A stretch of 64,000 bases of DNA from Pleurocapsa sp. PCC 7319 (lineage in GTDB: Bacteria > Cyanobacteriota > Cyanobacteriia > Cyanobacteriales > Xenococcaceae): contig NZ_KB235922.1 of NCBI RefSeq assembly GCF_000332195.1, forward strand, positions 4,003,322 through 4,067,321. The letters run 5' to 3'. Positions 1 to 64,000 of the stretch are shown one piece after another (within the stretch, counting starts at the first letter, position 1; the number at the start of each line of letters is the position of its first letter). The notes under the pieces are model-generated. The model saw nothing but the letters and a program-made list of their open reading frames with translations, was not told the origin of the DNA and did no database searches. Made by a program: the position numbers and the translations under genes.

Positions 1-267
1 CATAAATACAGCATCCAATCCACCTTCTTTCATGCGAATCAAATCCCATTGCCCACTTTCACGTTGACCAGGAGCATGCCTAACGCCCGGATTGAAATCT
101 GGGTTTAAAAACTGTCTCATTGGCCAATCAATATGAGTATCGACTGTTAAAATTTGATCGTGAATTTCAGAGGTTCGTTCTGACAATGATTTTGATAGCG
201 TGCATCCATTTAAAGCCAATAAAATCATTGGCATCAACAAAATATAAATTTTCAAGATATCTTTCAT
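1..267 (-). CDS. Membrane dipeptidase (peptidase M19) lipoprotein, N-terminal part, cut by window edge
   Basis: The 89 visible codons run off the left edge. The protein begins with a basic residue pair, a hydrophobic stretch and a lipobox ending LALNGC (Cys22), so it should be a lipoprotein. After it comes TVDTHIDWP (about residues 41-49), the His-x-Asp metal-binding signature of renal/membrane dipeptidases (M19), which are zinc enzymes cleaving dipeptides, including D-amino-acid ones. The rest of the catalytic domain lies outside the window, so integrity cannot be judged. The gene points away from the polysaccharide genes and is separated from them by a repeat-rich spacer. Confidence 0.75.
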   Translation of the reverse strand, partial: MKDILKIYILLMPMILLALNGCTLSKSLSERTSEIHDQILTVDTHIDWPMRQFLNPDFNPGVRHAPGQRESGQWDLIRMKEGGLDAVFM

Positions 268-384
268 CCAATTCTTCGGTTTACTTCTCTTAGGAATTTA
301 TCAGCGGATCAAACAGTTGCTGTCTGGTTTCAAAAACTTTTTATTAATCTCAATATGAGAGCCTTTGCTTAACGTCAGATATTA

Positions 385-477
385 ATACCAATTCACTTTA
401 ACTTTGCTAGAAATGAATTCAGCTAAATCAAAAGCCGTACTTGTCTGATGTATAGCGCTCATTTAGTGAATTGGTAT
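385..477. repeat. 93-bp MITE-like element with perfect 13-bp terminal inverted repeats
   Basis: ATACCAATTCACT at 385-397 is matched exactly in reverse complement (AGTGAATTGGTAT) at 465-477. The interior (about 67 bp) has no reading frame. Short size, perfect ends and no coding capacity are the marks of a non-autonomous miniature inverted-repeat element. It sits in the 314-bp spacer 268-581 between the dipeptidase start and the end of the glycosidase-like gene. The rest of that spacer holds only the IS-end fragment listed next. No target duplication longer than TA is evident. Confidence 0.7.
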
Positions 478-545
478 AAATATATTTACAGGAATTTTTC
501 AAAATTTCTTGAACTATATAGTCATTCCAAATAAAAACCAAATGA

Positions 546-567
546 CGTGGGTTTTCACCTTCTATAA
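546..567. mobile_element. Fragment resembling an IS200/IS605-type end
   Basis: This 22-bp stretch (CGTGGGTTTTC, one purine, then CCTTCTATAA) is identical at 21 of 22 positions to 47931-47952, where it forms the right half of a CCCACG/CGTGGG hairpin. Such hairpins with a trailing gene-end sequence are typical of IS200/IS605-family ends in cyanobacteria (family knowledge, from memory). Here the left half of the hairpin is lost. The fragment lies about 15 bp beyond the stop of the minus-strand gene 582-2348; the other copy also sits at the 3' end of a minus-strand gene. Confidence 0.45.
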
Positions 568-581
568 AAATTTTCTTTGAC

Positions 582-2348
582 CTATTTTAATCTTGTCACT
601 GAATATGCTGGTAATACAATTTCTGAAAATGCATTACCACTCTCGCGTTTTACAACTTCACTGCCTGTGATTAAAGTTTGTGGATTTGACGAAAATTGTT
701 GATAGCTTACTGAAGCTGAAAACAGTTGCTCTAAATTGATATTGATATTTTGATTAGATAAATTAACGATTATTCCTTGTGAGTTTGTGCGATTACCCGC
801 CGGGCTTGCACTCGAATGGGTGTACGCTCCGCGATTGGCTCCGCCACCGCTATAGCGATTGGGCTCCGCCCACCGCCGGAGGCGATTGGACTTCGTCCAG
901 GCTTCGTGATTGGGCTCCGCCCACCGCCAGAGGCGATTGGACTTCGTCCAGGCTTCGCGATTGGCTCCGCCACCGCTATAGCGATTGGGCTCCGCCCACC
1001 GCCAGAGGCGATCGCGAAACACCCAGCCATACAAAGCAGGATATTTAAAGTTTTTCTTGCCAACTAGAGTAGGGACAGGAGAAAAATCAATTTTCTGCGC
1101 TTCTGTCATGCCTGAAGTTGCTTCTCCCAGTAAACTTAGAGTTGAGCCAGTAGCAGAAAGACTCATTGGTTCAACTCTAAAATCTTCATCACTAGGATTG
1201 AGAAAGCTTTTTTTATTGGCAAAGATCGCCGCAAATCGAGAGTTACCAATTAAGACATGGTTGCAAGCGATCGCCACGCGGGAATCTTCAAGAAATAATA
1301 AACTCTGTGTCAGAGCATAAAGTCCATGAGTCCAACTCCCCATAACTCTTTGTTGTTTTTCCTGATTTTTGTTGCCAAATATATTTTCAAATAAATTGTA
1401 TTCTGTAATCCATATTTGCTTATTGTCGGGAATTAACTTTAACTGGTCATTATTTTGCAGTTTTCGCCAGCTTCTGAAAGGTTGCCCCAAAATTAGCGGT
1501 ACTTCTTCGGCAGTAAAAAAGGGATAAGTGGAATTAGAGTCTATTGGAGATTTTAAACCATGTCCGTTATAGATATGAAGTGTAACTGCATCTGCCTCAT
1601 AGATAGCTGAGTTGAAAAGACTTTTTTGCCAATTTTGTTCGCGGAGTGAATCTTTTGGTTTAGGTATTACTCCCACCAGGGAAATTTCTGCTGCTGGAAA
1701 CTCTTTTTTAATAGCAGTTGTCCATTGACTAGCAGTTTCCGCATAATCTGCCGCAGTCGGAAAAACTTGCTTGTAGTTAGGTACATCAAAATAAAATTCG
1801 TTACCTAGCTCTATGTATTTGACTGACATTCCCAAATCTCTGGCTGTTCGCAACATATCTAATTGCGAATCCAAAGTAGAAGTAGCTAAATTTAAAACAA
1901 AAATGGGAGTAGTATTAGTTGCTTTTATTCCCACTTGGATATTTTCTAATTTACTAGCATCGTACTTAAGATCTTTACTTCTAAAATTAATCGGATAACC
2001 AGCCATTGCTTCCCAAACGTTGGGAATTAATCCGCCTTTTTGCCAATCCCAATAATTGGATTCTGTTCCTCCTGGAATTCTTAATAATTTTGGATATACT
2101 TGCTTAGTTGCTTGTTGAAAATCTGGGTTTTCCCAGGATTTTACAAGTAAGGAGTTGACATTAAAACAAGCATAGTTTTCTGATAGAGGACGAGAAAATG
2201 ATGAAAGAGAAGCATTTACACTTGATGGCTGTGCGGACACCGATTGTTTTCCAGGATTTTTTAGTCTATTACAACCACTAGTTAATAATAAACTAGTTAA
2301 GGCAAAGCAATTTAACCAATAAATAGAGCTAGAAAAGGTTTTCAACAT
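582..2348 (-). CDS. Secreted lipoprotein with a clan GH-A glycosidase-like barrel, invaded by an in-frame repeat
   Basis: 588 aa. The signal ends in lipobox LTSGC (Cys26). The core looks like a (beta/alpha)8 glycosidase of clan GH-A (arabinofuranosidase/GH39/GH79-like). IELGNEFYF puts a candidate acid/base Glu at 184 in the GNE motif, and WITEYN puts a candidate nucleophile at Glu316. RIPGGT near residue 90 is also typical. A C-terminal beta-sandwich follows (about 525-588). Between them, residues about 446-522 are a low-complexity array (NRYSGGGANR, RLWRWAEPN, EAWTKSNR) encoded by DNA repeats of 24 and 51 bp, which keep the frame open. The likely role is trimming or remodelling extracellular polysaccharide, consistent with the neighbouring polymerase and glycosyltransferases. 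The substrate cannot be read from sequence. The insert lies outside the predicted catalytic residues, so the enzyme may still fold. Confidence 0.65.
   Translation of the reverse strand: MLKTFSSSIYWLNCFALTSLLLTSGCNRLKNPGKQSVSAQPSSVNASLSSFSRPLSENYACFNVNSLLVKSWENPDFQQATKQVYPKLLRIPGGTESNYWDWQKGGLIPNVWEAMAGYPINFRSKDLKYDASKLENIQVGIKATNTTPIFVLNLATSTLDSQLDMLRTARDLGMSVKYIELGNEFYFDVPNYKQVFPTAADYAETASQWTTAIKKEFPAAEISLVGVIPKPKDSLREQNWQKSLFNSAIYEADAVTLHIYNGHGLKSPIDSNSTYPFFTAEEVPLILGQPFRSWRKLQNNDQLKLIPDNKQIWITEYNLFENIFGNKNQEKQQRVMGSWTHGLYALTQSLLFLEDSRVAIACNHVLIGNSRFAAIFANKKSFLNPSDEDFRVEPMSLSATGSTLSLLGEATSGMTEAQKIDFSPVPTLVGKKNFKYPALYGWVFRDRLWRWAEPNRYSGGGANREAWTKSNRLWRWAEPNHEAWTKSNRLRRWAEPNRYSGGGANRGAYTHSSASPAGNRTNSQGIIVNLSNQNININLEQLFSASVSYQQFSSNPQTLITGSEVVKRESGNAFSEIVLPAYSVTRLK
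785..1013. repeat. Nested 24-bp and 51-bp repeat array inserted in a coding region
   Basis: Unit A (24 bp, GCGATTGGCTCCGCCACCGC then TATA) occurs at 831-854 and 957-980. Unit B (51 bp, starting GCGATTGGGCTCCGCCCACC) occurs at 855-905 and 906-956, with a truncated copy at 981-1012 that runs into GCGATCGC. The order is A-B-B-A-B'. Every unit is a multiple of three, and the array is open in several frames on both strands. It is much more G+C-rich than its surroundings. A related single copy lies at 53899-53957. Confidence 0.85.
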
Positions 2349-2400
2349 CTGAAATAAGATATACGTTCTCAGCAGTAGTCATGCACAATCGAAACCAACT

Positions 2401-3885
2401 TTAATTTTCAGAAAAGTTATTAAATTTATTCACGACTCTTGAGGATTCCTGGTAATAATCAGTATAAATATTCACCACGGTGCCAGCTAAAAGCCATAAA
2501 TAAAAAGAAAAGCATTTAATCTCAAAGATGCGTTCGACAAAACCATAGAAAATAGCAATAATAGTTAAAGTGCAAAATGCTATTCCCAGGTTTCGACTCT
2601 GACTTTCTAAACAATAATCAATTAACCATCGAGAAGTTTTATATAGACGTTGCAGTATATATCCCAAGAGAGCAATTCCCGGAATTCCGTAATAAATTAA
2701 CATGGAGCTCCAATAAACATCTTCAAACCAAAATTCTCTTTCTAAAATTAAACTTTTCTGTCTAGGAACTAACTCTGCTAAATTTTGAATTGCTTCATGG
2801 GGTGCGGGACTTAAACCAAACCAATTTCCCGTACCAATAATTCCTTTGAAGGCGGTTTTGATAATCCATTGTCTTGTTCCCCGTTCCCAGTATTCAGCTG
2901 AAAAAAGTTGTTCAAAGTAAGCTATGGGATTCAAATCTGCTCCCTTTCTAATTGACCAACTATCTATTGAGCTATCCACATTGAGGAAGAATAAAGAGCA
3001 AAATAGTAGAATAAAAAAACCAAATGAATAAAACCAGATGATTTTGCTTACCAAGAGTTTTTTACGAAACAAAAATAAGATGATTACGGGAATCATCAAA
3101 CCAAACAAAAGTGCAATTCGCTTATAGGTAGCAAAAAACGCAAAATACATGATCAAAAAGTTCAATAGACTGATTGATAAAAATGAATTAGTAGTATTTT
3201 TTAGAGCTAAAACTACCAACACAATAAAACAAACGAGTAAAAATGCCGAAGTATTAGCAGTATTAGCAAAAGTACCATTGACGGCACCACTTTTTAAAAT
3301 TCCAGCACCAACTTCAGAACCTTTTTTAATTGCGACTCCTCCTGCTTCCAAATTAATAGTTTGAGGAACAAATAAATTATTAAAACCTGCTGGAGCAAAG
3401 TATTGAATTGTAACTAAATAACCTTGGATTAATCCCAAAATTAAAATTGTTTTTAATAGCAGATTTATTTTTTTTCTAGATATTTTGAGGTCTACAACAA
3501 TATAATAGACAGCAAAATACCGAATCAAAGTTCTTAAATTATCAAGTCCTGCAAAAATTGATGTTTGATTAACAACCAGTAAAGCTAATGCCCATAGTAC
3601 AAAGCAAATAAAAGCCAATTCAATTGAAGATTTTATCAAGCGATCGCCTGAAACTAATCGCTTATAGAAAACTCTAATCCACAAGAAATAAAGTATAAAC
3701 TCATGTAAAAATCGTATAAATAGAATAAAAATTGATGGACCAGGTGTCCATCTCAGGATAACCTCTTCAAAAGGAAGATAAATAGCGATCGCCCAAACAA
3801 TCCAAAAAGTTCTTTCTCCTCTAAGTTTAGCTATTTGATACCAGTCAATTATTCTCCAAAATATTTCACTTGGTTTGGTACTCAT
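2401..3885 (-). CDS. O-antigen ligase/polymerase-like (Wzy/WaaL) membrane protein
   Basis: 494 aa with about a dozen hydrophobic segments spread over the whole length. It has the architecture of the O-antigen ligase/polymerase superfamily: a cluster of membrane spans, then a larger hydrophilic loop with aromatic and charged residues (about 330-400, including TGNWFGLSPAPHEA and EFWFEDVYW), then C-terminal spans. Wzy-type proteins join lipid-linked repeat units into polymer on the outer face of the inner membrane. In this context of flippases, Wzz-like protein and glycosyltransferases, Wzy is the natural reading. The family is too divergent to separate polymerase from ligase by eye. The gene lies 52 bp upstream of the glycosidase-like gene on the same strand and may be co-transcribed with it. 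Confidence 0.7.
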   Translation of the reverse strand: MSTKPSEIFWRIIDWYQIAKLRGERTFWIVWAIAIYLPFEEVILRWTPGPSIFILFIRFLHEFILYFLWIRVFYKRLVSGDRLIKSSIELAFICFVLWALALLVVNQTSIFAGLDNLRTLIRYFAVYYIVVDLKISRKKINLLLKTILILGLIQGYLVTIQYFAPAGFNNLFVPQTINLEAGGVAIKKGSEVGAGILKSGAVNGTFANTANTSAFLLVCFIVLVVLALKNTTNSFLSISLLNFLIMYFAFFATYKRIALLFGLMIPVIILFLFRKKLLVSKIIWFYSFGFFILLFCSLFFLNVDSSIDSWSIRKGADLNPIAYFEQLFSAEYWERGTRQWIIKTAFKGIIGTGNWFGLSPAPHEAIQNLAELVPRQKSLILEREFWFEDVYWSSMLIYYGIPGIALLGYILQRLYKTSRWLIDYCLESQSRNLGIAFCTLTIIAIFYGFVERIFEIKCFSFYLWLLAGTVVNIYTDYYQESSRVVNKFNNFSEN

Positions 3886-4013
3886 CTAACAATAAATAAT
3901 ATGGTCTAAAGTATTTTTTTATGTAAGTAGAATTTATTTATTCTGAAAGTTCACTAGCTGAAAAACACGAATATACTAGTCAATTTCTGGGTGATTATTT
4001 CTTTTTAACAAAA

Positions 4014-4072
4014 GCTTTAAGCTCTAAGCTCTAAGCTAGAGGATTTAAGTCCCCTCTTCTACCTTGAAGAGG
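4014..4072. repeat. Short tandem AGCTCTA repeats and a CCTCTTC/GAAGAGG hairpin
   Basis: The spacer 3886-4154 contains overlapping copies of an AGCTCTA/AGCTTTA-type word (about 4014-4037), followed by a perfect 7-bp inverted repeat, CCTCTTC at 4053-4059 and GAAGAGG at 4066-4072. A second small hairpin (CCGC-GAA-GCGG) lies at the very end of the next gene. No T-run follows on either strand, so this is not a convincing terminator. Confidence 0.5.
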
Positions 4073-4154
4073 TGAAGAGATTAGAGTAATTAGTAGTTAA
4101 ATCTACTAATTAATTAGCTGATAGCCGATGGCTTATAGCTTACCGCGAAGCGGT

Positions 4155-5108
4155 TTAAGACTTCTTTTTTTTATACAATTTAGCTTTTTTCCAAGGACGA
4201 CTATGATAAATTGTCATTAAAAAGATAGCTAATCTGGACAATAAAGTGACGGATTGATGATAATCATCAATAAATTTCTTAGCTTCTGGTTTTTCAACTT
4301 CATTAAACAAATAATAGCTAGAACCCCTGGCAAATAAGCGATTAGTGAATTTAACTAACTTTGGGAATTTGGACCGTAGCAGATATGCTGCGACTATTTG
4401 ATTGCGAGCTTTTCGCCGTCTAAATTTTTGTCCTTGTTTGAGAGTACCATCATTAGTACTGTGTATTCCCTGAATAGTTAATTCTCGATTAAGAAAAAAA
4501 CCTGGACTTAGATAGAGAGAACTATAAGTTAAGTATCGATCTGCAGCTTGTTTGAGAATCTCTGGCATGGGTAAGATTTGTTGTAAGAGACTGCGTCGAA
4601 AACACAGAGCAGATGTTGACGGTGGATAAAATGACAGTCCACCTTTTTGAAGTTGTGTCCGATAATCGCAGAGAGTTGAGAAATCTTCTTCTAATTCGGG
4701 AAAGGCACGGGTGATACCGAGAAATTCTTCTGTCTTAGTATTAACTAATTTGAGAGGATGAAAACACCACCCAATTTCTGAATAAGAATTAAAAATTTTA
4801 ATAACTTGAGCTACTTTTTCTGGGAGAAAGCGATCGTCAGCATCTAAACAACAAATAATTTCTCCTTGAGAAGCTGAAAAACCGGCATTAAAGGTAGAAG
4901 CATGATCTCCATTTTGCTTTAATATGGGAACTATTTTGTCGCCATAGTTATGGATAATTTCTTGAGAATTATCGGTGGAACCATCATCGACGACAATAAC
5001 TTCCAGAGGGGAGTAAGTTTGATTTAAGGCACTTTCAATTGCTTTAGGTAGAAAGCGATCGTAATTGTAGTTATTGATCAGGATACTAACTAGTGGTTGC
5101 TTTACCAT
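4155..5108 (-). CDS. Family 2 glycosyltransferase
   Basis: About 317 aa. The N-terminal GT-A fold is clear: PLVSILINNYNY, EVIVVDDGSTDNS, then the CLDADDRF motif, whose DAD is the DxD metal/nucleotide-sugar site. The C-terminal third is basic and partly hydrophobic. GT2 enzymes transfer a sugar from a nucleotide donor at the cytoplasmic face, here probably during repeat-unit assembly. It is clearly a paralogue of 6429-7379, with the same start and the same RRSLLQQILPMPE-type segment. The reading frame continues upstream to a GTG at 5117; I chose the ATG at 5108, which gives MVKQPLVS. No strong ribosome-binding site supports either. Sugar specificity is not predictable. Confidence 0.85.
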   Translation of the reverse strand: MVKQPLVSILINNYNYDRFLPKAIESALNQTYSPLEVIVVDDGSTDNSQEIIHNYGDKIVPILKQNGDHASTFNAGFSASQGEIICCLDADDRFLPEKVAQVIKIFNSYSEIGWCFHPLKLVNTKTEEFLGITRAFPELEEDFSTLCDYRTQLQKGGLSFYPPSTSALCFRRSLLQQILPMPEILKQAADRYLTYSSLYLSPGFFLNRELTIQGIHSTNDGTLKQGQKFRRRKARNQIVAAYLLRSKFPKLVKFTNRLFARGSSYYLFNEVEKPEAKKFIDDYHQSVTLLSRLAIFLMTIYHSRPWKKAKLYKKKKS

Positions 5109-5290
5109 CAACTTCACAACAAATTTTCTACAGTTTTTAATTTAGTGGGACGCTACTAAACAGTTGACCGAAGTATGAGCTTCGGAGGCAGGAGGTAAAT
5201 GATAGATAGCTAAAAATTTTTCTAAGCCACTCGATCTATTCAGTATTACATCATCTTCCAAGATGAAAAAGAAAGGATTAAGGTGCAATT

Positions 5291-6067
5291 CTATAGACAA
5301 ATACTATCGATTGTCTCTGGATCGGCTATAGGCACACCATCATCCAAGTTGCCGGAAATGAGGTTGTGATTGATAATATTTTCCGAACTACCGTCGTTAA
5401 CTGAAACACCATCCTCATTGGCGATCACTTGAGTACCAGTCACATCTGTACCGATATAATTGTTGGTAATTTGATTGAGGTTCGTACCCGAACCACTAAG
5501 TTCTATTCCATCACCATCATTACCAAGGATGAGATTTCCCTCACTACCAAGACTGAGAGCATCAGAAGCATTACTCGAAAGGTTGGCACCACTTGTCCCA
5601 CCAATTAGATTATTGTCGGCTCCGTTTATGAGGCTGATACCATTTCCCTGATTACCAAGATCGATAATCCCAGTTGAATCTGTGCCAATATAGTTACCAC
5701 TAATTTGATTAGAATCTGAACCATCCAGGATAATTCCATCGCCACTGAAGCTATGAATTGCTAGTCCTTGAATTATACTTCCACTGCCATCTGCTGTAAT
5801 GGTTAAGCCATCAACATTATCTCCAGTATTTTCTCCATTCAGCTTAATGATTAGCGTACCAGCATAGCCCGATTGAGTGGTTCCATCGATGATGACTGAA
5901 TCAGTAATATCGGGCAGCGGTGAAAGAGCTTGAATTGTATGAGGTTCCGATCCAGGAATATCGAAAATAATTTCATCCAGACCTGAAGATTGATTGGCTC
6001 CAATGATGGCATCGCGAAATGAACCTGCACCCGAGTCTTCGATGTTAGATACGGTAAATGTAGTCAT
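5291..6067 (-). CDS. Truncated right-handed beta-helix (parallel-helix repeat) protein
   Basis: 258 aa starting TFTVSNIEDSGAGSFRDAI, the opening of many large bacterial surface beta-helix proteins. It is followed by degenerate turns of about 22-28 residues with ISGNYIGTD, NLIGGTSG and GDGIELSGSG. Family members usually run for many hundreds of residues. This one breaks off in mid-repeat at NLISGNLDDGV and ends with an unrelated tail (PIADPETIDSICL), so it is probably a 3'-truncated remnant. It sits between two paralogous GT2 genes. There is no signal peptide, which is normal for type I-secreted members, but those need a C-terminal signal that is missing here. Beta-helix domains bind or cleave polysaccharide; the activity is unknown. 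Confidence 0.65.
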   Translation of the reverse strand: MTTFTVSNIEDSGAGSFRDAIIGANQSSGLDEIIFDIPGSEPHTIQALSPLPDITDSVIIDGTTQSGYAGTLIIKLNGENTGDNVDGLTITADGSGSIIQGLAIHSFSGDGIILDGSDSNQISGNYIGTDSTGIIDLGNQGNGISLINGADNNLIGGTSGANLSSNASDALSLGSEGNLILGNDGDGIELSGSGTNLNQITNNYIGTDVTGTQVIANEDGVSVNDGSSENIINHNLISGNLDDGVPIADPETIDSICL

Positions 6068-6180
6068 GATGAACTTTACTTCTGAACACTTTATGAGGTC
6101 TTCTGAAGAGTCTAATTTTATACATTCAAACTTCCTGCTAAATTCACAGCATTCAATTAGGCGATTTTACGTCGCCTTCT

Positions 6181-6244
6181 GTGTCTCCCCAAATTAGGGA
6201 ACTTTTAATTCTTCTTCCCCCGAATTTGGTGAGCTGGGGGACAC
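6181..6244. repeat. Imperfect inverted repeat in the spacer 6068-6428
   Basis: The 361-bp spacer between the beta-helix and GT2 genes contains GTGTCTCCCCAAATTAGGGA (6181-6200). This is followed by its imperfect reverse complement at about 6218-6244, with a small insertion. The result is a long hairpin with C/G-rich ends in A+T-rich DNA. It may be a decayed small mobile repeat or an RNA hairpin. The rest of the spacer is A+T-rich with no coding signal. Confidence 0.45.
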
Positions 6245-6428
6245 AAATCAAATCAAAGCCTGTATAAAGTAACTTTTCAGATATCCTCTAAGCTCGATCT
6301 TAAAACTTTAGTTGTTAATAACTCGATAAATTATTTACTTATTTAGTAAAATTTTTAGCAACAATTAAGTAAATAAATCTACTTATTCAGTAGAACAAAT
6401 GCTAGTTGAAAATAACAATTATTATTAT

Positions 6429-7379
6429 CTATTTGAGAACAAGATTAATTGAATTATTAGCTTTTGTTGAAAGACTATAGTAGATAGTTCTCAGAATAAT
6501 CTCAATTTTTTCTAGTACAGATAGATTAGAAAAATAATTTTTGATTGCTTCTCGATATCCCTGATACGGAACACCGAAGCGAATATAAACCACTTTATAT
6601 TTCCAGTAAGCACTCAAACCTCTAGCGAACATTCGATTGCATATTTTCGCTAATTGGGGAAATTTAGTTCTTAAAAAATAAGCAGTTACGAGATTTTTAG
6701 TTTCTAATTGTGGTCTATCATTGCGACCAGTAGAATTATTGTCTCTATGCACTCGCATAGTAGTTAATGCTGGTTCTAGCATAAAACCAGGACTGAGAAC
6801 GGGAGCAGCTATCATCGGGTAGCCATCTGCACCATTAACAAATACTTCCGGTATGGGCAGAATTTGGTTTAGAAGACTGCGTCGAAAGCATAAACCTGAA
6901 GAAGGAGGAATATAAAGGGAAGTTCCTTGTTTAACTACGTCGCGAAAGTCACATTTGCCAACACCGCTTTGGCGAGTTAACCCAATTTGATTATTGGTTT
7001 GGTCGTCAACTAATTTTACGGTATTAAAACACCAGCCAATCTCTGGGTCTGCTTGAAACTCTTGGACTACAAGAGCGACTTTTTCCGGATGAAAAAAATC
7101 GTCAGAGTCGAGAAAACAGATAATTTCTCCGGTAGTTTTGGCAATCCCAGCATTATAGGCTGAGGCTTGTCCGCCATTTTCCTTAAGTAAGGAAATAATC
7201 TTATCTCCATAACTAGCTATGATTTCTCGCGAATTATCGGTAGAACCGTCATCAACCACAATAATTTCTATGGGTGAATATGATTGGTTTATGGCACTAT
7301 CGATTGCTTTAGCAATAAAAGAACCGTAATTATAGTTATTGATGACAATACTGACTAAGGGGTTATGGTTATTATTCAC
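6429..7379 (-). CDS. Family 2 glycosyltransferase (paralogue of 4155-5108)
   Basis: 316 aa with the GT-A signatures PLVSIVINNYNYGSF, EIIVVDDGSTDNSREII and CFLDSDDFF (DSD is the DxD site). The middle segment LCFRRSLLNQILPIPEVF matches the paralogue closely, so the two probably arose by duplication and then took on different acceptors. The C-terminus is long and basic with a hydrophobic patch, suggesting peripheral membrane association. The gene is transcribed leftward, with the beta-helix remnant and the second GT2 downstream. The acceptor sugar is unknown. Confidence 0.87.
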   Translation of the reverse strand: MNNNHNPLVSIVINNYNYGSFIAKAIDSAINQSYSPIEIIVVDDGSTDNSREIIASYGDKIISLLKENGGQASAYNAGIAKTTGEIICFLDSDDFFHPEKVALVVQEFQADPEIGWCFNTVKLVDDQTNNQIGLTRQSGVGKCDFRDVVKQGTSLYIPPSSGLCFRRSLLNQILPIPEVFVNGADGYPMIAAPVLSPGFMLEPALTTMRVHRDNNSTGRNDRPQLETKNLVTAYFLRTKFPQLAKICNRMFARGLSAYWKYKVVYIRFGVPYQGYREAIKNYFSNLSVLEKIEIILRTIYYSLSTKANNSINLVLK

Positions 7380-7629
7380 TGGTTAAATAAAGTTTGAGTT
7401 AGAAGAATCAAGAACAACTTTTTACTTGCTACTTGTTACTTGTTACTTTCTCGAACAGTTACATTAAAAACTACAGCTTTCAACAGCGTGGTTGGATATG
7501 CTGAACTAAATTCAGCATCCCCCACGCTCAAACTAGATGCGGTTTAGCTATCTTTTCTTTGACCTTTAAATTTTATAATCAACCAGGTTACAAAGTAGAG
7601 ACGAACAAAATCTCAGTCTCCAGATAAGG

Positions 7630-8442
7630 ATGATTTTGTCTAATAACAATAGTTCGAGAATCAGAATACACATTGTAGGCTGCGGGCCGCGCACGGGCAC
7701 AACCCTGATGGCGGAAATGGCGATCGCCTGCTGGAAAATCGATCTCTATACAGAACATGAAGATAGTATTTATACTCGTCCCTCTCGCCCAGGGGAAATC
7801 TTTTTAACTAAACGTCCTCGCGATATTCTGGTTGTAGATCCTATACTGCGTATGCTACCCAACCTTTATGTAATCTATATGCTGCGCGATCCTCGGGATA
7901 CAATCACCAGTAAACATCGCAAAGATCCTAAGCGATATTGGGCAAGTCTGCGCTATTGGAAGGCATACACTCCTTATGGGTGCAAATTGCAACATCATCC
8001 GCGATTTATGACAGTTCGCTATGAAGATTTAGTCCAAAAACCCGATAATGTTCAAGCATATTTGATGCAGCAAATGCCTTTTTTACAAAAACGAGCTTCC
8101 TTTAGTCGTTATCATGAGTTTGCTCAACCCTCAAAACGTTCCCTAGATGCGCTACGTGGTATACGTCCTGTCGCTTCTAATAGCGTTGGTAAATGGCGCA
8201 ACCATCTTCCACGAGTAGCAGGACAACTTCAGCTCCATGGAGAAAAAGCGATCGCTCAAGATCTGATCGAATATGGATACGAATCAGACGACTCTTGGCT
8301 AAATGAGCTGCAAAATGTATCTCCCGATTTAAGTGAGAGTCATTGGCCTGAATATTTTACTACTTCAGAGCTTAGACAACGCATGAGGGGTAAATATAGC
8401 AGAGCTTTGGCAGCATATGTGCGTAATTTGCACAGCAGATAA
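7630..8442 (+). CDS. PAPS-dependent sulfotransferase family protein
   Basis: 270 aa. An N-terminal P-loop-like phosphosulfate-binding loop, HIVGCGPRTGTTLMAEM (about residues 13-29), is followed by the 3'-phosphate-binding segment YMLRDPRDTITSKH. This order and spacing are the sulfotransferase fold signature. The enzymes move sulfate from PAPS to a sugar hydroxyl or amine and release PAP. It is the first of a plus-strand pair with 8498-9418 (55-bp gap). Divergent transcription from the GT2 gene at 7379 leaves a 250-bp spacer likely to hold both promoters. It contains one HIP1 site, unlike its neighbour, so the two may have different histories. The acceptor is unknown. Confidence 0.8.
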   Translation: MILSNNNSSRIRIHIVGCGPRTGTTLMAEMAIACWKIDLYTEHEDSIYTRPSRPGEIFLTKRPRDILVVDPILRMLPNLYVIYMLRDPRDTITSKHRKDPKRYWASLRYWKAYTPYGCKLQHHPRFMTVRYEDLVQKPDNVQAYLMQQMPFLQKRASFSRYHEFAQPSKRSLDALRGIRPVASNSVGKWRNHLPRVAGQLQLHGEKAIAQDLIEYGYESDDSWLNELQNVSPDLSESHWPEYFTTSELRQRMRGKYSRALAAYVRNLHSR

Positions 8443-8497
8443 GTAATTTAACCCGATAACCCGATTTAAGAAGTTTTTAGTATTTAGTTTTGATTGA

Positions 8498-9418
8498 ATG
8501 AAATTACCTAATTTAGTAATCGCTGGAGTTGTAAAAGCAGGAACGACTTCGTTATATAGTTACTTATCCCTTCATCCCGAAATTTGTTGTTCCACTGTCA
8601 AAGAAACTTGCTATTTCTCTTACTATCGATACGGTCAGTGGGATCCTTGGTATAGTGACAACGACGATCCATTTAAGCAGTATCAGAATTACTTTGTTCA
8701 CTGTGAGAATCAAAAGTATGTAATGGAAGCTAGTCCTGGTTATTTTGAGGGTAAAAAAACAGTTGCTCAAACCATCAAAAATACTCTAGGAGACCAGGTA
8801 AAAATTATTATTATTCTGAGAGAACCAGTTTCACGACTAATTTCTTTTTTTAAGTATAAAAAGAGTAGATTAGAACTAGATAAAAAACTAAGTTTAACTA
8901 AATATTTAGAACAATGTATTGCTTTATCACCTGAAGAAAGAATAAAAAAAGAAAATGATACTTATTGGGGTATTGAAGGTGGATTTTATACTAATTACTT
9001 AGAAGATTGGTTGAATATTTTTGGCAAATCTATTTATATTACTTTTTTTGACGAACTGCAATATAATCCTAAGCTATTGCTGACTAATATTTGTAATTGG
9101 TTAGAAATAGATGATATTGTGTTTAAATCACAACAATTAACAGTAGAAAATAAAAGCTTAAATTACAAAAACAAATATTTACAAGAGCTGGCTCTATTGA
9201 TTAACCATAAAGCGGAAAAATTCTGGCGAGCTAATCCAGGAATCAAAAAGGGTTTGAGAAATATTTACTATAACTTGAATAATATGCCGTATCAAGAAGA
9301 AATTAGCGAACAAACTCTAAACTATTTGCAATCTCTTTATCAACCTTATAATCAAAAATTGGCAACACAGCTAGCAGCCAGAAATATTACTAACCTTCCT
9401 CAATGGTTACTGTTTTAG
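8498..9418 (+). CDS. Sulfotransferase, heparan-sulfate sulfotransferase-like
   Basis: 306 aa. It starts KLPNLVIAGVVKAGTTSLYSYLSLHPEI, the 5'-phosphosulfate-binding loop typical of the NDST/heparan-sulfate branch. Next come KETCYFS and later IIILREPVSRLISFF, the 3'-phosphate-binding element with the usual Arg and Ser. KETCYF carries a basic residue where these enzymes have a catalytic Lys. It should sulfate a polysaccharide or lipid-linked oligosaccharide. The gene is conspicuously A+T-rich and lacks HIP1 sites, which suggests recent acquisition. It lies directly behind another sulfotransferase gene and ahead of a GT4 gene. Confidence 0.83.
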   Translation: MKLPNLVIAGVVKAGTTSLYSYLSLHPEICCSTVKETCYFSYYRYGQWDPWYSDNDDPFKQYQNYFVHCENQKYVMEASPGYFEGKKTVAQTIKNTLGDQVKIIIILREPVSRLISFFKYKKSRLELDKKLSLTKYLEQCIALSPEERIKKENDTYWGIEGGFYTNYLEDWLNIFGKSIYITFFDELQYNPKLLLTNICNWLEIDDIVFKSQQLTVENKSLNYKNKYLQELALLINHKAEKFWRANPGIKKGLRNIYYNLNNMPYQEEISEQTLNYLQSLYQPYNQKLATQLAARNITNLPQWLLF

Positions 9419-9560
9419 AAGCATGATTTAAGTATGATTTTCTTGATTAGTCTTGAGATGAATTAGCTTGTTTAAGATTAAACGATTTTTATACTAAGTC
9501 CCCTTGGCAAATTTAGTTTGCAGATTTTAAGTTTCTCTAAAAAGTTTTATTAATTAATAC

Positions 9561-9609
9561 CCATTACCCATTACCCATTACTCATTACTCATTACTCATT
9601 ACTCATTAC
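9561..9609. repeat. Heptamer tandem repeat (CCATTAC/TCATTAC), seven copies
   Basis: Three CCATTAC units are followed by four TCATTAC units, all exactly 7 bp apart, in the 238-bp spacer between the sulfotransferase and GT4 genes. Such short tandemly repeated heptamers are known from many cyanobacterial intergenic regions. Confidence 0.9.
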
Positions 9610-9656
9610 TTAATTTTTTAATTCACTTAAAACGTATATAAAAACGTATATTACTC

Positions 9657-10766
9657 ATGTACATTGCTCTCATCGCTCATTATCTCGGTCCTCGTTTGGG
9701 AATTGGACAGTATCTAGAGCGATTGTTACCGCCCTTAGTTGATGAACTAACTGACCTGGGGGCTAAGGTAATAATCTTCGCCTCTCCTAACGCTGTAGAA
9801 CAGACACCTGCTCTACAGAAATTAAAATCTCTAGCTAGAATTCTTCCTCCCTTAGATTACTCTCCAGTCAGAAGGTATGCTTGGGTAGCTACTAATCTGG
9901 CTAACTATTGTCGTCGTGAAAAGATACAGACGGTAGTTTGGCTTTCCAATCCGATTGTATTGCCTTGGCATCCATCTACTATCGCCGTAATTCACGATGT
10001 CAATGAATGGAAAGTAGCCAATAAGTATGGCAGTCGCCTCAAAACTTGGCTGCGCTCAAAAATTTATCTTGATGCTTCACTGCACTACGCACGAAAAATA
10101 ATTCTCAGCAGTGAGGTGGCTAAAAAAGATTTATGTCATTTTCGTCCCACTCCTCAATTAAAGTTCAAGCTAAAAGCGATCGCCAATGGTAATGACTCCC
10201 AACTAATCGATCTAGCTCCTGTTGCAATACCTGCCCCTACTAGGCCGTTCCTCTTATCCGTCGGCAGAATCGATCCAACTGCCAAACGTTTACCAGAAGC
10301 AGTAGCTTTAGTCTCAGCTTTGAGAGAAATGACTAATCAACCCTGGGAATTGCATTTGATAGGAGGAATGAACACCAGTACTCAAGCAAGCGGAGAAGCT
10401 TTTTTGAAATCGATTGAAAATAAGCATTGGGTTCATTATCTGGGTTATGTAGATGATCGAGCTTTAGCTCAATGGTATCGTCAAGCAACTGCCGTAGTTT
10501 TTCTTTCAGAAAATGAGGGCTTTGGTTTACCTGTCGCCGAAGCTGCTGCTTTTGGTCGTTGGGTTGTCGTAAGTCAAACTAATCAAGCAAGCGGAAAAGC
10601 TGGAGGGAGTGCAATTATTCCTGTAGATGCTTTTAATCCTCACGAGGGAGCAACAAAACTCTTAAAACAACTTCAAAATAGCCCATCTCCTCCCGATGAA
10701 GCAAGAGGTCAACAATGGCAAACTACAGCTAAAGAGTATGCAGCAGAAATTTGCCGTCATTATTGA
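9657..10766 (+). CDS. Family 4 glycosyltransferase (GT-B fold)
   Basis: 369 aa. The N-terminal Rossmann half begins MYIALIAHYLGPRLGIGQYLERLL. The C-terminal half carries RPFLLSVGRIDPTAKR and the GT4 E-x7-E type motif in FLSENEGFGLPVAEAAAFG, which holds the donor nucleotide sugar. The length is normal for a retaining GT4 enzyme. It probably adds one sugar to the repeat unit at the cytoplasmic face. It is preceded by a heptamer-repeat spacer and its stop codon is the first triplet of another heptamer repeat. That position suggests the 3' end was shaped by repeat insertion, although the domain itself looks complete. Confidence 0.88.
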   Translation: MYIALIAHYLGPRLGIGQYLERLLPPLVDELTDLGAKVIIFASPNAVEQTPALQKLKSLARILPPLDYSPVRRYAWVATNLANYCRREKIQTVVWLSNPIVLPWHPSTIAVIHDVNEWKVANKYGSRLKTWLRSKIYLDASLHYARKIILSSEVAKKDLCHFRPTPQLKFKLKAIANGNDSQLIDLAPVAIPAPTRPFLLSVGRIDPTAKRLPEAVALVSALREMTNQPWELHLIGGMNTSTQASGEAFLKSIENKHWVHYLGYVDDRALAQWYRQATAVVFLSENEGFGLPVAEAAAFGRWVVVSQTNQASGKAGGSAIIPVDAFNPHEGATKLLKQLQNSPSPPDEARGQQWQTTAKEYAAEICRHY

Positions 10767-10805
10767 TTACTGATTACTGATTACTGATTACTAATTACTG
10801 ATTAC
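10764..10805. repeat. Heptamer tandem repeat (TGATTAC), six copies starting at a stop codon
   Basis: TGATTAC is repeated at 7-bp steps, with one TAATTAC variant as fifth copy. The first TGA is the stop codon of the GT4 gene, so the repeat and the gene end overlap. Every unit offers a stop in one frame. Confidence 0.9.
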
Positions 10806-10861
10806 CTAAAAGCTTAGAGCTAACCTCACCCTTAAACCGCCTTAAACAAAACTGACGTTAA

Positions 10862-11743
10862 CTACTGATCGCGATAGGTTTGGGCGAAAAACCCTAGGTA
10901 ATGCATGGCTAAACTGACGAAGATAACTTGGGTTGTCTGCAAGGTATTTTTAAGCCTACCTTCTTGAGATAATTGATTTAGTTTGCGTCTGGTAGTACGA
11001 AATGGCGGTTTTAAGTGGGATAGAGTTGTGAGTAAATAGACTAGTAGTGGTTGAGTTGCTCTAGCTTGTTCGTAGCCTACTCCCCTAACACGAGAGATTT
11101 TGCGATACATTTGTCCCAGTGTATATCTGGCAGGATGAGCGACACAAGCTTCATCTGCATAAACTGAATCATATCCTTGAGCAAAAACTCTTTGACCCCA
11201 TTCTTTATCTCCTCCAGATTTGAGTTGGGAATTAAATAAACCTACTCGTTCGAACACGGATTTATAGGTAAATATATTCGCGGTCGCGCCATATTTATGC
11301 TCTTTGATATATTGTGGTTGATTGAAAAAAGTAACGCTATCGTAAAGTTCAACTGCTGTAGGGCGATCGCGATTTTTAAAAAAAATCTCAATTTTCCCCG
11401 CCACTAGCCCGCAATTAGCAGTACTCAAAAGCTTTTTGACCCCTGTTTCGAGCCAGTCTTCTTTGGGGATACAATCAGCATCAGTAAAAGCGAGTATTTC
11501 CCCTTTAGCCAGAGTAATACCGTGGTTGCGAGCAGCATAAGAACTAAGGTTGTTGCAGTAAGCAAATTTAGCTTGAGAGAAATTTTGGATTAAACCTTCG
11601 AGACTTTCATCACTCCCATTATCGACAACAATCACTTCATAATAATCTTGAGTATAAGTTTGCGCTTCTAAAGCTGCCAAACATATTTTTAGACGCTCTG
11701 CATCGTTAAACACGGGAATAATTACCGAAACAAATTGATCCAT
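10862..11743 (-). CDS. Family 2 glycosyltransferase
   Basis: 293 aa with VSVIIPVFNDAERL, EVIVVDNGSDES and the DxD-bearing AFTDADCIPKEDWLE. The latter form (TDADC) is common in inverting GT2 enzymes that process exopolysaccharide sugars. A basic, hydrophobic C-terminal region (about 225-290) may sit against the membrane. It lies only 11 bp downstream of the receiver-Wzz fusion on the same strand, so the two are very likely co-transcribed and belong to one export/assembly unit. The acceptor is unknown. Confidence 0.87.
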   Translation of the reverse strand: MDQFVSVIIPVFNDAERLKICLAALEAQTYTQDYYEVIVVDNGSDESLEGLIQNFSQAKFAYCNNLSSYAARNHGITLAKGEILAFTDADCIPKEDWLETGVKKLLSTANCGLVAGKIEIFFKNRDRPTAVELYDSVTFFNQPQYIKEHKYGATANIFTYKSVFERVGLFNSQLKSGGDKEWGQRVFAQGYDSVYADEACVAHPARYTLGQMYRKISRVRGVGYEQARATQPLLVYLLTTLSHLKPPFRTTRRKLNQLSQEGRLKNTLQTTQVIFVSLAMHYLGFFAQTYRDQ

Positions 11744-11754
11744 GATGGCTCTAT

Positions 11755-13680
11755 TTAATATTTATCTGTCTTAGAGTTCAGAGAACGATGCTTTCTTGAA
11801 GATGAGTTGACTTGAGCTCGATCAATCCTATGAACAGGAGGGTTTTTACTTAAATTTGGAGTTGACAACGAAGCAGGTTGTCGCTCAAACCAAAGTAAAA
11901 TCAAGCCAGTAGTAACCAGAAAAGAACCTGCCATACCACCCAACAACAGCAAACGAAGATTGGGACTCGTTGGTTGATTTTCTTTGGGCAGGCTTGGTTC
12001 TTTAATCAACTGAAGAGGGGGATAAAGGGAATAGACATGTTCTTTACCCAAATCTAATTCTGCTAAAGTCGTGGCAAATACTGCCTCTGCTACTTGTAGA
12101 TCTCGCTGAAAGCGATCCATTTTTAGCTTGTTTTGAGCTATATTTCGTTGACGGCTTTCTAGTCGTCCCATCTGATTTTCTAACTCTTGGATTTGAGCTT
12201 CTAATTTTTGCTCTTCGGCCGCATTGGAAATTAAATCTTTGAATACTTCTTGCCTAACTGTTTTAACTTTCGGATCGAGAGTAAGGTAAATAATTCTTTC
12301 TAGTTCTTGTTTACTTACCGATCGATTCAATAAAAAAGCTGCTCGTTCCTGTAAAGATGTAGTTGTCTCTTCTAACTCTGATTGTTTTTCGATGACTGCT
12401 GGATTTACTGCCGTAAACCGAGACAATAAATTATTTAATTCTCCTCTCCCTTGAGCATAAAGCTCTAACTGTTGTTGGAAAACATCATCATCCAGCAATT
12501 TATAAGCAGCCGTCGCTTCTGTCGAAGACAAATTCAACTCTTCTCCCAATTGTTGAGAGAGATTATTTAATCCCTTTTCTTGAGCTGTTAACTCTGCTCT
12601 TTGACGATATAAATCTTCCAAATTGTTGGTTATCTGTTTAATCTGTTCCTCCGAACTCAAGGAAGAGGAAACTTGGTATGACGAAAGTTTTTCCTGAGCT
12701 GAATCCAGTCTCTGACGTGCTTTTTCTAGGGTTTTTTGAGTATGCTGTTCTTGGCGTTCTACTTCAGCTTGCCTCAACTTATCAATTTTTTCAGTCAGAA
12801 CATGATTAAAAGCATAGGCTTTTTGTTGCGCTTTTATAGGAGTATCCCCTTCAATCATCAAGGTAATGATGCTACCTTCCTCGTCAGTAATAATTTCTGG
12901 TTTGCCAAAGTCTTTTGCAGACAGACCCGCTTCTATGGCGGCTCGCTCTAAGATAGATGAATCAGCAGCAATATAAGCATAATCTACCCTAATGTCTTCA
13001 CCACTCTGTTCAGATTTAGAATTAGATGATGCCCTTCCAATGCTAGGTAAGCTCAGTTCCACTCCTGTTCCTCTACCCAGTACTTTGAGTCCCCATTCGC
13101 TTGTGTATTGAGGTGGAGCAATTTTCCAATAAACCACTACTACCAACCAAACTAAAAAGTTTAGTAAAACTCCCAGTAGATAATAGGGTGTTCTAGAAGC
13201 AGGTTTTTGAGTAGAAAATAAATCAGGACGTTGCTGCCCATTAAAATTGTCTCTACTAATTACCGGGTTATACTCTGTTGGTAACTTCTGCACCATCCCT
13301 GAGCCTACCTGTAAACGCCCCCTATGAACAGAGCGGATAAATTTAATTAGTTCTGGAGCAGGAGTAGTTTTGAGGATATATCCTTTCGCACCCGCTTGCA
13401 GAGCTAGGTTAAAGATTTGATCGTCATCATGAGTACTTAAGATTAAAACCTTTACTTCAGGATAACGTTCAGAAATAATTTTGGTAGCGGAAATCCCATC
13501 TACTCCTGGCATTTCCACATCCATCAAGACCACATCAGGTCTAAACTTATCTACTTTGTCGATCGCTACTTGACCATCAGCTGCGATCGCCACAATTCTT
13601 AAATCTGATTCTTGCTCTAAATAATTTTTTAAAAGTTGTAGAATTGTCTGTTGGTCTTCGACTATAAGAAGATTAATCAT
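11755..13680 (-). CDS. Receiver domain fused to a Wzz/GumC-type polysaccharide chain-length protein
   Basis: 641 aa. Residues 1-125 are a complete NarL-type receiver: acidic pair Glu8-Asp9, phospho-acceptor Asp54 in VVLMDVEMPG, Ser82-Thr83, and Lys104 in GYILK. There is no helix-turn-helix after it. Instead a linker (126-165) leads to a membrane span (about 166-185). A periplasmic region rich in heptads and Gln/Glu/Leu follows (about 300-540, long coiled coil), then a second span (about 577-600) and a short basic cytoplasmic tail. That is the Wzz/GumC (PCP) plan without a tyrosine-kinase domain. PCP proteins set polymer length and bridge to the export pore. Inference: a histidine kinase may adjust polymerisation directly through Asp54. 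The reading frame is continuous across the junction. It overlaps no gene and is followed 11 bp on by a GT2 gene. Confidence 0.85.
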   Translation of the reverse strand: MINLLIVEDQQTILQLLKNYLEQESDLRIVAIAADGQVAIDKVDKFRPDVVLMDVEMPGVDGISATKIISERYPEVKVLILSTHDDDQIFNLALQAGAKGYILKTTPAPELIKFIRSVHRGRLQVGSGMVQKLPTEYNPVISRDNFNGQQRPDLFSTQKPASRTPYYLLGVLLNFLVWLVVVVYWKIAPPQYTSEWGLKVLGRGTGVELSLPSIGRASSNSKSEQSGEDIRVDYAYIAADSSILERAAIEAGLSAKDFGKPEIITDEEGSIITLMIEGDTPIKAQQKAYAFNHVLTEKIDKLRQAEVERQEQHTQKTLEKARQRLDSAQEKLSSYQVSSSLSSEEQIKQITNNLEDLYRQRAELTAQEKGLNNLSQQLGEELNLSSTEATAAYKLLDDDVFQQQLELYAQGRGELNNLLSRFTAVNPAVIEKQSELEETTTSLQERAAFLLNRSVSKQELERIIYLTLDPKVKTVRQEVFKDLISNAAEEQKLEAQIQELENQMGRLESRQRNIAQNKLKMDRFQRDLQVAEAVFATTLAELDLGKEHVYSLYPPLQLIKEPSLPKENQPTSPNLRLLLLGGMAGSFLVTTGLILLWFERQPASLSTPNLSKNPPVHRIDRAQVNSSSRKHRSLNSKTDKY

Positions 13681-13713
13681 ATGGTCACGTTTAGTTAAGG
13701 ACGAACTTAAAAT

Positions 13714-14000
13714 CTGAGAATATCAAATATTTCATAGTTATAAATAGCCCCAGTAAAAATAACTTCGTCACTAGCTGTTGGCTCACTTCTTGATAATCAG
13801 GAATTATTTGTGGTCAATCAATAGCGTCTTTAAATTATTAATTTCATCTCTTATATACACTTAGGTAAAAGCACAACAATCTCAAGAATAGAATTTTTAG
13901 ATTCTGGTATAACAGCTACCAAAACATATTTACCTCGGATAGAGTTGATAAAATCTCAATTAGCTTCCTCAACTTCAGTAACTCTTTATAGTTTTCAAGA
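13714..14000 (-). pseudogene. Decayed fragment of a GT4 (DUF1972-type) glycosyltransferase
   Basis: Read on the minus strand, this stretch gives EEAN, stop, then FINSIRGKYVLVAVIPESKN and NSILEIV. After a frameshift it continues SDEVIFTGAIYNYEIF and stops. The intact gene at 25292-26419 has RRYALVIARPEPENSILEIV and SDEVMFFGAIYNQEV in the same order, so this is a broken second copy of that type of gene. Only the middle-to-C-terminal part remains, with stops and shifts. The edges are approximate. Confidence 0.75.
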
Positions 14001-14608
14001 GAAGGATTCTGATTTTGCTAAGAAATACATAATTGGTCAGTTACTTTCTAAATTTGAATATAAACGGTAATTAAACTACTACTAAAAATAGTTCAGTGAC
14101 GCTTCTTTAAAAACAACTATATTTTTTGCCAAATTTGATTTAATTTTGTCTAATTATTGGGATATACAAACTATTCAGCCAAAGGTCTAAATTCACCATG
14201 TGCTGCTGTAAAATATCTTATAAATAGACATTGGCAATTGAAAATTCACGAAATTCAATAGAAGTTATTAGAGAGTTAAACCCAATAAAAATTCTTGAGC
14301 CAAGTAACTTTGAATGACAAAGATAATTCGATTGGTTACTAGTTAATAGTACTGAAAAAAAAGTAACAAACTCGATAAAAATTTGCTTAATTACAGTGTT
14401 TATACTGAAATAGGCTGTCTACGGCACTCGATTCAACATAGAGATTATTTGAGGTTGATTGTGTAGAGCTAAACATTATATACCTAATCAAAACTCAGAC
14501 TGAGCTTTCAAGATCAGGGGCGATCGCCCTCGTTAGTCAGAAATTCATCAGGTTCTTATTAACGGCTTATAACTATAAATTTGACAATAATTAGAGACTA
14601 TCAACATT
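14001..14608. other. Non-coding region upstream of the first flippase
   Basis: About 600 bp of A+T-rich DNA with no recognisable gene. It holds an AAAGTAAC word at 14360-14367, shared with other island spacers, and one HIP1 site near 14520. The last 40 bp before the flippase ATG are nearly identical to those before the second flippase at 16634, so the promoter was duplicated with the gene. Confidence 0.6.
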
Positions 14609-15967
14609 ATGAATAAAGGAGTTCAGTATCTCCAAGACTTATGGCAAACCTTCTTAATTAAAAATAACGATAGCAGCCTCAAACAACGTTTAATCAGAGG
14701 TGTAGCTGGTACTTTTGGTCTGAAACTTGCGGCTACTGGATTAAATTTTCTTACTGGTATACTCCTAGCTCGCTTGTTAGGAGCATCAGGTTTTGGTGTT
14801 TATACTTACGCTTTTGCCTGGACTCAATTGTTGATCTTGGCGGGAACTTTAGGACTGGATAAATTAATCGTCCGTGAAGTAGCCATCTATCAAACCAAGT
14901 CAGAATGGAGTTTGGTACGTGGTCTATTGCAGTGGGCTAATCAAATTGTCCTCATTGTTTCTGTGGTATTGGCTCTAGGAGCCATAGGTGTAGCTTGGGG
15001 CTTAAATATGGAGGCTAATTCTGAACAGTTTTGGGCTTTTTGTGTGGCGATGCTGTTAATCCCGATCGCTGTTCTGAGAAATCTGCGACTATCAGCGATG
15101 AGAGGACTACATCAGATCGTGATCGGACTTATGCCAGAATTGATCCTCGCTCCTCTATTGCTGCTCGTTTTGACTGGATTTACCTATCTATTCCTAGGAG
15201 ATAGTTTGAACGCTTTCTGGGTGGTACTAATGAGAGTGGTCGCGGCTCTTATTACTCTGGCGATCGGCGTGAAATTGCTAGACCTAGCTTTGCCCAATGC
15301 TGCCAAGGAAGCCACTCCTAAATATCAGATCAAGACTTGGCTAAGTAGTGCCTTACCCTTCATGTTCTTGGGTAGTCTATACATAATTAAATCTCGGACT
15401 GATATTCTGATGCTGGGAGCAATCCAAGGTGCTGAAGCAGCGGGAATTTATTTTGCTGTCAGTCGAGGAGCCCATCTAATTAACTTCATTTTGGGTTCTG
15501 TGAATACTGTTTTAGGACCCAATATTGCCAATCTTTATGCTGAAGGCAAGACGAAGCAACTACAACGGGTTATGACTAAAAGTGCTCGTGTTGTATTGTT
15601 GATTGCTTTACCAATAACTGCCACTATGATCGGACTAGGCCATTGGTATTTATCGCTGTTTGGGAAAGATTTTTCTCAAGGACAACAGGCTTTGACCATT
15701 CTATGCGTGGGACAATTAGCACATGCCTCAGCCGGTTCAGTCGGTTTATTACTCAATATGACTGGAAATGAACGTTTTACGTTTATTTCTAACGTGGCAG
15801 GAACAGGACTCAATGTTATTTTGAACGTTTTATTAATTCCTCGATGGGGAATTGAAGGTGCAGCATTAGCCACGACCAGCACCACGATTTTGGTCAATAT
15901 TATTAATACACTCTGGGTACGTCAAAAACTTGGTATTGATTGCACTGCTTTGGGAAAAGTAATCTAA
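14609..15967 (+). CDS. Wzx-type polysaccharide flippase (MOP/MATE superfamily), copy 1
   Basis: 452 aa with about 12-14 hydrophobic segments. The conserved start of the polysaccharide transporter branch is present: FGLKLAATGLNFLTGILLARLLGASGFGVYTYAF. The final segment carries IPRWGIEGAALATTSTTILVN, also typical. These proteins move undecaprenyl-linked repeat units across the inner membrane. The protein is very similar to the second copy at 16634-17992, with the first 25 residues almost identical. The 5'-flanking DNA is shared too, showing a fairly recent duplication. It is an isolated plus-strand gene between pseudogene remnants. Confidence 0.88.
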   Translation: MNKGVQYLQDLWQTFLIKNNDSSLKQRLIRGVAGTFGLKLAATGLNFLTGILLARLLGASGFGVYTYAFAWTQLLILAGTLGLDKLIVREVAIYQTKSEWSLVRGLLQWANQIVLIVSVVLALGAIGVAWGLNMEANSEQFWAFCVAMLLIPIAVLRNLRLSAMRGLHQIVIGLMPELILAPLLLLVLTGFTYLFLGDSLNAFWVVLMRVVAALITLAIGVKLLDLALPNAAKEATPKYQIKTWLSSALPFMFLGSLYIIKSRTDILMLGAIQGAEAAGIYFAVSRGAHLINFILGSVNTVLGPNIANLYAEGKTKQLQRVMTKSARVVLLIALPITATMIGLGHWYLSLFGKDFSQGQQALTILCVGQLAHASAGSVGLLLNMTGNERFTFISNVAGTGLNVILNVLLIPRWGIEGAALATTSTTILVNIINTLWVRQKLGIDCTALGKVI

Positions 15968-16122
15968 AGCGATCTATTCTCAGGATTAATCACTGCTCGT
16001 TATTAGAGTCACTTTTTTGTGACATTTAGCCAGTATAATAAACCACTATTTTAATGTGAATAACATTAACCTATAAATCATCAAAATCATTCAAAAAATT
16101 ACTCATAAACTGGCTAAATAAT

Positions 16123-16360
16123 ATGTTGAAATCTCAATATAAGAAAGCGAAAATAAAAGCAGCGCAAATCAACAGTCACTTTCAATATTATTTTTATGAA
16201 TTATTTAAGCATGAAGACTTTTTTCAATCAGTAGAAAAATATTGTATGTTTGTTGGCTACCCAAGAAGTGGTCACACCCTGGTTGGTTATCGATCAAGTC
16301 AAAAGTCAAATAGATCAATATGAATTTTTGCAAGGTTATTCTTATGAAGACCCTGACTAA
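16123..16360 (+). pseudogene. Sulfotransferase pseudogene with a large internal deletion
   Basis: The N-terminal piece MLKSQYKKAKIKAAQ ... EKYCMFVGYPRSGHTLVG is a close copy of the start of 20873-21718. Near 16285 it jumps, out of frame, to QVKSQIDQYEFLQGYSYED and a stop, which matches the last residues of the same protein. About 200 codons, including the 3'-phosphate-binding segment, are missing. The upstream DNA (GTCACTTTTT region near 16010) also resembles that of the intact copy. Confidence 0.88.
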
Positions 16361-16439
16361 TTGCTCTATTGCCAATTTGACAAACCTAAATGACTTTGAG
16401 CTATTGTTGTCAATACTTCTTATGGTTCAAATATGCTCG

Positions 16440-16505
16440 AACTTTGAGCGATCGCCACAATTCTCAAATCTAACTCTTGCTCTAACTAGATTCTGTTGGT
16501 GTAGG
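16440..16505 (-). pseudogene. Fragment of a receiver-domain gene like 11755-13680
   Basis: On the minus strand this reads LEQELDLRIVAIA, nearly the same as LEQESDLRIVAIA (residues 21-33) of the receiver-Wzz fusion. The nucleotide match includes the HIP1 site. The sequence degenerates on both sides. It sits about 130 bp before the second flippase, as the intact fusion gene sits (farther away) before the first. This suggests a duplicated block whose receiver gene was lost. The spacer 16361-16633 shows nothing else. Confidence 0.65.
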
Positions 16506-16633
16506 TTACCTAAGTGAACGAAGTAATAAGTATTAAATACCTTTCAGTCTCCCAGTCAGCCTAAATAAATAACCTCTGTCAATCGGATTTAGTATAACTA
16601 TAAATTTGATAATAATTAAAGACCATAAACATT

Positions 16634-17992
16634 ATGAATAAAGGAGTTCAGTATCTCCAAGACTTATGGCAAACCTTCTTAGCTAAAAATAACGATACCA
16701 GCCTCAAACAACGTTTAATTAGAGGTGCAGCGGGTACTTTTAGTCTGAGACTTGTAGCTACTGGATTAAATTTTCTTACTGGTATACTCCTTGCTCGCTT
16801 GTTAGGAGTATCAGGTTTTGGTGTTTACACTTACGCCTTTACCTGGACTCAATTACTGACCATCGGGGCAACCCTAGGGCTAGATAAATTAATCGTCCGT
16901 GAAGTAGCTATCTATAAAACGAAATCAGCCTGGGGTTTGATGCGGGGTCTAATCCATTGGACTAACTGGGTAGCATTAGCGATGTCTGTCGCCTTAGTTT
17001 TGGGAGCAATAGGTGTAGCCTGGAGCTTAAATATGCCAGCTAACTCCGAACAGTTTATAGTTTTCTGTGTGGCTATGCTTCTAATTCCCATCGAGACTCT
17101 AAGAAATATAAGATTAGGAGCGATGAGAGGACTACATAAAATTGTGATGGGGCTAGTACCAGAGTGGATTATCGCTCCCCTATTGTTACTAGTCTTAACC
17201 GGATCTGCTTATCTATTGCTAGACGGAAGTTTAACTCCTACCTTGGTAGCATTAATTAAAGTATTTGCTGCGACTGTTACTCTGGTAATCGGCGTAAAAT
17301 TGCTTCATCAAATTTTGCCCTCTGCAGCTAAAGAAACTCCCCCCGAATACCAAGCAAAGCAATGGTTGTACAGCGCCTTACCCTTCATGTTTATAGGAAG
17401 TATGTTCATGATTAAATCACGATCTGATATTTTGATGTTAGGAGCATTGCAGAGTGCTGAAGCAGTAGGGATTTATTTTGCTGTTAGTCGAGGAGCCCAA
17501 CTGCTCGACTTCATTCCCAATGCTGCCAACGCAGTTCTCGAACCCAACATTGCTAGTCTTTATACCGAAGGAAAGATCGAACAGATACAAAGAATTATGA
17601 TCAAAAGTTCTCGTACGGTATTTTTGACTTCCTTACCAATAATTATTGGTCTGATTGGATTTGGCTACTGGTATTTATCATTGTTTGGCAAGGAGTTTAC
17701 CCAAGGAAATACAGCTCTAATCATTCTTTGTGTGGGACAACTAACAAATATAACCGCCGGTTCAGTTGGTTTGTTGCTAAACATGACTGGAAATGAGCGT
17801 TACACTCTGATTAGCCGTGGTGGTAGTACCATTTTGAATGTAGTTTTAAACGCTTTATTGATTCCCAGATGGGGACTCGAAGGAGCAGCTATAGCTACGG
17901 CTAGCAGTACGATTTTATTAAATCTTGAAAATACAATTTGGGCACGCAAAAAGCTGGGCATTCATTGCACTGCCTTCGGAAAATTGATCTAA
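16634..17992 (+). CDS. Wzx-type polysaccharide flippase (MOP/MATE superfamily), copy 2
   Basis: 452 aa, the same length as copy 1 and alignable end to end without gaps by eye. It has the same MNKGVQYLQDLWQTF start and the same C-terminal DCTALGK/HCTAFGK ending. Differences are spread along the membrane spans, so both copies look functional and free of stops. Two flippases in one locus may mean two repeat-unit substrates, dosage, or relaxed selection after duplication. The stop is 14 bp from the end of the convergent PhyH-like gene. Confidence 0.88.
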   Translation: MNKGVQYLQDLWQTFLAKNNDTSLKQRLIRGAAGTFSLRLVATGLNFLTGILLARLLGVSGFGVYTYAFTWTQLLTIGATLGLDKLIVREVAIYKTKSAWGLMRGLIHWTNWVALAMSVALVLGAIGVAWSLNMPANSEQFIVFCVAMLLIPIETLRNIRLGAMRGLHKIVMGLVPEWIIAPLLLLVLTGSAYLLLDGSLTPTLVALIKVFAATVTLVIGVKLLHQILPSAAKETPPEYQAKQWLYSALPFMFIGSMFMIKSRSDILMLGALQSAEAVGIYFAVSRGAQLLDFIPNAANAVLEPNIASLYTEGKIEQIQRIMIKSSRTVFLTSLPIIIGLIGFGYWYLSLFGKEFTQGNTALIILCVGQLTNITAGSVGLLLNMTGNERYTLISRGGSTILNVVLNALLIPRWGLEGAAIATASSTILLNLENTIWARKKLGIHCTAFGKLI

Positions 17993-18006
17993 TTTGAACT
18001 ACTCTT

Positions 18007-18906
18007 TTAAAGATTACCACTGCGATAACTATTAGCACTAAATACTATCTTTAGTATCAAACGATTCTTCTTACTGGGAGAAATTCCCTTATGAAAACAG
18101 TAAGGATCTTCTACAAATCCTAAACCAGCTTTTCCACATATGACCTCTAGATTATCAGTACCATAGTAGTCAACGATATTTTTATCAGAGCGTCCAGTAA
18201 AAAAAGAGAATTGATGAGTAAGTTTTTTATTTTGATGACTTCCACGAACGCAGACATGAGGACCACTAGATAAATCCACATTGGTTAGATAAAAAAAGAA
18301 TTGTAGGCAACGATAGTCAAGAAGATCATAATGAAAAAATACCTGAGCAAAATTCAAGCGGTCAGTTAAAGATGCTTCAGTCGCATAACTCCACCAAAGT
18401 TTAGTAGATAAATGTACAGGTTTGGTATTTAAGTATTGAGTAGCTATCTCTAATAATTTAGGATCTCCTTGAAGTTGTCTTATAGCTTCACAATCCTTAT
18501 GCGCATCGAGATAATCACCAATGATAAAGGTTTGCTCGTATTTCTTCTCTGCTATTTCTTTTTCCGTATGAAGAAAAGGAAGTAGGCGGTCTCTATTGCC
18601 ATAACAATGTGCAGTGTTAACGTAATTATGAATTTGTTTAATCAGCTTACTGGGCAAATTGATTCCTACATAAAGACCATCTTTTTTCAAAAGGTCACTA
18701 ATTTCATCTTCCTTAATGTTGTTTAAACAGGAAGTTTCTGACAATTTTTTGGGATTTTCATGAGGTTGATCTAGAAAAAGTGTCGATAAATTACGAATGG
18801 ATTTAAATCGACTTAGTAAAAACATGAAAAGCCATCTATAATCTGCAAGAGCCCACTTATAGTATCTTTTCCATTTGACCTCAATTCTTTTCAAATAATT
18901 GGGCAT
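18007..18906 (-). CDS. PhyH-like Fe(II)/2-oxoglutarate dioxygenase
   Basis: 299 aa. The double-stranded beta-helix signature is readable: FFHYDLLDYRC supplies His192 and Asp194, CFHKG supplies the distal His272, and NRLIL supplies the 2-oxoglutarate Arg282. SGPHVCVRGSH between them is also typical of the phytanoyl-CoA dioxygenase family. The first 60 residues are basic and not part of the fold. Family members hydroxylate lipids, amino acids or natural products. The substrate here is unknown, but the setting suggests a modified sugar substituent or aglycone. It is the last of three minus-strand genes (20534 to 18007) with related iron-site folds and may share their transcript, though a 189-bp gap separates it from the cupin gene. 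Confidence 0.72.
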   Translation of the reverse strand: MPNYLKRIEVKWKRYYKWALADYRWLFMFLLSRFKSIRNLSTLFLDQPHENPKKLSETSCLNNIKEDEISDLLKKDGLYVGINLPSKLIKQIHNYVNTAHCYGNRDRLLPFLHTEKEIAEKKYEQTFIIGDYLDAHKDCEAIRQLQGDPKLLEIATQYLNTKPVHLSTKLWWSYATEASLTDRLNFAQVFFHYDLLDYRCLQFFFYLTNVDLSSGPHVCVRGSHQNKKLTHQFSFFTGRSDKNIVDYYGTDNLEVICGKAGLGFVEDPYCFHKGISPSKKNRLILKIVFSANSYRSGNL

Positions 18907-19095
18907 TCTTGAGAAATCAAAGTTTATTGGATATTTATAACTTTGATATTGTACTCTAGATGCTATGAATTTCTTGAATCAAAGTTTTTGTTTTGTGTCA
19001 AGCAAGTCTATATAAAAAATACTAATGAGTTTTCAATGCAATACAAAGAGAAAATTGTTACTCTGTGATGAAAAGTTTTCCCCAGCTTATTCTAT

Positions 19096-19620
19096 TTACT
19101 CATAAAAGAGTCCTTCAATGGGAACTTTCTCTTCGTAATTGTTCTCATGTGACCTGCCCACAAAAGGTTTGCCATCAATGCCAATACGACGAGCGCGAAC
19201 TTTTCTTTTTTCTGCTGATATTCTCAGCATTACCAGTGCCTCATCTCCGCAACTAGAAAAATAGTGGTAAAAACCTTCAGGAATTAAGATACCTTGATTT
19301 TTAGTCAGTTCAGTAACTTCTCCATTTATGCCATAAAACTTTGCTTTCCCTGCCATGACAACAAATGTATGATCTTGACCAGGGTGAGTGTGGAGAACGT
19401 TTTCTCCTCCTTGGGCGTAACATTTAATCCTGATACTCATCGCCTCAGTACGAGCCAAGGTATAATCACTTCTTCCTTTACTCAAAAGTTGGGTTTTGAC
19501 TTGGAAAATTTGTGGTTCCACATCACTGGCTACACGCTTTCCCTTCAGTAAATTAGAAAACTTGTTCTTCCAAGATAAGATAAAGTTATTTAAAGTGTTA
19601 AAGTTCATCAAATCAATCAA
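19096..19620 (-). CDS. Cupin-domain protein
   Basis: 174 aa. One cupin barrel: motif 1 in GGENVLHTHPGQDHTFVVMAG (His77, His79 and a His at 84 where Glu is usual) and motif 2 in GILIPEGFYHYF (His119). The 60 N-terminal residues are basic and unassigned. Cupins of this size bind a metal and act as isomerases, dioxygenases or sugar-binding modules. A nucleotide-sugar epimerase role is possible but not shown. It lies 20 bp after the Asp/Asn hydroxylase-like gene, so the two are probably co-transcribed. It has no HIP1 sites. Confidence 0.7.
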   Translation of the reverse strand: MIDLMNFNTLNNFILSWKNKFSNLLKGKRVASDVEPQIFQVKTQLLSKGRSDYTLARTEAMSIRIKCYAQGGENVLHTHPGQDHTFVVMAGKAKFYGINGEVTELTKNQGILIPEGFYHYFSSCGDEALVMLRISAEKRKVRARRIGIDGKPFVGRSHENNYEEKVPIEGLFYE

Positions 19621-19640
19621 TCTATATTATTTGCTTAAAG

Positions 19641-20534
19641 TTAATTACTTTTGGCGCTAGTTGCACCAACTGTTTGCTTCTGCTGCTCTCTTGGCTGACG
19701 TGAAGTTCCTTGCTTTTCGGCTGCTTTTCGTGTTGGTTTTTGCCAGATTCGATGGAGATTAGTTAAAAAATCCCTTTCCTTTTCAGTTAAGTCAGGATGC
19801 CAACAATCGACAATCAATACAACCCGTCTTTTGTCACCATTGTGTTTTACTTCATGTTCAAAGGAATCGTCTAGAATTAAACATTCTCCGCGCCGCCAGG
19901 TACGCCATTTATCTCCCGCTCTAATTTTTGCCCCTTCGGCTTCTTCTATAGTTAGATGATAGCGATGTTTAAGGTTAGACGGACCACAATGACTGCTTAT
20001 ATGTGTGCCTGGATAAACAATAGAGAAATAAACTCCCCCTTCAACACCTTGTAAAAGTGGACATTTTTGAACTAATGACCAAGTTTGAGGACAACGGGAG
20101 ATATTTTCAGGGACTGTCTTGGATGAGCGTCTCAGGGGAAATGTATTCCAAATGCCCTGATCGACTAAAGCTTTAGAAGGAGTTGGTACTTCTGGAGGAG
20201 CACAGCGAGAAAATTCTCTGGCGATCGCCGCCAAATTATCTTCTAAGAACTTGGAGATTCGATCTGGTTCACCAAACGGAATAGCCCGAAGATGAGTAGC
20301 GTAAAATGCATAAGGGCGTTGCTTATCTTCGAGAAATCGAGATTCAGCGTTACGCACCATTTTAAGCCAGACTAGAGGGTCAGAAAAAAGACATAAGGGA
20401 AAATTCCCTGCATAGGAGCGGAGAATCGGATGAAGTTCGATATCTCTACTAACCTCAAATAAATATTGAATAAGCTGATAAAAGCTAACTACACGAGCTT
20501 TTTTATTTCTGAGTTTTGTTACAAATGTCTTCAT
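19641..20534 (-). CDS. Aspartyl/asparaginyl beta-hydroxylase-like dioxygenase
   Basis: 297 aa. The second half carries the family pattern: GGVYFSIVYPGTHISSHCGPSN (His182), RYHLTI, GECLILDDSFEHEVKHNG (His227) and RRVVLIVDCWHPDLTEKE (Arg237 region). Enzymes of this fold use Fe(II) and 2-oxoglutarate and hydroxylate peptide, amino-acid or lipid substrates; bacterial members are often in surface-glycolipid or lipopeptide clusters. The C-terminal 40 residues are basic and Gln-rich and look disordered. It is the first gene of a minus-strand run with the cupin (20-bp gap) and the PhyH-like gene. Confidence 0.78.
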   Translation of the reverse strand: MKTFVTKLRNKKARVVSFYQLIQYLFEVSRDIELHPILRSYAGNFPLCLFSDPLVWLKMVRNAESRFLEDKQRPYAFYATHLRAIPFGEPDRISKFLEDNLAAIAREFSRCAPPEVPTPSKALVDQGIWNTFPLRRSSKTVPENISRCPQTWSLVQKCPLLQGVEGGVYFSIVYPGTHISSHCGPSNLKHRYHLTIEEAEGAKIRAGDKWRTWRRGECLILDDSFEHEVKHNGDKRRVVLIVDCWHPDLTEKERDFLTNLHRIWQKPTRKAAEKQGTSRQPREQQKQTVGATSAKSN

Positions 20535-20752
20535 AAGTTGACTAGATCATATTTATTAATCAACTGCAATTAGTTAGCAGATTGCCAACTTGGTTATTAG
20601 TTTATAGTAGGTGTCAATTCTTTACAAATTAGACGAAAATAACAAAAAAATCCAAATCAGTGATAACTAGCAATTTTTAATCGATTTTGATTAATTATAC
20701 TTTTATTTTTGTTTTAAATATCTTTAAAAAAATACCTGAATTCTATCACTCA

Positions 20753-20782
20753 GATAAAAGTCACTTTTTCGTTACTTTTATC
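20753..20782. repeat. Perfect inverted repeat GATAAAAGT/ACTTTTATC in a divergent spacer
   Basis: The 9-bp arms (20753-20761 and 20774-20782) lie in the 338-bp spacer 20535-20872 between two divergent genes. The loop contains CACTTTTTCGTT, shared in part with the region before the sulfotransferase pseudogene (near 16010). It could be an operator or a hairpin. The rest of the spacer is A+T-rich with nothing recognisable. Confidence 0.5.
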
Positions 20783-20872
20783 TAGTAAGATCATTTTATA
20801 ACTCAGTGTTAATAGCCTTTAAATATTAAAAAAATTTGATCTATAAAACTACTATTGGAGCGATCACCTAGA

Positions 20873-21718
20873 ATGCTAAAATCTCAGTATAAGCAAGCTA
20901 AAAATAGAGTTACACAAATTAGTGATCTCTGCCAATATTATTTTTATGACTTATTCAAAAGTGAAGATTTATTTAAATCTATAGAAAAGTATTGTATGTT
21001 TGTTGGCTATACTAGGAGCGGACATAGTTTAGTTGGTTCACTGCTAGATGCCCATCCCAATATAATTATTGGACACGAACTGAATGCTCTTCAGCTTTTT
21101 GAAAAGAGTGTTAATTATCAGAAAATTTACTATTTATTGCTTCAAAATTCGCAGCGAAAAGCAACCCAGGGACGACAAGAAACCGGTTATTCTTATCAAG
21201 TTCCTCATCAATGGCAAGGAAAGTTTCAAACCTTAAAAGTTATTGGTGATAAAAGAGGAAGTGCAACTAACTTTATTATTCGTACTAATCCTAAAATTTT
21301 AGATGTCTTACCAAATAGACTTAATGTTCCTATTAAATTTATCCATGTAGTCAGAAATCCCTTTGACAATATTACAACCATGATTACTCGTAAAAAAGCT
21401 AATTTGGAATATGGGATAAATTCGTACTTTACTAAGTGTAAAACTGTTGCTTACCTAAAAACACAAATAGATACAAAAGATATTTTAGATGTTCGGCACG
21501 AATCATTAATTGATAATCCACAAGCTATTTTAAGTCAAGTTTGTAAATTTTTGGAAGTTGAGACCAGTCAAAAATATCTAGATGACTGTGCCAGTATTGT
21601 TTTTAAATCACCTAAGAAAACTCGATTTACTTATCAGTGGGACGATAAATCAATTGAGTTGGTCAAAAATCAAATAGAGCAATATGAATTTTTGCAAGGA
21701 TATTCTTATGATGATTAA
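20873..21718 (+). CDS. PAPS-dependent sulfotransferase family protein
   Basis: 281 aa from the ATG at 20873; the frame extends to a TTG at 20855, but the pseudogene copy at 16123 also begins at this ATG. MFVGYTRSGHSLVGSLLDAHPNI is the phosphosulfate loop and KFIHVVRNPFDNITTMI is the 3'-phosphate-binding segment. About 40 residues precede the fold. It is A+T-rich with no HIP1 site. The stop overlaps the start of the ATP-grasp-like gene by 11 bp, so translation of the two is probably coupled and their products may act on the same molecule. Confidence 0.82.
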   Translation: MLKSQYKQAKNRVTQISDLCQYYFYDLFKSEDLFKSIEKYCMFVGYTRSGHSLVGSLLDAHPNIIIGHELNALQLFEKSVNYQKIYYLLLQNSQRKATQGRQETGYSYQVPHQWQGKFQTLKVIGDKRGSATNFIIRTNPKILDVLPNRLNVPIKFIHVVRNPFDNITTMITRKKANLEYGINSYFTKCKTVAYLKTQIDTKDILDVRHESLIDNPQAILSQVCKFLEVETSQKYLDDCASIVFKSPKKTRFTYQWDDKSIELVKNQIEQYEFLQGYSYDD

Positions 21719-22751
21719 ATTTTCTCCATTTTCGTTTTTATCCAGTATTGCCAAAACTGATTCAACAGATATTGATAATCCTCTAAACAGAATCAAGATG
21801 TATCTTCAGAAACAGATACCTGTTTCTCTACTCAACTTACACAGAACATATACTTATAATCTATCTGTTGGCTTAAATCAACAGCCATTAAGTATTGCCC
21901 AAAAACTAGCTGAAACAACCAAAAAAATATTTGACAAGAGAAAAAAAATATTATTTTATCCAGATTTTCCTTACCGCAAAGCTACTATTTATCAAATTTG
22001 TCTGTTCTTAGGGTATGACATTACTGATAATCCAGAAGAAAAGTTTGATTTAGCAATTAAATGGCAAAGATATCAAACTTTCTTTGAAGAAGAACCGATT
22101 TTATCTCATTTATCAGAACAGAATTGTAAGGTTATCAATCTTCACTGTAAAGATGTTAGTAAATCACTAACCAACCAATTATTTGATGAAGCTTTTAATT
22201 ATAATATTACTGTAAATCCACTGACGTATACAGGAAAATGTGTAGTCAAATCTAATTTAAATGCTCAACACGATGGCAAAATAATTTCTTGTCCGATTGA
22301 GCAAACAGAGCCAGGAGTTGTCTATCAAAAACTTGTTGATAACGAGATCGAAGAGGGAAAAGTTCTAGATTATCGAGTTCCTATATTTAATCAAGAAATT
22401 CCTTGTGTCTATATATATATCAAACACAACCAAACAGAAACACAACGATTTTTTGGTTATCCTAGCTTAATCTCAGTTCAGGTAGCCGAAACCAAAGAAA
22501 TATTTAACGACGATGAAATCAGCAAAATTTTATCATTCTGCCAAAAATTAGGGTTAGACTACGGTGAATTAGATATCTTGAAAGATCAAACAGATCAACG
22601 AATATACGTTGTTGATGCTAACAATACTCCTTCATCGAGATTATTATTTGAACCGCTAATTCTACCATCTGATCAATGTATTCTTGCTCCTCAAGACCGT
22701 CAGTTTGCTCTGAAAAAAATGGCTCAGGCTTTTCAAAAAGAGTTTTTTTAA
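21708..22751 (+). CDS. ATP-grasp-like protein of unknown function
   Basis: 347 aa from the ATG at 21708. The second half reads like an ATP-grasp fold: KCVVKSNLNAQHDGK (nucleotide-gripping strand with Lys), VVYQKLVDNE, KVLDYRVPIF, and KLGLDYGELDIL followed by IYVVDANNTPSSRL, where the Glu, Asp and Asn would bind the metal ions. ATP-grasp enzymes join a carboxylate to an amine or thiol through an acyl-phosphate. In capsule loci they add amino acids or peptides to sugars (for example TupA-like teichuronopeptide enzymes). Its overlap with a sulfotransferase gene supports a decorating role. No signal peptide. It lacks HIP1 sites and is A+T-rich. Confidence 0.6.
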   Translation: MMIKFSPFSFLSSIAKTDSTDIDNPLNRIKMYLQKQIPVSLLNLHRTYTYNLSVGLNQQPLSIAQKLAETTKKIFDKRKKILFYPDFPYRKATIYQICLFLGYDITDNPEEKFDLAIKWQRYQTFFEEEPILSHLSEQNCKVINLHCKDVSKSLTNQLFDEAFNYNITVNPLTYTGKCVVKSNLNAQHDGKIISCPIEQTEPGVVYQKLVDNEIEEGKVLDYRVPIFNQEIPCVYIYIKHNQTETQRFFGYPSLISVQVAETKEIFNDDEISKILSFCQKLGLDYGELDILKDQTDQRIYVVDANNTPSSRLLFEPLILPSDQCILAPQDRQFALKKMAQAFQKEFF

Positions 22752-22809
22752 GATCAAAAATTAGACTATGGCGTTTCTTGTATTAATTAGATACACCTTG
22801 GTAGAGTTG

Positions 22810-22837
22810 GGGAACAGGGAACAGGGAACAGGGAACA
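22810..22837. repeat. Heptamer tandem repeat (GGGAACA), four copies
   Basis: Four perfect GGGAACA units lie in the 263-bp spacer between the ATP-grasp-like gene and the FkbM gene. They are purine-rich against an A+T-rich background. Confidence 0.88.
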
Positions 22838-23014
22838 GAGGTTATAAGGTTTTTGACTAAGTTTATATTTGTACCTCACTAATTTTAGAAAGGCTATATA
22901 AGTCAAACCCAGGAACATTTTACAAATTAAATAAAAAATAATCAGTGATTTTTTGGGGAAACAGGCATTTATCTCCAACGATTCCGCTTAATTTAACAAC
23001 AAAAAATAAGATCT

Positions 23015-23695
23015 ATGAAAATCAAATCCTATTTTAATAAGATTACTCAACCTCAAGTTGTTCAAATCGAAGGTATAAAAGTCAAAATTCCTTCATTCAC
23101 GTCTGATGTGATTCGTAAGGCAATATATGGGGGATTTTATGAATCAGATGAATTGCAACTGATAAAAAGTAAGCTGACTCAAGAAGATGTTGTCATGGAA
23201 ATTGGTGGCGGTTTGGGATTGACCTCTGCTTATTGTGCTAAACAAATTGGTAATGACCGGGTTTTCACCTTTGAAGCCAACCCTGCACTAGAACCAGCCA
23301 TTAAAGAGAATTATGCCCTTAATCTTGTCGAGCCACAATTAGAGATCTGTTTAGTTGGCGATCGCTCTGGTTTCAGAGACTTCTATGTGGGTAATAATTT
23401 TTGGTCAAGCTCAATTTACAATAAGGCCAAAGGAGCAAAACCAATAACAGTTCCTGTCATCAGCTTTAACGAAAAAGTCAGGCAGATCGATCCCACATTT
23501 TTGTTGCTTGATATTGAAGGTGGAGAATATGAGTTGGTTGAATATGCTGATTTTCACAATATTAGAAAGCTGATGATTGAGATCCATAGTTGTTTAACTC
23601 CCGAACAAATTCAATTTGTCAACAATAGACTCGCTCAGTCAGGTTTTCATTTGGTGGAAGCCGCAAGCTCTGAAGAATTTTACTTTGAGCGTTAA
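23015..23695 (+). CDS. FkbM-family SAM-dependent methyltransferase
   Basis: 226 aa. DVVMEIGGGLGLTSAYCA is SAM motif I, VFTFEANPALE is motif II, and LLLDIEGGEYELVE is the conserved D-x-E-G segment of FkbM enzymes. These O-methylate sugars in many capsule and glycolipid loci, so a methyl ether on the polymer is the likely product. It is transcribed with the island genes around it: 66 bp separate it from the next sulfotransferase and 263 bp from the previous gene. It carries one HIP1 site. Confidence 0.83.
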   Translation: MKIKSYFNKITQPQVVQIEGIKVKIPSFTSDVIRKAIYGGFYESDELQLIKSKLTQEDVVMEIGGGLGLTSAYCAKQIGNDRVFTFEANPALEPAIKENYALNLVEPQLEICLVGDRSGFRDFYVGNNFWSSSIYNKAKGAKPITVPVISFNEKVRQIDPTFLLLDIEGGEYELVEYADFHNIRKLMIEIHSCLTPEQIQFVNNRLAQSGFHLVEAASSEEFYFER

Positions 23696-23760
23696 GAGGT
23701 TTGGCAGCAAGTTCAGTTGAGTTACGGGAAGCGATCAGATATTAGTTCAAAATTTTTATT

Positions 23761-24384
23761 ATGTTTACTAGTCAGGAAAAAAGTGTGGCTAAAGTATTTG
23801 GCATTGGATTTCACAAAACAGGAACCAAATCATTGGGTAAGGCTCTTGAAATACTGGGATATCGAGTTTGTGGTTCATTTAGTATTCACAACCCTAATCT
23901 AGAAGAGCAAGTGCATCAAATAGCTGACACTTTAGTAGCAAAATATGATGCTTTTCAAGATAATCCTTGGCCCGTCTTATATCAAGAATTAGATCGAAAA
24001 TATCCTGGCAGTAAATTCATTTTGATTATCAGACCAGTAGACAGTTGGATTAACAGTATAGTTAGTCATTTTGGCAGTCGAAATACTCATATGAGAGAGT
24101 GGATTTATGGAGTAGGACATCCCAAAGGAAACGAAAAAATATATATTGAAAGATATGAAAGGCACAATGCCGAAGTTATTGAATATTTTAAAGATAGACC
24201 GAACGATCTATTAGTACTTCAGCTTAATCAAGACAACTTATGGGAAAAAATTTGTCCTTTCCTGGAAAAGGAAATTCCTCATGTTGAATTCCCTCACGTT
24301 AATAAAAAACAGAATAAAAAGTTGGCAAGAGCTGTCAAAAATATCAAGAAAAATCTTCAAAGCTTCTCAGATATATCTCAATAA
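23761..24384 (+). CDS. Sulfotransferase family protein (small P-loop type)
   Basis: 207 aa. KVFGIGFHKTGTKSLGKALEILGY is the phosphosulfate-binding loop of the small single-domain sulfotransferase group, and KFILIIRPVDSWINSIVSHF is the second binding segment. It is shorter than the other sulfotransferases here and has a strongly basic C-terminus (KKQNKKLARAVKNIKKN). The relatives I recall are annotated only as sulfotransferase family, so the substrate is open. A 62-bp gap to the next sulfotransferase suggests co-transcription. Confidence 0.75.
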   Translation: MFTSQEKSVAKVFGIGFHKTGTKSLGKALEILGYRVCGSFSIHNPNLEEQVHQIADTLVAKYDAFQDNPWPVLYQELDRKYPGSKFILIIRPVDSWINSIVSHFGSRNTHMREWIYGVGHPKGNEKIYIERYERHNAEVIEYFKDRPNDLLVLQLNQDNLWEKICPFLEKEIPHVEFPHVNKKQNKKLARAVKNIKKNLQSFSDISQ

Positions 24385-24446
24385 TCATATTTCCCATAAC
24401 AATTTTCTCTGAAAAGGAATTGAATAATAAGTTTAAAACTAGAGAA

Positions 24447-25241
24447 ATGGATATTTCCTTAATTAAATGGAAAATAAAACAAAATCTTCGTAAATTATTA
24501 ATACCAAATAAAACCAAAGTATTTTTTATTCATATTCCTAAGTCTGGAGGAACTTCTATTGATAAGGCGATCGCTAAACATTATCGTCATAGCTATAGCA
24601 GAATTGAAGACTCTCCCTCCCATCAAACAGCTAAAATGCTTTATGGCATTGATATAGAAAAAGGTGAATCAAGTAGACTTTTACAGCTCCGCGAGCAGCT
24701 AGTTATTTATGAAATGTTCAAAGAAATTCAATACATTTCAGGTCACGTATCTTATAATACTCAAACTTGGGAAAAGTTTCATCAGCAATATGTCTACATA
24801 ACTTGTTTAAGACATCCTGTGAAAAGATACATATCCAATTATTTTTATAATGCTTTTAAAGAAAGCGACCATTTCAAAATTAAGGAAGATTTACCTACTT
24901 TTTTGACTACCCCAAGAGGTCAAGAAGGCGGCTTTGAATATATAAGATATTTTGGTGGCATATCAGATCGAGTTGATTATGACTATACAACCTCAGCAGC
25001 AATTAAACGTGCCAAAGATAATCTAGATAAACTAGCAATTATAGGTTTTTTAGAAAACTTAGAGGATTTTAGCTTAAAGTTTCGACATTACACAGGAACG
25101 AAATTAAAAATATCTCATAGACGAAAAAATCCTGTAAGTAATCCTGATATAGATCGGGAAACAATGAAGAAAATCAATAAAATCTGCGCTCCCGATTTAG
25201 AGCTTTTTGAATATGCAAAAAAGAAATTCGGACGCTGCTAG
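24447..25241 (+). CDS. Sulfotransferase family 2-like protein
   Basis: 264 aa from the ATG at 24447, which follows AGAGA. The frame opens at a TTG at 24420, but that lies too close to the AAGGAA upstream. KVFFIHIPKSGGTSIDKAI is the classical loop of the carbohydrate/heparan 2-O-type sulfotransferase family, and YITCLRHPVKRYISNYFY is the 3'-phosphate segment. The HVSY segment between them resembles the catalytic His region of 2-O-sulfotransferases. It is the fifth intact sulfotransferase of the window and is convergent with the GT4 gene 51 bp away. Confidence 0.82.
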   Translation: MDISLIKWKIKQNLRKLLIPNKTKVFFIHIPKSGGTSIDKAIAKHYRHSYSRIEDSPSHQTAKMLYGIDIEKGESSRLLQLREQLVIYEMFKEIQYISGHVSYNTQTWEKFHQQYVYITCLRHPVKRYISNYFYNAFKESDHFKIKEDLPTFLTTPRGQEGGFEYIRYFGGISDRVDYDYTTSAAIKRAKDNLDKLAIIGFLENLEDFSLKFRHYTGTKLKISHRRKNPVSNPDIDRETMKKINKICAPDLELFEYAKKKFGRC

Positions 25242-25291
25242 ATAAAAGTATTTTCTCCAAAAAAATAGTAGTATTTAATCGAATTTGGCTA

Positions 25292-26419
25292 TCATTTGTG
25301 ATTAAGTCGATTCAAAAATAAATCTTCATAAGCTTTTAAATCTCGATCATCAGCAAACTCCTCATAGTATCTAGCAAAACTATTTTGTTTCATTGTTTCT
25401 ATATTTGTTTCATCATCTAGGATTTGAGTGATTTTTTGCGAACAATCATTTTCATCTTGAAAATAGTAAGCATCTTTTCCAGCCACCCAAGAATTAAATG
25501 GATTTTTATGTGCAAGTATTGGGCTGCCTGCCGATAGAGCTTCTATCAGAGAAGGGTTTGTGCCGCCTACTTGATGTCCATGAATATAGAGCCTAGTATA
25601 ATATCTTAAGGATTTAACCACTTCTTGATTATAAATAGCTCCAAAAAACATTACTTCATCACTGGCCGCTGCTAAAACCTGTTGATGATAGGCATTTTTA
25701 TGTGGAAAATAATTCCCCAAGATTACTAATAGTAAGTTTCTCGGTCTTTGGGAAAAGGCAGATACAATTTCTAGAATCGAGTTTTCTGGTTCAGGTCTGG
25801 CGATCACTAATGCATATCTTCGAGGAACGAGACAGTATCTTTTGAGTAGTGTTTCATCCGCCTTAGTTACGACTTGGGCACTATAGGGTATGACGGAAAT
25901 TGGCTTAGAAGTTTTGACTTCTTGTCGTAAGTATTTCTTAATTTGTGGGTGATCGGCGATTAAATGATCGCTCAACCAGACAGCACATCTCTCGTTAATG
26001 TATAGCCAAGCTTTCTCTAAGAAATTCCATTTTTTTCTCCACCATTCCATACCATCCATATTGGTCACATTGAGACGGTTTCTAAGCTTATAAAGTAGGG
26101 AAAAAATGGCAGTGTTATAACCAAGCGTCAGAACGATACCTTCTTGATTGACAGCATTAAAAGCCGCTTTGAAATCGAACAAGATAGACCAGAAAGAGCT
26201 ATTTTTGGGAACTGGTATATGAACTAGATTGATTCCCTGCCAAAGACTGTAGTAAAATTTTCGACGGTAAAATTTTTCACCATTACTTTGACAGTAAACT
26301 GTAACATGCCATCCCTTCTTCACTAAGTACAGAGCCAAACGTTCAGCAAATGTTTCAAACCCACCATGATTTCCAGGGATACCACGAGTTCCAAGTATTA
26401 ATAGTTTGTGCTTTTTCAT
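25292..26419 (-). CDS. GT4-type glycosyltransferase with DUF1972 N-terminus
   Basis: 375 aa beginning HKLLILGTRGIPGNHGGFETFAERLA, the hallmark of the DUF1972 rhamnosyl/glycosyltransferase group. The GT4 donor domain follows (YALVIARPEPENSILEIV, then GGTNPSLIEALSAGSPILA). These enzymes often start exopolysaccharide side chains by adding rhamnose or a related sugar. A broken second copy lies at 13714-14000. Upstream is an 850-bp non-coding stretch, so it has its own promoter and closes the island on the right. Confidence 0.87.
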   Translation of the reverse strand: MKKHKLLILGTRGIPGNHGGFETFAERLALYLVKKGWHVTVYCQSNGEKFYRRKFYYSLWQGINLVHIPVPKNSSFWSILFDFKAAFNAVNQEGIVLTLGYNTAIFSLLYKLRNRLNVTNMDGMEWWRKKWNFLEKAWLYINERCAVWLSDHLIADHPQIKKYLRQEVKTSKPISVIPYSAQVVTKADETLLKRYCLVPRRYALVIARPEPENSILEIVSAFSQRPRNLLLVILGNYFPHKNAYHQQVLAAASDEVMFFGAIYNQEVVKSLRYYTRLYIHGHQVGGTNPSLIEALSAGSPILAHKNPFNSWVAGKDAYYFQDENDCSQKITQILDDETNIETMKQNSFARYYEEFADDRDLKAYEDLFLNRLNHK

Positions 26420-27197
26420 TAAATAAATGAGCTAGATAAATATGATTTGAAAAATATGGAAATTTATAGTCATTCCCAAGAAAGAAAATATGATTATTTT
26501 TTCGCCAAGTAACTATTAATATCGAAAACTAAACCATGTATAGGAATCTACATAGATTAATGAGTACAAATAGACTGAAGTAAAAATTTACGCTCCCCAA
26601 TCTATATTTCATCAAGTCTAATAAGAAAAAACTAGGCAAATTTCGGTTTACACGAGTAAATGGTGAATAAAATTAATTACGTTCTGAGAAAAAAAGTTGT
26701 TTCCCAGGAATTTTACTTTTGCCTATTTTAAAGTAACAATGAGATATCAAAGGATAACTGACCACACTCCACTAAGTAAGAAGCTCCTTATCCTCAACTT
26801 ACCTTTCTTTATATCAGTAAAAAGTAACGAATCGGTTACTTAAATTACTTTTTGCTTATTTAATACCCGCTCAAGAAAGGTTACTTAAAGATCTTTTTGT
26901 ATAGCGAAAGATTTTATTAAAATTGATTTTTATTACCTATAAATTGCATTTGTTTGGTATATAATCACGTTAATCAATACGATTATTTTTCTGCGTAAAA
27001 TTGATGCAATATTTCAAAAAGCTTTTATAAACTCCACTAAGAGCTTGTAGTTACCTCTTTTTATGCCGAAATTAGTTTTTATTGGCAAAAATTTAGCGTG
27101 ATTACCCAAAAAAACGCTAACGATTGAGTATTAACTTTCTAATGGCTATTTGCAGAACGTCTTGAAAAAATTGTTCTACTCTAATAATTTTCCTACT
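26420..27197. other. Long non-coding region at the right edge of the polysaccharide island
   Basis: No reading frame or relic is recognisable. The clearest structure is AAAAAGTAA at 26820-26828 with TTACTTTTT at 26846-26854, nested around a smaller AGTAAC/GTTACT pair. The region is A+T-rich and lacks HIP1 sites. It separates the island from pgk. Confidence 0.55.
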
Positions 27198-27236
27198 AAA
27201 AATGCCTGTAGACAGTTTAGAGTTAATCTACAGGCA
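27198..27236 (-). terminator. Rho-independent terminator of pgk
   Basis: Perfect 10-bp stem TGCCTGTAGA/TCTACAGGCA (27203-27212 and 27227-27236) with a 14-nt loop, followed on the minus strand by TTTTT. It lies 34 bp beyond the pgk stop. Confidence 0.88.
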
Positions 27237-27270
27237 AGATACATTTAAAACTATTATCTAGAGTTTTAAA

Positions 27271-28470
27271 TTAAGCGTCATCGAGTGCAACGATACCAGG
27301 AAGAGTTTTTCCTTCAAGTAGTTCCAAACTCGCACCACCACCAGTAGAAATATGGCTCATTTTTTCAGCAACACCAACTTTTTCTACCGCAGCCACAGAA
27401 TCACCACCACCAATAATGGTTACAGCATCAGATTTGCCGGCTAAGGTATGGGCGATCGCTTCTGTACCAGCAGCAAATTTATCAAATTCAAATACACCCA
27501 TGGGACCATTCCAAATCACTGCATTACAGTCTGCAAGAGCATCTTGGAATACTTTGATAGAATCAGGACCAATATCTAATCCCATCCAGCCATCGGGAAT
27601 GTTATCTATACTTACAGTCTGAGAATTAGCATCGGGGGCAAAGTTATCGGCTACTACTACGTCAGTAGGTAAAAGCAATTCAACTCCTTGCTCTTTGGCT
27701 TTCGCTTCTAGAGATTTAGCTAATTCTAGTTTGTCTTCTTCTACCAAAGACTTACCAACGCTTAAACCACGAGCTTTATAGAAAGTGAAGATCATTCCAC
27801 CACCGATTAGTAGCTTGTCACACTTGTCTAGTAAAGTTTCAATTACGCCAATTTTACTAGAAACTTTTGAACCACCGATAATTGCCGCTAAAGGACGTTT
27901 GGGATTATCAACCGCATCTTGAAGATAGTCTAATTCTTTTTCAATTAAGTAGCCGGCAACACTTGGACTTAGATAATGAGTTACCCCTTCTGTGGAAGCG
28001 TGAGCGCGGTGAGCAGTCCCAAATGCTTCGTTAACGTATAAATCAGCATTAGCCGCTAATTGCTTAGCAAATTCAGGGTCGTTGCTAGTTTCTTCGCTGT
28101 GAAAACGAAGATTTTCCAAGAGTACAACTTGACCATTGCTCATACCATTAACAGTAGAAGCTACCGCATCGCCAACGCAGTCGTCACACTTAGTCACATC
28201 TTGTCCTAACAATTCAGAAAGTCTTTTAGCAACAGGAGTCAGACGTAATTCTTCTTTTACTGCTCCTTTGGGACGACCCATGTGGCTACATAAAATAACC
28301 TTTCCACCTTTGCCAACCAAATCTTTAATTGTTGGTAAAGCAGCTTTGATGCGAGTATCGTCTGTAATATTGCCACTATCATCTAGTGGAACGTTAAAAT
28401 CGGCTCTTACTAAAACTTTTTTTCCAGAGACATCGGCTTCTGTTAAGCTCGCTACAGTCTTCTTCGCCAC
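27271..28470 (-). CDS. pgk: Phosphoglycerate kinase
   Basis: 399 aa, full family length. [20 protein letters not shown] and [11 protein letters not shown] are the substrate-binding N-domain signatures. [17 protein letters not shown] and [17 protein letters not shown] lead to the nucleotide site, and [14 protein letters not shown] closes the active site. The enzyme converts 1,3-bisphosphoglycerate and ADP to 3-phosphoglycerate and ATP, and runs in reverse in the Calvin cycle of a cyanobacterium. It is monocistronic by appearance, with its own strong terminator and a 322-bp upstream spacer. Confidence 0.98.
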
Positions 28471-28792
28471 TGCTACTTTCCTCCTAGTTGCTTGTTAAAT
28501 AGATTAAATAAATTACCCAAGTCTAAAGATAAATTTAAATTTTGGGACTAGGATTAATCTACCAGAGGAAGTTGCACTAAGGAAAGCACTTGAAGCAGTA
28601 GTTAGCTTGTAATTGTTTGCTTCGATCTCTGCAGCATCTGTCTTACTTAGAAATCCGAACCTCATCTAGCTAAAAACTTTTTTGGAAAGAGTTTACAGAC
28701 TATTATCTGTTACAAAATGTTTTGGTTATCTATTTATGTGGAGCCATGTTCCTTGTTAAAGAAATCCCATTCACCTGCGGAATTTGAAATAC
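28471..28792. other. Spacer upstream of pgk
   Basis: 322 bp with no recognisable gene or RNA. It should contain the pgk promoter, but I see no convincing -35/-10 pair. Confidence 0.5.
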
Positions 28793-29095
28793 TTAATCTT
28801 CCACAATTGGGACAGACAAAGGTTGATCTAAAAGATGAATCACATTGATTTCGGCATCAAGAAAGTCTTCAATAACTTCGGTAATAGAGAAATTTCGCGG
28901 ATAATCAGAGCCTAAATACTTTGTAACCCAGTCATTCTTACTTTCTTGAGTTGTTTCAACTAGTTTGCTTAGACCATAAGCTTGTCTCACGACAAGCTGA
29001 TTTAGAGTTCTCAAAGAAATCAGCACACCATTTGTCTCAGGAGCTTCCTCCGATTCCCTCGTGATAAATCCGCAAATACAGGTAAACGTAGACAT
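28793..29095 (-). CDS. Small protein of unknown function
   Basis: 100 aa, acidic, no signal peptide or membrane span. It starts MSTFTCICGFITRESEEAPET, with a Cys-x-Cys pair near the N-terminus. It ends in an acidic Leu/Ile-rich stretch (EDFLDAEINVIHLLDQP). I do not recognise the family. The frame is clean, codon use matches its neighbours, and it is separated by 125 bp from ndhO on the same strand. That makes it a credible gene but not a named one. Confidence 0.55.
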   Translation of the reverse strand: MSTFTCICGFITRESEEAPETNGVLISLRTLNQLVVRQAYGLSKLVETTQESKNDWVTKYLGSDYPRNFSITEVIEDFLDAEINVIHLLDQPLSVPIVED

Positions 29096-29220
29096 ACGAT
29101 TCGGATGTACTTCATAAAACAGGTTTCTTATGATTATTTATCTGAAAGAACATTTAGATTCTTTCAGATACTCTAAAATAAGATGATTAAAATACATTCA
29201 ATTTTAAGAGAGCTGGATTT

Positions 29221-29436
29221 TTACTTAATGACTTCCAATTGATCTAAGCGCAGCCAAACATTAGGAGTCGGAACATAAAATTGAACTAAAGCATATTCGT
29301 CATTCAAGTCGACAATTTCGCCTTTGCTATTAAATAAATAATCAGGAAGACGTACATCACTAGCTTTGGCTTCCAAACTGCCCTCTAGTTTCTCTTTGAT
29401 TACACGTATTAATGTTCCTTTTTTGATCTTTGCCAT
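29221..29436 (-). CDS. ndhO: NAD(P)H-quinone oxidoreductase subunit O
   Basis: 71 aa, the normal size. [20 protein letters not shown], the DVRLPDYLF segment and [13 protein letters not shown] match the cyanobacterial/plastid-specific NdhO subunit. It sits on the hydrophilic arm of the NDH-1 complex in the thylakoid membrane, in cyclic electron flow and respiration. It lies 47 bp downstream of an alpha/beta hydrolase gene on the same strand. Confidence 0.92.
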
Positions 29437-29483
29437 GTTTAATTATTATTGTTTTAGTAGTTATTTAGATTGACTAAGTTAGA

Positions 29484-30392
29484 TTATATAGATTTAAGCC
29501 AATCTAACAATAGCAAATTAAACTTATCTGGATATTCGTCATGAGGACAATGTCCTGCATTATCCCATTCTACTAGCTTTAAATTAGGATTAAGAGCCGC
29601 GATCGCCCGGGCTTGCTTGGGAGGAATCATTTTATCTTGCATCCCCCAAATTAGGAGTATAGGGATTACTATCTGAGGTAATAAATCTCTAACAGACTTA
29701 GCAAAAGTGGCTTGTCTAACGCTACGGGATAAACGAACTAGAGTTTGTTCGGCTCCATCATCATAAGCAGGGCTTGACAAGATATCCACTAACTCTTCAG
29801 TTACAGCCGATTTGTTAGGATAAGCCACTCCTGCCCAACGACGAATTATGTTCGGTTGTCTAACAATTTTGAGAATATTTTTAATCAACAAAGGAGAGGC
29901 AACTAAATTCTCGATCGCCGTCACCACAGGGCGAACTGGAGGAGGGAGCATATCTTCCCGCACCGATACGTCTGGCAGACTCAGCATTACTAAACCTTTA
30001 ACCATCTCTGGATAGGTAGCACTAGCAGTCAAACAAACTAGTGAACCAATTGAATTGCCCACCAGGATTACTGGGGTTCCGATAAAAGTTTGCCAAAAGT
30101 CATGTACTTGTTCTGTCCATAAAGCTGTACTATATTCAACATCTGCTTTTCTGGAGGCTCCAAAACCTAGTAAATCAATAGCATAGACGGTGTGAGATTG
30201 AGCAATTACAGGCAGGTTATTACGCCAGTGTTCAATACTAGCACCGAAGCCATGAATAAATATTAAGGGAGGTTGCTTGCTTTCAGCACCATTTTTCTTC
30301 GCCCTCAAATATGTGTAACGAGTTTGCCATCCTCGCCAAACCCAGTCTCTTTGGTTCCCAATACGCTCCTGCCAAGATTGATTTATAGTCAA
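29484..30392 (-). CDS. Alpha/beta hydrolase
   Basis: 302 aa with PLIFIHGFGAS (oxyanion-hole HGFG), nucleophile Ser114 in VGNSIGS, Asp253 in WGMQDKMIP and His281 in DNAGHCPHDE, a complete catalytic triad. A cap region lies between about 140 and 230. Close cyanobacterial proteins are annotated only as alpha/beta fold hydrolases. An esterase or haloalkane-dehalogenase-like role is possible, but the substrate is unknown. The gene is divergent from infC with a 251-bp spacer and probably co-transcribed with ndhO. Confidence 0.85.
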   Translation of the reverse strand: MTINQSWQERIGNQRDWVWRGWQTRYTYLRAKKNGAESKQPPLIFIHGFGASIEHWRNNLPVIAQSHTVYAIDLLGFGASRKADVEYSTALWTEQVHDFWQTFIGTPVILVGNSIGSLVCLTASATYPEMVKGLVMLSLPDVSVREDMLPPPVRPVVTAIENLVASPLLIKNILKIVRQPNIIRRWAGVAYPNKSAVTEELVDILSSPAYDDGAEQTLVRLSRSVRQATFAKSVRDLLPQIVIPILLIWGMQDKMIPPKQARAIAALNPNLKLVEWDNAGHCPHDEYPDKFNLLLLDWLKSI

Positions 30393-30643
30393 ATTTTTAC
30401 TTTAAAAATATTTACAAATTCTCGTCTTATTACTTTAACTATAGCTATTGTTATATTGATACTTTGATAAAAAATAAGTTAAATTAAAAGATAAAGTTAA
30501 CTTATTGTTTTATTAATAGAAAAATCGGTAAAATAACAAATGATAATAATAAATGTAAAATAGTAAGTGATAACAAATATTTATCACTGTAATTTTAGTT
30601 CACGATATCAAACTATTACAAAAGGAAAGAAAAAAATACGCCT

Positions 30644-31180
30644 GTGAGAGATAGAAGACGCAGTAACAGTAGTCGCGATCTAACCAAAACTAACGAAAGA
30701 ATTCGTTTCCCCAATATTCGTGTTATTGACTCTGAAGGTGAGCAATTAGGTATTATTACTCCGAAAGAGGCTCTGGCCATAGCGCAAGAAAAAGGCTTAG
30801 ATTTGGTCTTGGTCAGCGAATCCGCAGATCCCCCGGTCTGTAAAATTATGGACTATGGGAAATATAAATACGAGCAAGATAAAAAACAAAAGGAAGCGAA
30901 GAAAAAACAGCATAACGCTGATGTTAAAGAAGTGAAGATGCGCTATAAAATCGAAGAGCATGATTATAATGTGCGCGTCAAAAATGCTCAACGTTTTCTT
31001 AAATCTGGAGATAAAGTCAAAGCTACTATTAGCTTCCGAGGAAGGGAAATTCAGCACTCCAGGTTGGCTGAAGACCTACTACGTCGTATGGCTAAAGATC
31101 TAGAAGATTATGCCGAAGTACAGCAATCACCAAAGCGGGAAGGACGCAATATGATGATGATGCTTTCGCCTAAAAAATAA
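30644..31180 (+). CDS. infC: Translation initiation factor IF-3
   Basis: 178 aa. The N-terminal domain has [24 protein letters not shown], the linker is very basic, and the C-terminal domain has [16 protein letters not shown] and [15 protein letters not shown]. All are standard IF-3 features. It binds the 30S subunit and checks the initiator tRNA. The start is a GTG; many infC genes start at unusual codons, which underlies autoregulation. An AGGAAAG lies 14-20 nt upstream, rather far for a ribosome-binding site. Confidence 0.95.
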
Positions 31181-31202
31181 TTTGATTATTGGTGAAACTA
31201 AG

Positions 31203-31309
31203 TCATAAGTTTTTGTTGGCTAACATTAATTTTAGCTATTAGCTATCAGCTTTTTTAGTTATTAATTAGCTGTATATTAATGTTAGATTACTATATCTTT
31301 CACTTATGA
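31203..31309. repeat. Nested inverted repeats behind infC
   Basis: Outer arms TCATAAGT (31203-31210) and ACTTATGA (31302-31309) enclose perfect inner arms CTAACATTAAT (31220-31230) and ATTAATGTTAG (31276-31286). The interior has short AGCTATTAGCTAT repeats. The 107-bp structure lies just after the infC stop, without a T-run. A MITE-like element or an mRNA 3' structure are both possible. Confidence 0.7.
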
Positions 31310-31361
31310 GGTTCAGCTACTAATTAAATGTCATAATTAGCATTTTTTGGTAGAGTTTATT

Positions 31362-31403
31362 TTAAAAAGCACAGAAAAGACAAAATTGTCCTTCTCTGTG
31401 CTT
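31362..31403 (-). terminator. Rho-independent terminator
   Basis: Stem AAGCACAGA/TCTGTGCTT (31367-31375 and 31395-31403), extended with mismatches toward the loop, followed on the minus strand by a T-run. It lies 43 bp beyond the stop of the small membrane protein gene and may also stop rightward transcription from infC. Confidence 0.75.
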
Positions 31404-31445
31404 CTTAATTATTCAATTATTAATTTAAAAAGTTTTAAATTCTAT

Positions 31446-31655
31446 TTATTGATTTTGGTTGGCTTTAGTATCTTGTACCGCTACCCAAAACAAAATTCCT
31501 GTGAGAGGAATACTCGCAGCCAAAATTAGACTTGTAACCATACTGCCCAATTCAGGATTACCTGAGGATAGTTCAAAAACCGAGCCGACTCCCGCGATCG
31601 CCGTAATACAACACAAAACTAAACATACACCACTCTTAGGTGTCATTGAAATCAT
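31446..31655 (-). CDS. Small two-span membrane protein, unknown function
   Basis: 69 aa. Two hydrophobic helices, about residues 9-27 (GVCLVLCCITAIAGVGSVF) and 38-59 (MVTSLILAASIPLTGILFWVAV), are joined by a short ELSSGNPELG loop. The tail is polar (QDTKANQNQ). It probably inserts as a hairpin in the plasma or thylakoid membrane. It has its own terminator and ends 51 bp before the def gene on the same strand. A second Met at residue 4 could be the start. I do not know a named family. Confidence 0.65.
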   Translation of the reverse strand: MISMTPKSGVCLVLCCITAIAGVGSVFELSSGNPELGSMVTSLILAASIPLTGILFWVAVQDTKANQNQ

Positions 31656-31706
31656 TATTAGTTACTCTCCTCTTAAAATTATTGATTGGGTTAGCGGTTC
31701 TTAAAT

Positions 31707-32273
31707 TTACTTGTTAATTGGTTTAACTGCACTAACAGCAAAACCTCTCTTTTTTAACTCTTCATTAAGAGCGATATTATTATCAACTCGATCTACAAAC
31801 ATGACACCATTTAGGTGATCCATTTCATGTTGAATAGCACGGGATAATAAACCAGTAGCTTTTAGTTTACTAGGTTTGCCCTGCTCATTTCTATAGGAGA
31901 CTTCAATTTCTTCAGGACGAGTTACATCTAAATAAACTCCTGGGATGCTTAAGCATCCTTCTTCCCCTTTACAGAATGTACTACTAGACTTAACGATTTT
32001 GGGATTTATTAACACAAGAGGAGGCTGATCTGGTTGATCCAAAGCAATATCAATCACAATCAATTGCTTATTAATTCCTACTTGGGGAGCTGCCAAACCA
32101 ATGCCATCAGCACTGTACATCGTTTGCAACATTTCCCTGACAATTTTGCGAATGTTATCATCCACTTTGGCAACGCGTTTAGCTGGTTGGCGTAGTACGC
32201 GATCGCCTAAATAATGTATATCTAAAGGTGGTTGTTCTAACTTTTTTTTCTCTACTGCAACAACAGTGGTCAT
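31707..32273 (-). CDS. def: Peptide deformylase
   Basis: 188 aa. All three motifs are intact: GIGLAAPQVG, EGCLSIPG (metal-binding Cys) and QHEMDHLNG (HExxH, metal ligands and catalytic Glu). It removes the formyl group from nascent polypeptides at the ribosome. An N-terminal extension of about 20 residues precedes the core. Transcription continues toward the small membrane protein gene. Confidence 0.96.
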   Translation of the reverse strand: MTTVVAVEKKKLEQPPLDIHYLGDRVLRQPAKRVAKVDDNIRKIVREMLQTMYSADGIGLAAPQVGINKQLIVIDIALDQPDQPPLVLINPKIVKSSSTFCKGEEGCLSIPGVYLDVTRPEEIEVSYRNEQGKPSKLKATGLLSRAIQHEMDHLNGVMFVDRVDNNIALNEELKKRGFAVSAVKPINK

Positions 32274-32466
32274 ATATCTGATAGCACTATCTCAAAGTTT
32301 TTCCTTATTTTATTTTATCGTTAATTAAAGATTTCATTAGGTATCCCTTAGGCTTTGAACCAATGGAATACTAAAGTTTAACAATTAAAAAATAAGCTGA
32401 GTAAACATTTTTAAGTAAGAATTCAGAAATTATTTTACTTGTAATTTAACTAACCATAGCAAATTT

Positions 32467-33090
32467 ATGAAAGATTGTTTAAAGTTCCAAGATTTATCAC
32501 CTACTACTTATGCTGATGCTTTAGATCGTCAACAGTTTATGGATATTGGCATTAAGGCTTTATGGGCTCCAATACCAAGGATTGCCGGAAAAGCCTATAC
32601 AGTTAAGTGTCACCCCGGAGACAACTTAATGCTTCATGCCGCCATTTATCGAGCTGAACCAGGTTCTATTATCGTGGTTGAAGCCGGCTCGATTGACTAT
32701 GCAGTCTCAGGAGGTAACGTATGTGCGATCGCTCAAAAACAGGGAATTACCGGTTTCATTGTTGATGGGGTAATTCGCGATCTGGCTGAAGTGCGAGAGG
32801 CTAAGTTTCCCGTCTTTGCCAGAGGAGTAATGCCTAAACCTGGGGTCAAAAAAACTTTGGGTTCACTAAATGAAACAATAAACTGTGGTGGAGTAGCCGT
32901 AAAACCCAAAGATATAATCGTGGCAGATGAAGAAGGAATTGCCGTTATTCCCGCTGCCGAACAAGATCGGGTATATGAGATTGCCCAAGCAAGAGCGATC
33001 AAAGATTCAGAACAAACTCTTGACCAATGGCAAACACAACACCAAGCCAAAATTGAGCAAATTCTTCAGGCACGGGGTTTTGTAGATTGA
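32467..33090 (+). CDS. RraA-like / 4-hydroxy-4-methyl-2-oxoglutarate aldolase family protein
   Basis: 207 aa, full length for the family. PGDNLMLHAAIYRAEPGSIIVVEAG and GFIVDGVIRDLAEVR carry the Gly and the Arg-Asp pair that bind divalent metal and oxaloacetate-type substrates in HMG/CHA aldolases. Bacterial RraA proteins of this fold instead inhibit RNase E. The C-terminal extension after about residue 160 fits the aldolase-like branch. The physiological role in cyanobacteria is not settled. It is a single gene, divergent from def. Confidence 0.82.
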   Translation: MKDCLKFQDLSPTTYADALDRQQFMDIGIKALWAPIPRIAGKAYTVKCHPGDNLMLHAAIYRAEPGSIIVVEAGSIDYAVSGGNVCAIAQKQGITGFIVDGVIRDLAEVREAKFPVFARGVMPKPGVKKTLGSLNETINCGGVAVKPKDIIVADEEGIAVIPAAEQDRVYEIAQARAIKDSEQTLDQWQTQHQAKIEQILQARGFVD

Positions 33091-33213
33091 GACTAGTGGT
33101 ATGTCAATTTAAAATTAATGGGTTGAGATGAGCAGAGGGAACAGAAAAAGCAAATGTTGAGATAGATAAGCTCTGTAAGGGCGATTCGCCCTTACGAAAA
33201 CTATCTAAATAGA

Positions 33214-34914
33214 TTAAAATTCAAAAACTGTCCGAACTGAGGCAACCCAAATAGTATCATTGTCACTATCATTTTCAGGATTAAGAACTACGAAAAAGCC
33301 AGGATCGACCGAGATATTATCGTTGACTTGATAGCGATACAGGGCTTCGATGTGCCATGCACTATCTTCATCTTCTTCACCACCATCGTTACTAGTTACT
33401 TTTGGTGGTTGTCCGAAGATAATACCACCCAAGTTACCTTCGGCAAGCAAGTCGGGAAAAGCTAAAGTAACCGCCCAGTTAAATATATTGGCATTATCGC
33501 CACTATTTACCTCAATCTCTTCATTTTCTCCATCTGTCTCGGCATAAGCCAAGCTAAAACCGCCCCAAGCTGAGATATTAATCCGGTCACTCAATTGATA
33601 ACTACCTTGTAAACCAAAATGATCGGCAGAAGTGGGAATTTCTTCTCCAAAGGGGGCATTAGCATTTTCACTTCCTGCTTCCCCAGATACTGCCTGTTCA
33701 TCTGGTGCATAATACGCCCGTGAATAAGTCAAACCTAACCCCAAATTTTCTGTAGGTTCTATTCCTATTTGGGCGATCGCTGAATAAGTACCATTAAATA
33801 AACCAGCTCCTTCAAAGGGTTCATTGCCACGAGGGGCGAGATAACCTACAGATAAAGCAATCGCATCGTTCAAATCGTAGTTAACTGTTGCCCCTGTACC
33901 TTCAGAACCTTGATAGTAAATTGGGTTAAAGCGTCCGAAGAAAGAAACTGCCCCAGATATTTCTTCGGAAAAATATTCATTGTAATTAGTAAAGTTTTCG
34001 CTGAACTCTCCTCCAACGGCATCAATGACAAAAGATAATTTGCCCTCTGCTGCACCTTCAAACTCTTCTTCTTCCTCTTCTAATTCTTCTTCTCCGTCTA
34101 AGCCTTCAAACTCTTCTGCTTCGTCTTCCGAACCTCCTTGTGCTCCTAAGGCAAAAGTATAATACGCTTTGTCGATCTCCACTGAACCATCGGTACCTTC
34201 ATCAAAGGCTAGACGAGTCATGTTGGTTCCAGTAACATTAGGATCATCCTCTTCCTCTCCCGAACCAAAGGGAGTAGTATTAAGTGCGCTTAAACTGACT
34301 TGTAACAAGTCAGAGCCAGTAAAACTAGTATTGAAATTTAAGAGCGCGCGATAGTCAAAGACGGGTACATTATCTATCTCACCACTACCATCAGCTCTTT
34401 CATCACCAAAAACGCTGCTGAGAGCAAAACTTACTTCTCCTGCTAGCTTAGTTGTTGTAGAAAATTGATGATCTTCTAAAAAAGCGGTACGACTTTCCAA
34501 GTTATCGACTCTACCGCCAATAGTCGCTAGTTCCGCTTCAAATTCTTGTGTTAACCGATTAATTTTATCTAAATCTTCTTGACTAACTGTTTCAGAAGAT
34601 GTAATCAATCGTTCAATTTGATTGAGGCAAGAGTTTAAACCCGCAGCAAATTCATAACGAGTCAAAGCCTGACTACCACGATAAGTTTGATTCGGAAAAC
34701 CAGCAATGCAACCGTAGCGATCGACTAAGCTTCTTAATGCTTCGTAGGCCCAGTCTGTAGGAGCAACATCTTTTAATTGATTAACATTAGTAACTTGTTC
34801 TAATTCTCCGATATAAGGTTCAATTTCTTGGGCCCACACTTTACTTGTATGAGTTACGATACTCGCAAACAACATAGAAGTGAATAACCAAATTCCCCAA
34901 GATTTATAATTCAT
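33214..34914 (-). CDS. Outer-membrane porin with SLH domain (cyanobacterial iron-uptake/OprB-type porin)
   Basis: 566 aa. A signal peptide ends near KVWAQ (residue 29). An SLH domain follows (about 44-105: LKDVAPTDWAYEALRSLVDR and ALTRYEFAAGL), then a short coiled coil (105-150) and a beta-barrel ending in an aromatic residue (VRTVFEF). This is the standard plan of cyanobacterial SLH porins, which tether the outer membrane to peptidoglycan and pass small solutes and iron. Residues about 262-290 form a very acidic run of Glu, unusual for the barrel and probably an extracellular loop. There is a single transcription unit, divergent from rlmD. Confidence 0.9.
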   Translation of the reverse strand: MNYKSWGIWLFTSMLFASIVTHTSKVWAQEIEPYIGELEQVTNVNQLKDVAPTDWAYEALRSLVDRYGCIAGFPNQTYRGSQALTRYEFAAGLNSCLNQIERLITSSETVSQEDLDKINRLTQEFEAELATIGGRVDNLESRTAFLEDHQFSTTTKLAGEVSFALSSVFGDERADGSGEIDNVPVFDYRALLNFNTSFTGSDLLQVSLSALNTTPFGSGEEEDDPNVTGTNMTRLAFDEGTDGSVEIDKAYYTFALGAQGGSEDEAEEFEGLDGEEELEEEEEEFEGAAEGKLSFVIDAVGGEFSENFTNYNEYFSEEISGAVSFFGRFNPIYYQGSEGTGATVNYDLNDAIALSVGYLAPRGNEPFEGAGLFNGTYSAIAQIGIEPTENLGLGLTYSRAYYAPDEQAVSGEAGSENANAPFGEEIPTSADHFGLQGSYQLSDRINISAWGGFSLAYAETDGENEEIEVNSGDNANIFNWAVTLAFPDLLAEGNLGGIIFGQPPKVTSNDGGEEDEDSAWHIEALYRYQVNDNISVDPGFFVVLNPENDSDNDTIWVASVRTVFEF

Positions 34915-35145
34915 TTCCTAATTTTCATAATTCATCAGCAACTACCAATATCTCAGAAGATAGTTAATATCCCAGAAGATAGTCAAGTAGGCGATCCCGT
35001 ATCTAAATTTTTCAGCAGTCACTGATTAATCTAGCTTTCATTCAGCGGTAATTGGCGACAATTCACAGCTAAGATTAAAGACATATCATATAAAGCATGA
35101 TCTCACTCCGATCCACACCTAAATTTAGATACTTTGTCCTCATTA

Positions 35146-36507
35146 ATGAATTACAAATTGCAGCAAGGTCAAATAATCGAACTAGAGATAACTGACCTCA
35201 ATACCAGTGGGGAAGGAGTAGGAAGATATGAAGGTCAAGTTGTCTTTGTCCCCAATACTGTAACGGGCGATCGCCTAACTACTAAGATCGTGCATTCTAA
35301 GGCTAAATTTGCTCGCGGCATAGTTGAGCAATTAACTGCACCATCGCCACACAGAATTCGCCCTCAATGTATGGTGGCTGATAAATGTGGTGGTTGTCAG
35401 TGGCAGCATATTGAATCTGCCTACCAAAGGGAAGCAAAACGTCAGCAGGTAATTCAAGCTTTGCAACGGATCGGTGGATTTGCAGACATCCAAGTACAAC
35501 CAATTTTACATACTTCAGATGTCCTTAATTATCGTAATAAGTCAACTTATCCTTTAGCCAGATCTATTTCGGGACAAGTTCAAGCTGGCTATTATCGCCA
35601 GGGTAGTCACAAACTAATTAATCTCAATCAATGTCCCGTGCAAGATGAGCGTCTACATCCTCTACTAAAAGAAGTTAAACAAGATATTCAAGAGCGAGGA
35701 TGGTCAATCTACAATGAAAGCATTCACCAGGGCAAATTACGTCATCTTGCTCTCCGAATTGGTGTTAATACAGGAGAAATGTTACTGACTTTGGTGACAA
35801 CTAGTCCCAAGTTAACCAGTATCGAAGCACAAGCCAAACTTTGGTTAGATAAATATCCTGGACTAGTAGGAGTCTGCTTAAATATTAACAGCGATCGCAC
35901 TAACGCTATTTTAGGCAAAATCACCCATACTATTGCCGGTAGATCTTACTTACGAGAAATATTTGCTGGTGTAGAGTTGCATATTGCGGCGGATACTTTT
36001 TTTCAAATTAATACTAGTGCCGCAGAACTACTCTATCAGACGATCGTTGACCAATTGAATTTGACGGGAAACGAAACAATAATTGATGCTTATTGTGGTA
36101 TCGGTACTTTTAGTTTGCCTTTAGCCAAAAAAGTACGTCGGGTGGTGGGAATTGAAATTAACTATGGTGCAATCCAACAAGCCGAAAAAAATGCAGTCTT
36201 AAATCAAATCAAAAATATTACCTTTCATACTGGGAAAGTCAAAAATTGTCTAGCTCAAATCAAGGTTAAACCAGATATATTCCTACTCGATCCCCCCCGA
36301 AAAGGCTGCGATCCTCAAGTAATTGACACTTTATTAAAGTTTCAATCACCATATATTGTCTACGTAAGTTGTAAACCTGCGACTCTTGCTAGAGATATCC
36401 AACTTTTATGTAAATCAGATATTTATCAACCTATCTATATTCAACCTGTTGACTTTTTTCCACAAACTACTCATGTTGAATGTTTTGTCATTTTAAAAAA
36501 GCAATAA
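35146..36507 (+). CDS. rlmD: 23S rRNA (uracil-C5)-methyltransferase, RlmD/RumA type
   Basis: About 453 aa from the ATG (MNYKLQQGQIIELEI); the frame opens four codons earlier at a TTG. An N-terminal TRAM domain is followed by CMVADKCGGCQWQH, which supplies iron-sulfur cluster cysteines. The SAM-binding part has IDAYCGIGTFSLPLA, DPPRKGC, and the catalytic Cys in YVSCKPATLARD. It makes m5U in 23S rRNA. The RlmD versus RlmCD paralogue choice is not certain from motifs. No clear ribosome-binding site precedes the ATG. Confidence 0.88.
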   Translation: MNYKLQQGQIIELEITDLNTSGEGVGRYEGQVVFVPNTVTGDRLTTKIVHSKAKFARGIVEQLTAPSPHRIRPQCMVADKCGGCQWQHIESAYQREAKRQQVIQALQRIGGFADIQVQPILHTSDVLNYRNKSTYPLARSISGQVQAGYYRQGSHKLINLNQCPVQDERLHPLLKEVKQDIQERGWSIYNESIHQGKLRHLALRIGVNTGEMLLTLVTTSPKLTSIEAQAKLWLDKYPGLVGVCLNINSDRTNAILGKITHTIAGRSYLREIFAGVELHIAADTFFQINTSAAELLYQTIVDQLNLTGNETIIDAYCGIGTFSLPLAKKVRRVVGIEINYGAIQQAEKNAVLNQIKNITFHTGKVKNCLAQIKVKPDIFLLDPPRKGCDPQVIDTLLKFQSPYIVYVSCKPATLARDIQLLCKSDIYQPIYIQPVDFFPQTTHVECFVILKKQ

Positions 36508-36544
36508 ATAACCATAGTTTCTCTGTTTAATTTATAAAATTTAG

Positions 36545-36658
36545 TATAATTATTAATATACATACGACATGTACAATTTTACTGCAGCCTTGAAGGGGAA
36601 CACTATGGTTTTGACTGTTGAATTGCCTAATCAACCAACAGAGTTATTTCAAGAATGA
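36545..36658 (+). other. Candidate promoter and 17-codon leader reading frame
   Basis: In the 344-bp spacer 36508-36851, TATAAT (36545-36550) is followed by an untranslated stretch and GAAGGGGAA. Then comes an ATG at 36605 opening a 17-residue peptide (MVLTVELPNQPTELFQE) that stops at 36658. The ribosome-binding sequence is stronger than that of the next gene. It may be a small protein, a translated leader of the anti-sigma-like gene, or the remnant of a longer gene. No matching -35 is seen. Confidence 0.4.
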
Positions 36659-36851
36659 GATTGTTGAAATAAAGCATTTTAGCTACTTAAAAACACGTAA
36701 ATCTATCAGATTTTAAAGCTTTGTTTGGGCTATAACTTTAGCTTAAATTAGCTTTAATGTCTAACAAGCAGTTAACATTAATTCTGAAGCTGATCGAGTT
36801 TCAAAGTCTAAACCCCATAAGTCTTGGAATTTAACCTAGAGGTATAAATTA

Positions 36852-37328
36852 GTGATTGCCATCCCTATTCCTTGGAGTAGAAGTAACTGGAGTACTATGA
36901 GCTTTACTTCAACACTTTATCTCTGCCCTGTTCTTGATTTGCTGCTAGTAAATGTATCTCCAGAATGGCGACCGGAAATAAGATTAGGCTTACAAGAAGC
37001 TTTAGTCAATGCTGCTAAACATGGTAACAAGCTTGACCCTACTAAAACCATTGTTGTCCGATTTACAGTCACGACCAAAGAATATTGTTGGGTAATCGTG
37101 GATCAAGGTAAGGGCTTTGGAGCAGAGCATTGTTATATTCCTAGTCACCAGCATTTAGTTAAACAGCATTTAGTTAAACAATTACCTAAAGATGAAGCCG
37201 AAAATGGCAGAGGTTTTTCGATCTTGCATGAGGTTTTTGATTATGTGCATTGGAATCGAGAAGGAACACAATTAACCTTATCTAAAGCAATCGTTTCTAA
37301 AAAGGAAAAACAGCCTTCTATCTGCTAA
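36852..37328 (+). CDS. RsbW-like HATPase / anti-sigma factor kinase domain protein
   Basis: 158 aa. The GHKL ATP-binding boxes are clear: N box EALVNAAKHGN, G1 DQGKGF, and G2 ENGRGFSIL. No other domain is present, as in RsbW/SpoIIAB-type anti-sigma kinases. In cyanobacteria such proteins pair with STAS anti-anti-sigma partners and PP2C phosphatases; none lies next to it here. It starts at a GTG. The DNA contains a perfect 15-bp tandem duplication (37149-37178) giving HLVKQHLVKQ between G1 and G2, in the flexible ATP lid. Confidence 0.85.
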   Translation: MIAIPIPWSRSNWSTMSFTSTLYLCPVLDLLLVNVSPEWRPEIRLGLQEALVNAAKHGNKLDPTKTIVVRFTVTTKEYCWVIVDQGKGFGAEHCYIPSHQHLVKQHLVKQLPKDEAENGRGFSILHEVFDYVHWNREGTQLTLSKAIVSKKEKQPSIC

Positions 37329-37375
37329 TCTGATTTAGTCTCAGATACTTCGGATCATTCGTGAGCAGAATTTGA

Positions 37376-37381
37376 TATACT
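37376..37381 (+). promoter_or_regulatory. Candidate -10 element of tRNA-Cys
   Basis: TATACT ends 26 bp before the tRNA. A short ACACG/CGTGT inverted repeat sits directly before the tRNA 5' end. No -35 is evident. Confidence 0.35.
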
Positions 37382-37407
37382 GTTATGACATTACACGGGT
37401 AACGTGT

Positions 37408-37479
37408 GGCGACATAGCCAAGTGGTAAGGCCGTGGATTGCAAATCCATTATCCCCCAGTTCGAATCTGGGTGTCGCCT
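37408..37479 (+). tRNA. trnC: tRNA-Cys (anticodon GCA)
   Basis: Acceptor stem GGCGACA pairs with TGTCGCC, and the discriminator base is T. The D-loop contains AGTGGTAAGG, the anticodon loop reads ATTGCAAAT with GCA in the centre, and the T-loop has GTTCGAATC. There is no variable-arm extension and no encoded CCA. It converges on the ABC-transporter ATPase gene, whose stop is 12 bp away. Confidence 0.97.
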
Positions 37480-37490
37480 TGTTTTTAATA

Positions 37491-38243
37491 TCAAATAATT
37501 TGCGAGAGAAATTGGCGAGTTCGCTCTTGTTTGGGATTATTGAAAAATTCTTCTGGCGGAGCTGTTTCTACGATTGTCCCGTTATCCATGAATACCATCC
37601 GATCTGCTACCTCCCGGGCAAAACCAACTTCATGAGATACACAAACCATTGTCATCCCAGAATCAGCTAGGGTTTGCATCGTTTCCAATACTTCTCTTAC
37701 CATCTCTGGATCGAGAGCGGAGGTGGGTTCGTCGAAGAGCATAATTTTTGGTTGCATTGCTAAAGCACGGGCGATCGCCACTCTTTGTTGCTGACCACCT
37801 GAGAGTTGACCAGGATACTTGTAAGCCTGTTCCGCAATTCCGATCTTTTCTAATAGTTCCATGGCTACTTTTTGGGCGTGTTTTTTCGTCCAGCGTCTCA
37901 CCCAAATAGGAGCTAAAGTAACATTTTCAATCACTCTTAAGTGAGGAAAGAGATTAAACTGCTGAAAAACCATTCCTACTTCCCGGCGTATAGCTTCTAT
38001 ATTTTTGAGATCATCAGAAAGTTTGATGCCATCAATTTCGATACTTCCTTTTTGATAAGGTTCTAGGGCATTAAAAGTACGAATAAAGGTAGATTTCCCT
38101 GACCCAGAAGGTCCCATAATTACAACTACTTCCTGTTTGTTAACTGTCAGACTAACTCCTTGCAGAACATGAAAGTTATTGTCGTACCACTTGTGTACGT
38201 CCTGAGCAATAATAATTGCTTCAGATGATTCTGAGTTAATCAT
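37491..38243 (-). CDS. Polar amino-acid ABC transporter, ATP-binding subunit
   Basis: 250 aa with Walker [11 protein letters not shown]-loop [10 protein letters not shown], signature [15 protein letters not shown], Walker [13 protein letters not shown] and switch His (CVSHE). The sequence is of the GlnQ/AapP/BztD type; in Anabaena the equivalent ATPase is BgtA. It is the last gene of a four-gene operon and overlaps the upstream permease by 4 bp (ATGA type), so translation is coupled. Confidence 0.94.
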
Positions 38244-39457
38244 ATTTTTAGTTGCTCGCTTTCCAACTTTCTACTTGCTAGAGACATAGAATAACAACAA
38301 ATCCAGTAAATTAAGCCAATAAATAAATATGTTTCGGCTGAACGACCTGTATATTTAGGGTTAGCTAAAATTGATTGCGATATTCCCAACAAATCTACCA
38401 AACTTACAATTGCCAGCAAAGATGTATCTTTGAACAAACTAATAAACTGACCAACAATGGTAGGAATTACTGCTCTGATAGCTTGAGGAAGAACAATTAA
38501 GGTAACTACTAAAGGGGAACTTAATCCCAAGGCTTGAGCTGCTTCAGTCTGACCACTAGGTACTGACTGTAAACCACCCCGTACGTTTTCTGCTACGTAA
38601 GCAGCAGTAAATATGGTATACCCAGCAATAGCTCGGATAACTTGATCCAATAAGACATCGCTTGGCAGCACTAAAGGTAGCATTATCTGAGCCATAAACA
38701 GAATTCCAATCAGAGGCACACCACGGATCAGTTCAATATAGGCAGTTGCCAGCCAATGGATTGCTGGTAATTCGCTTTGTCGCCCTAATGCTAACAGAAC
38801 GCCAAAGGGAAAAGAGAGGAAAATGCTAACTACTGCCACCAGAAGAGTGAGAATTAAACCACTAAGATTAGCTAGCCTGACTGGTTCGAGAAACCAACCT
38901 CCTATTAGAAGCCATAGAACTACAAAAAAACTCAGTACCCACATCGATACTAACCAAGTCTTCAAAAAAGGCAGGCTTTTTGCCAATTTCTTGACCAGAG
39001 AGGCAGTTAGAATCAAAAGCACCAGCATTCCCAAGAGTAAGCTACTCGAATATCCTCCGACCAATGGGGCGATCGCCACGCAGATAGTAGCCAAAATAGT
39101 CAGAATAATTAAATTGCTTCGGTTGAATAGAGTCGAAGATTCAGACAAGATACCCCAAGAAAAACCTGCTAAACCAACAATTATTCCTAGTACAGTCCAA
39201 GGACGCCACAGTAATGCCTCTGGATAGTAACCAACTAAAAAGATCCGTAGATTTGCCGTCAGCACTGTCCATTTTGCCTGATTAAATGCCCAGCCAATCA
39301 ATGACGTTGCAACCCAGTAAATAAATAATAGACAAATAATAGTCAGAATAGAGTTATACCAGGTGCTAAATAAATTTTTTTTCACCCAAGTTCCAGGACT
39401 AACTTGACTAGCTGGAGGAAGAGATGGTTCTTGTGACTTAGAATTAGTGGTCGTCAT
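38240..39457 (-). CDS. General amino-acid ABC transporter permease (AapM/BztC/NatH type)
   Basis: 405 aa, longer than a simple His/Gln permease because it has an extended N-terminal membrane region typical of the Aap/Bzt/Nat-II class. The C-terminal half has the EAA loop ([25 protein letters not shown]) that contacts the ATPase, and [15 protein letters not shown] is characteristic. It pairs with the other permease of the operon to form the channel. Overlaps of 4 bp occur on both sides. Confidence 0.92.
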
Positions 39458-40632
39458 CTTTCTGGCAATTGAACTCTGGCATTAAACCAGTTCATTAATA
39501 GAGAAATAATCAAATTAATAATTAAATAAACAACTATGACAATTAACAACATTTCCACAGAACGACCAGTGTTGTTAAAAATGGTATTGGCGATTGAGTA
39601 AATATCACTATAGCCGATCGCGATCGCTAAACTAGAATTTTTGGCCAGGTTAAGATACTCGCTAGTTAGAGGCGGAATCATCACCCGCAATGCTTGAGGA
39701 AAGATAATCATCTGCATGACTAAACTAGACTTGAGTCCTAATGCTTTGGCTGCTTCCCACTGTCCTTGGCTGACTGACTGAATCCCTGCACGAACAACTT
39801 CAGCAATATAAGCCGCAGTATAGACTGTTAATCCAAGTAGCAAGGTGGCTAATTCTGGAGAAAAGCTTATTCCTCCTAAGATTACACTAGCCTCCCTATC
39901 TAATTGAGGCTGTCTCCAATCCAATCCCCAGACTAGAGCACAAGTAGCAGCGATCGCAATTCCGAGTAATACTACTTGCAGTATTCGTGCTGAAGAAGCT
40001 TGTTGTTCAATTGCCTCAATGCGCTTACGCCAGATAATAATACCTATAATCACGCTCAAACATAAAAAACCTAAAGCGAACCAAGTCGATCTTGTTCCCC
40101 CAGGCCAAGGAATATTGATCCCTCTATTACTCAAATAAATTGACCCTGGCAAAACCACTGAATTGCCAATCCGAGGCAGGTTGAGAAAGACAACCGAATA
40201 CCAGAAGAATAGTTGCAGCAACAGAGGAGTATTCCGAAAAATTTCTACGTAAACTGCAGTTATCTGCCGTACCAGCCAATTATTAGATAATCTGCCTATT
40301 CCCACAGCTATACCGAGAAAAGTTGCTAGCACAATACCCACAACCATCACCCGCAGGGAGTTTAACAATCCAACTAAAATTGCTTTGATATAAGGATCGG
40401 TGCGACGGTAATCAATTAATTTATCGCCGATATCAAAAGAAGCTCTTCTGCTTAAGAAGTCAAACCCAAGGCTCAGATTCTTTTGCTGAAAATTATTGAC
40501 CAGGTTATTCCCGAGCACTATTAGAATAGCGAGTACAAGTAAAACTACTATAATTTGGAGCCAAATGCGTAATACACGCTGATTGCGCCAGAGGGGAATT
40601 TTTGCTTCAGACATCAAGGTAAGGGTAGTCAA
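39454..40632 (-). CDS. General amino-acid ABC transporter permease (AapQ/BztB/NatG type)
   Basis: 392 aa. It begins with a single span, then the periplasmic and membrane region of the long-permease class, with YVEIFRNTPLLLQLFFWY. The EAA loop is QWEAAKALGLKSSLVMQMIIFPQA. It forms a heterodimer with the neighbouring permease to import polar amino acids. It overlaps the next gene by 4 bp. The gap to the binding-protein gene is 128 bp and contains AGCTTA-type repeats, which may lower downstream expression relative to the binding protein. Confidence 0.92.
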   Translation of the reverse strand: MTTLTLMSEAKIPLWRNQRVLRIWLQIIVVLLVLAILIVLGNNLVNNFQQKNLSLGFDFLSRRASFDIGDKLIDYRRTDPYIKAILVGLLNSLRVMVVGIVLATFLGIAVGIGRLSNNWLVRQITAVYVEIFRNTPLLLQLFFWYSVVFLNLPRIGNSVVLPGSIYLSNRGINIPWPGGTRSTWFALGFLCLSVIIGIIIWRKRIEAIEQQASSARILQVVLLGIAIAATCALVWGLDWRQPQLDREASVILGGISFSPELATLLLGLTVYTAAYIAEVVRAGIQSVSQGQWEAAKALGLKSSLVMQMIIFPQALRVMIPPLTSEYLNLAKNSSLAIAIGYSDIYSIANTIFNNTGRSVEMLLIVIVVYLIINLIISLLMNWFNARVQLPER

Positions 40633-40760
40633 TATAAGGAGATTCTCTCCAGCTATAGACTATAAGCTGTTAGACAACTAATGAGTAAACTTGAGAGCTT
40701 ATAGCTTAAGGTTGATAGCTTAGAGCTTTTTGATAGCTAGAGAAAATTGACAGATTAAGA
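40633..40760. other. Repeat-containing spacer within the amino-acid transporter operon
   Basis: 128 bp between the binding-protein and first permease genes. It contains several AGCTTATAGC/AGCTTAAGG/AGCTTAGAGC words that can pair into small hairpins. Such a spacer could protect the binding-protein mRNA or attenuate transcription. Confidence 0.4.
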
Positions 40761-41858
40761 TCATCTAAATGGAGGCGAGTATAGTAGACCTCCTTCAGTC
40801 CATAGTTGATTAGGTCCTCGATCTAGCTCAAATGGCACACCAATATTACGCTCGTAAATTTCACCGTAATTACCTACATGCTTAACTATTCTGGCAGTAA
40901 AGTCGTTGGGCAGTCCCATTGATTTTCCCAAATCTCCTTCTGCACCCAAAAATCGTTTGATGCTGGGGTCGGAACTACTCATAAAAGTTGCGATATTTTT
41001 AGAATCAATGCCGAATTCTTCAGCTTGAATTAAGGCATAGGTAATCCACTTAACCGCATCAAACCATTGAGAGTCGCCATTGACAACTAAAGGTCCTAAT
41101 GGTTCTTTGGACATAACTACTTCTAAAACGGAATGTTGATCGGGATCTGGCAGAATAGCACGACGACCAACTAATTGTGTGCGATCGGCAGTAATTGCTT
41201 CGCAACGACCTTGTACATAGGAATTGTAGAGGGTATCTTCGTCGCCAAAGACTACAGGATTATATTTGATATTTCTCTTGCTCATCTGATCGGCCAAGTT
41301 TTGTTCTGTGGTGGTTCCTGACTTGACACAGATAGTTTTACCTTGAAGCTGTTCTAATTCTTCAATTCCACTATCTGATGGCACCATCATGCCCTGACCA
41401 TCGTAAAAAATAGTAGGTGCAAATTCCATCCCTACTGAGGTATCGCGGCTAATTGTCCAAGTAGTGTTACGAGAGAGTAAATCAACTTCTCCTGTTTGTA
41501 CGGCAGTAAACCGCTGTGCAGAACCAAGATTACGGTATTCAACCTGATTTGGGTCGTCAAATAAAGCGGCAGCAACCGCACGACAAAGATCGACGTCCAG
41601 CCCTAAATATTCACCTTTTTCATTAACGAAACTAAATCCTGGTAATTTTCCGCTGACACCACAGATTAGCTTTCCTCGTTTTTTGACCGTATCCAATCGG
41701 CTAGTTTTTGTTTGCTTCTTGCTGGTAGTAGTATCTGTAGATCCTGTGGTACCTGTGGTTTCGGATTGTTGACCTCCACAGGCACTTAAAGATATCAGCA
41801 TTAAGATTGCTAGCAGTCCAGAACTCCACTTACGGATTAGGGAAACTTTGTCATACAT
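40761..41858 (-). CDS. General amino-acid ABC transporter, substrate-binding lipoprotein (AapJ/NatF type)
   Basis: 365 aa. The lipobox LISLSAC (Cys27) is followed by a Gly/Thr/Ser-rich linker and the type II binding fold. Features include RGKLICGVSGKLPGFSF, the ligand-Arg region AVQTGEVDLLSRNTTWT, and GKTICVKSGTTTEQN. The longer size and the start VKKRGKLICGV match the Aap/Bzt/NatF class over simple glutamine-binding proteins. It is first in its operon, so the promoter is expected in the 71-bp gap after PBP2 and is not distinct. Confidence 0.93.
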   Translation of the reverse strand: MYDKVSLIRKWSSGLLAILMLISLSACGGQQSETTGTTGSTDTTTSKKQTKTSRLDTVKKRGKLICGVSGKLPGFSFVNEKGEYLGLDVDLCRAVAAALFDDPNQVEYRNLGSAQRFTAVQTGEVDLLSRNTTWTISRDTSVGMEFAPTIFYDGQGMMVPSDSGIEELEQLQGKTICVKSGTTTEQNLADQMSKRNIKYNPVVFGDEDTLYNSYVQGRCEAITADRTQLVGRRAILPDPDQHSVLEVVMSKEPLGPLVVNGDSQWFDAVKWITYALIQAEEFGIDSKNIATFMSSSDPSIKRFLGAEGDLGKSMGLPNDFTARIVKHVGNYGEIYERNIGVPFELDRGPNQLWTEGGLLYSPPFR

Positions 41859-41929
41859 ATGCTTAATTAATATCTATAAAATATTTATTCTGTATTTGTA
41901 TCTAAAGAAATATCTTTTTTGTATGAGCT

Positions 41930-43714
41930 TCATTTATTCTTAAAGTATGCTTCCATAACTTGCCTCGCTAAAGGTGCCGCCACCGATCCGCCACCGCCTC
42001 CAGAATGCTCGGCAAATGCCACCACCACAATCTCTGGTTTATCGAAGGGTGCATAAGCTCCAAACCAAGCATGAGCCTTTCCTGGAGGGGCTTCTGCTGT
42101 GCCACTTTTTCCTGCTCCTGGGGGTATATGAGGTGAATTTAGTTTGGTCCCAGTGCCACCATTGACTACAGCTCTTAATCCCTGTTTAATTGTCGTCAGT
42201 GTTGTGGGTTTGAGATTAAGACTAACTTTTTGGTTTTGTTTCTCCTGACTGATTGCTTGTGACAAATGGGGATGAACTCGATATCCATTATTGGCGATCG
42301 CACTAAACATCACGGCTACTTGTAAAGGAGTCGCCGTAGTAAATCCTTGTCCAATAGACATATTAACTGTATCTCCTACAGTCCAACCCCAGTTATTAAA
42401 ATTGCGACGCTTCCAAGCATCATCAGCAATTAATCCTGAAGATTCTTGTTTTAGCTCGATGCCTGTTGGTCTGCCAAAACCAAATAGACGCGCCCATTTA
42501 ATTAGAGTTTTGCCCCCAACACCTCGACCAATTTGACCATGAAAAGTATTACTACTCCAGGCTAAGGCGGATACATAGCCCATCGGTCCAAAACCACTTT
42601 TGTTCCATTCACCAAACCTCGTCCCACCCACATTTAAATAGGGATATGTGCCTAAAATTGTATTGGGAGGATACTTACCTGATTCCATGCCTGCGGCAAC
42701 AGTGACAATTTTAAAAGTAGAAGCAGGAGGAAAACCACGCAAAGCCATATTTAAAAATGGATTTCCCTGGGACTGGAACTCCTGCCATATTTCATTGGTA
42801 ATGGGAGAAGAAAAAATATTGGGGTCGAAGCTAGGATAACTGGCCATAGCTAACACAGCCCCATTATTAGGGTTCATAGCCACAATTGCACCTCTCCTTG
42901 TACCTAATGCTTTTTCCGCAGCTTGCTGAACATTGGCATCTATAGTTAAGGTAATATCTTGGCCAACTTGGGCGGGATTTTCTCCCAATAAACTAACAAT
43001 ACGTCCAGCACCATCAACTCCTAATTTTAATCCTCCCCATTCGCCTCGGAGTTCTTTTTCATAGGCATACTCAACCCCCATCTTGCCCATGACATCTCCC
43101 AAACGATAACCTTGAGACTTTTTCTGCGTTAGTTCTGTTTGGTTAAGTTCTCCTGTGTAGCCTATGATATGTGCTGCCAGTTTACCTTGGGGATATTCCC
43201 TTACTTTACCAACATCGATCTCTACCCATTTTAATTGGGAATGATATTCTTCAAGAGCTGTAATTTGAGTAGGGGTGAGATTACGGGCAATGGGAATTAA
43301 ACTAGGATAATTGTACCCTGCTGCTTCTACCCGTTTCTGGAGATCTTCGGGGTCTATTTCTAGTATGTGGGCAATGATATGGCGGTTGGTTGACCAATTT
43401 TCTTGTTTTTGTGCCTTAGGCCACAAGTAAGCTGAATAAGATAGACGATTTGTGGCTAAAATTTTTCCTTTACGGTCAAGAATAATGCCCCTAATAGGGG
43501 GCTTGGGAACAATGCGAGTCCGATTTTTCTCAGCTTTTAGCTGATTAATTTCTCCCTGTTGTAATTGAAGATAGGCTAAACCCCACCCTATACCACCAAA
43601 GAAAATTAAACTAATTACCATGGCGATCGGAACCGCCTGGAGTTGTCTCCCAACAGTTCGATTTTCTAGATCTTGAGGTTTGGTTTTAAAAAAAATAGAA
43701 CCAATAGAGGTCAT
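41930..43714 (-). CDS. mrdA: Penicillin-binding protein 2 (peptidoglycan transpeptidase)
   Basis: 594 aa. One N-terminal membrane span (about 28-48) precedes a dimerisation domain (RGIILDRKGKILATN). The transpeptidase domain has all three motifs: S332-T-F-K, S387-S-N and KSGTAE. PBP2 cross-links side-wall peptidoglycan with RodA in the elongasome; no rodA lies here. The length is normal. It may be co-transcribed with the ABC operon, as its start lies 271 bp from corA and its stop 71 bp from the binding protein gene. Confidence 0.92.
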   Translation of the reverse strand: MTSIGSIFFKTKPQDLENRTVGRQLQAVPIAMVISLIFFGGIGWGLAYLQLQQGEINQLKAEKNRTRIVPKPPIRGIILDRKGKILATNRLSYSAYLWPKAQKQENWSTNRHIIAHILEIDPEDLQKRVEAAGYNYPSLIPIARNLTPTQITALEEYHSQLKWVEIDVGKVREYPQGKLAAHIIGYTGELNQTELTQKKSQGYRLGDVMGKMGVEYAYEKELRGEWGGLKLGVDGAGRIVSLLGENPAQVGQDITLTIDANVQQAAEKALGTRRGAIVAMNPNNGAVLAMASYPSFDPNIFSSPITNEIWQEFQSQGNPFLNMALRGFPPASTFKIVTVAAGMESGKYPPNTILGTYPYLNVGGTRFGEWNKSGFGPMGYVSALAWSSNTFHGQIGRGVGGKTLIKWARLFGFGRPTGIELKQESSGLIADDAWKRRNFNNWGWTVGDTVNMSIGQGFTTATPLQVAVMFSAIANNGYRVHPHLSQAISQEKQNQKVSLNLKPTTLTTIKQGLRAVVNGGTGTKLNSPHIPPGAGKSGTAEAPPGKAHAWFGAYAPFDKPEIVVVAFAEHSGGGGGSVAAPLARQVMEAYFKNK

Positions 43715-43985
43715 AAAAATAACTACTTAATATTTAATATTTATTAGTTCAGTTAGTTATTAGTCGTCAATTTTTAGCTTTTACAAAATTGTGATTATCT
43801 TAATGTCTCTGTTTGGCAAATAATCACATTTTTAGTATTCCCAATCAAAGCCTGAACTACACCACCAGTTAAGTAGATAGGCATAATAATTTATAAAACC
43901 CAGGTAATTAATCTTTTCCCTATCATCCATCCCCTAACCCCTAACCCCGGCAAAAACCGTTTTATATTTAATTTCACCCACCTAC

Positions 43986-45137
43986 TTATTTCGGTATTTT
44001 AGAAAAACTTTTAAACCAACCCCGTCGCCAAAAGAAATAAATTAGACCAATAGCAGTTGTTATCATTAATGTCCAACACAGAGGATAGCCCCAATACCAG
44101 TCTAATTCTGGCATATTCCAGGGAGAAACTGAAGTATCAAAGTTCATGCCATAGATACCGGCAATAAAGGTCAGAGGTATAAAAATACTCGAAACTACCG
44201 TCAGTAATTTCATTACTTCATTCATTTTATTACTGACAGCAGAAAGATAAATGTCTGTTAAACCAGAAGCCAGTTCACGGTAGGTTTCGATAATATCAAT
44301 AATTTGTACAGCGTGGTCATAACAGTCTCTCAAATAGATTAAAATTTCAGGACTAATTACACTACTACCATCTCTAATCAAAGTATTGAGAGCATTTCTT
44401 TGTGGCCAAATTGCCCGCCGTAGAGCCAGTAATTCTCTCTTAATCTGGTAGATCTTAGCTAAACTTTGATTATTGGGACTAAAAATCACTTCGTCTTCTA
44501 GATTTTCAATTTTTTCGCCGTAGATTTCCAAAACTGGAAAAAAACCATCAATAATTGCATCCCACAGAGCATAAGCTAAAAAATCAGTTCCCATAGTTCT
44601 GATTGTACCTTTTTGATACTTGATTCGTCGTCGCACAGGTCGAAAACAATCTTGATCGGGCTTTTCTTGTACGGTTAAAAGATAATTTTTGCCCACAATC
44701 AAACTAACTTGTTCTAAACAAAAACCTTCCCTTGATGGTTTAGGAACAACCATTTGGGTTATGATTACTAGCTGTTGGGGATAGTCTTCTACTTTAGGTC
44801 TTTGAGGAACATTAACCACATCCTCTAAAACTAAAGGATGTAAATTAAACACTTTACCAAGTCGTTGCAAAATATTTTCGCTACCCAATCCTTTGACATC
44901 GATCCAAGATACGGATTCTGTGTCCAAATGTTCGGCACAGGCTTCAGGGGTTAAACTGTCGAACCGATTAGCGCGATCGCTATTGTAGTCAATTAATATG
45001 ATTTCCGGTAATTCTGCATCTATCTCGATGTTCAGGGTTCCTGGCGCACTGCCTGGCTGCTCGTAAGCATAATCAAATAAATCTTCTTCTGGTTGCGATA
45101 GTCTTACATTTAGGTTTACTTGGTTTTCGTAACTCAT
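43986..45137 (-). CDS. corA: CorA-type magnesium/cobalt transporter
   Basis: 383 aa. A large soluble N-terminal domain is followed by a long stalk helix and two C-terminal spans. The pore motif is intact: FIAGIYGMNF (GMN), with the loop DTSVSPWNMPEL between spans. Family members form pentamers that admit Mg2+ and other divalent ions. There is no Mg-riboswitch-like structure I could identify in the 244-bp upstream spacer, which has one HIP1 site and no credible gene. Confidence 0.93.
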   Translation of the reverse strand: MSYENQVNLNVRLSQPEEDLFDYAYEQPGSAPGTLNIEIDAELPEIILIDYNSDRANRFDSLTPEACAEHLDTESVSWIDVKGLGSENILQRLGKVFNLHPLVLEDVVNVPQRPKVEDYPQQLVIITQMVVPKPSREGFCLEQVSLIVGKNYLLTVQEKPDQDCFRPVRRRIKYQKGTIRTMGTDFLAYALWDAIIDGFFPVLEIYGEKIENLEDEVIFSPNNQSLAKIYQIKRELLALRRAIWPQRNALNTLIRDGSSVISPEILIYLRDCYDHAVQIIDIIETYRELASGLTDIYLSAVSNKMNEVMKLLTVVSSIFIPLTFIAGIYGMNFDTSVSPWNMPELDWYWGYPLCWTLMITTAIGLIYFFWRRGWFKSFSKIPK

Positions 45138-45381
45138 GAGAAGATACTCGCTTAGGGATATTCAATAATTATTACGCAAAAAAAATACCAGCGAGGCGAT
45201 CGCTGGGCAGATAAAATTGTTGTTGTTTAAGTCTGGAAAAATCTTTAGTTGCGCGTTCCCCAACGAGGCAACTACTAATCTCTGACTTACTAAGAATTGT
45301 AACAGAAGATACGCTATTTTTGTAAACAAACAATAATTATCTTGCCTATATTTCAAAGTTTACGATATGCGATTCTTAATT

Positions 45382-46170
45382 TCAGTCAGTAGCCAAAACA
45401 ACTTTATCTCCTACCCTGATTATTTTGCCAGCTTCAGGGGGAGATAATTTGGTGTTAACTGCTAGTCGAAAAAAATGGTCAAAGCGTGAACGTTCTGCCC
45501 ATTCCGGAAGAGTTGCTTTTCTTTGATTGATAAAGGTTTTTTGAAATTTGGGATAAGTCTCTCCAGTTCGCGGATCGCGGGTAATAACAACGCAACGTTG
45601 ACAGGGATTGACTCCCATGAACTCTACATTGCCGAGTTTAAATTTAATCGTCTGTCCTGAAATGGTAAACAGTTGATCTTCCCAGAAAGCAGGAACACCA
45701 GCAATTTCGATATTGGCACGAAATCTGAGGCGAATATCTTCTGTATCTAGTTCAGGATACCAGGAGGCGATCTCCTCTAGTGTGGCAGTACTAACTATGG
45801 TTGCTCCTGAAGCAACTGTATCATCAGGAAAGCCCATATTTAAATCTTGCTTGATCGCTACCGGAAAGCCAAAGTATGACTCCAACCAGTTACAAATTTT
45901 TTCTTGTTCTTCAATTAGATTGAATTTCGCTGGTCTATTGGTATTCTGTACACGTAGGGAAAGAGTATTAGTTTCTAAATTGAATTCCGAACGCAAGGCG
46001 TGGATTTTCTGGTTACGTTTACCGTTTACAAAGTTACCAGCCCGATCAAAAATAGCCCAGGCGCGATCGCCCTGTAAAGCTCCAGATTGCAAAATAGTAA
46101 CGCGATCGCATGATACTCGATCTAAAGATTTTATTGGATAGATAAATATCTTAGAGACATGAGGTTTCAT
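45382..46170 (-). CDS. MOSC-domain (YcbX/mARC-like) protein
   Basis: 262 aa. An N-terminal beta-barrel (KIFIYPIKSLDRVSCD, QGDRAWAIFD) is followed by the MOSC domain, with NPCQRCVVITRDPRTGE carrying the Cys thought to bind the molybdenum cofactor. Relatives reduce N-hydroxylated compounds using Moco or carry sulfur for cofactor sulfuration. There is no ferredoxin domain at the C-terminus, unlike E. coli YcbX, so an outside electron donor would be needed. It is a single gene. Confidence 0.87.
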   Translation of the reverse strand: MKPHVSKIFIYPIKSLDRVSCDRVTILQSGALQGDRAWAIFDRAGNFVNGKRNQKIHALRSEFNLETNTLSLRVQNTNRPAKFNLIEEQEKICNWLESYFGFPVAIKQDLNMGFPDDTVASGATIVSTATLEEIASWYPELDTEDIRLRFRANIEIAGVPAFWEDQLFTISGQTIKFKLGNVEFMGVNPCQRCVVITRDPRTGETYPKFQKTFINQRKATLPEWAERSRFDHFFRLAVNTKLSPPEAGKIIRVGDKVVLATD

Positions 46171-46930
46171 GACACTTCTAGTTTCGAAAACTAACTACCA
46201 AATTGAAGGTATCAGTAAAACTTTAGTTCTCAAAAGCTCAGATCGGATAACTTCATACTATCTTCATATAAACTTCATTCAAGTTTTATATAAAGATCGG
46301 AATTCCTGCGTGAAAATATAGGCGTGCGCAAAAAGAGCTTAAATGACTTTAAGTAATTATACGGAAGACAGATAGATTTGTGCCAAGTCAGTATAATTAA
46401 TAGAAAAGGGTGCTACCAGCCAGATAACCCCCTTAATATTGCGACGTATAATCGTAAATTTAGAATCGTGAGCAATCTGTCACGTTAAATTAAAATAGAT
46501 CTCCCCGCGTGCATCAGTAGCCAACTGATGTACGTTTCTTTGGGAAATTATATTGAGAACACAAATAATTTTAACAGTTTTTTTACTTAATGAGCCAAAA
46601 TTTAGTGTAATTCAATGTATTGTCAATGCAAACAATAGTCAGAAAACTCCTAGCACAAGTTTGCATTGTTATTACAGCATATACTTTTAGCCATGACTTA
46701 CAATAATCTAGTCGTAGCTAGCGTACGCAATATTTCTTAATATATTTGCCGGCATCATAGAAATGTTATGTAAAAGCTGAATTAAGCATTAGCTTGATTC
46801 AGCCGAGCAATAATCCTCTTGAGCAAAATTTGACCAATGGTCACAGCAACGCAACTTCGTAAGAAGTCCTCATCGTCTTATTTATCCTCGAATGGGGACG
46901 GCGGGGTAATCTGTGACTCGTCTAACTATA
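46171..46930. other. Long non-coding region between the MOSC and cysQ genes
   Basis: 760 bp without a credible gene. It holds an orphan hairpin with arms CGTGCATCAGT and ACTGATGTACG (46508-46518 and 46524-46534; one G-T pair), followed by TTTCTTT on the plus strand. It also holds the 31-bp dispersed repeat at 46887-46917. No relic or tRNA is recognisable. Confidence 0.5.
46887..46917. repeat. 31-bp dispersed repeat, copy 1
   Basis: The reverse complement of this stretch matches 53973-54003 at 30 of 31 bases. The core includes GACGGCGGGGTAATCTGTGA. It is G+C-richer than its surroundings and lies just behind the cysQ stop. Confidence 0.85.
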
Positions 46931-47800
46931 TTACACGTTATCGATTTCGTCGATAATAGTTGCAGCTTTGGTACACAGAGCCTCGTGACACTTGCCATTG
47001 GTAGCAACAATACAACCCCATCGTTTAACATCTCCTTGATTATAAAGAACGGGATCGCCATTAACATAAGTGAATTTACCACCAGCCTCAGTGAGAATTA
47101 ATTCTGGTGCTGCAAAATCCCAATCTTTAGCTGCTGATTTACCTGATAAAGAAATGTAGACATCAGATTCTTGTTCTAAAAGGGTAGAAATTTTGCCTCC
47201 AACTCCTCCCATATACTTTTTGCCCGCAAAGGGTAAGCGATCGATCAACTGCTGAAAGCGATCATCTCGGTGGGAACGACTGACAATTAAATATAAGTCT
47301 TCAATTTTATTCCGCTCAGATACTTTAATTGGGGTAATGGTTCCATCTTTCGTTTCTACATAGGTACCATTACCTTGAGAAGCAAAATAAACTTTTCCTG
47401 CTTCTGGGATAGCCACGATACCGATTACAGGACGACCTTGATAAGCTAAGGCAATGTGCATTCCATACTCCCCAGTTTTATCAATAAAATCTCTGGTACC
47501 ATCAAGAGGATCGATAATCCAGACCCAATCATGGTCTACAGGTTCAGCCTTCTTAACATCAAAAGTTTCTTCAGACAAATAACCAAAGTCTTCAGTTCCT
47601 AGTTCTCCTCGCAGCTTTTCGAGAATATATTTATTGGCTGCTAAATCAGCTTGTGTTACTGGACCATCCTTCTTATCTTTAACATCTAAATCGGAAGTAT
47701 CCTGATGATAAAAAGAACTGAGAATATCAGCAGCTCCCCAAGCTACAGAACGAGCAATTTTCAGAATTTCTGCTAACTTTTCAGCTTGATTATTATCCAA
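46931..47800 (-). CDS. cysQ: 3'(2'),5'-bisphosphate nucleotidase (PAP phosphatase)
   Basis: 289 aa of the inositol-monophosphatase fold. YLSEETFD supplies the metal-binding Glu pair, WVWIIDPLDGTRDFI is the signature Asp-Pro-Leu-Asp-Gly-Thr, and AAKDWDFAAPELILTEAGG closes the site. CysQ turns PAP into AMP, removing the by-product of sulfotransferases and of sulfate reduction, which would otherwise inhibit both and exoribonucleases. It has the Gly-rich DGPVTQADLAAN start expected for this branch. A fructose-bisphosphatase-like activity is possible but less likely. Confidence 0.88.
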   Translation of the reverse strand: MDNNQAEKLAEILKIARSVAWGAADILSSFYHQDTSDLDVKDKKDGPVTQADLAANKYILEKLRGELGTEDFGYLSEETFDVKKAEPVDHDWVWIIDPLDGTRDFIDKTGEYGMHIALAYQGRPVIGIVAIPEAGKVYFASQGNGTYVETKDGTITPIKVSERNKIEDLYLIVSRSHRDDRFQQLIDRLPFAGKKYMGGVGGKISTLLEQESDVYISLSGKSAAKDWDFAAPELILTEAGGKFTYVNGDPVLYNQGDVKRWGCIVATNGKCHEALCTKAATIIDEIDNV

Positions 47801-47915
47801 AGCTATCTCCTAGTAATATGGCGTTGTTTTTTGATAATCTTAACCAACCAATATATATTAACTGGTGCAACAAAATACTAAGGTGAGATATTTAACCGAT
47901 GCTTGAGTTGACACT

Positions 47916-47952
47916 CCCACGGCTAAAGCGCGTGGGTTTTCGCCTTCTATAA
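47916..47952. mobile_element. IS200/IS605-like end hairpin overlapping the cobM stop
   Basis: CCCACG (47916-47921) and CGTGGG (47931-47936) form a tight hairpin. It is followed by the 22-bp tail also found at 546-567. The minus-strand gene cobM ends within this tail (stop at 47947-47949), so its last codons come from the element. No transposase remains. Confidence 0.6.
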
Positions 47953-48750
47953 CTCCTGGTATTGAGTATTGGCAGGACGAAATAAATGGGAATGTTCGGG
48001 ATGATATAAGCGAGAACGAGAAGTTAGAGATTTTTGAAGGGCAGGGCTAATTAAATACAATGTGGTTCTAATTAAATTGTACTTCTGAGTCACGGCAACC
48101 ATTTCCGCTAAGGGTACAACCCAAATTTGTTCATCTTGCCAACCAACACGGTAACACACTGCCACGGGGGTATCTTTGGGGTAATGTTCTAATAGCTTGG
48201 CTTGAGCTTTTTCGACATGACGAGCAGCTAAATAGAGACATAAACTGGCTTTATGGGTAGCTAGAGAAGCTAATTCTTCTGTTTCAGGTACAGAAGAGGC
48301 TTTACCACTGATTCTCGTTAAGATAATTGTTTGTACTAGTTCTGGAACAGTTAGTTCAGTACTAAGTTTCGCCGCAGCAGCCTGAAAAGCACTGATTCCA
48401 GGAATTAATTCAAATGGAATCTTAGCTTTTTCAAGGGCTTGCATTTGTTCGCTAATCGCACTGTATAAACTAAGATCCCCCGAGTGAAGACGTACAACTG
48501 ATTTATTTTGCTTCACTCGTTCAATCGTCAGAGGAATAATTTGCTCTAGGGTTTTATTGCCAGTTTGGATTAATTCCGCATCAGTACGAACATCCTCTAA
48601 AATTTGCTTCGGAACTAAGGAATCAGCATAGAGAATTACATCTGCTTGGGTGAGAATTTTATAAGCTTTAAGAGTTAATAATTCTGGATCTCCAGGTCCA
48701 GCTCCAATAATGTAAACTGCTGGCTTTAGAAAGGTTTGGGTTGATTTCAT
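47947..48750 (-). CDS. cobM: Precorrin-4 C11-methyltransferase
   Basis: 267 aa. VYIIGAGPGDPELLTLKAYKIL is the N-terminal corrin/porphyrin methyltransferase motif. LHSGDLSLYSAISEQM and IPGISAFQAAAAKL are typical of CobM/CbiF rather than CobI or CobJ. It methylates C11 with SAM in cobalamin (pseudocobalamin) synthesis. It lies 26 bp after lgt and may share its transcript. The C-terminus (RPANTQYQEL) runs into an IS-end remnant and may be slightly altered. Confidence 0.92.
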   Translation of the reverse strand: MKSTQTFLKPAVYIIGAGPGDPELLTLKAYKILTQADVILYADSLVPKQILEDVRTDAELIQTGNKTLEQIIPLTIERVKQNKSVVRLHSGDLSLYSAISEQMQALEKAKIPFELIPGISAFQAAAAKLSTELTVPELVQTIILTRISGKASSVPETEELASLATHKASLCLYLAARHVEKAQAKLLEHYPKDTPVAVCYRVGWQDEQIWVVPLAEMVAVTQKYNLIRTTLYLISPALQKSLTSRSRLYHPEHSHLFRPANTQYQEL

Positions 48751-48776
48751 TGATTAAATAAGTGATGATTTATCGC

Positions 48777-49637
48777 TTATGATTTATCGCTTATGGTTCT
48801 CTGCTGTTTTTGAGGAGATACCACATCAGGTAGAGTTCGTTTATACCAGTAGAGCCATGCAAGAATTACTAGGCCTAAGGCGATCGCACTCAAACTAACG
48901 ATCTGAGCAATTTTTAAAGGACCAAGCATTAAACTGTCAGTGCGCAACCATTCAATCCAAACTCGACCTAAACTGTAGGCAATTAGATATACGGCGGCAA
49001 GAGTCCCCGTTTTCAAGCGATTATATGGTTGAAGACCCCAAAAAAACAAAGATAGGAGCAAAATAAAAACTCCCAGATTCCAAAGAGATTCATATAGAAA
49101 AGTAGGGTGGAAATAATCAAAATTCAATAATTCTAAAGGGCGATAGTTGGGTGCAATATAGAGTTTCCAGGGTAAATCTGTCGGTTTACCAAAAGCCTCT
49201 GAATTAAAAAAATTCCCCCACCGCCCGATCGCCTGACCCAAAATTAAAGAGGGAGCAACTAAATCTAATAGCTGCCAGAAAGAAATACGCTTCCAACGGG
49301 CAAATAAAATTGTGGCGATCGTTCCACCGATAATCGCTCCATGAATTGCAATTCCTCCTTTCCAAATCGCAATGATATCTCCAGGGCGTTGAGAATATTC
49401 CTGCCATTCAAACAAAACATAGTAGAGTCTGGCAGAGGGAATTGCTGAAACAACTAACCAAATAGCCAAATCACCTAATAAATCCGGATTTACATCTCGA
49501 AACTTGGCTAAATACTGAGACAAAGTTACACCAATTAGAACTGCCGAGGCGATTAATAAACCATACCAACGAACCACAATTGGACCAACTTCCAAAATAA
49601 TTGGCCCAGGAGATTGAAACTGAAAAGCAAGCAGCAT
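48777..49637 (-). CDS. lgt: Prolipoprotein diacylglyceryl transferase
   Basis: 286 aa from the ATG at 49637; the frame opens six codons earlier at a TTG. Seven hydrophobic segments. The Lgt signature [13 protein letters not shown], the catalytic-region AIHGAIIGG and [12 protein letters not shown] are all present. It transfers diacylglycerol from phosphatidylglycerol to the lipobox Cys of preproteins. Several lipoproteins in this window are its substrates. It is followed by cobM on the same strand. Confidence 0.94.
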
Positions 49638-49655
49638 GTCTAAATTAGTTGGCAA

Positions 49656-50023
49656 GATTTTGTTTGAACTCTAGTTAGTCTATTTTCTAATCGCTGACTA
49701 TTATCTCAGGTTTAACAACTTTTGAATCAATTTGAATCAAAGCATTCCCAATTCAAATTGAAGCCCAATATCAAACTGCAGGCAGTAATTATAGCTAAAT
49801 TACTATAGTAATTATTTTGAAAATTGTTTGTCAAGATTATGTCAAAAATAATTTTTTCCGGCTTATGCTCTATGACTTTAATTGTCTCAAAATACTACCA
49901 CTACGTACTTTGAACTCAGTTAGGCTTTTTTCTCTCAATTTTAAATTTATTTAAAGGCTTTCTTAACAAATATTAATATAGTATACTTCTGCTAAGTACT
50001 AAGTTTTACGGCAAAAATTTACT
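49656..50023. other. Divergent spacer between lgt and ndhD
   Basis: About 370 bp, A+T-rich. It must contain both promoters, but no clean -35/-10 pair stands out. The ndhD side has TAATATAGTATAC shortly upstream of the start. Confidence 0.5.
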
Positions 50024-51670
50024 ATGGTAGCTCAATTTCCCTGGCTTACCGCGATCATCTCCTTACCTTTTCTAGCTGCGTTAGCAATTCCTCTTATCCC
50101 CGACACAAAAGGTAAGACCGTCCGTTGGTATGCCCTAATTGTTGGTATTGCAGATTTAATCTTAATCAGTTTTGCGTTTTGGAATCATTACGATCCCAGT
50201 AGTGCTCAGTTTCAGTTAACCGAAAATTATTCCTGGATTCCTCAATTAGGAATTGGTTGGACAATTTCGGTAGACGGCATATCTGCCCCTTTAGTCTTGC
50301 TTGCAGGATTTGTCACCACCCTAGCCATGTTCTCCGCATGGCAATTAGACAGAAAACCCCGTCTATTTTACTTTTTGATGTTGGTGCTATATTCAGCCCA
50401 AATAGGGGTTTTTGTTGCTCAAGATGTATTGTTGTTCTTCATCATGTGGGAGCTAGAGCTAGTTCCTGTCTACTTACTAGTTTCGATTTGGGGTGGCTCA
50501 AAACGTCGTTATGCAGCTACCAAATTTTTACTCTATACGGCAGCTTCATCCGTATTCATCCTGGTAGCGGGATTGGGCATGGTCTTCTACGGTGACAATC
50601 ATACTTTTGATATTGCTGCGCTGGCATTAAAAGATTTTCCTCTGGCTCTAGAGCTTCCTCTGTATGCAGGACTATTAATTGCTTTTGGTGTTAAACTGGC
50701 AATTTTTCCTTTACATACATGGTTGCCCGATGCTCATGGAGAAGCCTCTGCTCCTGTATCTATGATTTTGGCAGGTGTTCTCCTCAAAATGGGTGGTTAT
50801 GGTTTAATTCGTTTCAATATGGAACTACTAACCGATGCCCATATTTATTTTGCTCCTTTATTAGCAACCTTAGGGGTAATTAATATCATCTATGGTGGCT
50901 TTACCTCCTTCGGTCAAACCAATATGAAACGCCGTCTGGCTTATTCTTCCGTTTCTCATATGGGTTTCGTTCTGTTAGGGATTGCTTCCTTTACAGATAT
51001 TGGTACTAGTGGCGCAATGCTTCAGATGCTATCTCACGGTTTGATTGCTTCAGTACTATTCTTCTTAACCGGGGTTACTTACGATCGCACCCATACCCTA
51101 TTTATGGATAGAATGGATGGTGTTGCTCAAGTGATGCCCAAAGTTTTCGCTCTCTTCACCGCAGGCGCAATGGCTTCCTTAGCTCTTCCAGGAATGAGTG
51201 GTTTTGCTAGTGAAATTTCTGTATTCGTAGGAATAACAACTAACGATGTCTATAATCCTACTTTCTCTACGGTACTTATATTTCTCGCAGCAGTAGGAAT
51301 TATCATGACTCCTATCTACCTTCTGTCTATGCTGAGACTAGTGTTTTTCAGTTCCAACGAAGCATTAGCTTGTGATATTGATCGAGCCAAATTGAAACTA
51401 CCTACTAACGATGCCGCAGTTTGTTTTGGTAATAACTGTGCTCTACCTGGTGAAGCTCCTTTTGAGGATGCGAACCCCAGAGAAATTTTTATTGCCGCCT
51501 GTTTCTTAACTTTAATCTTAGGTATCGGGATCTATCCTAAACTTGCTACTCAAATATATGACGTTAAGACAGTGGCAATTAATACTGAGGTTGTTCAGTC
51601 TCAAGCGGTAATTGCTCAACAGAAGCAGGTAGCTATCGCTCAAATGTTGACTAATGAAGAAATGCAATAG
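50024..51670 (+). CDS. ndhD: NAD(P)H-quinone oxidoreductase chain 4 (NDH-1 proton-pumping subunit)
   Basis: 548 aa with about 14 spans. [15 protein letters not shown] carries the conserved Glu of the proton channel, and [21 protein letters not shown] the conserved Lys and His. [13 protein letters not shown] is also standard. It is of the NdhD1/D2 respiratory and cyclic-electron-flow type, not the CO2-uptake D3/D4 type, judging from the FxxEISVF ending region, though this needs a tree. A soluble C-terminal tail follows. It is a single gene; the CO2-uptake partners ndhF3 and cupA are absent nearby. Confidence 0.93.
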
Positions 51671-51724
51671 AATTGCTGATACTAAATCAGATTGACAAAA
51701 GTTATTTATGCAGGCTGATTAGCA

Positions 51725-51875
51725 ATACTGTTCGGCTAAGAAAAGTTACTGGTATAAGAAAAGCAGGGTAGCAGCCCTAAAGGATATATAATGCCCTTGT
51801 GGTACACCTTCGGATAAGGAGGCAGGGGAGCAAGGGAAACAAGTGAAGCATAAATTATGCTTCTCCGAACAGTAT
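51725..51875. repeat. 11-bp inverted repeat bracketing 130 bp behind ndhD
   Basis: ATACTGTTCGG (51725-51735) and CCGAACAGTAT (51865-51875) flank a purine-rich interior. Just inside the right arm is a perfect palindrome GAAGCATAAATTATGCTTC (about 51845-51863). The 331-bp spacer 51671-52001 otherwise holds only the psbA terminator. Confidence 0.6.
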
Positions 51876-51940
51876 CGGGCTGATTGGGAGACTGGAGCAA
51901 TCATTACTCATCATTTAGCATAATATTGCTCATCAACAAG

Positions 51941-51970
51941 AAAAAACGCCCTTCACTAGAAGAGCGTTTT
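51941..51970 (-). terminator. Terminator of psbA
   Basis: On the minus strand AACGCTCTTC and GAAGGGCGTT pair around a TAGT loop, with one G-U pair, followed by TTTT. It is 31 bp beyond the psbA stop. Confidence 0.88.
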
Positions 51971-52001
51971 GCTGTAATTAGCCAATTAGCCAAAATTATA
52001 A

Positions 52002-53084
52002 TTAACCGTTGATAGCGGGTGCGCTTATTGCTACTGGTGCAGCTTCGCCACTAGCTAAATCTAAGGGGAAATTATGGGCGTTACGTTCGTGCATTACTTC
52101 AAAACCGAGGTTAGCACGGTTGAGGACATCAGCCCAAGTGTTAACTACACGTCCTTGAGAATCCATAATCGATTGGTTGAAGTTGAATCCGTTGAGGTTG
52201 AATGCCATGGTGCTAATACCCATTGCAGTAAACCAGATTCCGATTACGGGCCATGCACCTAAGAAGAAGTGCAAGGAACGAGAGTTGTTGAAAGAAGCAT
52301 ATTGGAAGATGAGACGACCGAAGTAGCCGTGTGCTGCCACGATGTTGTAAGTCTCTTCTTCTTGACCGAATTTGTAACCGTAGTTTTGTGATTCTACTTC
52401 AGTAGTTTCACGTACTAAGGAAGAAGTTACCAAAGAACCGTGCATTGCGGAGAACAGAGAACCACCGAAGACACCAGCTACACCTAACATGTGGAAGGGG
52501 TGCATTAAGATGTTGTGTTCTGCTTGGAAGACCAACATGAAGTTGAATGTTCCGCTGATTCCTAAAGGCATTCCATCAGAGAAGGAACCTTGTCCTAGAG
52601 GATAGATTAAGAATACTGCTGTGGCTGCGGATACAGGTGCACTATATGCAACACAGATCCAGGGACGCATCCCTAAACGGAAGCTAAGTTCCCACTGACG
52701 ACCCATCCAGCAAAAAATACCGATGAGGAAGTGGAATATGATTAGCTGATAAGGACCACCGTTATAGAGCCACTCATCTAAAGAAGCTGCTTCCCAAATT
52801 GGATAAAAATGTAGACCAATAGCATTACTGGAAGGAACAACTGCACCAGAAATAATATTATTTCCGTAGAGCAGTGAACCAGCAACAGGCTCACGAATAC
52901 CGTCAATATCAACTGCAGGAGCCGCGATAAACGCGATTATGAAACAGATGGTAGCTGAAAGGAGACAAGGGATCATTAAAACACCAAACCAACCGACATA
53001 AATACGGTTGTTTGTGTTAGTAACCCAGCGACAAAATTTCTCCCAGGAGTTATATTTATCGTCTGTACGGATAGTTGTTGTCAT
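52002..53084 (-). CDS. psbA: Photosystem II D1 protein
   Basis: 360 aa with full D1 identity: Mn-cluster ligands Asp170, Glu189, His332, Glu333, His337 and Asp342; Tyr161-His190; chlorophyll ligand His198; quinone-site His215, Ser264 and His272. The C-terminal extension follows Ala344 and is removed by CtpA. Residue 130 is Gln (low-light type, not Glu). Gly80, Phe158 and Thr286 rule out the microaerobic D1' form. Unusual changes are Trp at 126 and Phe at 135, where Tyr is usual in both places. There is a single gene with its own terminator and a leader with a perfect hairpin. Confidence 0.98.
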
Positions 53085-53119
53085 AGATTATGTATAGCTG
53101 AATGTATTTGCATTAAATT

Positions 53120-53151
53120 GAGACAATTTTTTGTCTCTCTTCATAAGTATA
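53120..53151 (-). promoter_or_regulatory. psbA -10 element and 5'-terminal mRNA hairpin
   Basis: On the minus strand TATACT (53146-53151) would start transcription near 53138. The first 18 nt of the mRNA would then be the perfect hairpin GAGACAA-AAAA-TTGTCTC (53120-53137). About 35 nt of leader remain before the ATG. No clear -35. Confidence 0.5.
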
Positions 53152-53291
53152 TTTACATCTCTTTTAGTTGAGACGTAATTTTTAGTAAAATTATCTATCT
53201 TTATTTTAAGAAAAACTTAATATTTTGTTGTATTCAATTACATTGAAAACTTTTATTTCTCAATATTAATTACTGCAAAAATATGATGTAT

Positions 53292-53882
53292 TTATCTGAA
53301 ATTAATTAACATTTTAATTTCTTGATCAGTTAATTTACGCCATTGACCAGGTTGTAAACCTGTTAAATTTATTTGTTGGGAATTAGAACCTAGAGAAACT
53401 CTTACTAGCCTAAGAGTAGGGAAGCCAACTGCCGCAGTCATTCGTCTTACTTGACGGTTGCGTCCTTCGTAAAGAGTAATCGCTAACCAGCAGGTAGGAA
53501 TAGTTCGGCGATCGCGAATAGGGGGAATACGGGGAGGTAATTGAGGCTCCTCTGGTAAGAGGTATACTTTTGCTTTTCGAGTACGGTAGTTTTTAATTGT
53601 AATTCCGTTTCGTAGCTTGGTTAATGCTTTTTCGTCTGGGATACGCTCTACTTGAACAAAATATGTACGGGGATGAGCAAACTTAGGGTTAGCTAATCGA
53701 TGCTGCAATTGCCCATTATCAGTTAATAGTAATAGCCCCTCGCTGTCTAAATCTAATCTGCCAACGGGGTATACTCTCGGAACAGAAATATAATCTTTTA
53801 GGGTAGGACGTTTAATATCGCTACCACCATCAGTAAACTGACACAAGACTCCATAGGGTTTATAAAACAGAATATATTTCAT
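53292..53882 (-). CDS. RsuA/RluE-family pseudouridine synthase
   Basis: 196 aa. There is no S4 domain; it starts directly with [34 protein letters not shown] supplies the catalytic Asp in GRLDxDSEG, and [16 protein letters not shown] is the second RsuA-family motif. The short, S4-less form best fits RluE, which modifies one uridine in the 23S peptidyl-transferase region. The target site in cyanobacteria is not settled. It lies 207 bp upstream of psbA on the same strand. Confidence 0.88.
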
Positions 53883-53898
53883 TTTTAGTATGCAGACT

Positions 53899-53957
53899 GC
53901 GATTGAGCGAAGCTCACCGCCAGAGGCGATTACCCGCAGGGTACGCTTCGCGATCGC
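53899..53957. repeat. G+C-rich interspersed repeat related to 785-1013
   Basis: It shares CACCGCCAGAGGCGAT and the ATTACCCGC and GTACGCT words with the array inside gene 582-2348, and likewise ends in GCGATCGC. It is a single copy here, in a spacer. This supports an independent, dispersed repeat family in this genome. Confidence 0.75.
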
Positions 53958-53972
53958 ACTATTTTAGGTCTG

Positions 53973-54003
53973 GTCACAGATTACCCCGCCGTCTCCATTC
54001 GAG
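53973..54003. repeat. 31-bp dispersed repeat, copy 2
   Basis: Reverse-complement match (30 of 31 bases) to 46887-46917. It sits between the G+C-rich repeat and the TnpB element. Confidence 0.85.
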
Positions 54004-54097
54004 ATTGTAAACAAAAGTAGACTTTGGGGTCTTATATCATTTCAGGTGTGACAATTTCTTTAAGCAGTTAATAATCAAAAGCTGAAAGCTAATCGCT

Positions 54098-54260
54098 GTG
54101 AACTACCCAGCACCGACACGCTACGCGGTACGGTGTGGGCTTCCAAATTCATCGGCAACAGCAACAAGCGATGCAGAGCGGTCTTTGCGAGGGGAAATGC
54201 TGGGGAAACCCCAGCTTATTCCACTCTCGCGGCGGGGTTTGCCCCATGAGCTACTGCATC
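54098..54260 (-). ncRNA. Predicted omega RNA (reRNA) of the TnpB element
   Basis: TnpB nucleases of this family use an RNA transcribed from the 3' part of tnpB through the right end, with the guide copied from DNA just outside. The interval is G+C-rich and foldable: CCCACACCGTACCGC with GCGTGTCGGTG, and GGGGTTTCCCC-like arms near 54210. The guide would be the minus-strand sequence immediately beyond 54098. This is inferred from position, not from a covariance model. Confidence 0.5.
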
Positions 54261-55421
54261 AAGAACAGTTGACTTACGCCCTCTGCGTTGTCTTACATTG
54301 CCTCCATTGGCAGTGTCTCGCGTTCCACAAGACAATATTCTTATACCTTCATCTCTGCAATTTCTAGCTGCATTAACATCTCTATCTATGCCTTGGGCAT
54401 GACAACTGGGGCAATCCCAAGTACGGATATCAAGAGGCAAACTATCAACTACATTCAGGCAATGATTACAAGTTTTTGAGCTAGGAAAAAATCTATCTAT
54501 TTGAAGAAAAACTTTACCCTCTTTCTGGCACTTGTATTCAAGAAAATTAAGGAACATTCCCCAACCACAATCATTTATAGCTTTAGCTAGTTTGTGGTTA
54601 CGGACAAGTCCTTTAATATTTAAGTCTTCGCAAACGATAACTTGGCTTTTGTCTACCAATTTACGAGACAGTTTGTGCCAAAAATCTTGACGCGCATTAC
54701 CTATCTTTTCGTGCGCTCTGGCTACTAGTCTTCTAGCTTTATTTCTAGAATTTGAGCCTTTTTGTTTGCGAGATAACTTACGTTGTTTTCGTTTTAAGTT
54801 AGCTTCGTGCTTTTTGAAATGTCGTGGATTATCGTATTTGCTTCCATCGCTAGTAATACAGTAGCTAGAGATACCAAGATCGATACCTAGCACTTTGCCA
54901 TTACTACTTGGGTTAACTTCGGGCAAGCCATCGTCAAACAATAAAGAAGCATAGTATTTATTAGTCTTGGTTTTGCTTATAGTTACTGTCTTAAGTTCAC
55001 CGTCAAACAAACGATGTAAATTAGCCTTAACCTTTCCCATCTTAGGAAAATAAAGACCAGTATCTATTACCTTGACATTTTGTGGATATTGTAGTGATTG
55101 CTTCCCATACCTGCTTTTGAAACGAGGATAACCACCTCGTTTCTCAAAGAAATTTTTAAAAGCAATACCAAGATTAATTACTGAAGACTGAAGACATTGA
55201 GAATAGGTTTCTTTTAACCATTCCGTATCCTCTTTTTTCTTCAGTTGAGGTATCCATTTTTTCATAGCAATAGCAGATATACCTTTCCCCGTTTCTTTAT
55301 AGATACGGTTATTTTCAGCAAGACAATAATTCCAAATAAACCTACAACTTCCAAAAGCTTTTGCCAATGAGAGTTTTTGCTCTAGGGTTGGATACAGTCT
55401 GACTTTCACTACGTTTCTCAT
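54216..55421 (-). CDS. tnpB: TnpB RNA-guided endonuclease
   Basis: 401 aa. The RuvC triad is complete: Asp181 in LGIDLGIS, Glu265 in VCEDLNI and Asp348 in DRDVNAARN. A zinc ribbon has CNHC (318, 321) and CPSC (337, 340). The N-terminal WED/REC-like part begins VVKVRLYPTLEQK. TnpB cuts DNA at sites matching its omega RNA next to a short TAM, keeping the element at its site. There are no stops or frameshifts, so it is probably active. The basic C-terminal tail (VRQRRGRKSTVLDAVA) is encoded by DNA that also forms the omega RNA. Confidence 0.93.
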   Translation of the reverse strand: MRNVVKVRLYPTLEQKLSLAKAFGSCRFIWNYCLAENNRIYKETGKGISAIAMKKWIPQLKKKEDTEWLKETYSQCLQSSVINLGIAFKNFFEKRGGYPRFKSRYGKQSLQYPQNVKVIDTGLYFPKMGKVKANLHRLFDGELKTVTISKTKTNKYYASLLFDDGLPEVNPSSNGKVLGIDLGISSYCITSDGSKYDNPRHFKKHEANLKRKQRKLSRKQKGSNSRNKARRLVARAHEKIGNARQDFWHKLSRKLVDKSQVIVCEDLNIKGLVRNHKLAKAINDCGWGMFLNFLEYKCQKEGKVFLQIDRFFPSSKTCNHCLNVVDSLPLDIRTWDCPSCHAQGIDRDVNAARNCRDEGIRILSCGTRDTANGGNVRQRRGRKSTVLDAVAHGANPAARVE

Positions 55422-55530
55422 GACTGTATTTTAACACATATTATTTTGTTGTTAAATGTTATCGTGGACTGGCATTCATCCCACACTGTATTGCGCTAGC
55501 AATCAGTCTGGGATGAATGCCAATTAAGCT

Positions 55531-55564
55531 AAAAAATAAAAAAAAGACAGGTGTGAAACCTGCC
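55531..55564 (-). terminator. Terminator of petC-petA
   Basis: On the minus strand GGCAGGT and ACCTGTC pair around TTCAC, followed by a long T-run. It is 33 bp past the petA stop and directly before the TnpB element. Confidence 0.88.
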
Positions 55565-55597
55565 TGAAAATTGAGAAATTCTTATCAATAGAATTGA

Positions 55598-56584
55598 TTA
55601 GAAATTCATTTCTGCTGCTTGAACGGTTTCTACTTGTTTCTTCTTAACTACAAGTAAAATTTGGCAAATCATAATACCGCCAGCAAAAGCCATCAAACCA
55701 GCAATACGAGCTGGACTTTGTAGTACAACTTCAGTATCCATTTGACCGAAACCACCAACGTTAGGATTATTAGTTAAAGCTTCACCAGCAGCAATTTCTT
55801 GTCCTTCGGTAACGATTGGTTCAGGTCCAGCTGGGATAGCATCGGTTGCTGTTCCATCTGCAGTATTGATCGTTACTTCGTAACCACCACCATCTTGAGG
55901 AGTGATAGCTGCAATTGTTCCCGCTGCCGAAGCTTTGATTTGATTATTGTTGCTAGGCTCACCAGTAGGATATACCTGTCCGCGTCCGCGGTTAGCACCT
56001 AAGTGAACTGCATACTTACCAAAACGGATATTTTTGTCAGTCTTAGGATTAGGAGAAAGCACAGGAAAAGTAATTTCTTGATGTTGATCGCCAGGTAACG
56101 GACCAACGATAACTACGTTATCATCACCTTCTTTATATTCTTGGAAGTAAACACCGCTAGTTTTCTCCTTCATTTCTTCAGGAATACGGTCATCAGGAGC
56201 GATTTTGAATCCTTCAGGCAACATCAACACCGCACCAACATTTAAGCCACCTTTAGAGCCGTCTGCTAATACCTGTTGACTGTCTAAATCGTAGGGTATT
56301 TTCACTACAGCTTCAAATACAGAGTCTGGCAATACTGCTTGGGGAATTTCTACTTCTGCTTCTTTTGATGCTAGATGACAGTTGGCACAAACAATTCTAC
56401 CTGTAGCCTCTCTAGGAGTTTCTGGAGCAGTTTGTTGCGCCCAGAAAGGATATGCTGCTGCAGATTGGGATATAACAAGATCGCTAGCGAAGAAAATAGC
56501 AACGGTAGCGATCGCCACAACGGCAGATTTAGCAATTATTTCCTTGGCAAATCTTACTATTGCCAATGGTTTTAGTGTTCTCAT
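55598..56584 (-). CDS. petA: Cytochrome f
   Basis: 328 aa from the ATG (MRTLKPLAIVRF); the frame opens four codons earlier at a TTG. A signal peptide ends before AAAYPFWAQ, and the mature N-terminal Tyr is an axial heme ligand. CANCH binds the c-type heme. A large beta domain and a C-terminal anchor (AGLMAFAGGIMICQILLVV) follow. It passes electrons from the Rieske protein to plastocyanin or cytochrome c6. It is downstream of petC (68 bp). Confidence 0.97.
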   Translation of the reverse strand: MRTLKPLAIVRFAKEIIAKSAVVAIATVAIFFASDLVISQSAAAYPFWAQQTAPETPREATGRIVCANCHLASKEAEVEIPQAVLPDSVFEAVVKIPYDLDSQQVLADGSKGGLNVGAVLMLPEGFKIAPDDRIPEEMKEKTSGVYFQEYKEGDDNVVIVGPLPGDQHQEITFPVLSPNPKTDKNIRFGKYAVHLGANRGRGQVYPTGEPSNNNQIKASAAGTIAAITPQDGGGYEVTINTADGTATDAIPAGPEPIVTEGQEIAAGEALTNNPNVGGFGQMDTEVVLQSPARIAGLMAFAGGIMICQILLVVKKKQVETVQAAEMNF

Positions 56585-56652
56585 GTGTTTGGTCAAAAAT
56601 CTCGAAAAGATTACTTTTATGAATAATATTTGTTAGTTAATTAACGCACTCT

Positions 56653-57192
56653 TTATGCCCAGTAAGGTTTCTTACCGGTACGAAAATCAGTTTCTGTCCA
56701 CTGACTAAAGACTAGTTTGTCGTCAGTCTCTTCAGCGTGAACTAGTGCCAAGGACAAAGGTGCTGGTCCTCTAACTACTTTGCCCGTCTCATCATACTGA
56801 GAACCATGACAAGGACACATGAATTTATTTTCACTAGCGTTCCAGGGAACTACGCAACCCAAGTGAGTACATACAGCATTGATACCGTAGTTACGCAGAG
56901 TTGAATCCCCTTCAATGACGACATAAGTGGGATCACCTTTTAGACCTTGAGCCAAAGTGCGATCGCCTGCCTGGTGAGATGCAATGAATTCGCTGACAAC
57001 GATATCGTTACCCAAAGCGTCTTTAGCAGTTACCCCACCACCAGCACCACCACTGGAAGGGGGAATAAAATATTTTACTACTGGATATAAAGCCCCTAAG
57101 GCTACTCCTGTGATTGAGCCAAAGGTAAGCAAATTCATAAATTGTCTGCGCCCCATATCGGGGACATCAGAGGAGCCAGAAATTTGAGCCAT
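56653..57192 (-). CDS. petC: Cytochrome b6-f complex Rieske iron-sulfur subunit
   Basis: 179 aa. There is an N-terminal membrane helix ([19 protein letters not shown]) after the DMGRRQFMN twin-Arg-like start. The [2Fe-2S] site has CTHLGC and CPCHGS with the usual Cys and His pairs. A Gly-rich hinge ([11 protein letters not shown]) allows the head to move. It takes electrons from plastoquinol. It is first in the petC-petA operon; its promoter lies in the 270-bp divergent spacer with the DUF3067 gene. Confidence 0.97.
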
Positions 57193-57462
57193 AACTATAG
57201 ATAAATTGTATTTTTTGTAAACGTAGGATAATGACGAGGAGATTTCTTACTCTTGATTCCCAGAAATATCCAGGGAGTTCTCCGTCTTTAAAAGTTAACA
57301 GTTGCGTGTCAGTTTTTGAAGTTTACTTAAGAGTTGTTGCCAGATAGATCTGATCGTACTCATTTAAGCTGTACTTAAAACGCAATATGAACCAATGTAT
57401 TAGATTATTACAGAGATCGAGTATCCATTCCACATAGAGTAGTTACTTTTTGAGTAAAAATA

Positions 57463-57783
57463 ATGATGACAGGCGAACAATTACACCAAATTTTATTGGA
57501 GAAGTGGGGCTGTTCTTACGATGTACAACTGAGAAAAGTCAAAGGCAAGATTTATGTTCAGGTGATGTGGAAATATCTGGAACAAGCTTCTTTTCCTCTA
57601 TCTCCCCAACAATATGCGGAAAACTTAAACGCGATCGCCAACTATGTAAATGGTTGGGGTGGAGTAGGACAACTACAATCTTTTATTGCCAAAACCCGTG
57701 AACGTCCCCGACTGGGAAAAGCCGTGAGTATTCAATTAGATTTAGGGGAACGAAGTTCCGAATGGATTCTCGATGATGCTTGA
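57463..57783 (+). CDS. DUF3067 family protein
   Basis: 106 aa, recognisable by LLEKWGCSYDVQLRKVKGKIYVQVMWKYLEQASFPL and ANYVNGWGGVGQL. This is a small soluble protein conserved in cyanobacteria and plastids, function unknown. The start could be either of two adjacent ATG codons. It is adjacent to petC in divergent orientation and 97 bp before purK; no operon link is certain. Confidence 0.85.
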   Translation: MMTGEQLHQILLEKWGCSYDVQLRKVKGKIYVQVMWKYLEQASFPLSPQQYAENLNAIANYVNGWGGVGQLQSFIAKTRERPRLGKAVSIQLDLGERSSEWILDDA

Positions 57784-57880
57784 GTTTTGTTAATAAAAGT
57801 TACGAAAAACAACAAAAATTTTGCTCGGTTTGCCCATGCCTAAACAGTAAACTTATTAATGGTTACTGACGAGAAGCAAT

Positions 57881-59008
57881 ATGAAAGGGAAACGAGTTGG
57901 GGTGATCGGTGGCGGACAATTGGCTTGGATGATGGGGAGCGCAGCACCTAGTTTGAACATAAAGTTGTTGGTGCAGACTCCCAGCCAAGATGATCCAGCC
58001 GTTAGCCGAGCAAGTGGATTAGTTCAGGCCGCCATTGATGATGCTGAGGCTACGGCAAAATTAGCAACTTTTTGCGATGTCATTACCTTTGAAAACGAAT
58101 TCATCGACCTCGAAGCCTTACAAAAACTAGTTCAACAAGGAGTATGTTTTCGACCAAGTTTAGATACCCTAGCTCCTCTTTTAGATAAATACCATCAGAG
58201 AAGTTACCTCAAAGATATTGGTGTTCCCGTTCCCAAATTTAATTTGGGTTCATCTTCCGAGGATATTACCTCAAATTTTGGATTTCCTGTAGTTTTAAAA
58301 GCTCGTCGTCATGGCTACGATGGACAAGGAACTTTTATTATTAAAGATGCTCAGGCTTTAAATATCTTGGCTCAGCACGTTCCCATTCCTGAGTTATTAG
58401 TCGAAGAATTTATTCCTTTTGAAAGGGAATTAGGCATTATTGCGGCCCGAAATGCATCAGGAGAAATTGCCCTTTATCCTGTTACCGAAACCTATCAGCA
58501 AAATCAAGTCTGTCACTGGACAATTACCCCAGCAGATATTGATGACCAGATAGCTACTAAAGTTAAAGCGATCGCCCGCACTATTTTAGAACAGCTCCAG
58601 GTGGTTGGAGTATTAGGGATTGAATTTTTTCTCACTGCCGATCGCCGAGTTTTGGTTAACGAAATTGCTCCCCGTACCCACAACTCAGGACATTACACCC
58701 TCGATGGTTGTCATACTTCTCAGTTTGCTATGCAGCTAAGAGCTGTTACCGATTTGCCTTTAGGAGATACTAATTTAAAATCTGGGGGAGCATTGATGGT
58801 TAACTTATTGGGCTTTGAAGAATCGGCATCTGATTATCTAGAAAAACGCGATCGCATTTTAGAAATTCCCCATAGCTTTGTTCACTGGTACGGTAAATCA
58901 TCTCGCCCGGGCAGAAAATTAGGTCATGCTACCGTCCTTCTCGACGCAGAACAAATGGCTCAAGCTCCATCAATTATCAAAAAAATTGAGTCAATTTGGT
59001 ACAAATAA
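57881..59008 (+). CDS. purK: N5-carboxyaminoimidazole ribonucleotide synthase
   Basis: 375 aa, an ATP-grasp enzyme. It starts VGVIGGGQLAWMMGSAA, with GFPVVLKARRHGYDGQGT (nucleotide clamp), VEEFIPFERELGII, and NEIAPRTHNSGHYTLDGC (metal and bicarbonate-carrier end of the site). It uses ATP and bicarbonate to make N5-CAIR in purine synthesis. The length is normal, no overlap. Confidence 0.95.
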   Translation: MKGKRVGVIGGGQLAWMMGSAAPSLNIKLLVQTPSQDDPAVSRASGLVQAAIDDAEATAKLATFCDVITFENEFIDLEALQKLVQQGVCFRPSLDTLAPLLDKYHQRSYLKDIGVPVPKFNLGSSSEDITSNFGFPVVLKARRHGYDGQGTFIIKDAQALNILAQHVPIPELLVEEFIPFERELGIIAARNASGEIALYPVTETYQQNQVCHWTITPADIDDQIATKVKAIARTILEQLQVVGVLGIEFFLTADRRVLVNEIAPRTHNSGHYTLDGCHTSQFAMQLRAVTDLPLGDTNLKSGGALMVNLLGFEESASDYLEKRDRILEIPHSFVHWYGKSSRPGRKLGHATVLLDAEQMAQAPSIIKKIESIWYK

Positions 59009-59142
59009 TCAGTAATCAGTCGATAATTGTTGATCGATTTGAGCAAATGTAACGAATTGCAAAGTATAATAATCAAATTAAGTCACAAAAATTTAATTAG
59101 TGACCCAAAGTACAAACCATTATTTGAGATTAGTATTTTTAA

Positions 59143-60561
<1,419 letters not shown>

Positions 60562-60695
60562 TAATATTTGTTACTTGTTATTTGCCTCTAGTAGCTAATA
60601 GGATGAGACAATGCTAATTGGCTAGGGCAACAAACATAGATAAAAATCACCCTAACTCCTGCCAAACAAAAGACAGTATCTCTGCTTGCTTCTGA

Positions 60696-61625
60696 ATGTT
60701 GCAATTACCAAAATCAAAAACGAAAAAAAAATTAGTCTCGGTAGACGAGGCATACGAACTCTGTCGTCAAATTACGGCAGAATACGCTAAAACTTTTTAT
60801 CTGGGCACTTTGTTAATGCCCAAAGAGAAAAGTAAGGCTATTTGGGCAATCTATGCTTGGTGTCGCCTCACAGACGAACTGGTAGACGGTGCCAAAGCTA
60901 TATATACGACTGAAGAAACCTTGGTGAAATGGGAACAACAGCTAGAATCTGTATTTGCTGGATACCCAATAGATGATACGGATGTTGCTCTGGTAGACAC
61001 TATACAACGCTATCCCATGGGAATTAAACCCTTTAGGGACATGATTGCTGGACAGCAAATGGATCTGGAGCGTAATCGCTATCAAACTTTTGAAGAATTA
61101 AAACTCTATTGTTACCGCGTTGCTGGTACAGTAGGCTTAATGTCCAATGCGGTCTTAGGCATTGGAACAGACTCTAATGGTGTACCTTGGCAAAAAGATA
61201 AGCCAATTTATGTACCGACAGAAGAAGCGATCGCCTTAGGAATAGCGATGCAGCTCACCAATATTTTGCGGGATGTGGGGGAAGATCTGCAGCGAGATCG
61301 CATTTATTTGCCTCTCGATGATTTACATGCCTTCGATTACACAGAAGCAGATTTATTGGCTAGGGTAATTGATGATCGTTGGAAAGCGGTTATGAAATTT
61401 CAAATCAAACGAGCCAGAGAATACTATAAGCAAGCAGAAGCAGGTATCCGCTATCTAATTCCTGACTCCCGATTACCTGTCTGGGCTTCATTGATGCTCT
61501 ATCAGGGTATCTTAAATGAGATTGAAGCCAATAATTATGACGTATTTAATAAGAGAGCTTATGTAGCTAAACATAAGAAAACTCTGTCTCTGCCAATTGC
61601 TTGGCTAAGAGCGCAAGTGTTGTAA
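60696..61625 (+). CDS. crtB: Phytoene synthase
   Basis: 309 aa. Two Asp-rich prenyl-binding motifs: DELVDG in WCRLTDELVDGAKA, and NILRDVGEDLQRDRIYL. It condenses two geranylgeranyl diphosphates to phytoene at the membrane. The length is normal. It is downstream of crtP in the same direction; co-transcription is likely. Confidence 0.97.
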   Translation: MLQLPKSKTKKKLVSVDEAYELCRQITAEYAKTFYLGTLLMPKEKSKAIWAIYAWCRLTDELVDGAKAIYTTEETLVKWEQQLESVFAGYPIDDTDVALVDTIQRYPMGIKPFRDMIAGQQMDLERNRYQTFEELKLYCYRVAGTVGLMSNAVLGIGTDSNGVPWQKDKPIYVPTEEAIALGIAMQLTNILRDVGEDLQRDRIYLPLDDLHAFDYTEADLLARVIDDRWKAVMKFQIKRAREYYKQAEAGIRYLIPDSRLPVWASLMLYQGILNEIEANNYDVFNKRAYVAKHKKTLSLPIAWLRAQVL

Positions 61626-61658
61626 ACTTTGAATGCTTGTCTGATTCTATATGAAAGC

Positions 61659-62603
61659 ATGGTGTTCACTAAAGGCTTAAATAAACAAATTAGGGTAATT
61701 GTCACTTTAATTGCTTCGTTGATCGCCTTGGGCGGTTGTGAAATCTCCCAGTCCGCTGGTTCTTCTGAGTCAATTACCCGTCAAGAATGCGAACAAGACC
61801 AAGCTTTTGTGTATGTTCCTGCTGGTGAATTTATTCTTGGTAGCGATCGCCAGGAACAAGATTTTGCTTATAGTATTTCGGCACAGGCAATTGCTGATAC
61901 GGAGTCAGAAATTACTCAGGCTGAACAAAAGTTACGGGCAACAGGTTGGTTTGATCGAGAGGCCTCCCGTAAAACTTTTTCTCTTCCAGCCGTTTGTATC
62001 GGTCGTAATTTAGTCACTAATCAAGAATATCAGCAATTTATCCAAGCCACTGACCATCAATCCCCAGGTATTAGCGCAGCAGAATATCAAAAACAGGGGT
62101 TTTTAGTTCATCCCTACTCAAAAGTTCAAGATTTTTTATGGCAGGACGGACAATATCCGACCGGAAAAGAGCAACATCCTGTGGTACTGATATCTTATGA
62201 AGATGCCCTGGCTTATGCTCTTTGGTATGGAGCACAAACAGGTGCAACCTATCGCTTACCTACTGCTAAAGAATGGGAAAAAGCTGCCAGAGGCGAAGAT
62301 GGAAGATATTTCCCCTGGGGTAATAATTGGCTAGATGAAGCAACAAATACCGGAGTAAGTGGTTTGGACTATACTAATGCGATCGCGACATTCCCCCTCA
62401 GTAAAAGTGTTTATGGCGTGGAAGATATGGCAGGTAATGTTTTTGAATACACTTCAACTCTGCAATGGCAAGGTACTCGCTCAGTTATGAAAGGATGTTC
62501 TTGGGACGATTTACCAGGTTTTTGCCGCGCTGCTTATCAACACACCCGCCCCGTTAATTCTCGCCATATTCTGTTTGGCTTTCGTTTAGTTCGGGAAGAA
62601 TAA
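61659..62603 (+). CDS. FGE/SUMF1-fold lipoprotein
   Basis: 314 aa from the ATG at 61659; the frame opens ten codons earlier. A lipobox (IALGGC) predicts a lipoprotein. After it comes the formylglycine-generating-enzyme fold: YVPAGEFILGSDR, YRLPTAKEWEKAARG, YFPWGNNW, GNVFEYTS, and FGFRLVRE. The paired Cys of copper-dependent FGE is not clear: MKGCSWDDLPGFC has cysteines in altered positions. It may be a non-catalytic or sugar-binding member of the fold instead of a sulfatase activator; no sulfatase lies nearby. Confidence 0.8.
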   Translation: MVFTKGLNKQIRVIVTLIASLIALGGCEISQSAGSSESITRQECEQDQAFVYVPAGEFILGSDRQEQDFAYSISAQAIADTESEITQAEQKLRATGWFDREASRKTFSLPAVCIGRNLVTNQEYQQFIQATDHQSPGISAAEYQKQGFLVHPYSKVQDFLWQDGQYPTGKEQHPVVLISYEDALAYALWYGAQTGATYRLPTAKEWEKAARGEDGRYFPWGNNWLDEATNTGVSGLDYTNAIATFPLSKSVYGVEDMAGNVFEYTSTLQWQGTRSVMKGCSWDDLPGFCRAAYQHTRPVNSRHILFGFRLVREE

Positions 62604-62749
62604 TTAATTATTAATTTTGCCATTGGCAATGTTGAGTAAATATTTCAGAATGACTACGCTTTTTTGCTATTTAACTGTATGGCTATATAATATTATCATT
62701 CATAAAATTTTTTCGTTTTACCAATACCAAATTAATCTCCATAATATTT

Positions 62750-63109
62750 ATGTCGCAGATACAAAGCACTACCGAGTTTCTCACTCCAGTAGCTGAATAT
62801 TTTAAGGTTCTTTCAGAAATTAGTCGGCTTCAAATTGTAAGTTGCTTAAAATCAGGAGCAATGAATGTTAGCGAAATTGGTGCTGAAACTGGGTTAGGAC
62901 AAGCTAATCTTTCAAAACACCTTAAAGTGTTGACTCAAGCAGGTATTTTATCTCGTAAGCCTCAAGGAGTAAGTGTTTACTATGAGATTAGCGACCCTTT
63001 AATTTTTGAGTTATGTGAGTTAGTCTGCGATCGCCTTTATGAACGAATGCAGGAGCAAGCAAAACAGTTTAAAAAATTCAATAGTTTCAGTTCTACTGCT
63101 AAACGTTAA
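62750..63109 (+). CDS. ArsR/SmtB-family transcriptional regulator
   Basis: 119 aa. A winged helix: LSEISRLQIVSCLKSGAMNVSEIGAETGLGQANLSKHLKVLTQAGILSRK, then VSVYYEISD. The SmtB alpha-3 metal motif ELCVCD is missing. Cys32 lies in helix 2 and Cys89 and Cys93 near the C-terminal helix, roughly as in the persulfide-sensing BigR/SqrR branch. No target gene is adjacent in the same direction. No operator is recognised. Confidence 0.87.
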   Translation: MSQIQSTTEFLTPVAEYFKVLSEISRLQIVSCLKSGAMNVSEIGAETGLGQANLSKHLKVLTQAGILSRKPQGVSVYYEISDPLIFELCELVCDRLYERMQEQAKQFKKFNSFSSTAKR

Positions 63110-63140
63110 TTGGATAGTATTGGCAATGAATCTCAGGCTA

Positions 63141-63572
63141 TCAACTAGCGCTAAATTCTGTATCTAATAGCTCTGCCAAAGCGCGGCACAGATCAATAAC
63201 AGTGACAATACCCGCTAGTCTACCAGAACTAGTTACGATCGCTGCCCCAATTTTCTCTTTAGTAATTCTAGAAATTACTGTTGTTAAAGGAGTATTAATA
63301 TCAACTACATAAGGGTTGTAAGTCATGACATGATGAACGGGAATTTCATCGGCTGCGGGGATCACTATTGCAGGACTTTTCATCCAGCGTAAGTCTCTTT
63401 CGGAAATAATACCGATAACTCGATCACCTTGTTTAATTGGTATATGACGAATATTATGATCGTGCATCAATTCTAAGATACGTGCAACAGAATCATTAAG
63501 TTCGGCAAAATAGGGGAAAGGCTGCATTAAAGTCGCAACAGTAGGCATTCTTTTATGGTCTAAAAGCGTCAT
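63141..63572 (-). CDS. CBS-domain protein
   Basis: 143 aa consisting only of a CBS pair: domain 1 from about 8 to 65 (VARILELMHDHNIRHIPI, GIISERDLRWM) and domain 2 from about 78 to 136 (HHVMTYNPYVVDINTPL, GIVTVIDLCRAL). Such stand-alone pairs bind adenine nucleotides and regulate partner proteins. The partner is unknown. It is convergent with the ArsR gene. Confidence 0.88.
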   Translation of the reverse strand: MTLLDHKRMPTVATLMQPFPYFAELNDSVARILELMHDHNIRHIPIKQGDRVIGIISERDLRWMKSPAIVIPAADEIPVHHVMTYNPYVVDINTPLTTVISRITKEKIGAAIVTSSGRLAGIVTVIDLCRALAELLDTEFSAS

Positions 63573-63706
63573 TGGTTAAGACATCTGGCTGAACTTATAC
63601 GACACAAGTTTAGACAATCCTGAAGTTAATAGACCAAGATAAATATGGAAATAATCTTAAAAAATCAAATTAGTTTAGCGATCATGCTCTTTCTCCTTAC
63701 ATAATC

Positions 63707-64000
63707 TTAGTTAACTAATTCCTGCATCAATTCCGCTACAGGCATAATTTTTGCTGCACGTCCAGCATTACTCCCCGCAAAAATAAGACCGTTCTCCACA
63801 TCTCCGCGAGTAGCTTTATCTAAGGCTTGGATAAGGCAATAGGTTTCTTTAAAGTCACGACATTTACAAGATTGCAAACAGTTAGCAATACAACGTCTTT
63901 CTAAATTTGGGTCACAGGCGATCGCTTCTTCTGATTCCCATTCCCCCTTGAATGATGGGATATGGAGCAATATGTTTACCAATACGAAGCGGTGGAAGTA
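63707..64000 (-). CDS. Nitronate monooxygenase-like flavoprotein, C-terminal part, cut by window edge
   Basis: 98 codons visible, open to the right edge. GLIFAGSNAGRAAKIMPVAELM is the typical end of the NAD(P)H-dependent flavin/nitronate-monooxygenase family. Upstream lie RRCIANCLQSCKCRD cysteines (CxxxCxC), seen in some members. The catalytic His region is outside the window, so completeness cannot be judged. Confidence 0.7.
   Translation of the reverse strand, partial: YFHRFVLVNILLHIPSFKGEWESEEAIACDPNLERRCIANCLQSCKCRDFKETYCLIQALDKATRGDVENGLIFAGSNAGRAAKIMPVAELMQELVN

Follow-up and report, generated by a model that had tools for sequence, protein, structure and literature searches.

A response-regulator receiver fused to a polysaccharide co-polymerase in Pleurocapsa sp. 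PCC 7319 and other cyanobacteria

We identified in Pleurocapsa sp. PCC 7319 a gene encoding, in this order, a NarL/DesR-type receiver (REC), a disordered linker, a first transmembrane helix (TM1), a Wzc/KpsE-like periplasmic polysaccharide co-polymerase (PCP) part and a second transmembrane helix (TM2). The gene lies in the 64,000-nucleotide stretch of DNA analysed here (the window; Table 1). We consider it probable that the product is a membrane response regulator with a PCP output, in which phosphorylation of the receiver would set PCP assembly, and hence polymerisation or export, post-translationally. The component parts are known, and their combination is without description in the open literature searched. 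The earlier note on this DNA had put the protein forward as a candidate for an undescribed system, and indeed we found no REC-PCP description in the open literature (subscription journals outside coverage).

Table 1. Features of the fusion gene and its surroundings, in window coordinates
Feature	Position	Strand	Evidence
REC-PCP fusion gene, 641 aa	11755..13680	-	single open frame; 20 homologous fusions
Receiver, residues 1-122	13315..13680	-	Pfam Response_reg 9e-28; DesR/VraR fold, Z 24-25
Phospho-acceptor Asp54 codon	13519..13521	-	Asp in 21/21 fusions
Linker, residues 123-163, mostly disordered	13192..13314	-	pLDDT <50 at 129-162
TM1, residues 164-187	13120..13191	-	hydrophobic helix in model
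Periplasmic PCP part, residues 188-574, alpha/beta base and long helices	11959..13119	-	structural matches; profile to KpsE, Wzc
TM2, residues 575-600	11881..11958	-	helix in model
C-terminal tail, short, disordered	11755..11880	-	41 residues past TM2, pLDDT <50
GT2 glycosyltransferase, 11 bp downstream of fusion	10862..11743	-	Glycos_transf_2 2.8e-24; order repeated in L039-L043
DUF1972 GT4 glycosyltransferase relic, just upstream of fusion	13708..13929	-	65% over 228 bp vs 25599-25817
DUF1972 GT4 glycosyltransferase, intact	25292..26419	-	DUF1972 4.6e-20
Second-receiver-copy relic	16448..16488	-	41 bp, 90% vs 13583-13623, E 3e-7, same orientation
Wzx-type flippase copy 1	14609..15967	+	Polysacc_synt 1.5e-17
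Wzx-type flippase copy 2	16634..17992	+	block shares 75.8% DNA identity with copy 1
Polytopic membrane protein, Wzy-like by look, position only	2401..3885	-	without Pfam or NCBIfam match
Sulfotransferase	7630..8442	+	Sulfotransfer_3 4.5e-11
Sulfotransferase	8498..9418	+	Sulfotransfer_1 2.3e-11
Sulfotransferase	20855..21718	+	Sulfotransfer_3 7.4e-12

The fusion protein and its two halves

The reading frame starts with ATG and is unbroken to its stop. The proposal that a receiver is fused here to a two-span PCP, and not to a DNA-binding output, was borne out both by this single ORF and by the total of 21 fusions. The same proposal would have fallen had an assembly error joined two genes. Such an artefact, whether of assembly, sequencing or annotation, is ruled out for all practical purposes: nearby gene relics do indicate that the region has been rearranged, but the 20 other fusions come from other places and other assemblies, one of them from an isolate, Hyella patelloides LEGE 07179, both halves are under purifying selection, and the source assembly (7.39 Mb, 99.99% complete) consists of 10 contigs. 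Relatives with separate genes were found only in part, in that stand-alone PCPs exist, but in other lineages and never with a receiver in the loci read.

The full-length AlphaFold2 model, a single chain with the oligomer outside its reach, has a mean pLDDT of 84.5, and its receiver extends to residue ~122. A small alpha/beta base follows TM1; helices, two of them 58 and 83 residues long, span residues 281-552, and a strand (556-560) precedes TM2. The linker is the fastest-evolving segment in most of the pairs compared, and its length varies among the fusions.

The receiver gave the sole Pfam match in the protein (Response_reg, residues 5-115). The closest solved chain by sequence is DesR (4.7e-24), and the nearest folds are those of VraR and DesR; DesR, VraR and NarL regulators thus have the closest receivers, but their output is a DNA-binding HTH. 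The fusion has no match to the C-terminal LuxR-type HTH that marks a NarL-type regulator, the remaining chain being PCP. The window protein has the residue set of the receiver superfamily (E8/D9, D54, S82 and K104), and all 21 fusions keep the acid pair (E/D8, D9), D54, S/T82 and K104. Glu8, Asp9, Asp54 and Lys104 had been listed as catalytic residues in the earlier note, and this reading stands. Thr83, listed with them, was wrong: the conserved Ser/Thr, and so the switch residue, is Ser82. Every fusion has S or T at position 82, and position 83 varies among T, G, V, M, C, N, S and I.

The phospho-site is intact and under selection. Nonsynonymous divergence was lower in REC than in PCP in seven of nine pairs (exceptions, L011-L012 and L022-L048), and a comparison of the window protein with its own clade gave a REC dN of 0.07-0.12 and a PCP dN of 0.155-0.24. 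In that clade dN/dS is about 0.1. Purifying selection acts on both halves. The L022 and L048 fusions are 74% identical in their PCP parts and 55% in their receivers, a difference that suggests replacement of the receiver within the fusion.

As its output half, the protein carries a polysaccharide co-polymerase of the PCP-2 type that lacks a kinase domain. As the PCP half of the window protein has no direct Pfam match, Wzz included, this assignment was made with profile and fold evidence. A profile of the 21 fusions, compared with the PDB, matched KpsE (8tsh, E 1.5e-6) and E. coli Wzc (7ni2/7nhr, 3e-4), and NCBIfam chain-length-determinant models were matched by 44 of the 53 relatives, the best E-values lying between 1e-18 and 1e-10. 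Since a fold search with the whole model gave receivers only, the PCP part was modelled on its own (AlphaFold2, pLDDT 83.4) and used as a separate query. Its best 18 VIA-align matches were all PCPs, with Z-scores of 15.4 for Wzc, 14.5 for KpsE, 11.6 for WzzE and 11.4 for the Wzz of a Wzy-Wzz entry. It should be noted that rows for unrelated coiled coils start at about 11, so the lower PCP rows alone are not decisive. Foldseek likewise placed Wza-Wzc, Wzc, KpsE and WzzE at the top. In the models, the two transmembrane helices flank a periplasmic alpha/beta base with long helices, which is the structural hallmark of a PCP. No kinase family match indicative of a BY-kinase (PCP-2a Walker motifs, Tyr cluster) was found in the protein, and the chain ends too soon after TM2 (Table 1) to hold such a domain.

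Distribution and history of the architecture

The earlier note had suggested looking for the receiver plus Wzz/PCP architecture elsewhere, and this search yielded 20 further fusions. The total of 21 comprises 16 in the family of the window and five in one family of another order. In the former (Xenococcaceae/Hyella group), the 16 fusion genes are found in 15 of 27 genomes, and none was found in the other 12; among the carriers named are Hyella patelloides LEGE 07179 and Xenococcaceae MAGs. Proteins related to the PCP part occur in 94 of the 293 genomes of the window's order, mostly as stand-alone chains of about 480-500 aa. The five remaining fusions (G514, G415, G445, G508 and G368) came from a search of the class (390 genomes); 58 genomes from the phylum's other classes yielded no fusion at the threshold applied. 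Because the genome searches score few candidates per genome, these counts of fusions and relatives are lower bounds. A contig search with an alignment of close-clade fusions found five named loci, and a single-protein query found none. Beyond the phylum, the search covered plasmid records, and the single locus looked at, in Azospirillum, has a stand-alone PCP.

In the PCP tree, fusions fall into at least three groups amid stand-alone proteins. A single clade of all 21 was rejected (AU p 1.6e-45), while a single clade made up of the window's group and L016 was not rejected (p 0.71). In the REC tree (135 columns), the fused receivers form about four clusters, and one clade is weakly disfavoured (p 0.04 on the full set of rows, 0.07 once two long-branch rows are removed). 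The PCP part thus strongly rejects a common origin of every fusion; the short REC part does not do so decisively. As the fusions are not one PCP clade, the REC-PCP architecture was gained or lost several times, always in the setting of polysaccharide loci, and separate fusions, loss of REC or transfer would all fit. For the same reason, evolution must have retained or created the pairing repeatedly, which counts in favour of control by the receiver.

The polysaccharide locus

The GT2 gene and the fusion are likely in the same operon. In the relatives of the window's clade, the order is DUF1972 GT4, REC-PCP, GT2, which is whole in L040-L043, the GT2 being partial in L039. The region of the window holds five sulfotransferases, several glycosyltransferases and two Wzx copies, a gene content that suggests a sulfated exopolysaccharide. 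Neither Pfam nor NCBIfam matched the polytopic product of 2401..3885, and the PDB gave no Wzy hit that would identify it as Wzy.

The second fusion group, which is common to both orders, has another arrangement: the gene after REC-PCP is polytopic and Wzy-like, overlapping the fusion by 4 bp in several loci, and GT2 and Wzx genes come next in most. Three loci of stand-alone relatives were inspected for an OPX gene, and all three have one alongside; L054 and L144 show the order OPX, PCP, Wzy-like. Two OPX genes were found in the genome of the window, both far from the fusion.

The earlier note had also reported a relic of a duplicated receiver at 16440-16505 and had taken the receiver to be part of a duplicated block. 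The relic is real, though small (Table 1). Membership of the block is plausible but thinly supported: the relic lies about 105 bp upstream of the homologous block of Wzx copy 2. Two further features were noted in the window. A sulfotransferase relic at 16002-16350 resembles 20855-21718, with both ends matching and the middle deleted, and a 588-aa ORF (582-2348) contains a short near-exact protein repeat (RLWRWAEPNRYSGGGANREAWTKSN...), as if repeated DNA had been inserted in frame. In two distant loci (L050:1229-3487 and L121:6452-8719), the gene directly 5' of the fusion encodes a BNR/sortilin-like repeat protein.

A proposed mode of control and its alternatives

In the mechanism that we favour, an unlinked histidine kinase would phosphorylate Asp54 of the cytoplasmic receiver, altering receiver-receiver contacts, and this change would pass via the linker and TM1 and alter how the PCP ring is assembled, which would act with a Wzy polymerase and an outer-membrane OPX channel. 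Polymerisation, chain length or export of a polysaccharide, probably sulfated, would then be set after translation, and the receiver would stand in for the tyrosine kinase or pseudokinase by which other PCP-2 proteins are controlled from the cytoplasm. The occurrence of 21 fusions in two orders, the conserved phospho-site, the constraint on REC, the PCP fold and the polysaccharide operons all argue for this reading. The 12 family genomes in which no fusion was found count against it, as does the failure to find a kinase partner.

In the genome of the window, which gave 81 HisKA and 10 HisKA_3 matches, no kinase of either type was found near the fusion: the window has none and the nearest is >160 kb away. 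The earlier note had proposed looking for a co-occurring histidine kinase; in the fusion neighbourhoods read by eye, no conserved kinase was found either. DesR-type receivers pair with HisKA_3 kinases, and DesK-DesR complexes were among the fold matches of the whole fusion model; the partner is possibly of the HisKA_3 (DesK/NarX) type. Three such kinases (C7:3105210, 5222245 and 1552673) have no listed receiver within 11 kb and are candidates only.

The lack of an adjacent kinase in any of the loci read would also fit a receiver with a passive role in oligomerisation or anchoring, or one that serves another two-component system as a phosphate sink, with no phosphorylation-dependent effect on the polysaccharide; DifD in Myxococcus is a sink receiver of this kind (PMC12802240). 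We regard this as improbable: 21 diverged fusions keep all catalytic residues, which a passive module does not need, and REC is always at the cytoplasmic end of a PCP within a polysaccharide locus. The linker raises a different point. Being disordered and variable in length, it gives no evident rigid mechanical coupling, which counts against control of PCP assembly by the receiver. A long, variable and disordered linker would suit a recruitment tag, whose phosphorylation picks the partners (glycosyltransferases, the initiating transferase or Wzy) gathered at the PCP and leaves oligomerisation unchanged. EpsW of Myxococcus works by binding the initiating transferase EpsZ (PMC12802240), but no such partner was identified for the fusion, and we hold this alternative to be possible though unlikely.

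Phosphorylation-dependent control of PCP assembly, our preferred reading, can be compared with several known systems. PCP-2 proteins depend for their function on oligomerisation cycles under the control of a BY-kinase in the cytoplasm (PMC8285477) or, for EpsV, of the pseudokinase EcpK (PMC12004946). E. coli Wzc, a PCP-2a protein, is the top structural match, shares the PCP fold with long helices and also carries a cytoplasmic phosphorylation module on the same chain (PMC8285477), but this module is a C-terminal tyrosine autokinase and that of the fusion an N-terminal receiver; a Wzc-like BY-kinase is encoded elsewhere in the same genome (L140). The Myxococcus PCP-2 protein EpsV likewise has no kinase domain of its own and is controlled from the cytoplasm by the pseudokinase EcpK (PMC12004946), which is a separate scaffold, the EpsV chain having no receiver. 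Phosphorylated EpsW controls EPS synthesis post-translationally (PMC12802240); it is, however, a separate single-domain protein and acts on the first step, through EpsZ, and not on the PCP. Finally, synechan of Synechocystis is a sulfated EPS under two-component control by XssS/XssR/XssQ, a histidine kinase, a response regulator and a STAND activator that are separate proteins encoded near the EPS cluster, and XssR has no DNA-binding domain, but XssR and the PCP XssK are separate and control is transcriptional via XssQ (PMC8205485, PMC13125312).

Tyrosine kinases and pseudokinases are the inputs by which PCP-2 rings are known to be controlled from the cytoplasm. Whether REC-PCP is a third mode of PCP-2 control, within a wider cyanobacterial class of N-terminal NarL/DesR-type receivers on trans-envelope adaptors of the PCP and HlyD types and on other membrane proteins, we regard as evenly poised. 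If so, two-component signalling would act directly on the polymerisation/export ring, as a non-transcriptional branch of such signalling, and membrane machines would join the outputs of a class mostly studied as transcriptional. The cell would regulate slime output at the level of the machine, not of its genes, and environmental sensing would be tied directly to the slime, bloom or biofilm polymer of cyanobacteria. A receiver on the ring would make fast polysaccharide control testable with single point mutants (D54A, D54E). No paper on response regulators with a membrane output was found in the open literature, and the terms 'response regulator' and 'receiver' are both absent from a phylum-wide survey of cyanobacterial EPS proteins (PMC4594306).

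Other receivers on membrane proteins were seen in the same genome. At least four REC-HlyD fusions (L143:2108-4381, L126:1323-3299, L131:1165-3162 and L137:1287-3365) place a receiver on another kind of trans-envelope adaptor, the HlyD-type membrane-fusion proteins; in a class-level search with that of L143, matches outside the window's family stopped short of the receiver part. Eight loci (L002, L003, L004, L007, L127, L132, L133 and L139) encode a receiver, a linker that is a coiled coil in most of them and a C-terminal hydrophobic anchor, with no HTH, and these are apparently membrane-anchored response regulators. L135:1057-2223 joins a receiver to a membrane part that matches Ferric_reduct (E 4e-9). 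The receivers of the REC-HlyD, anchored and ferric-reductase-like proteins are among those closest to that of the window.
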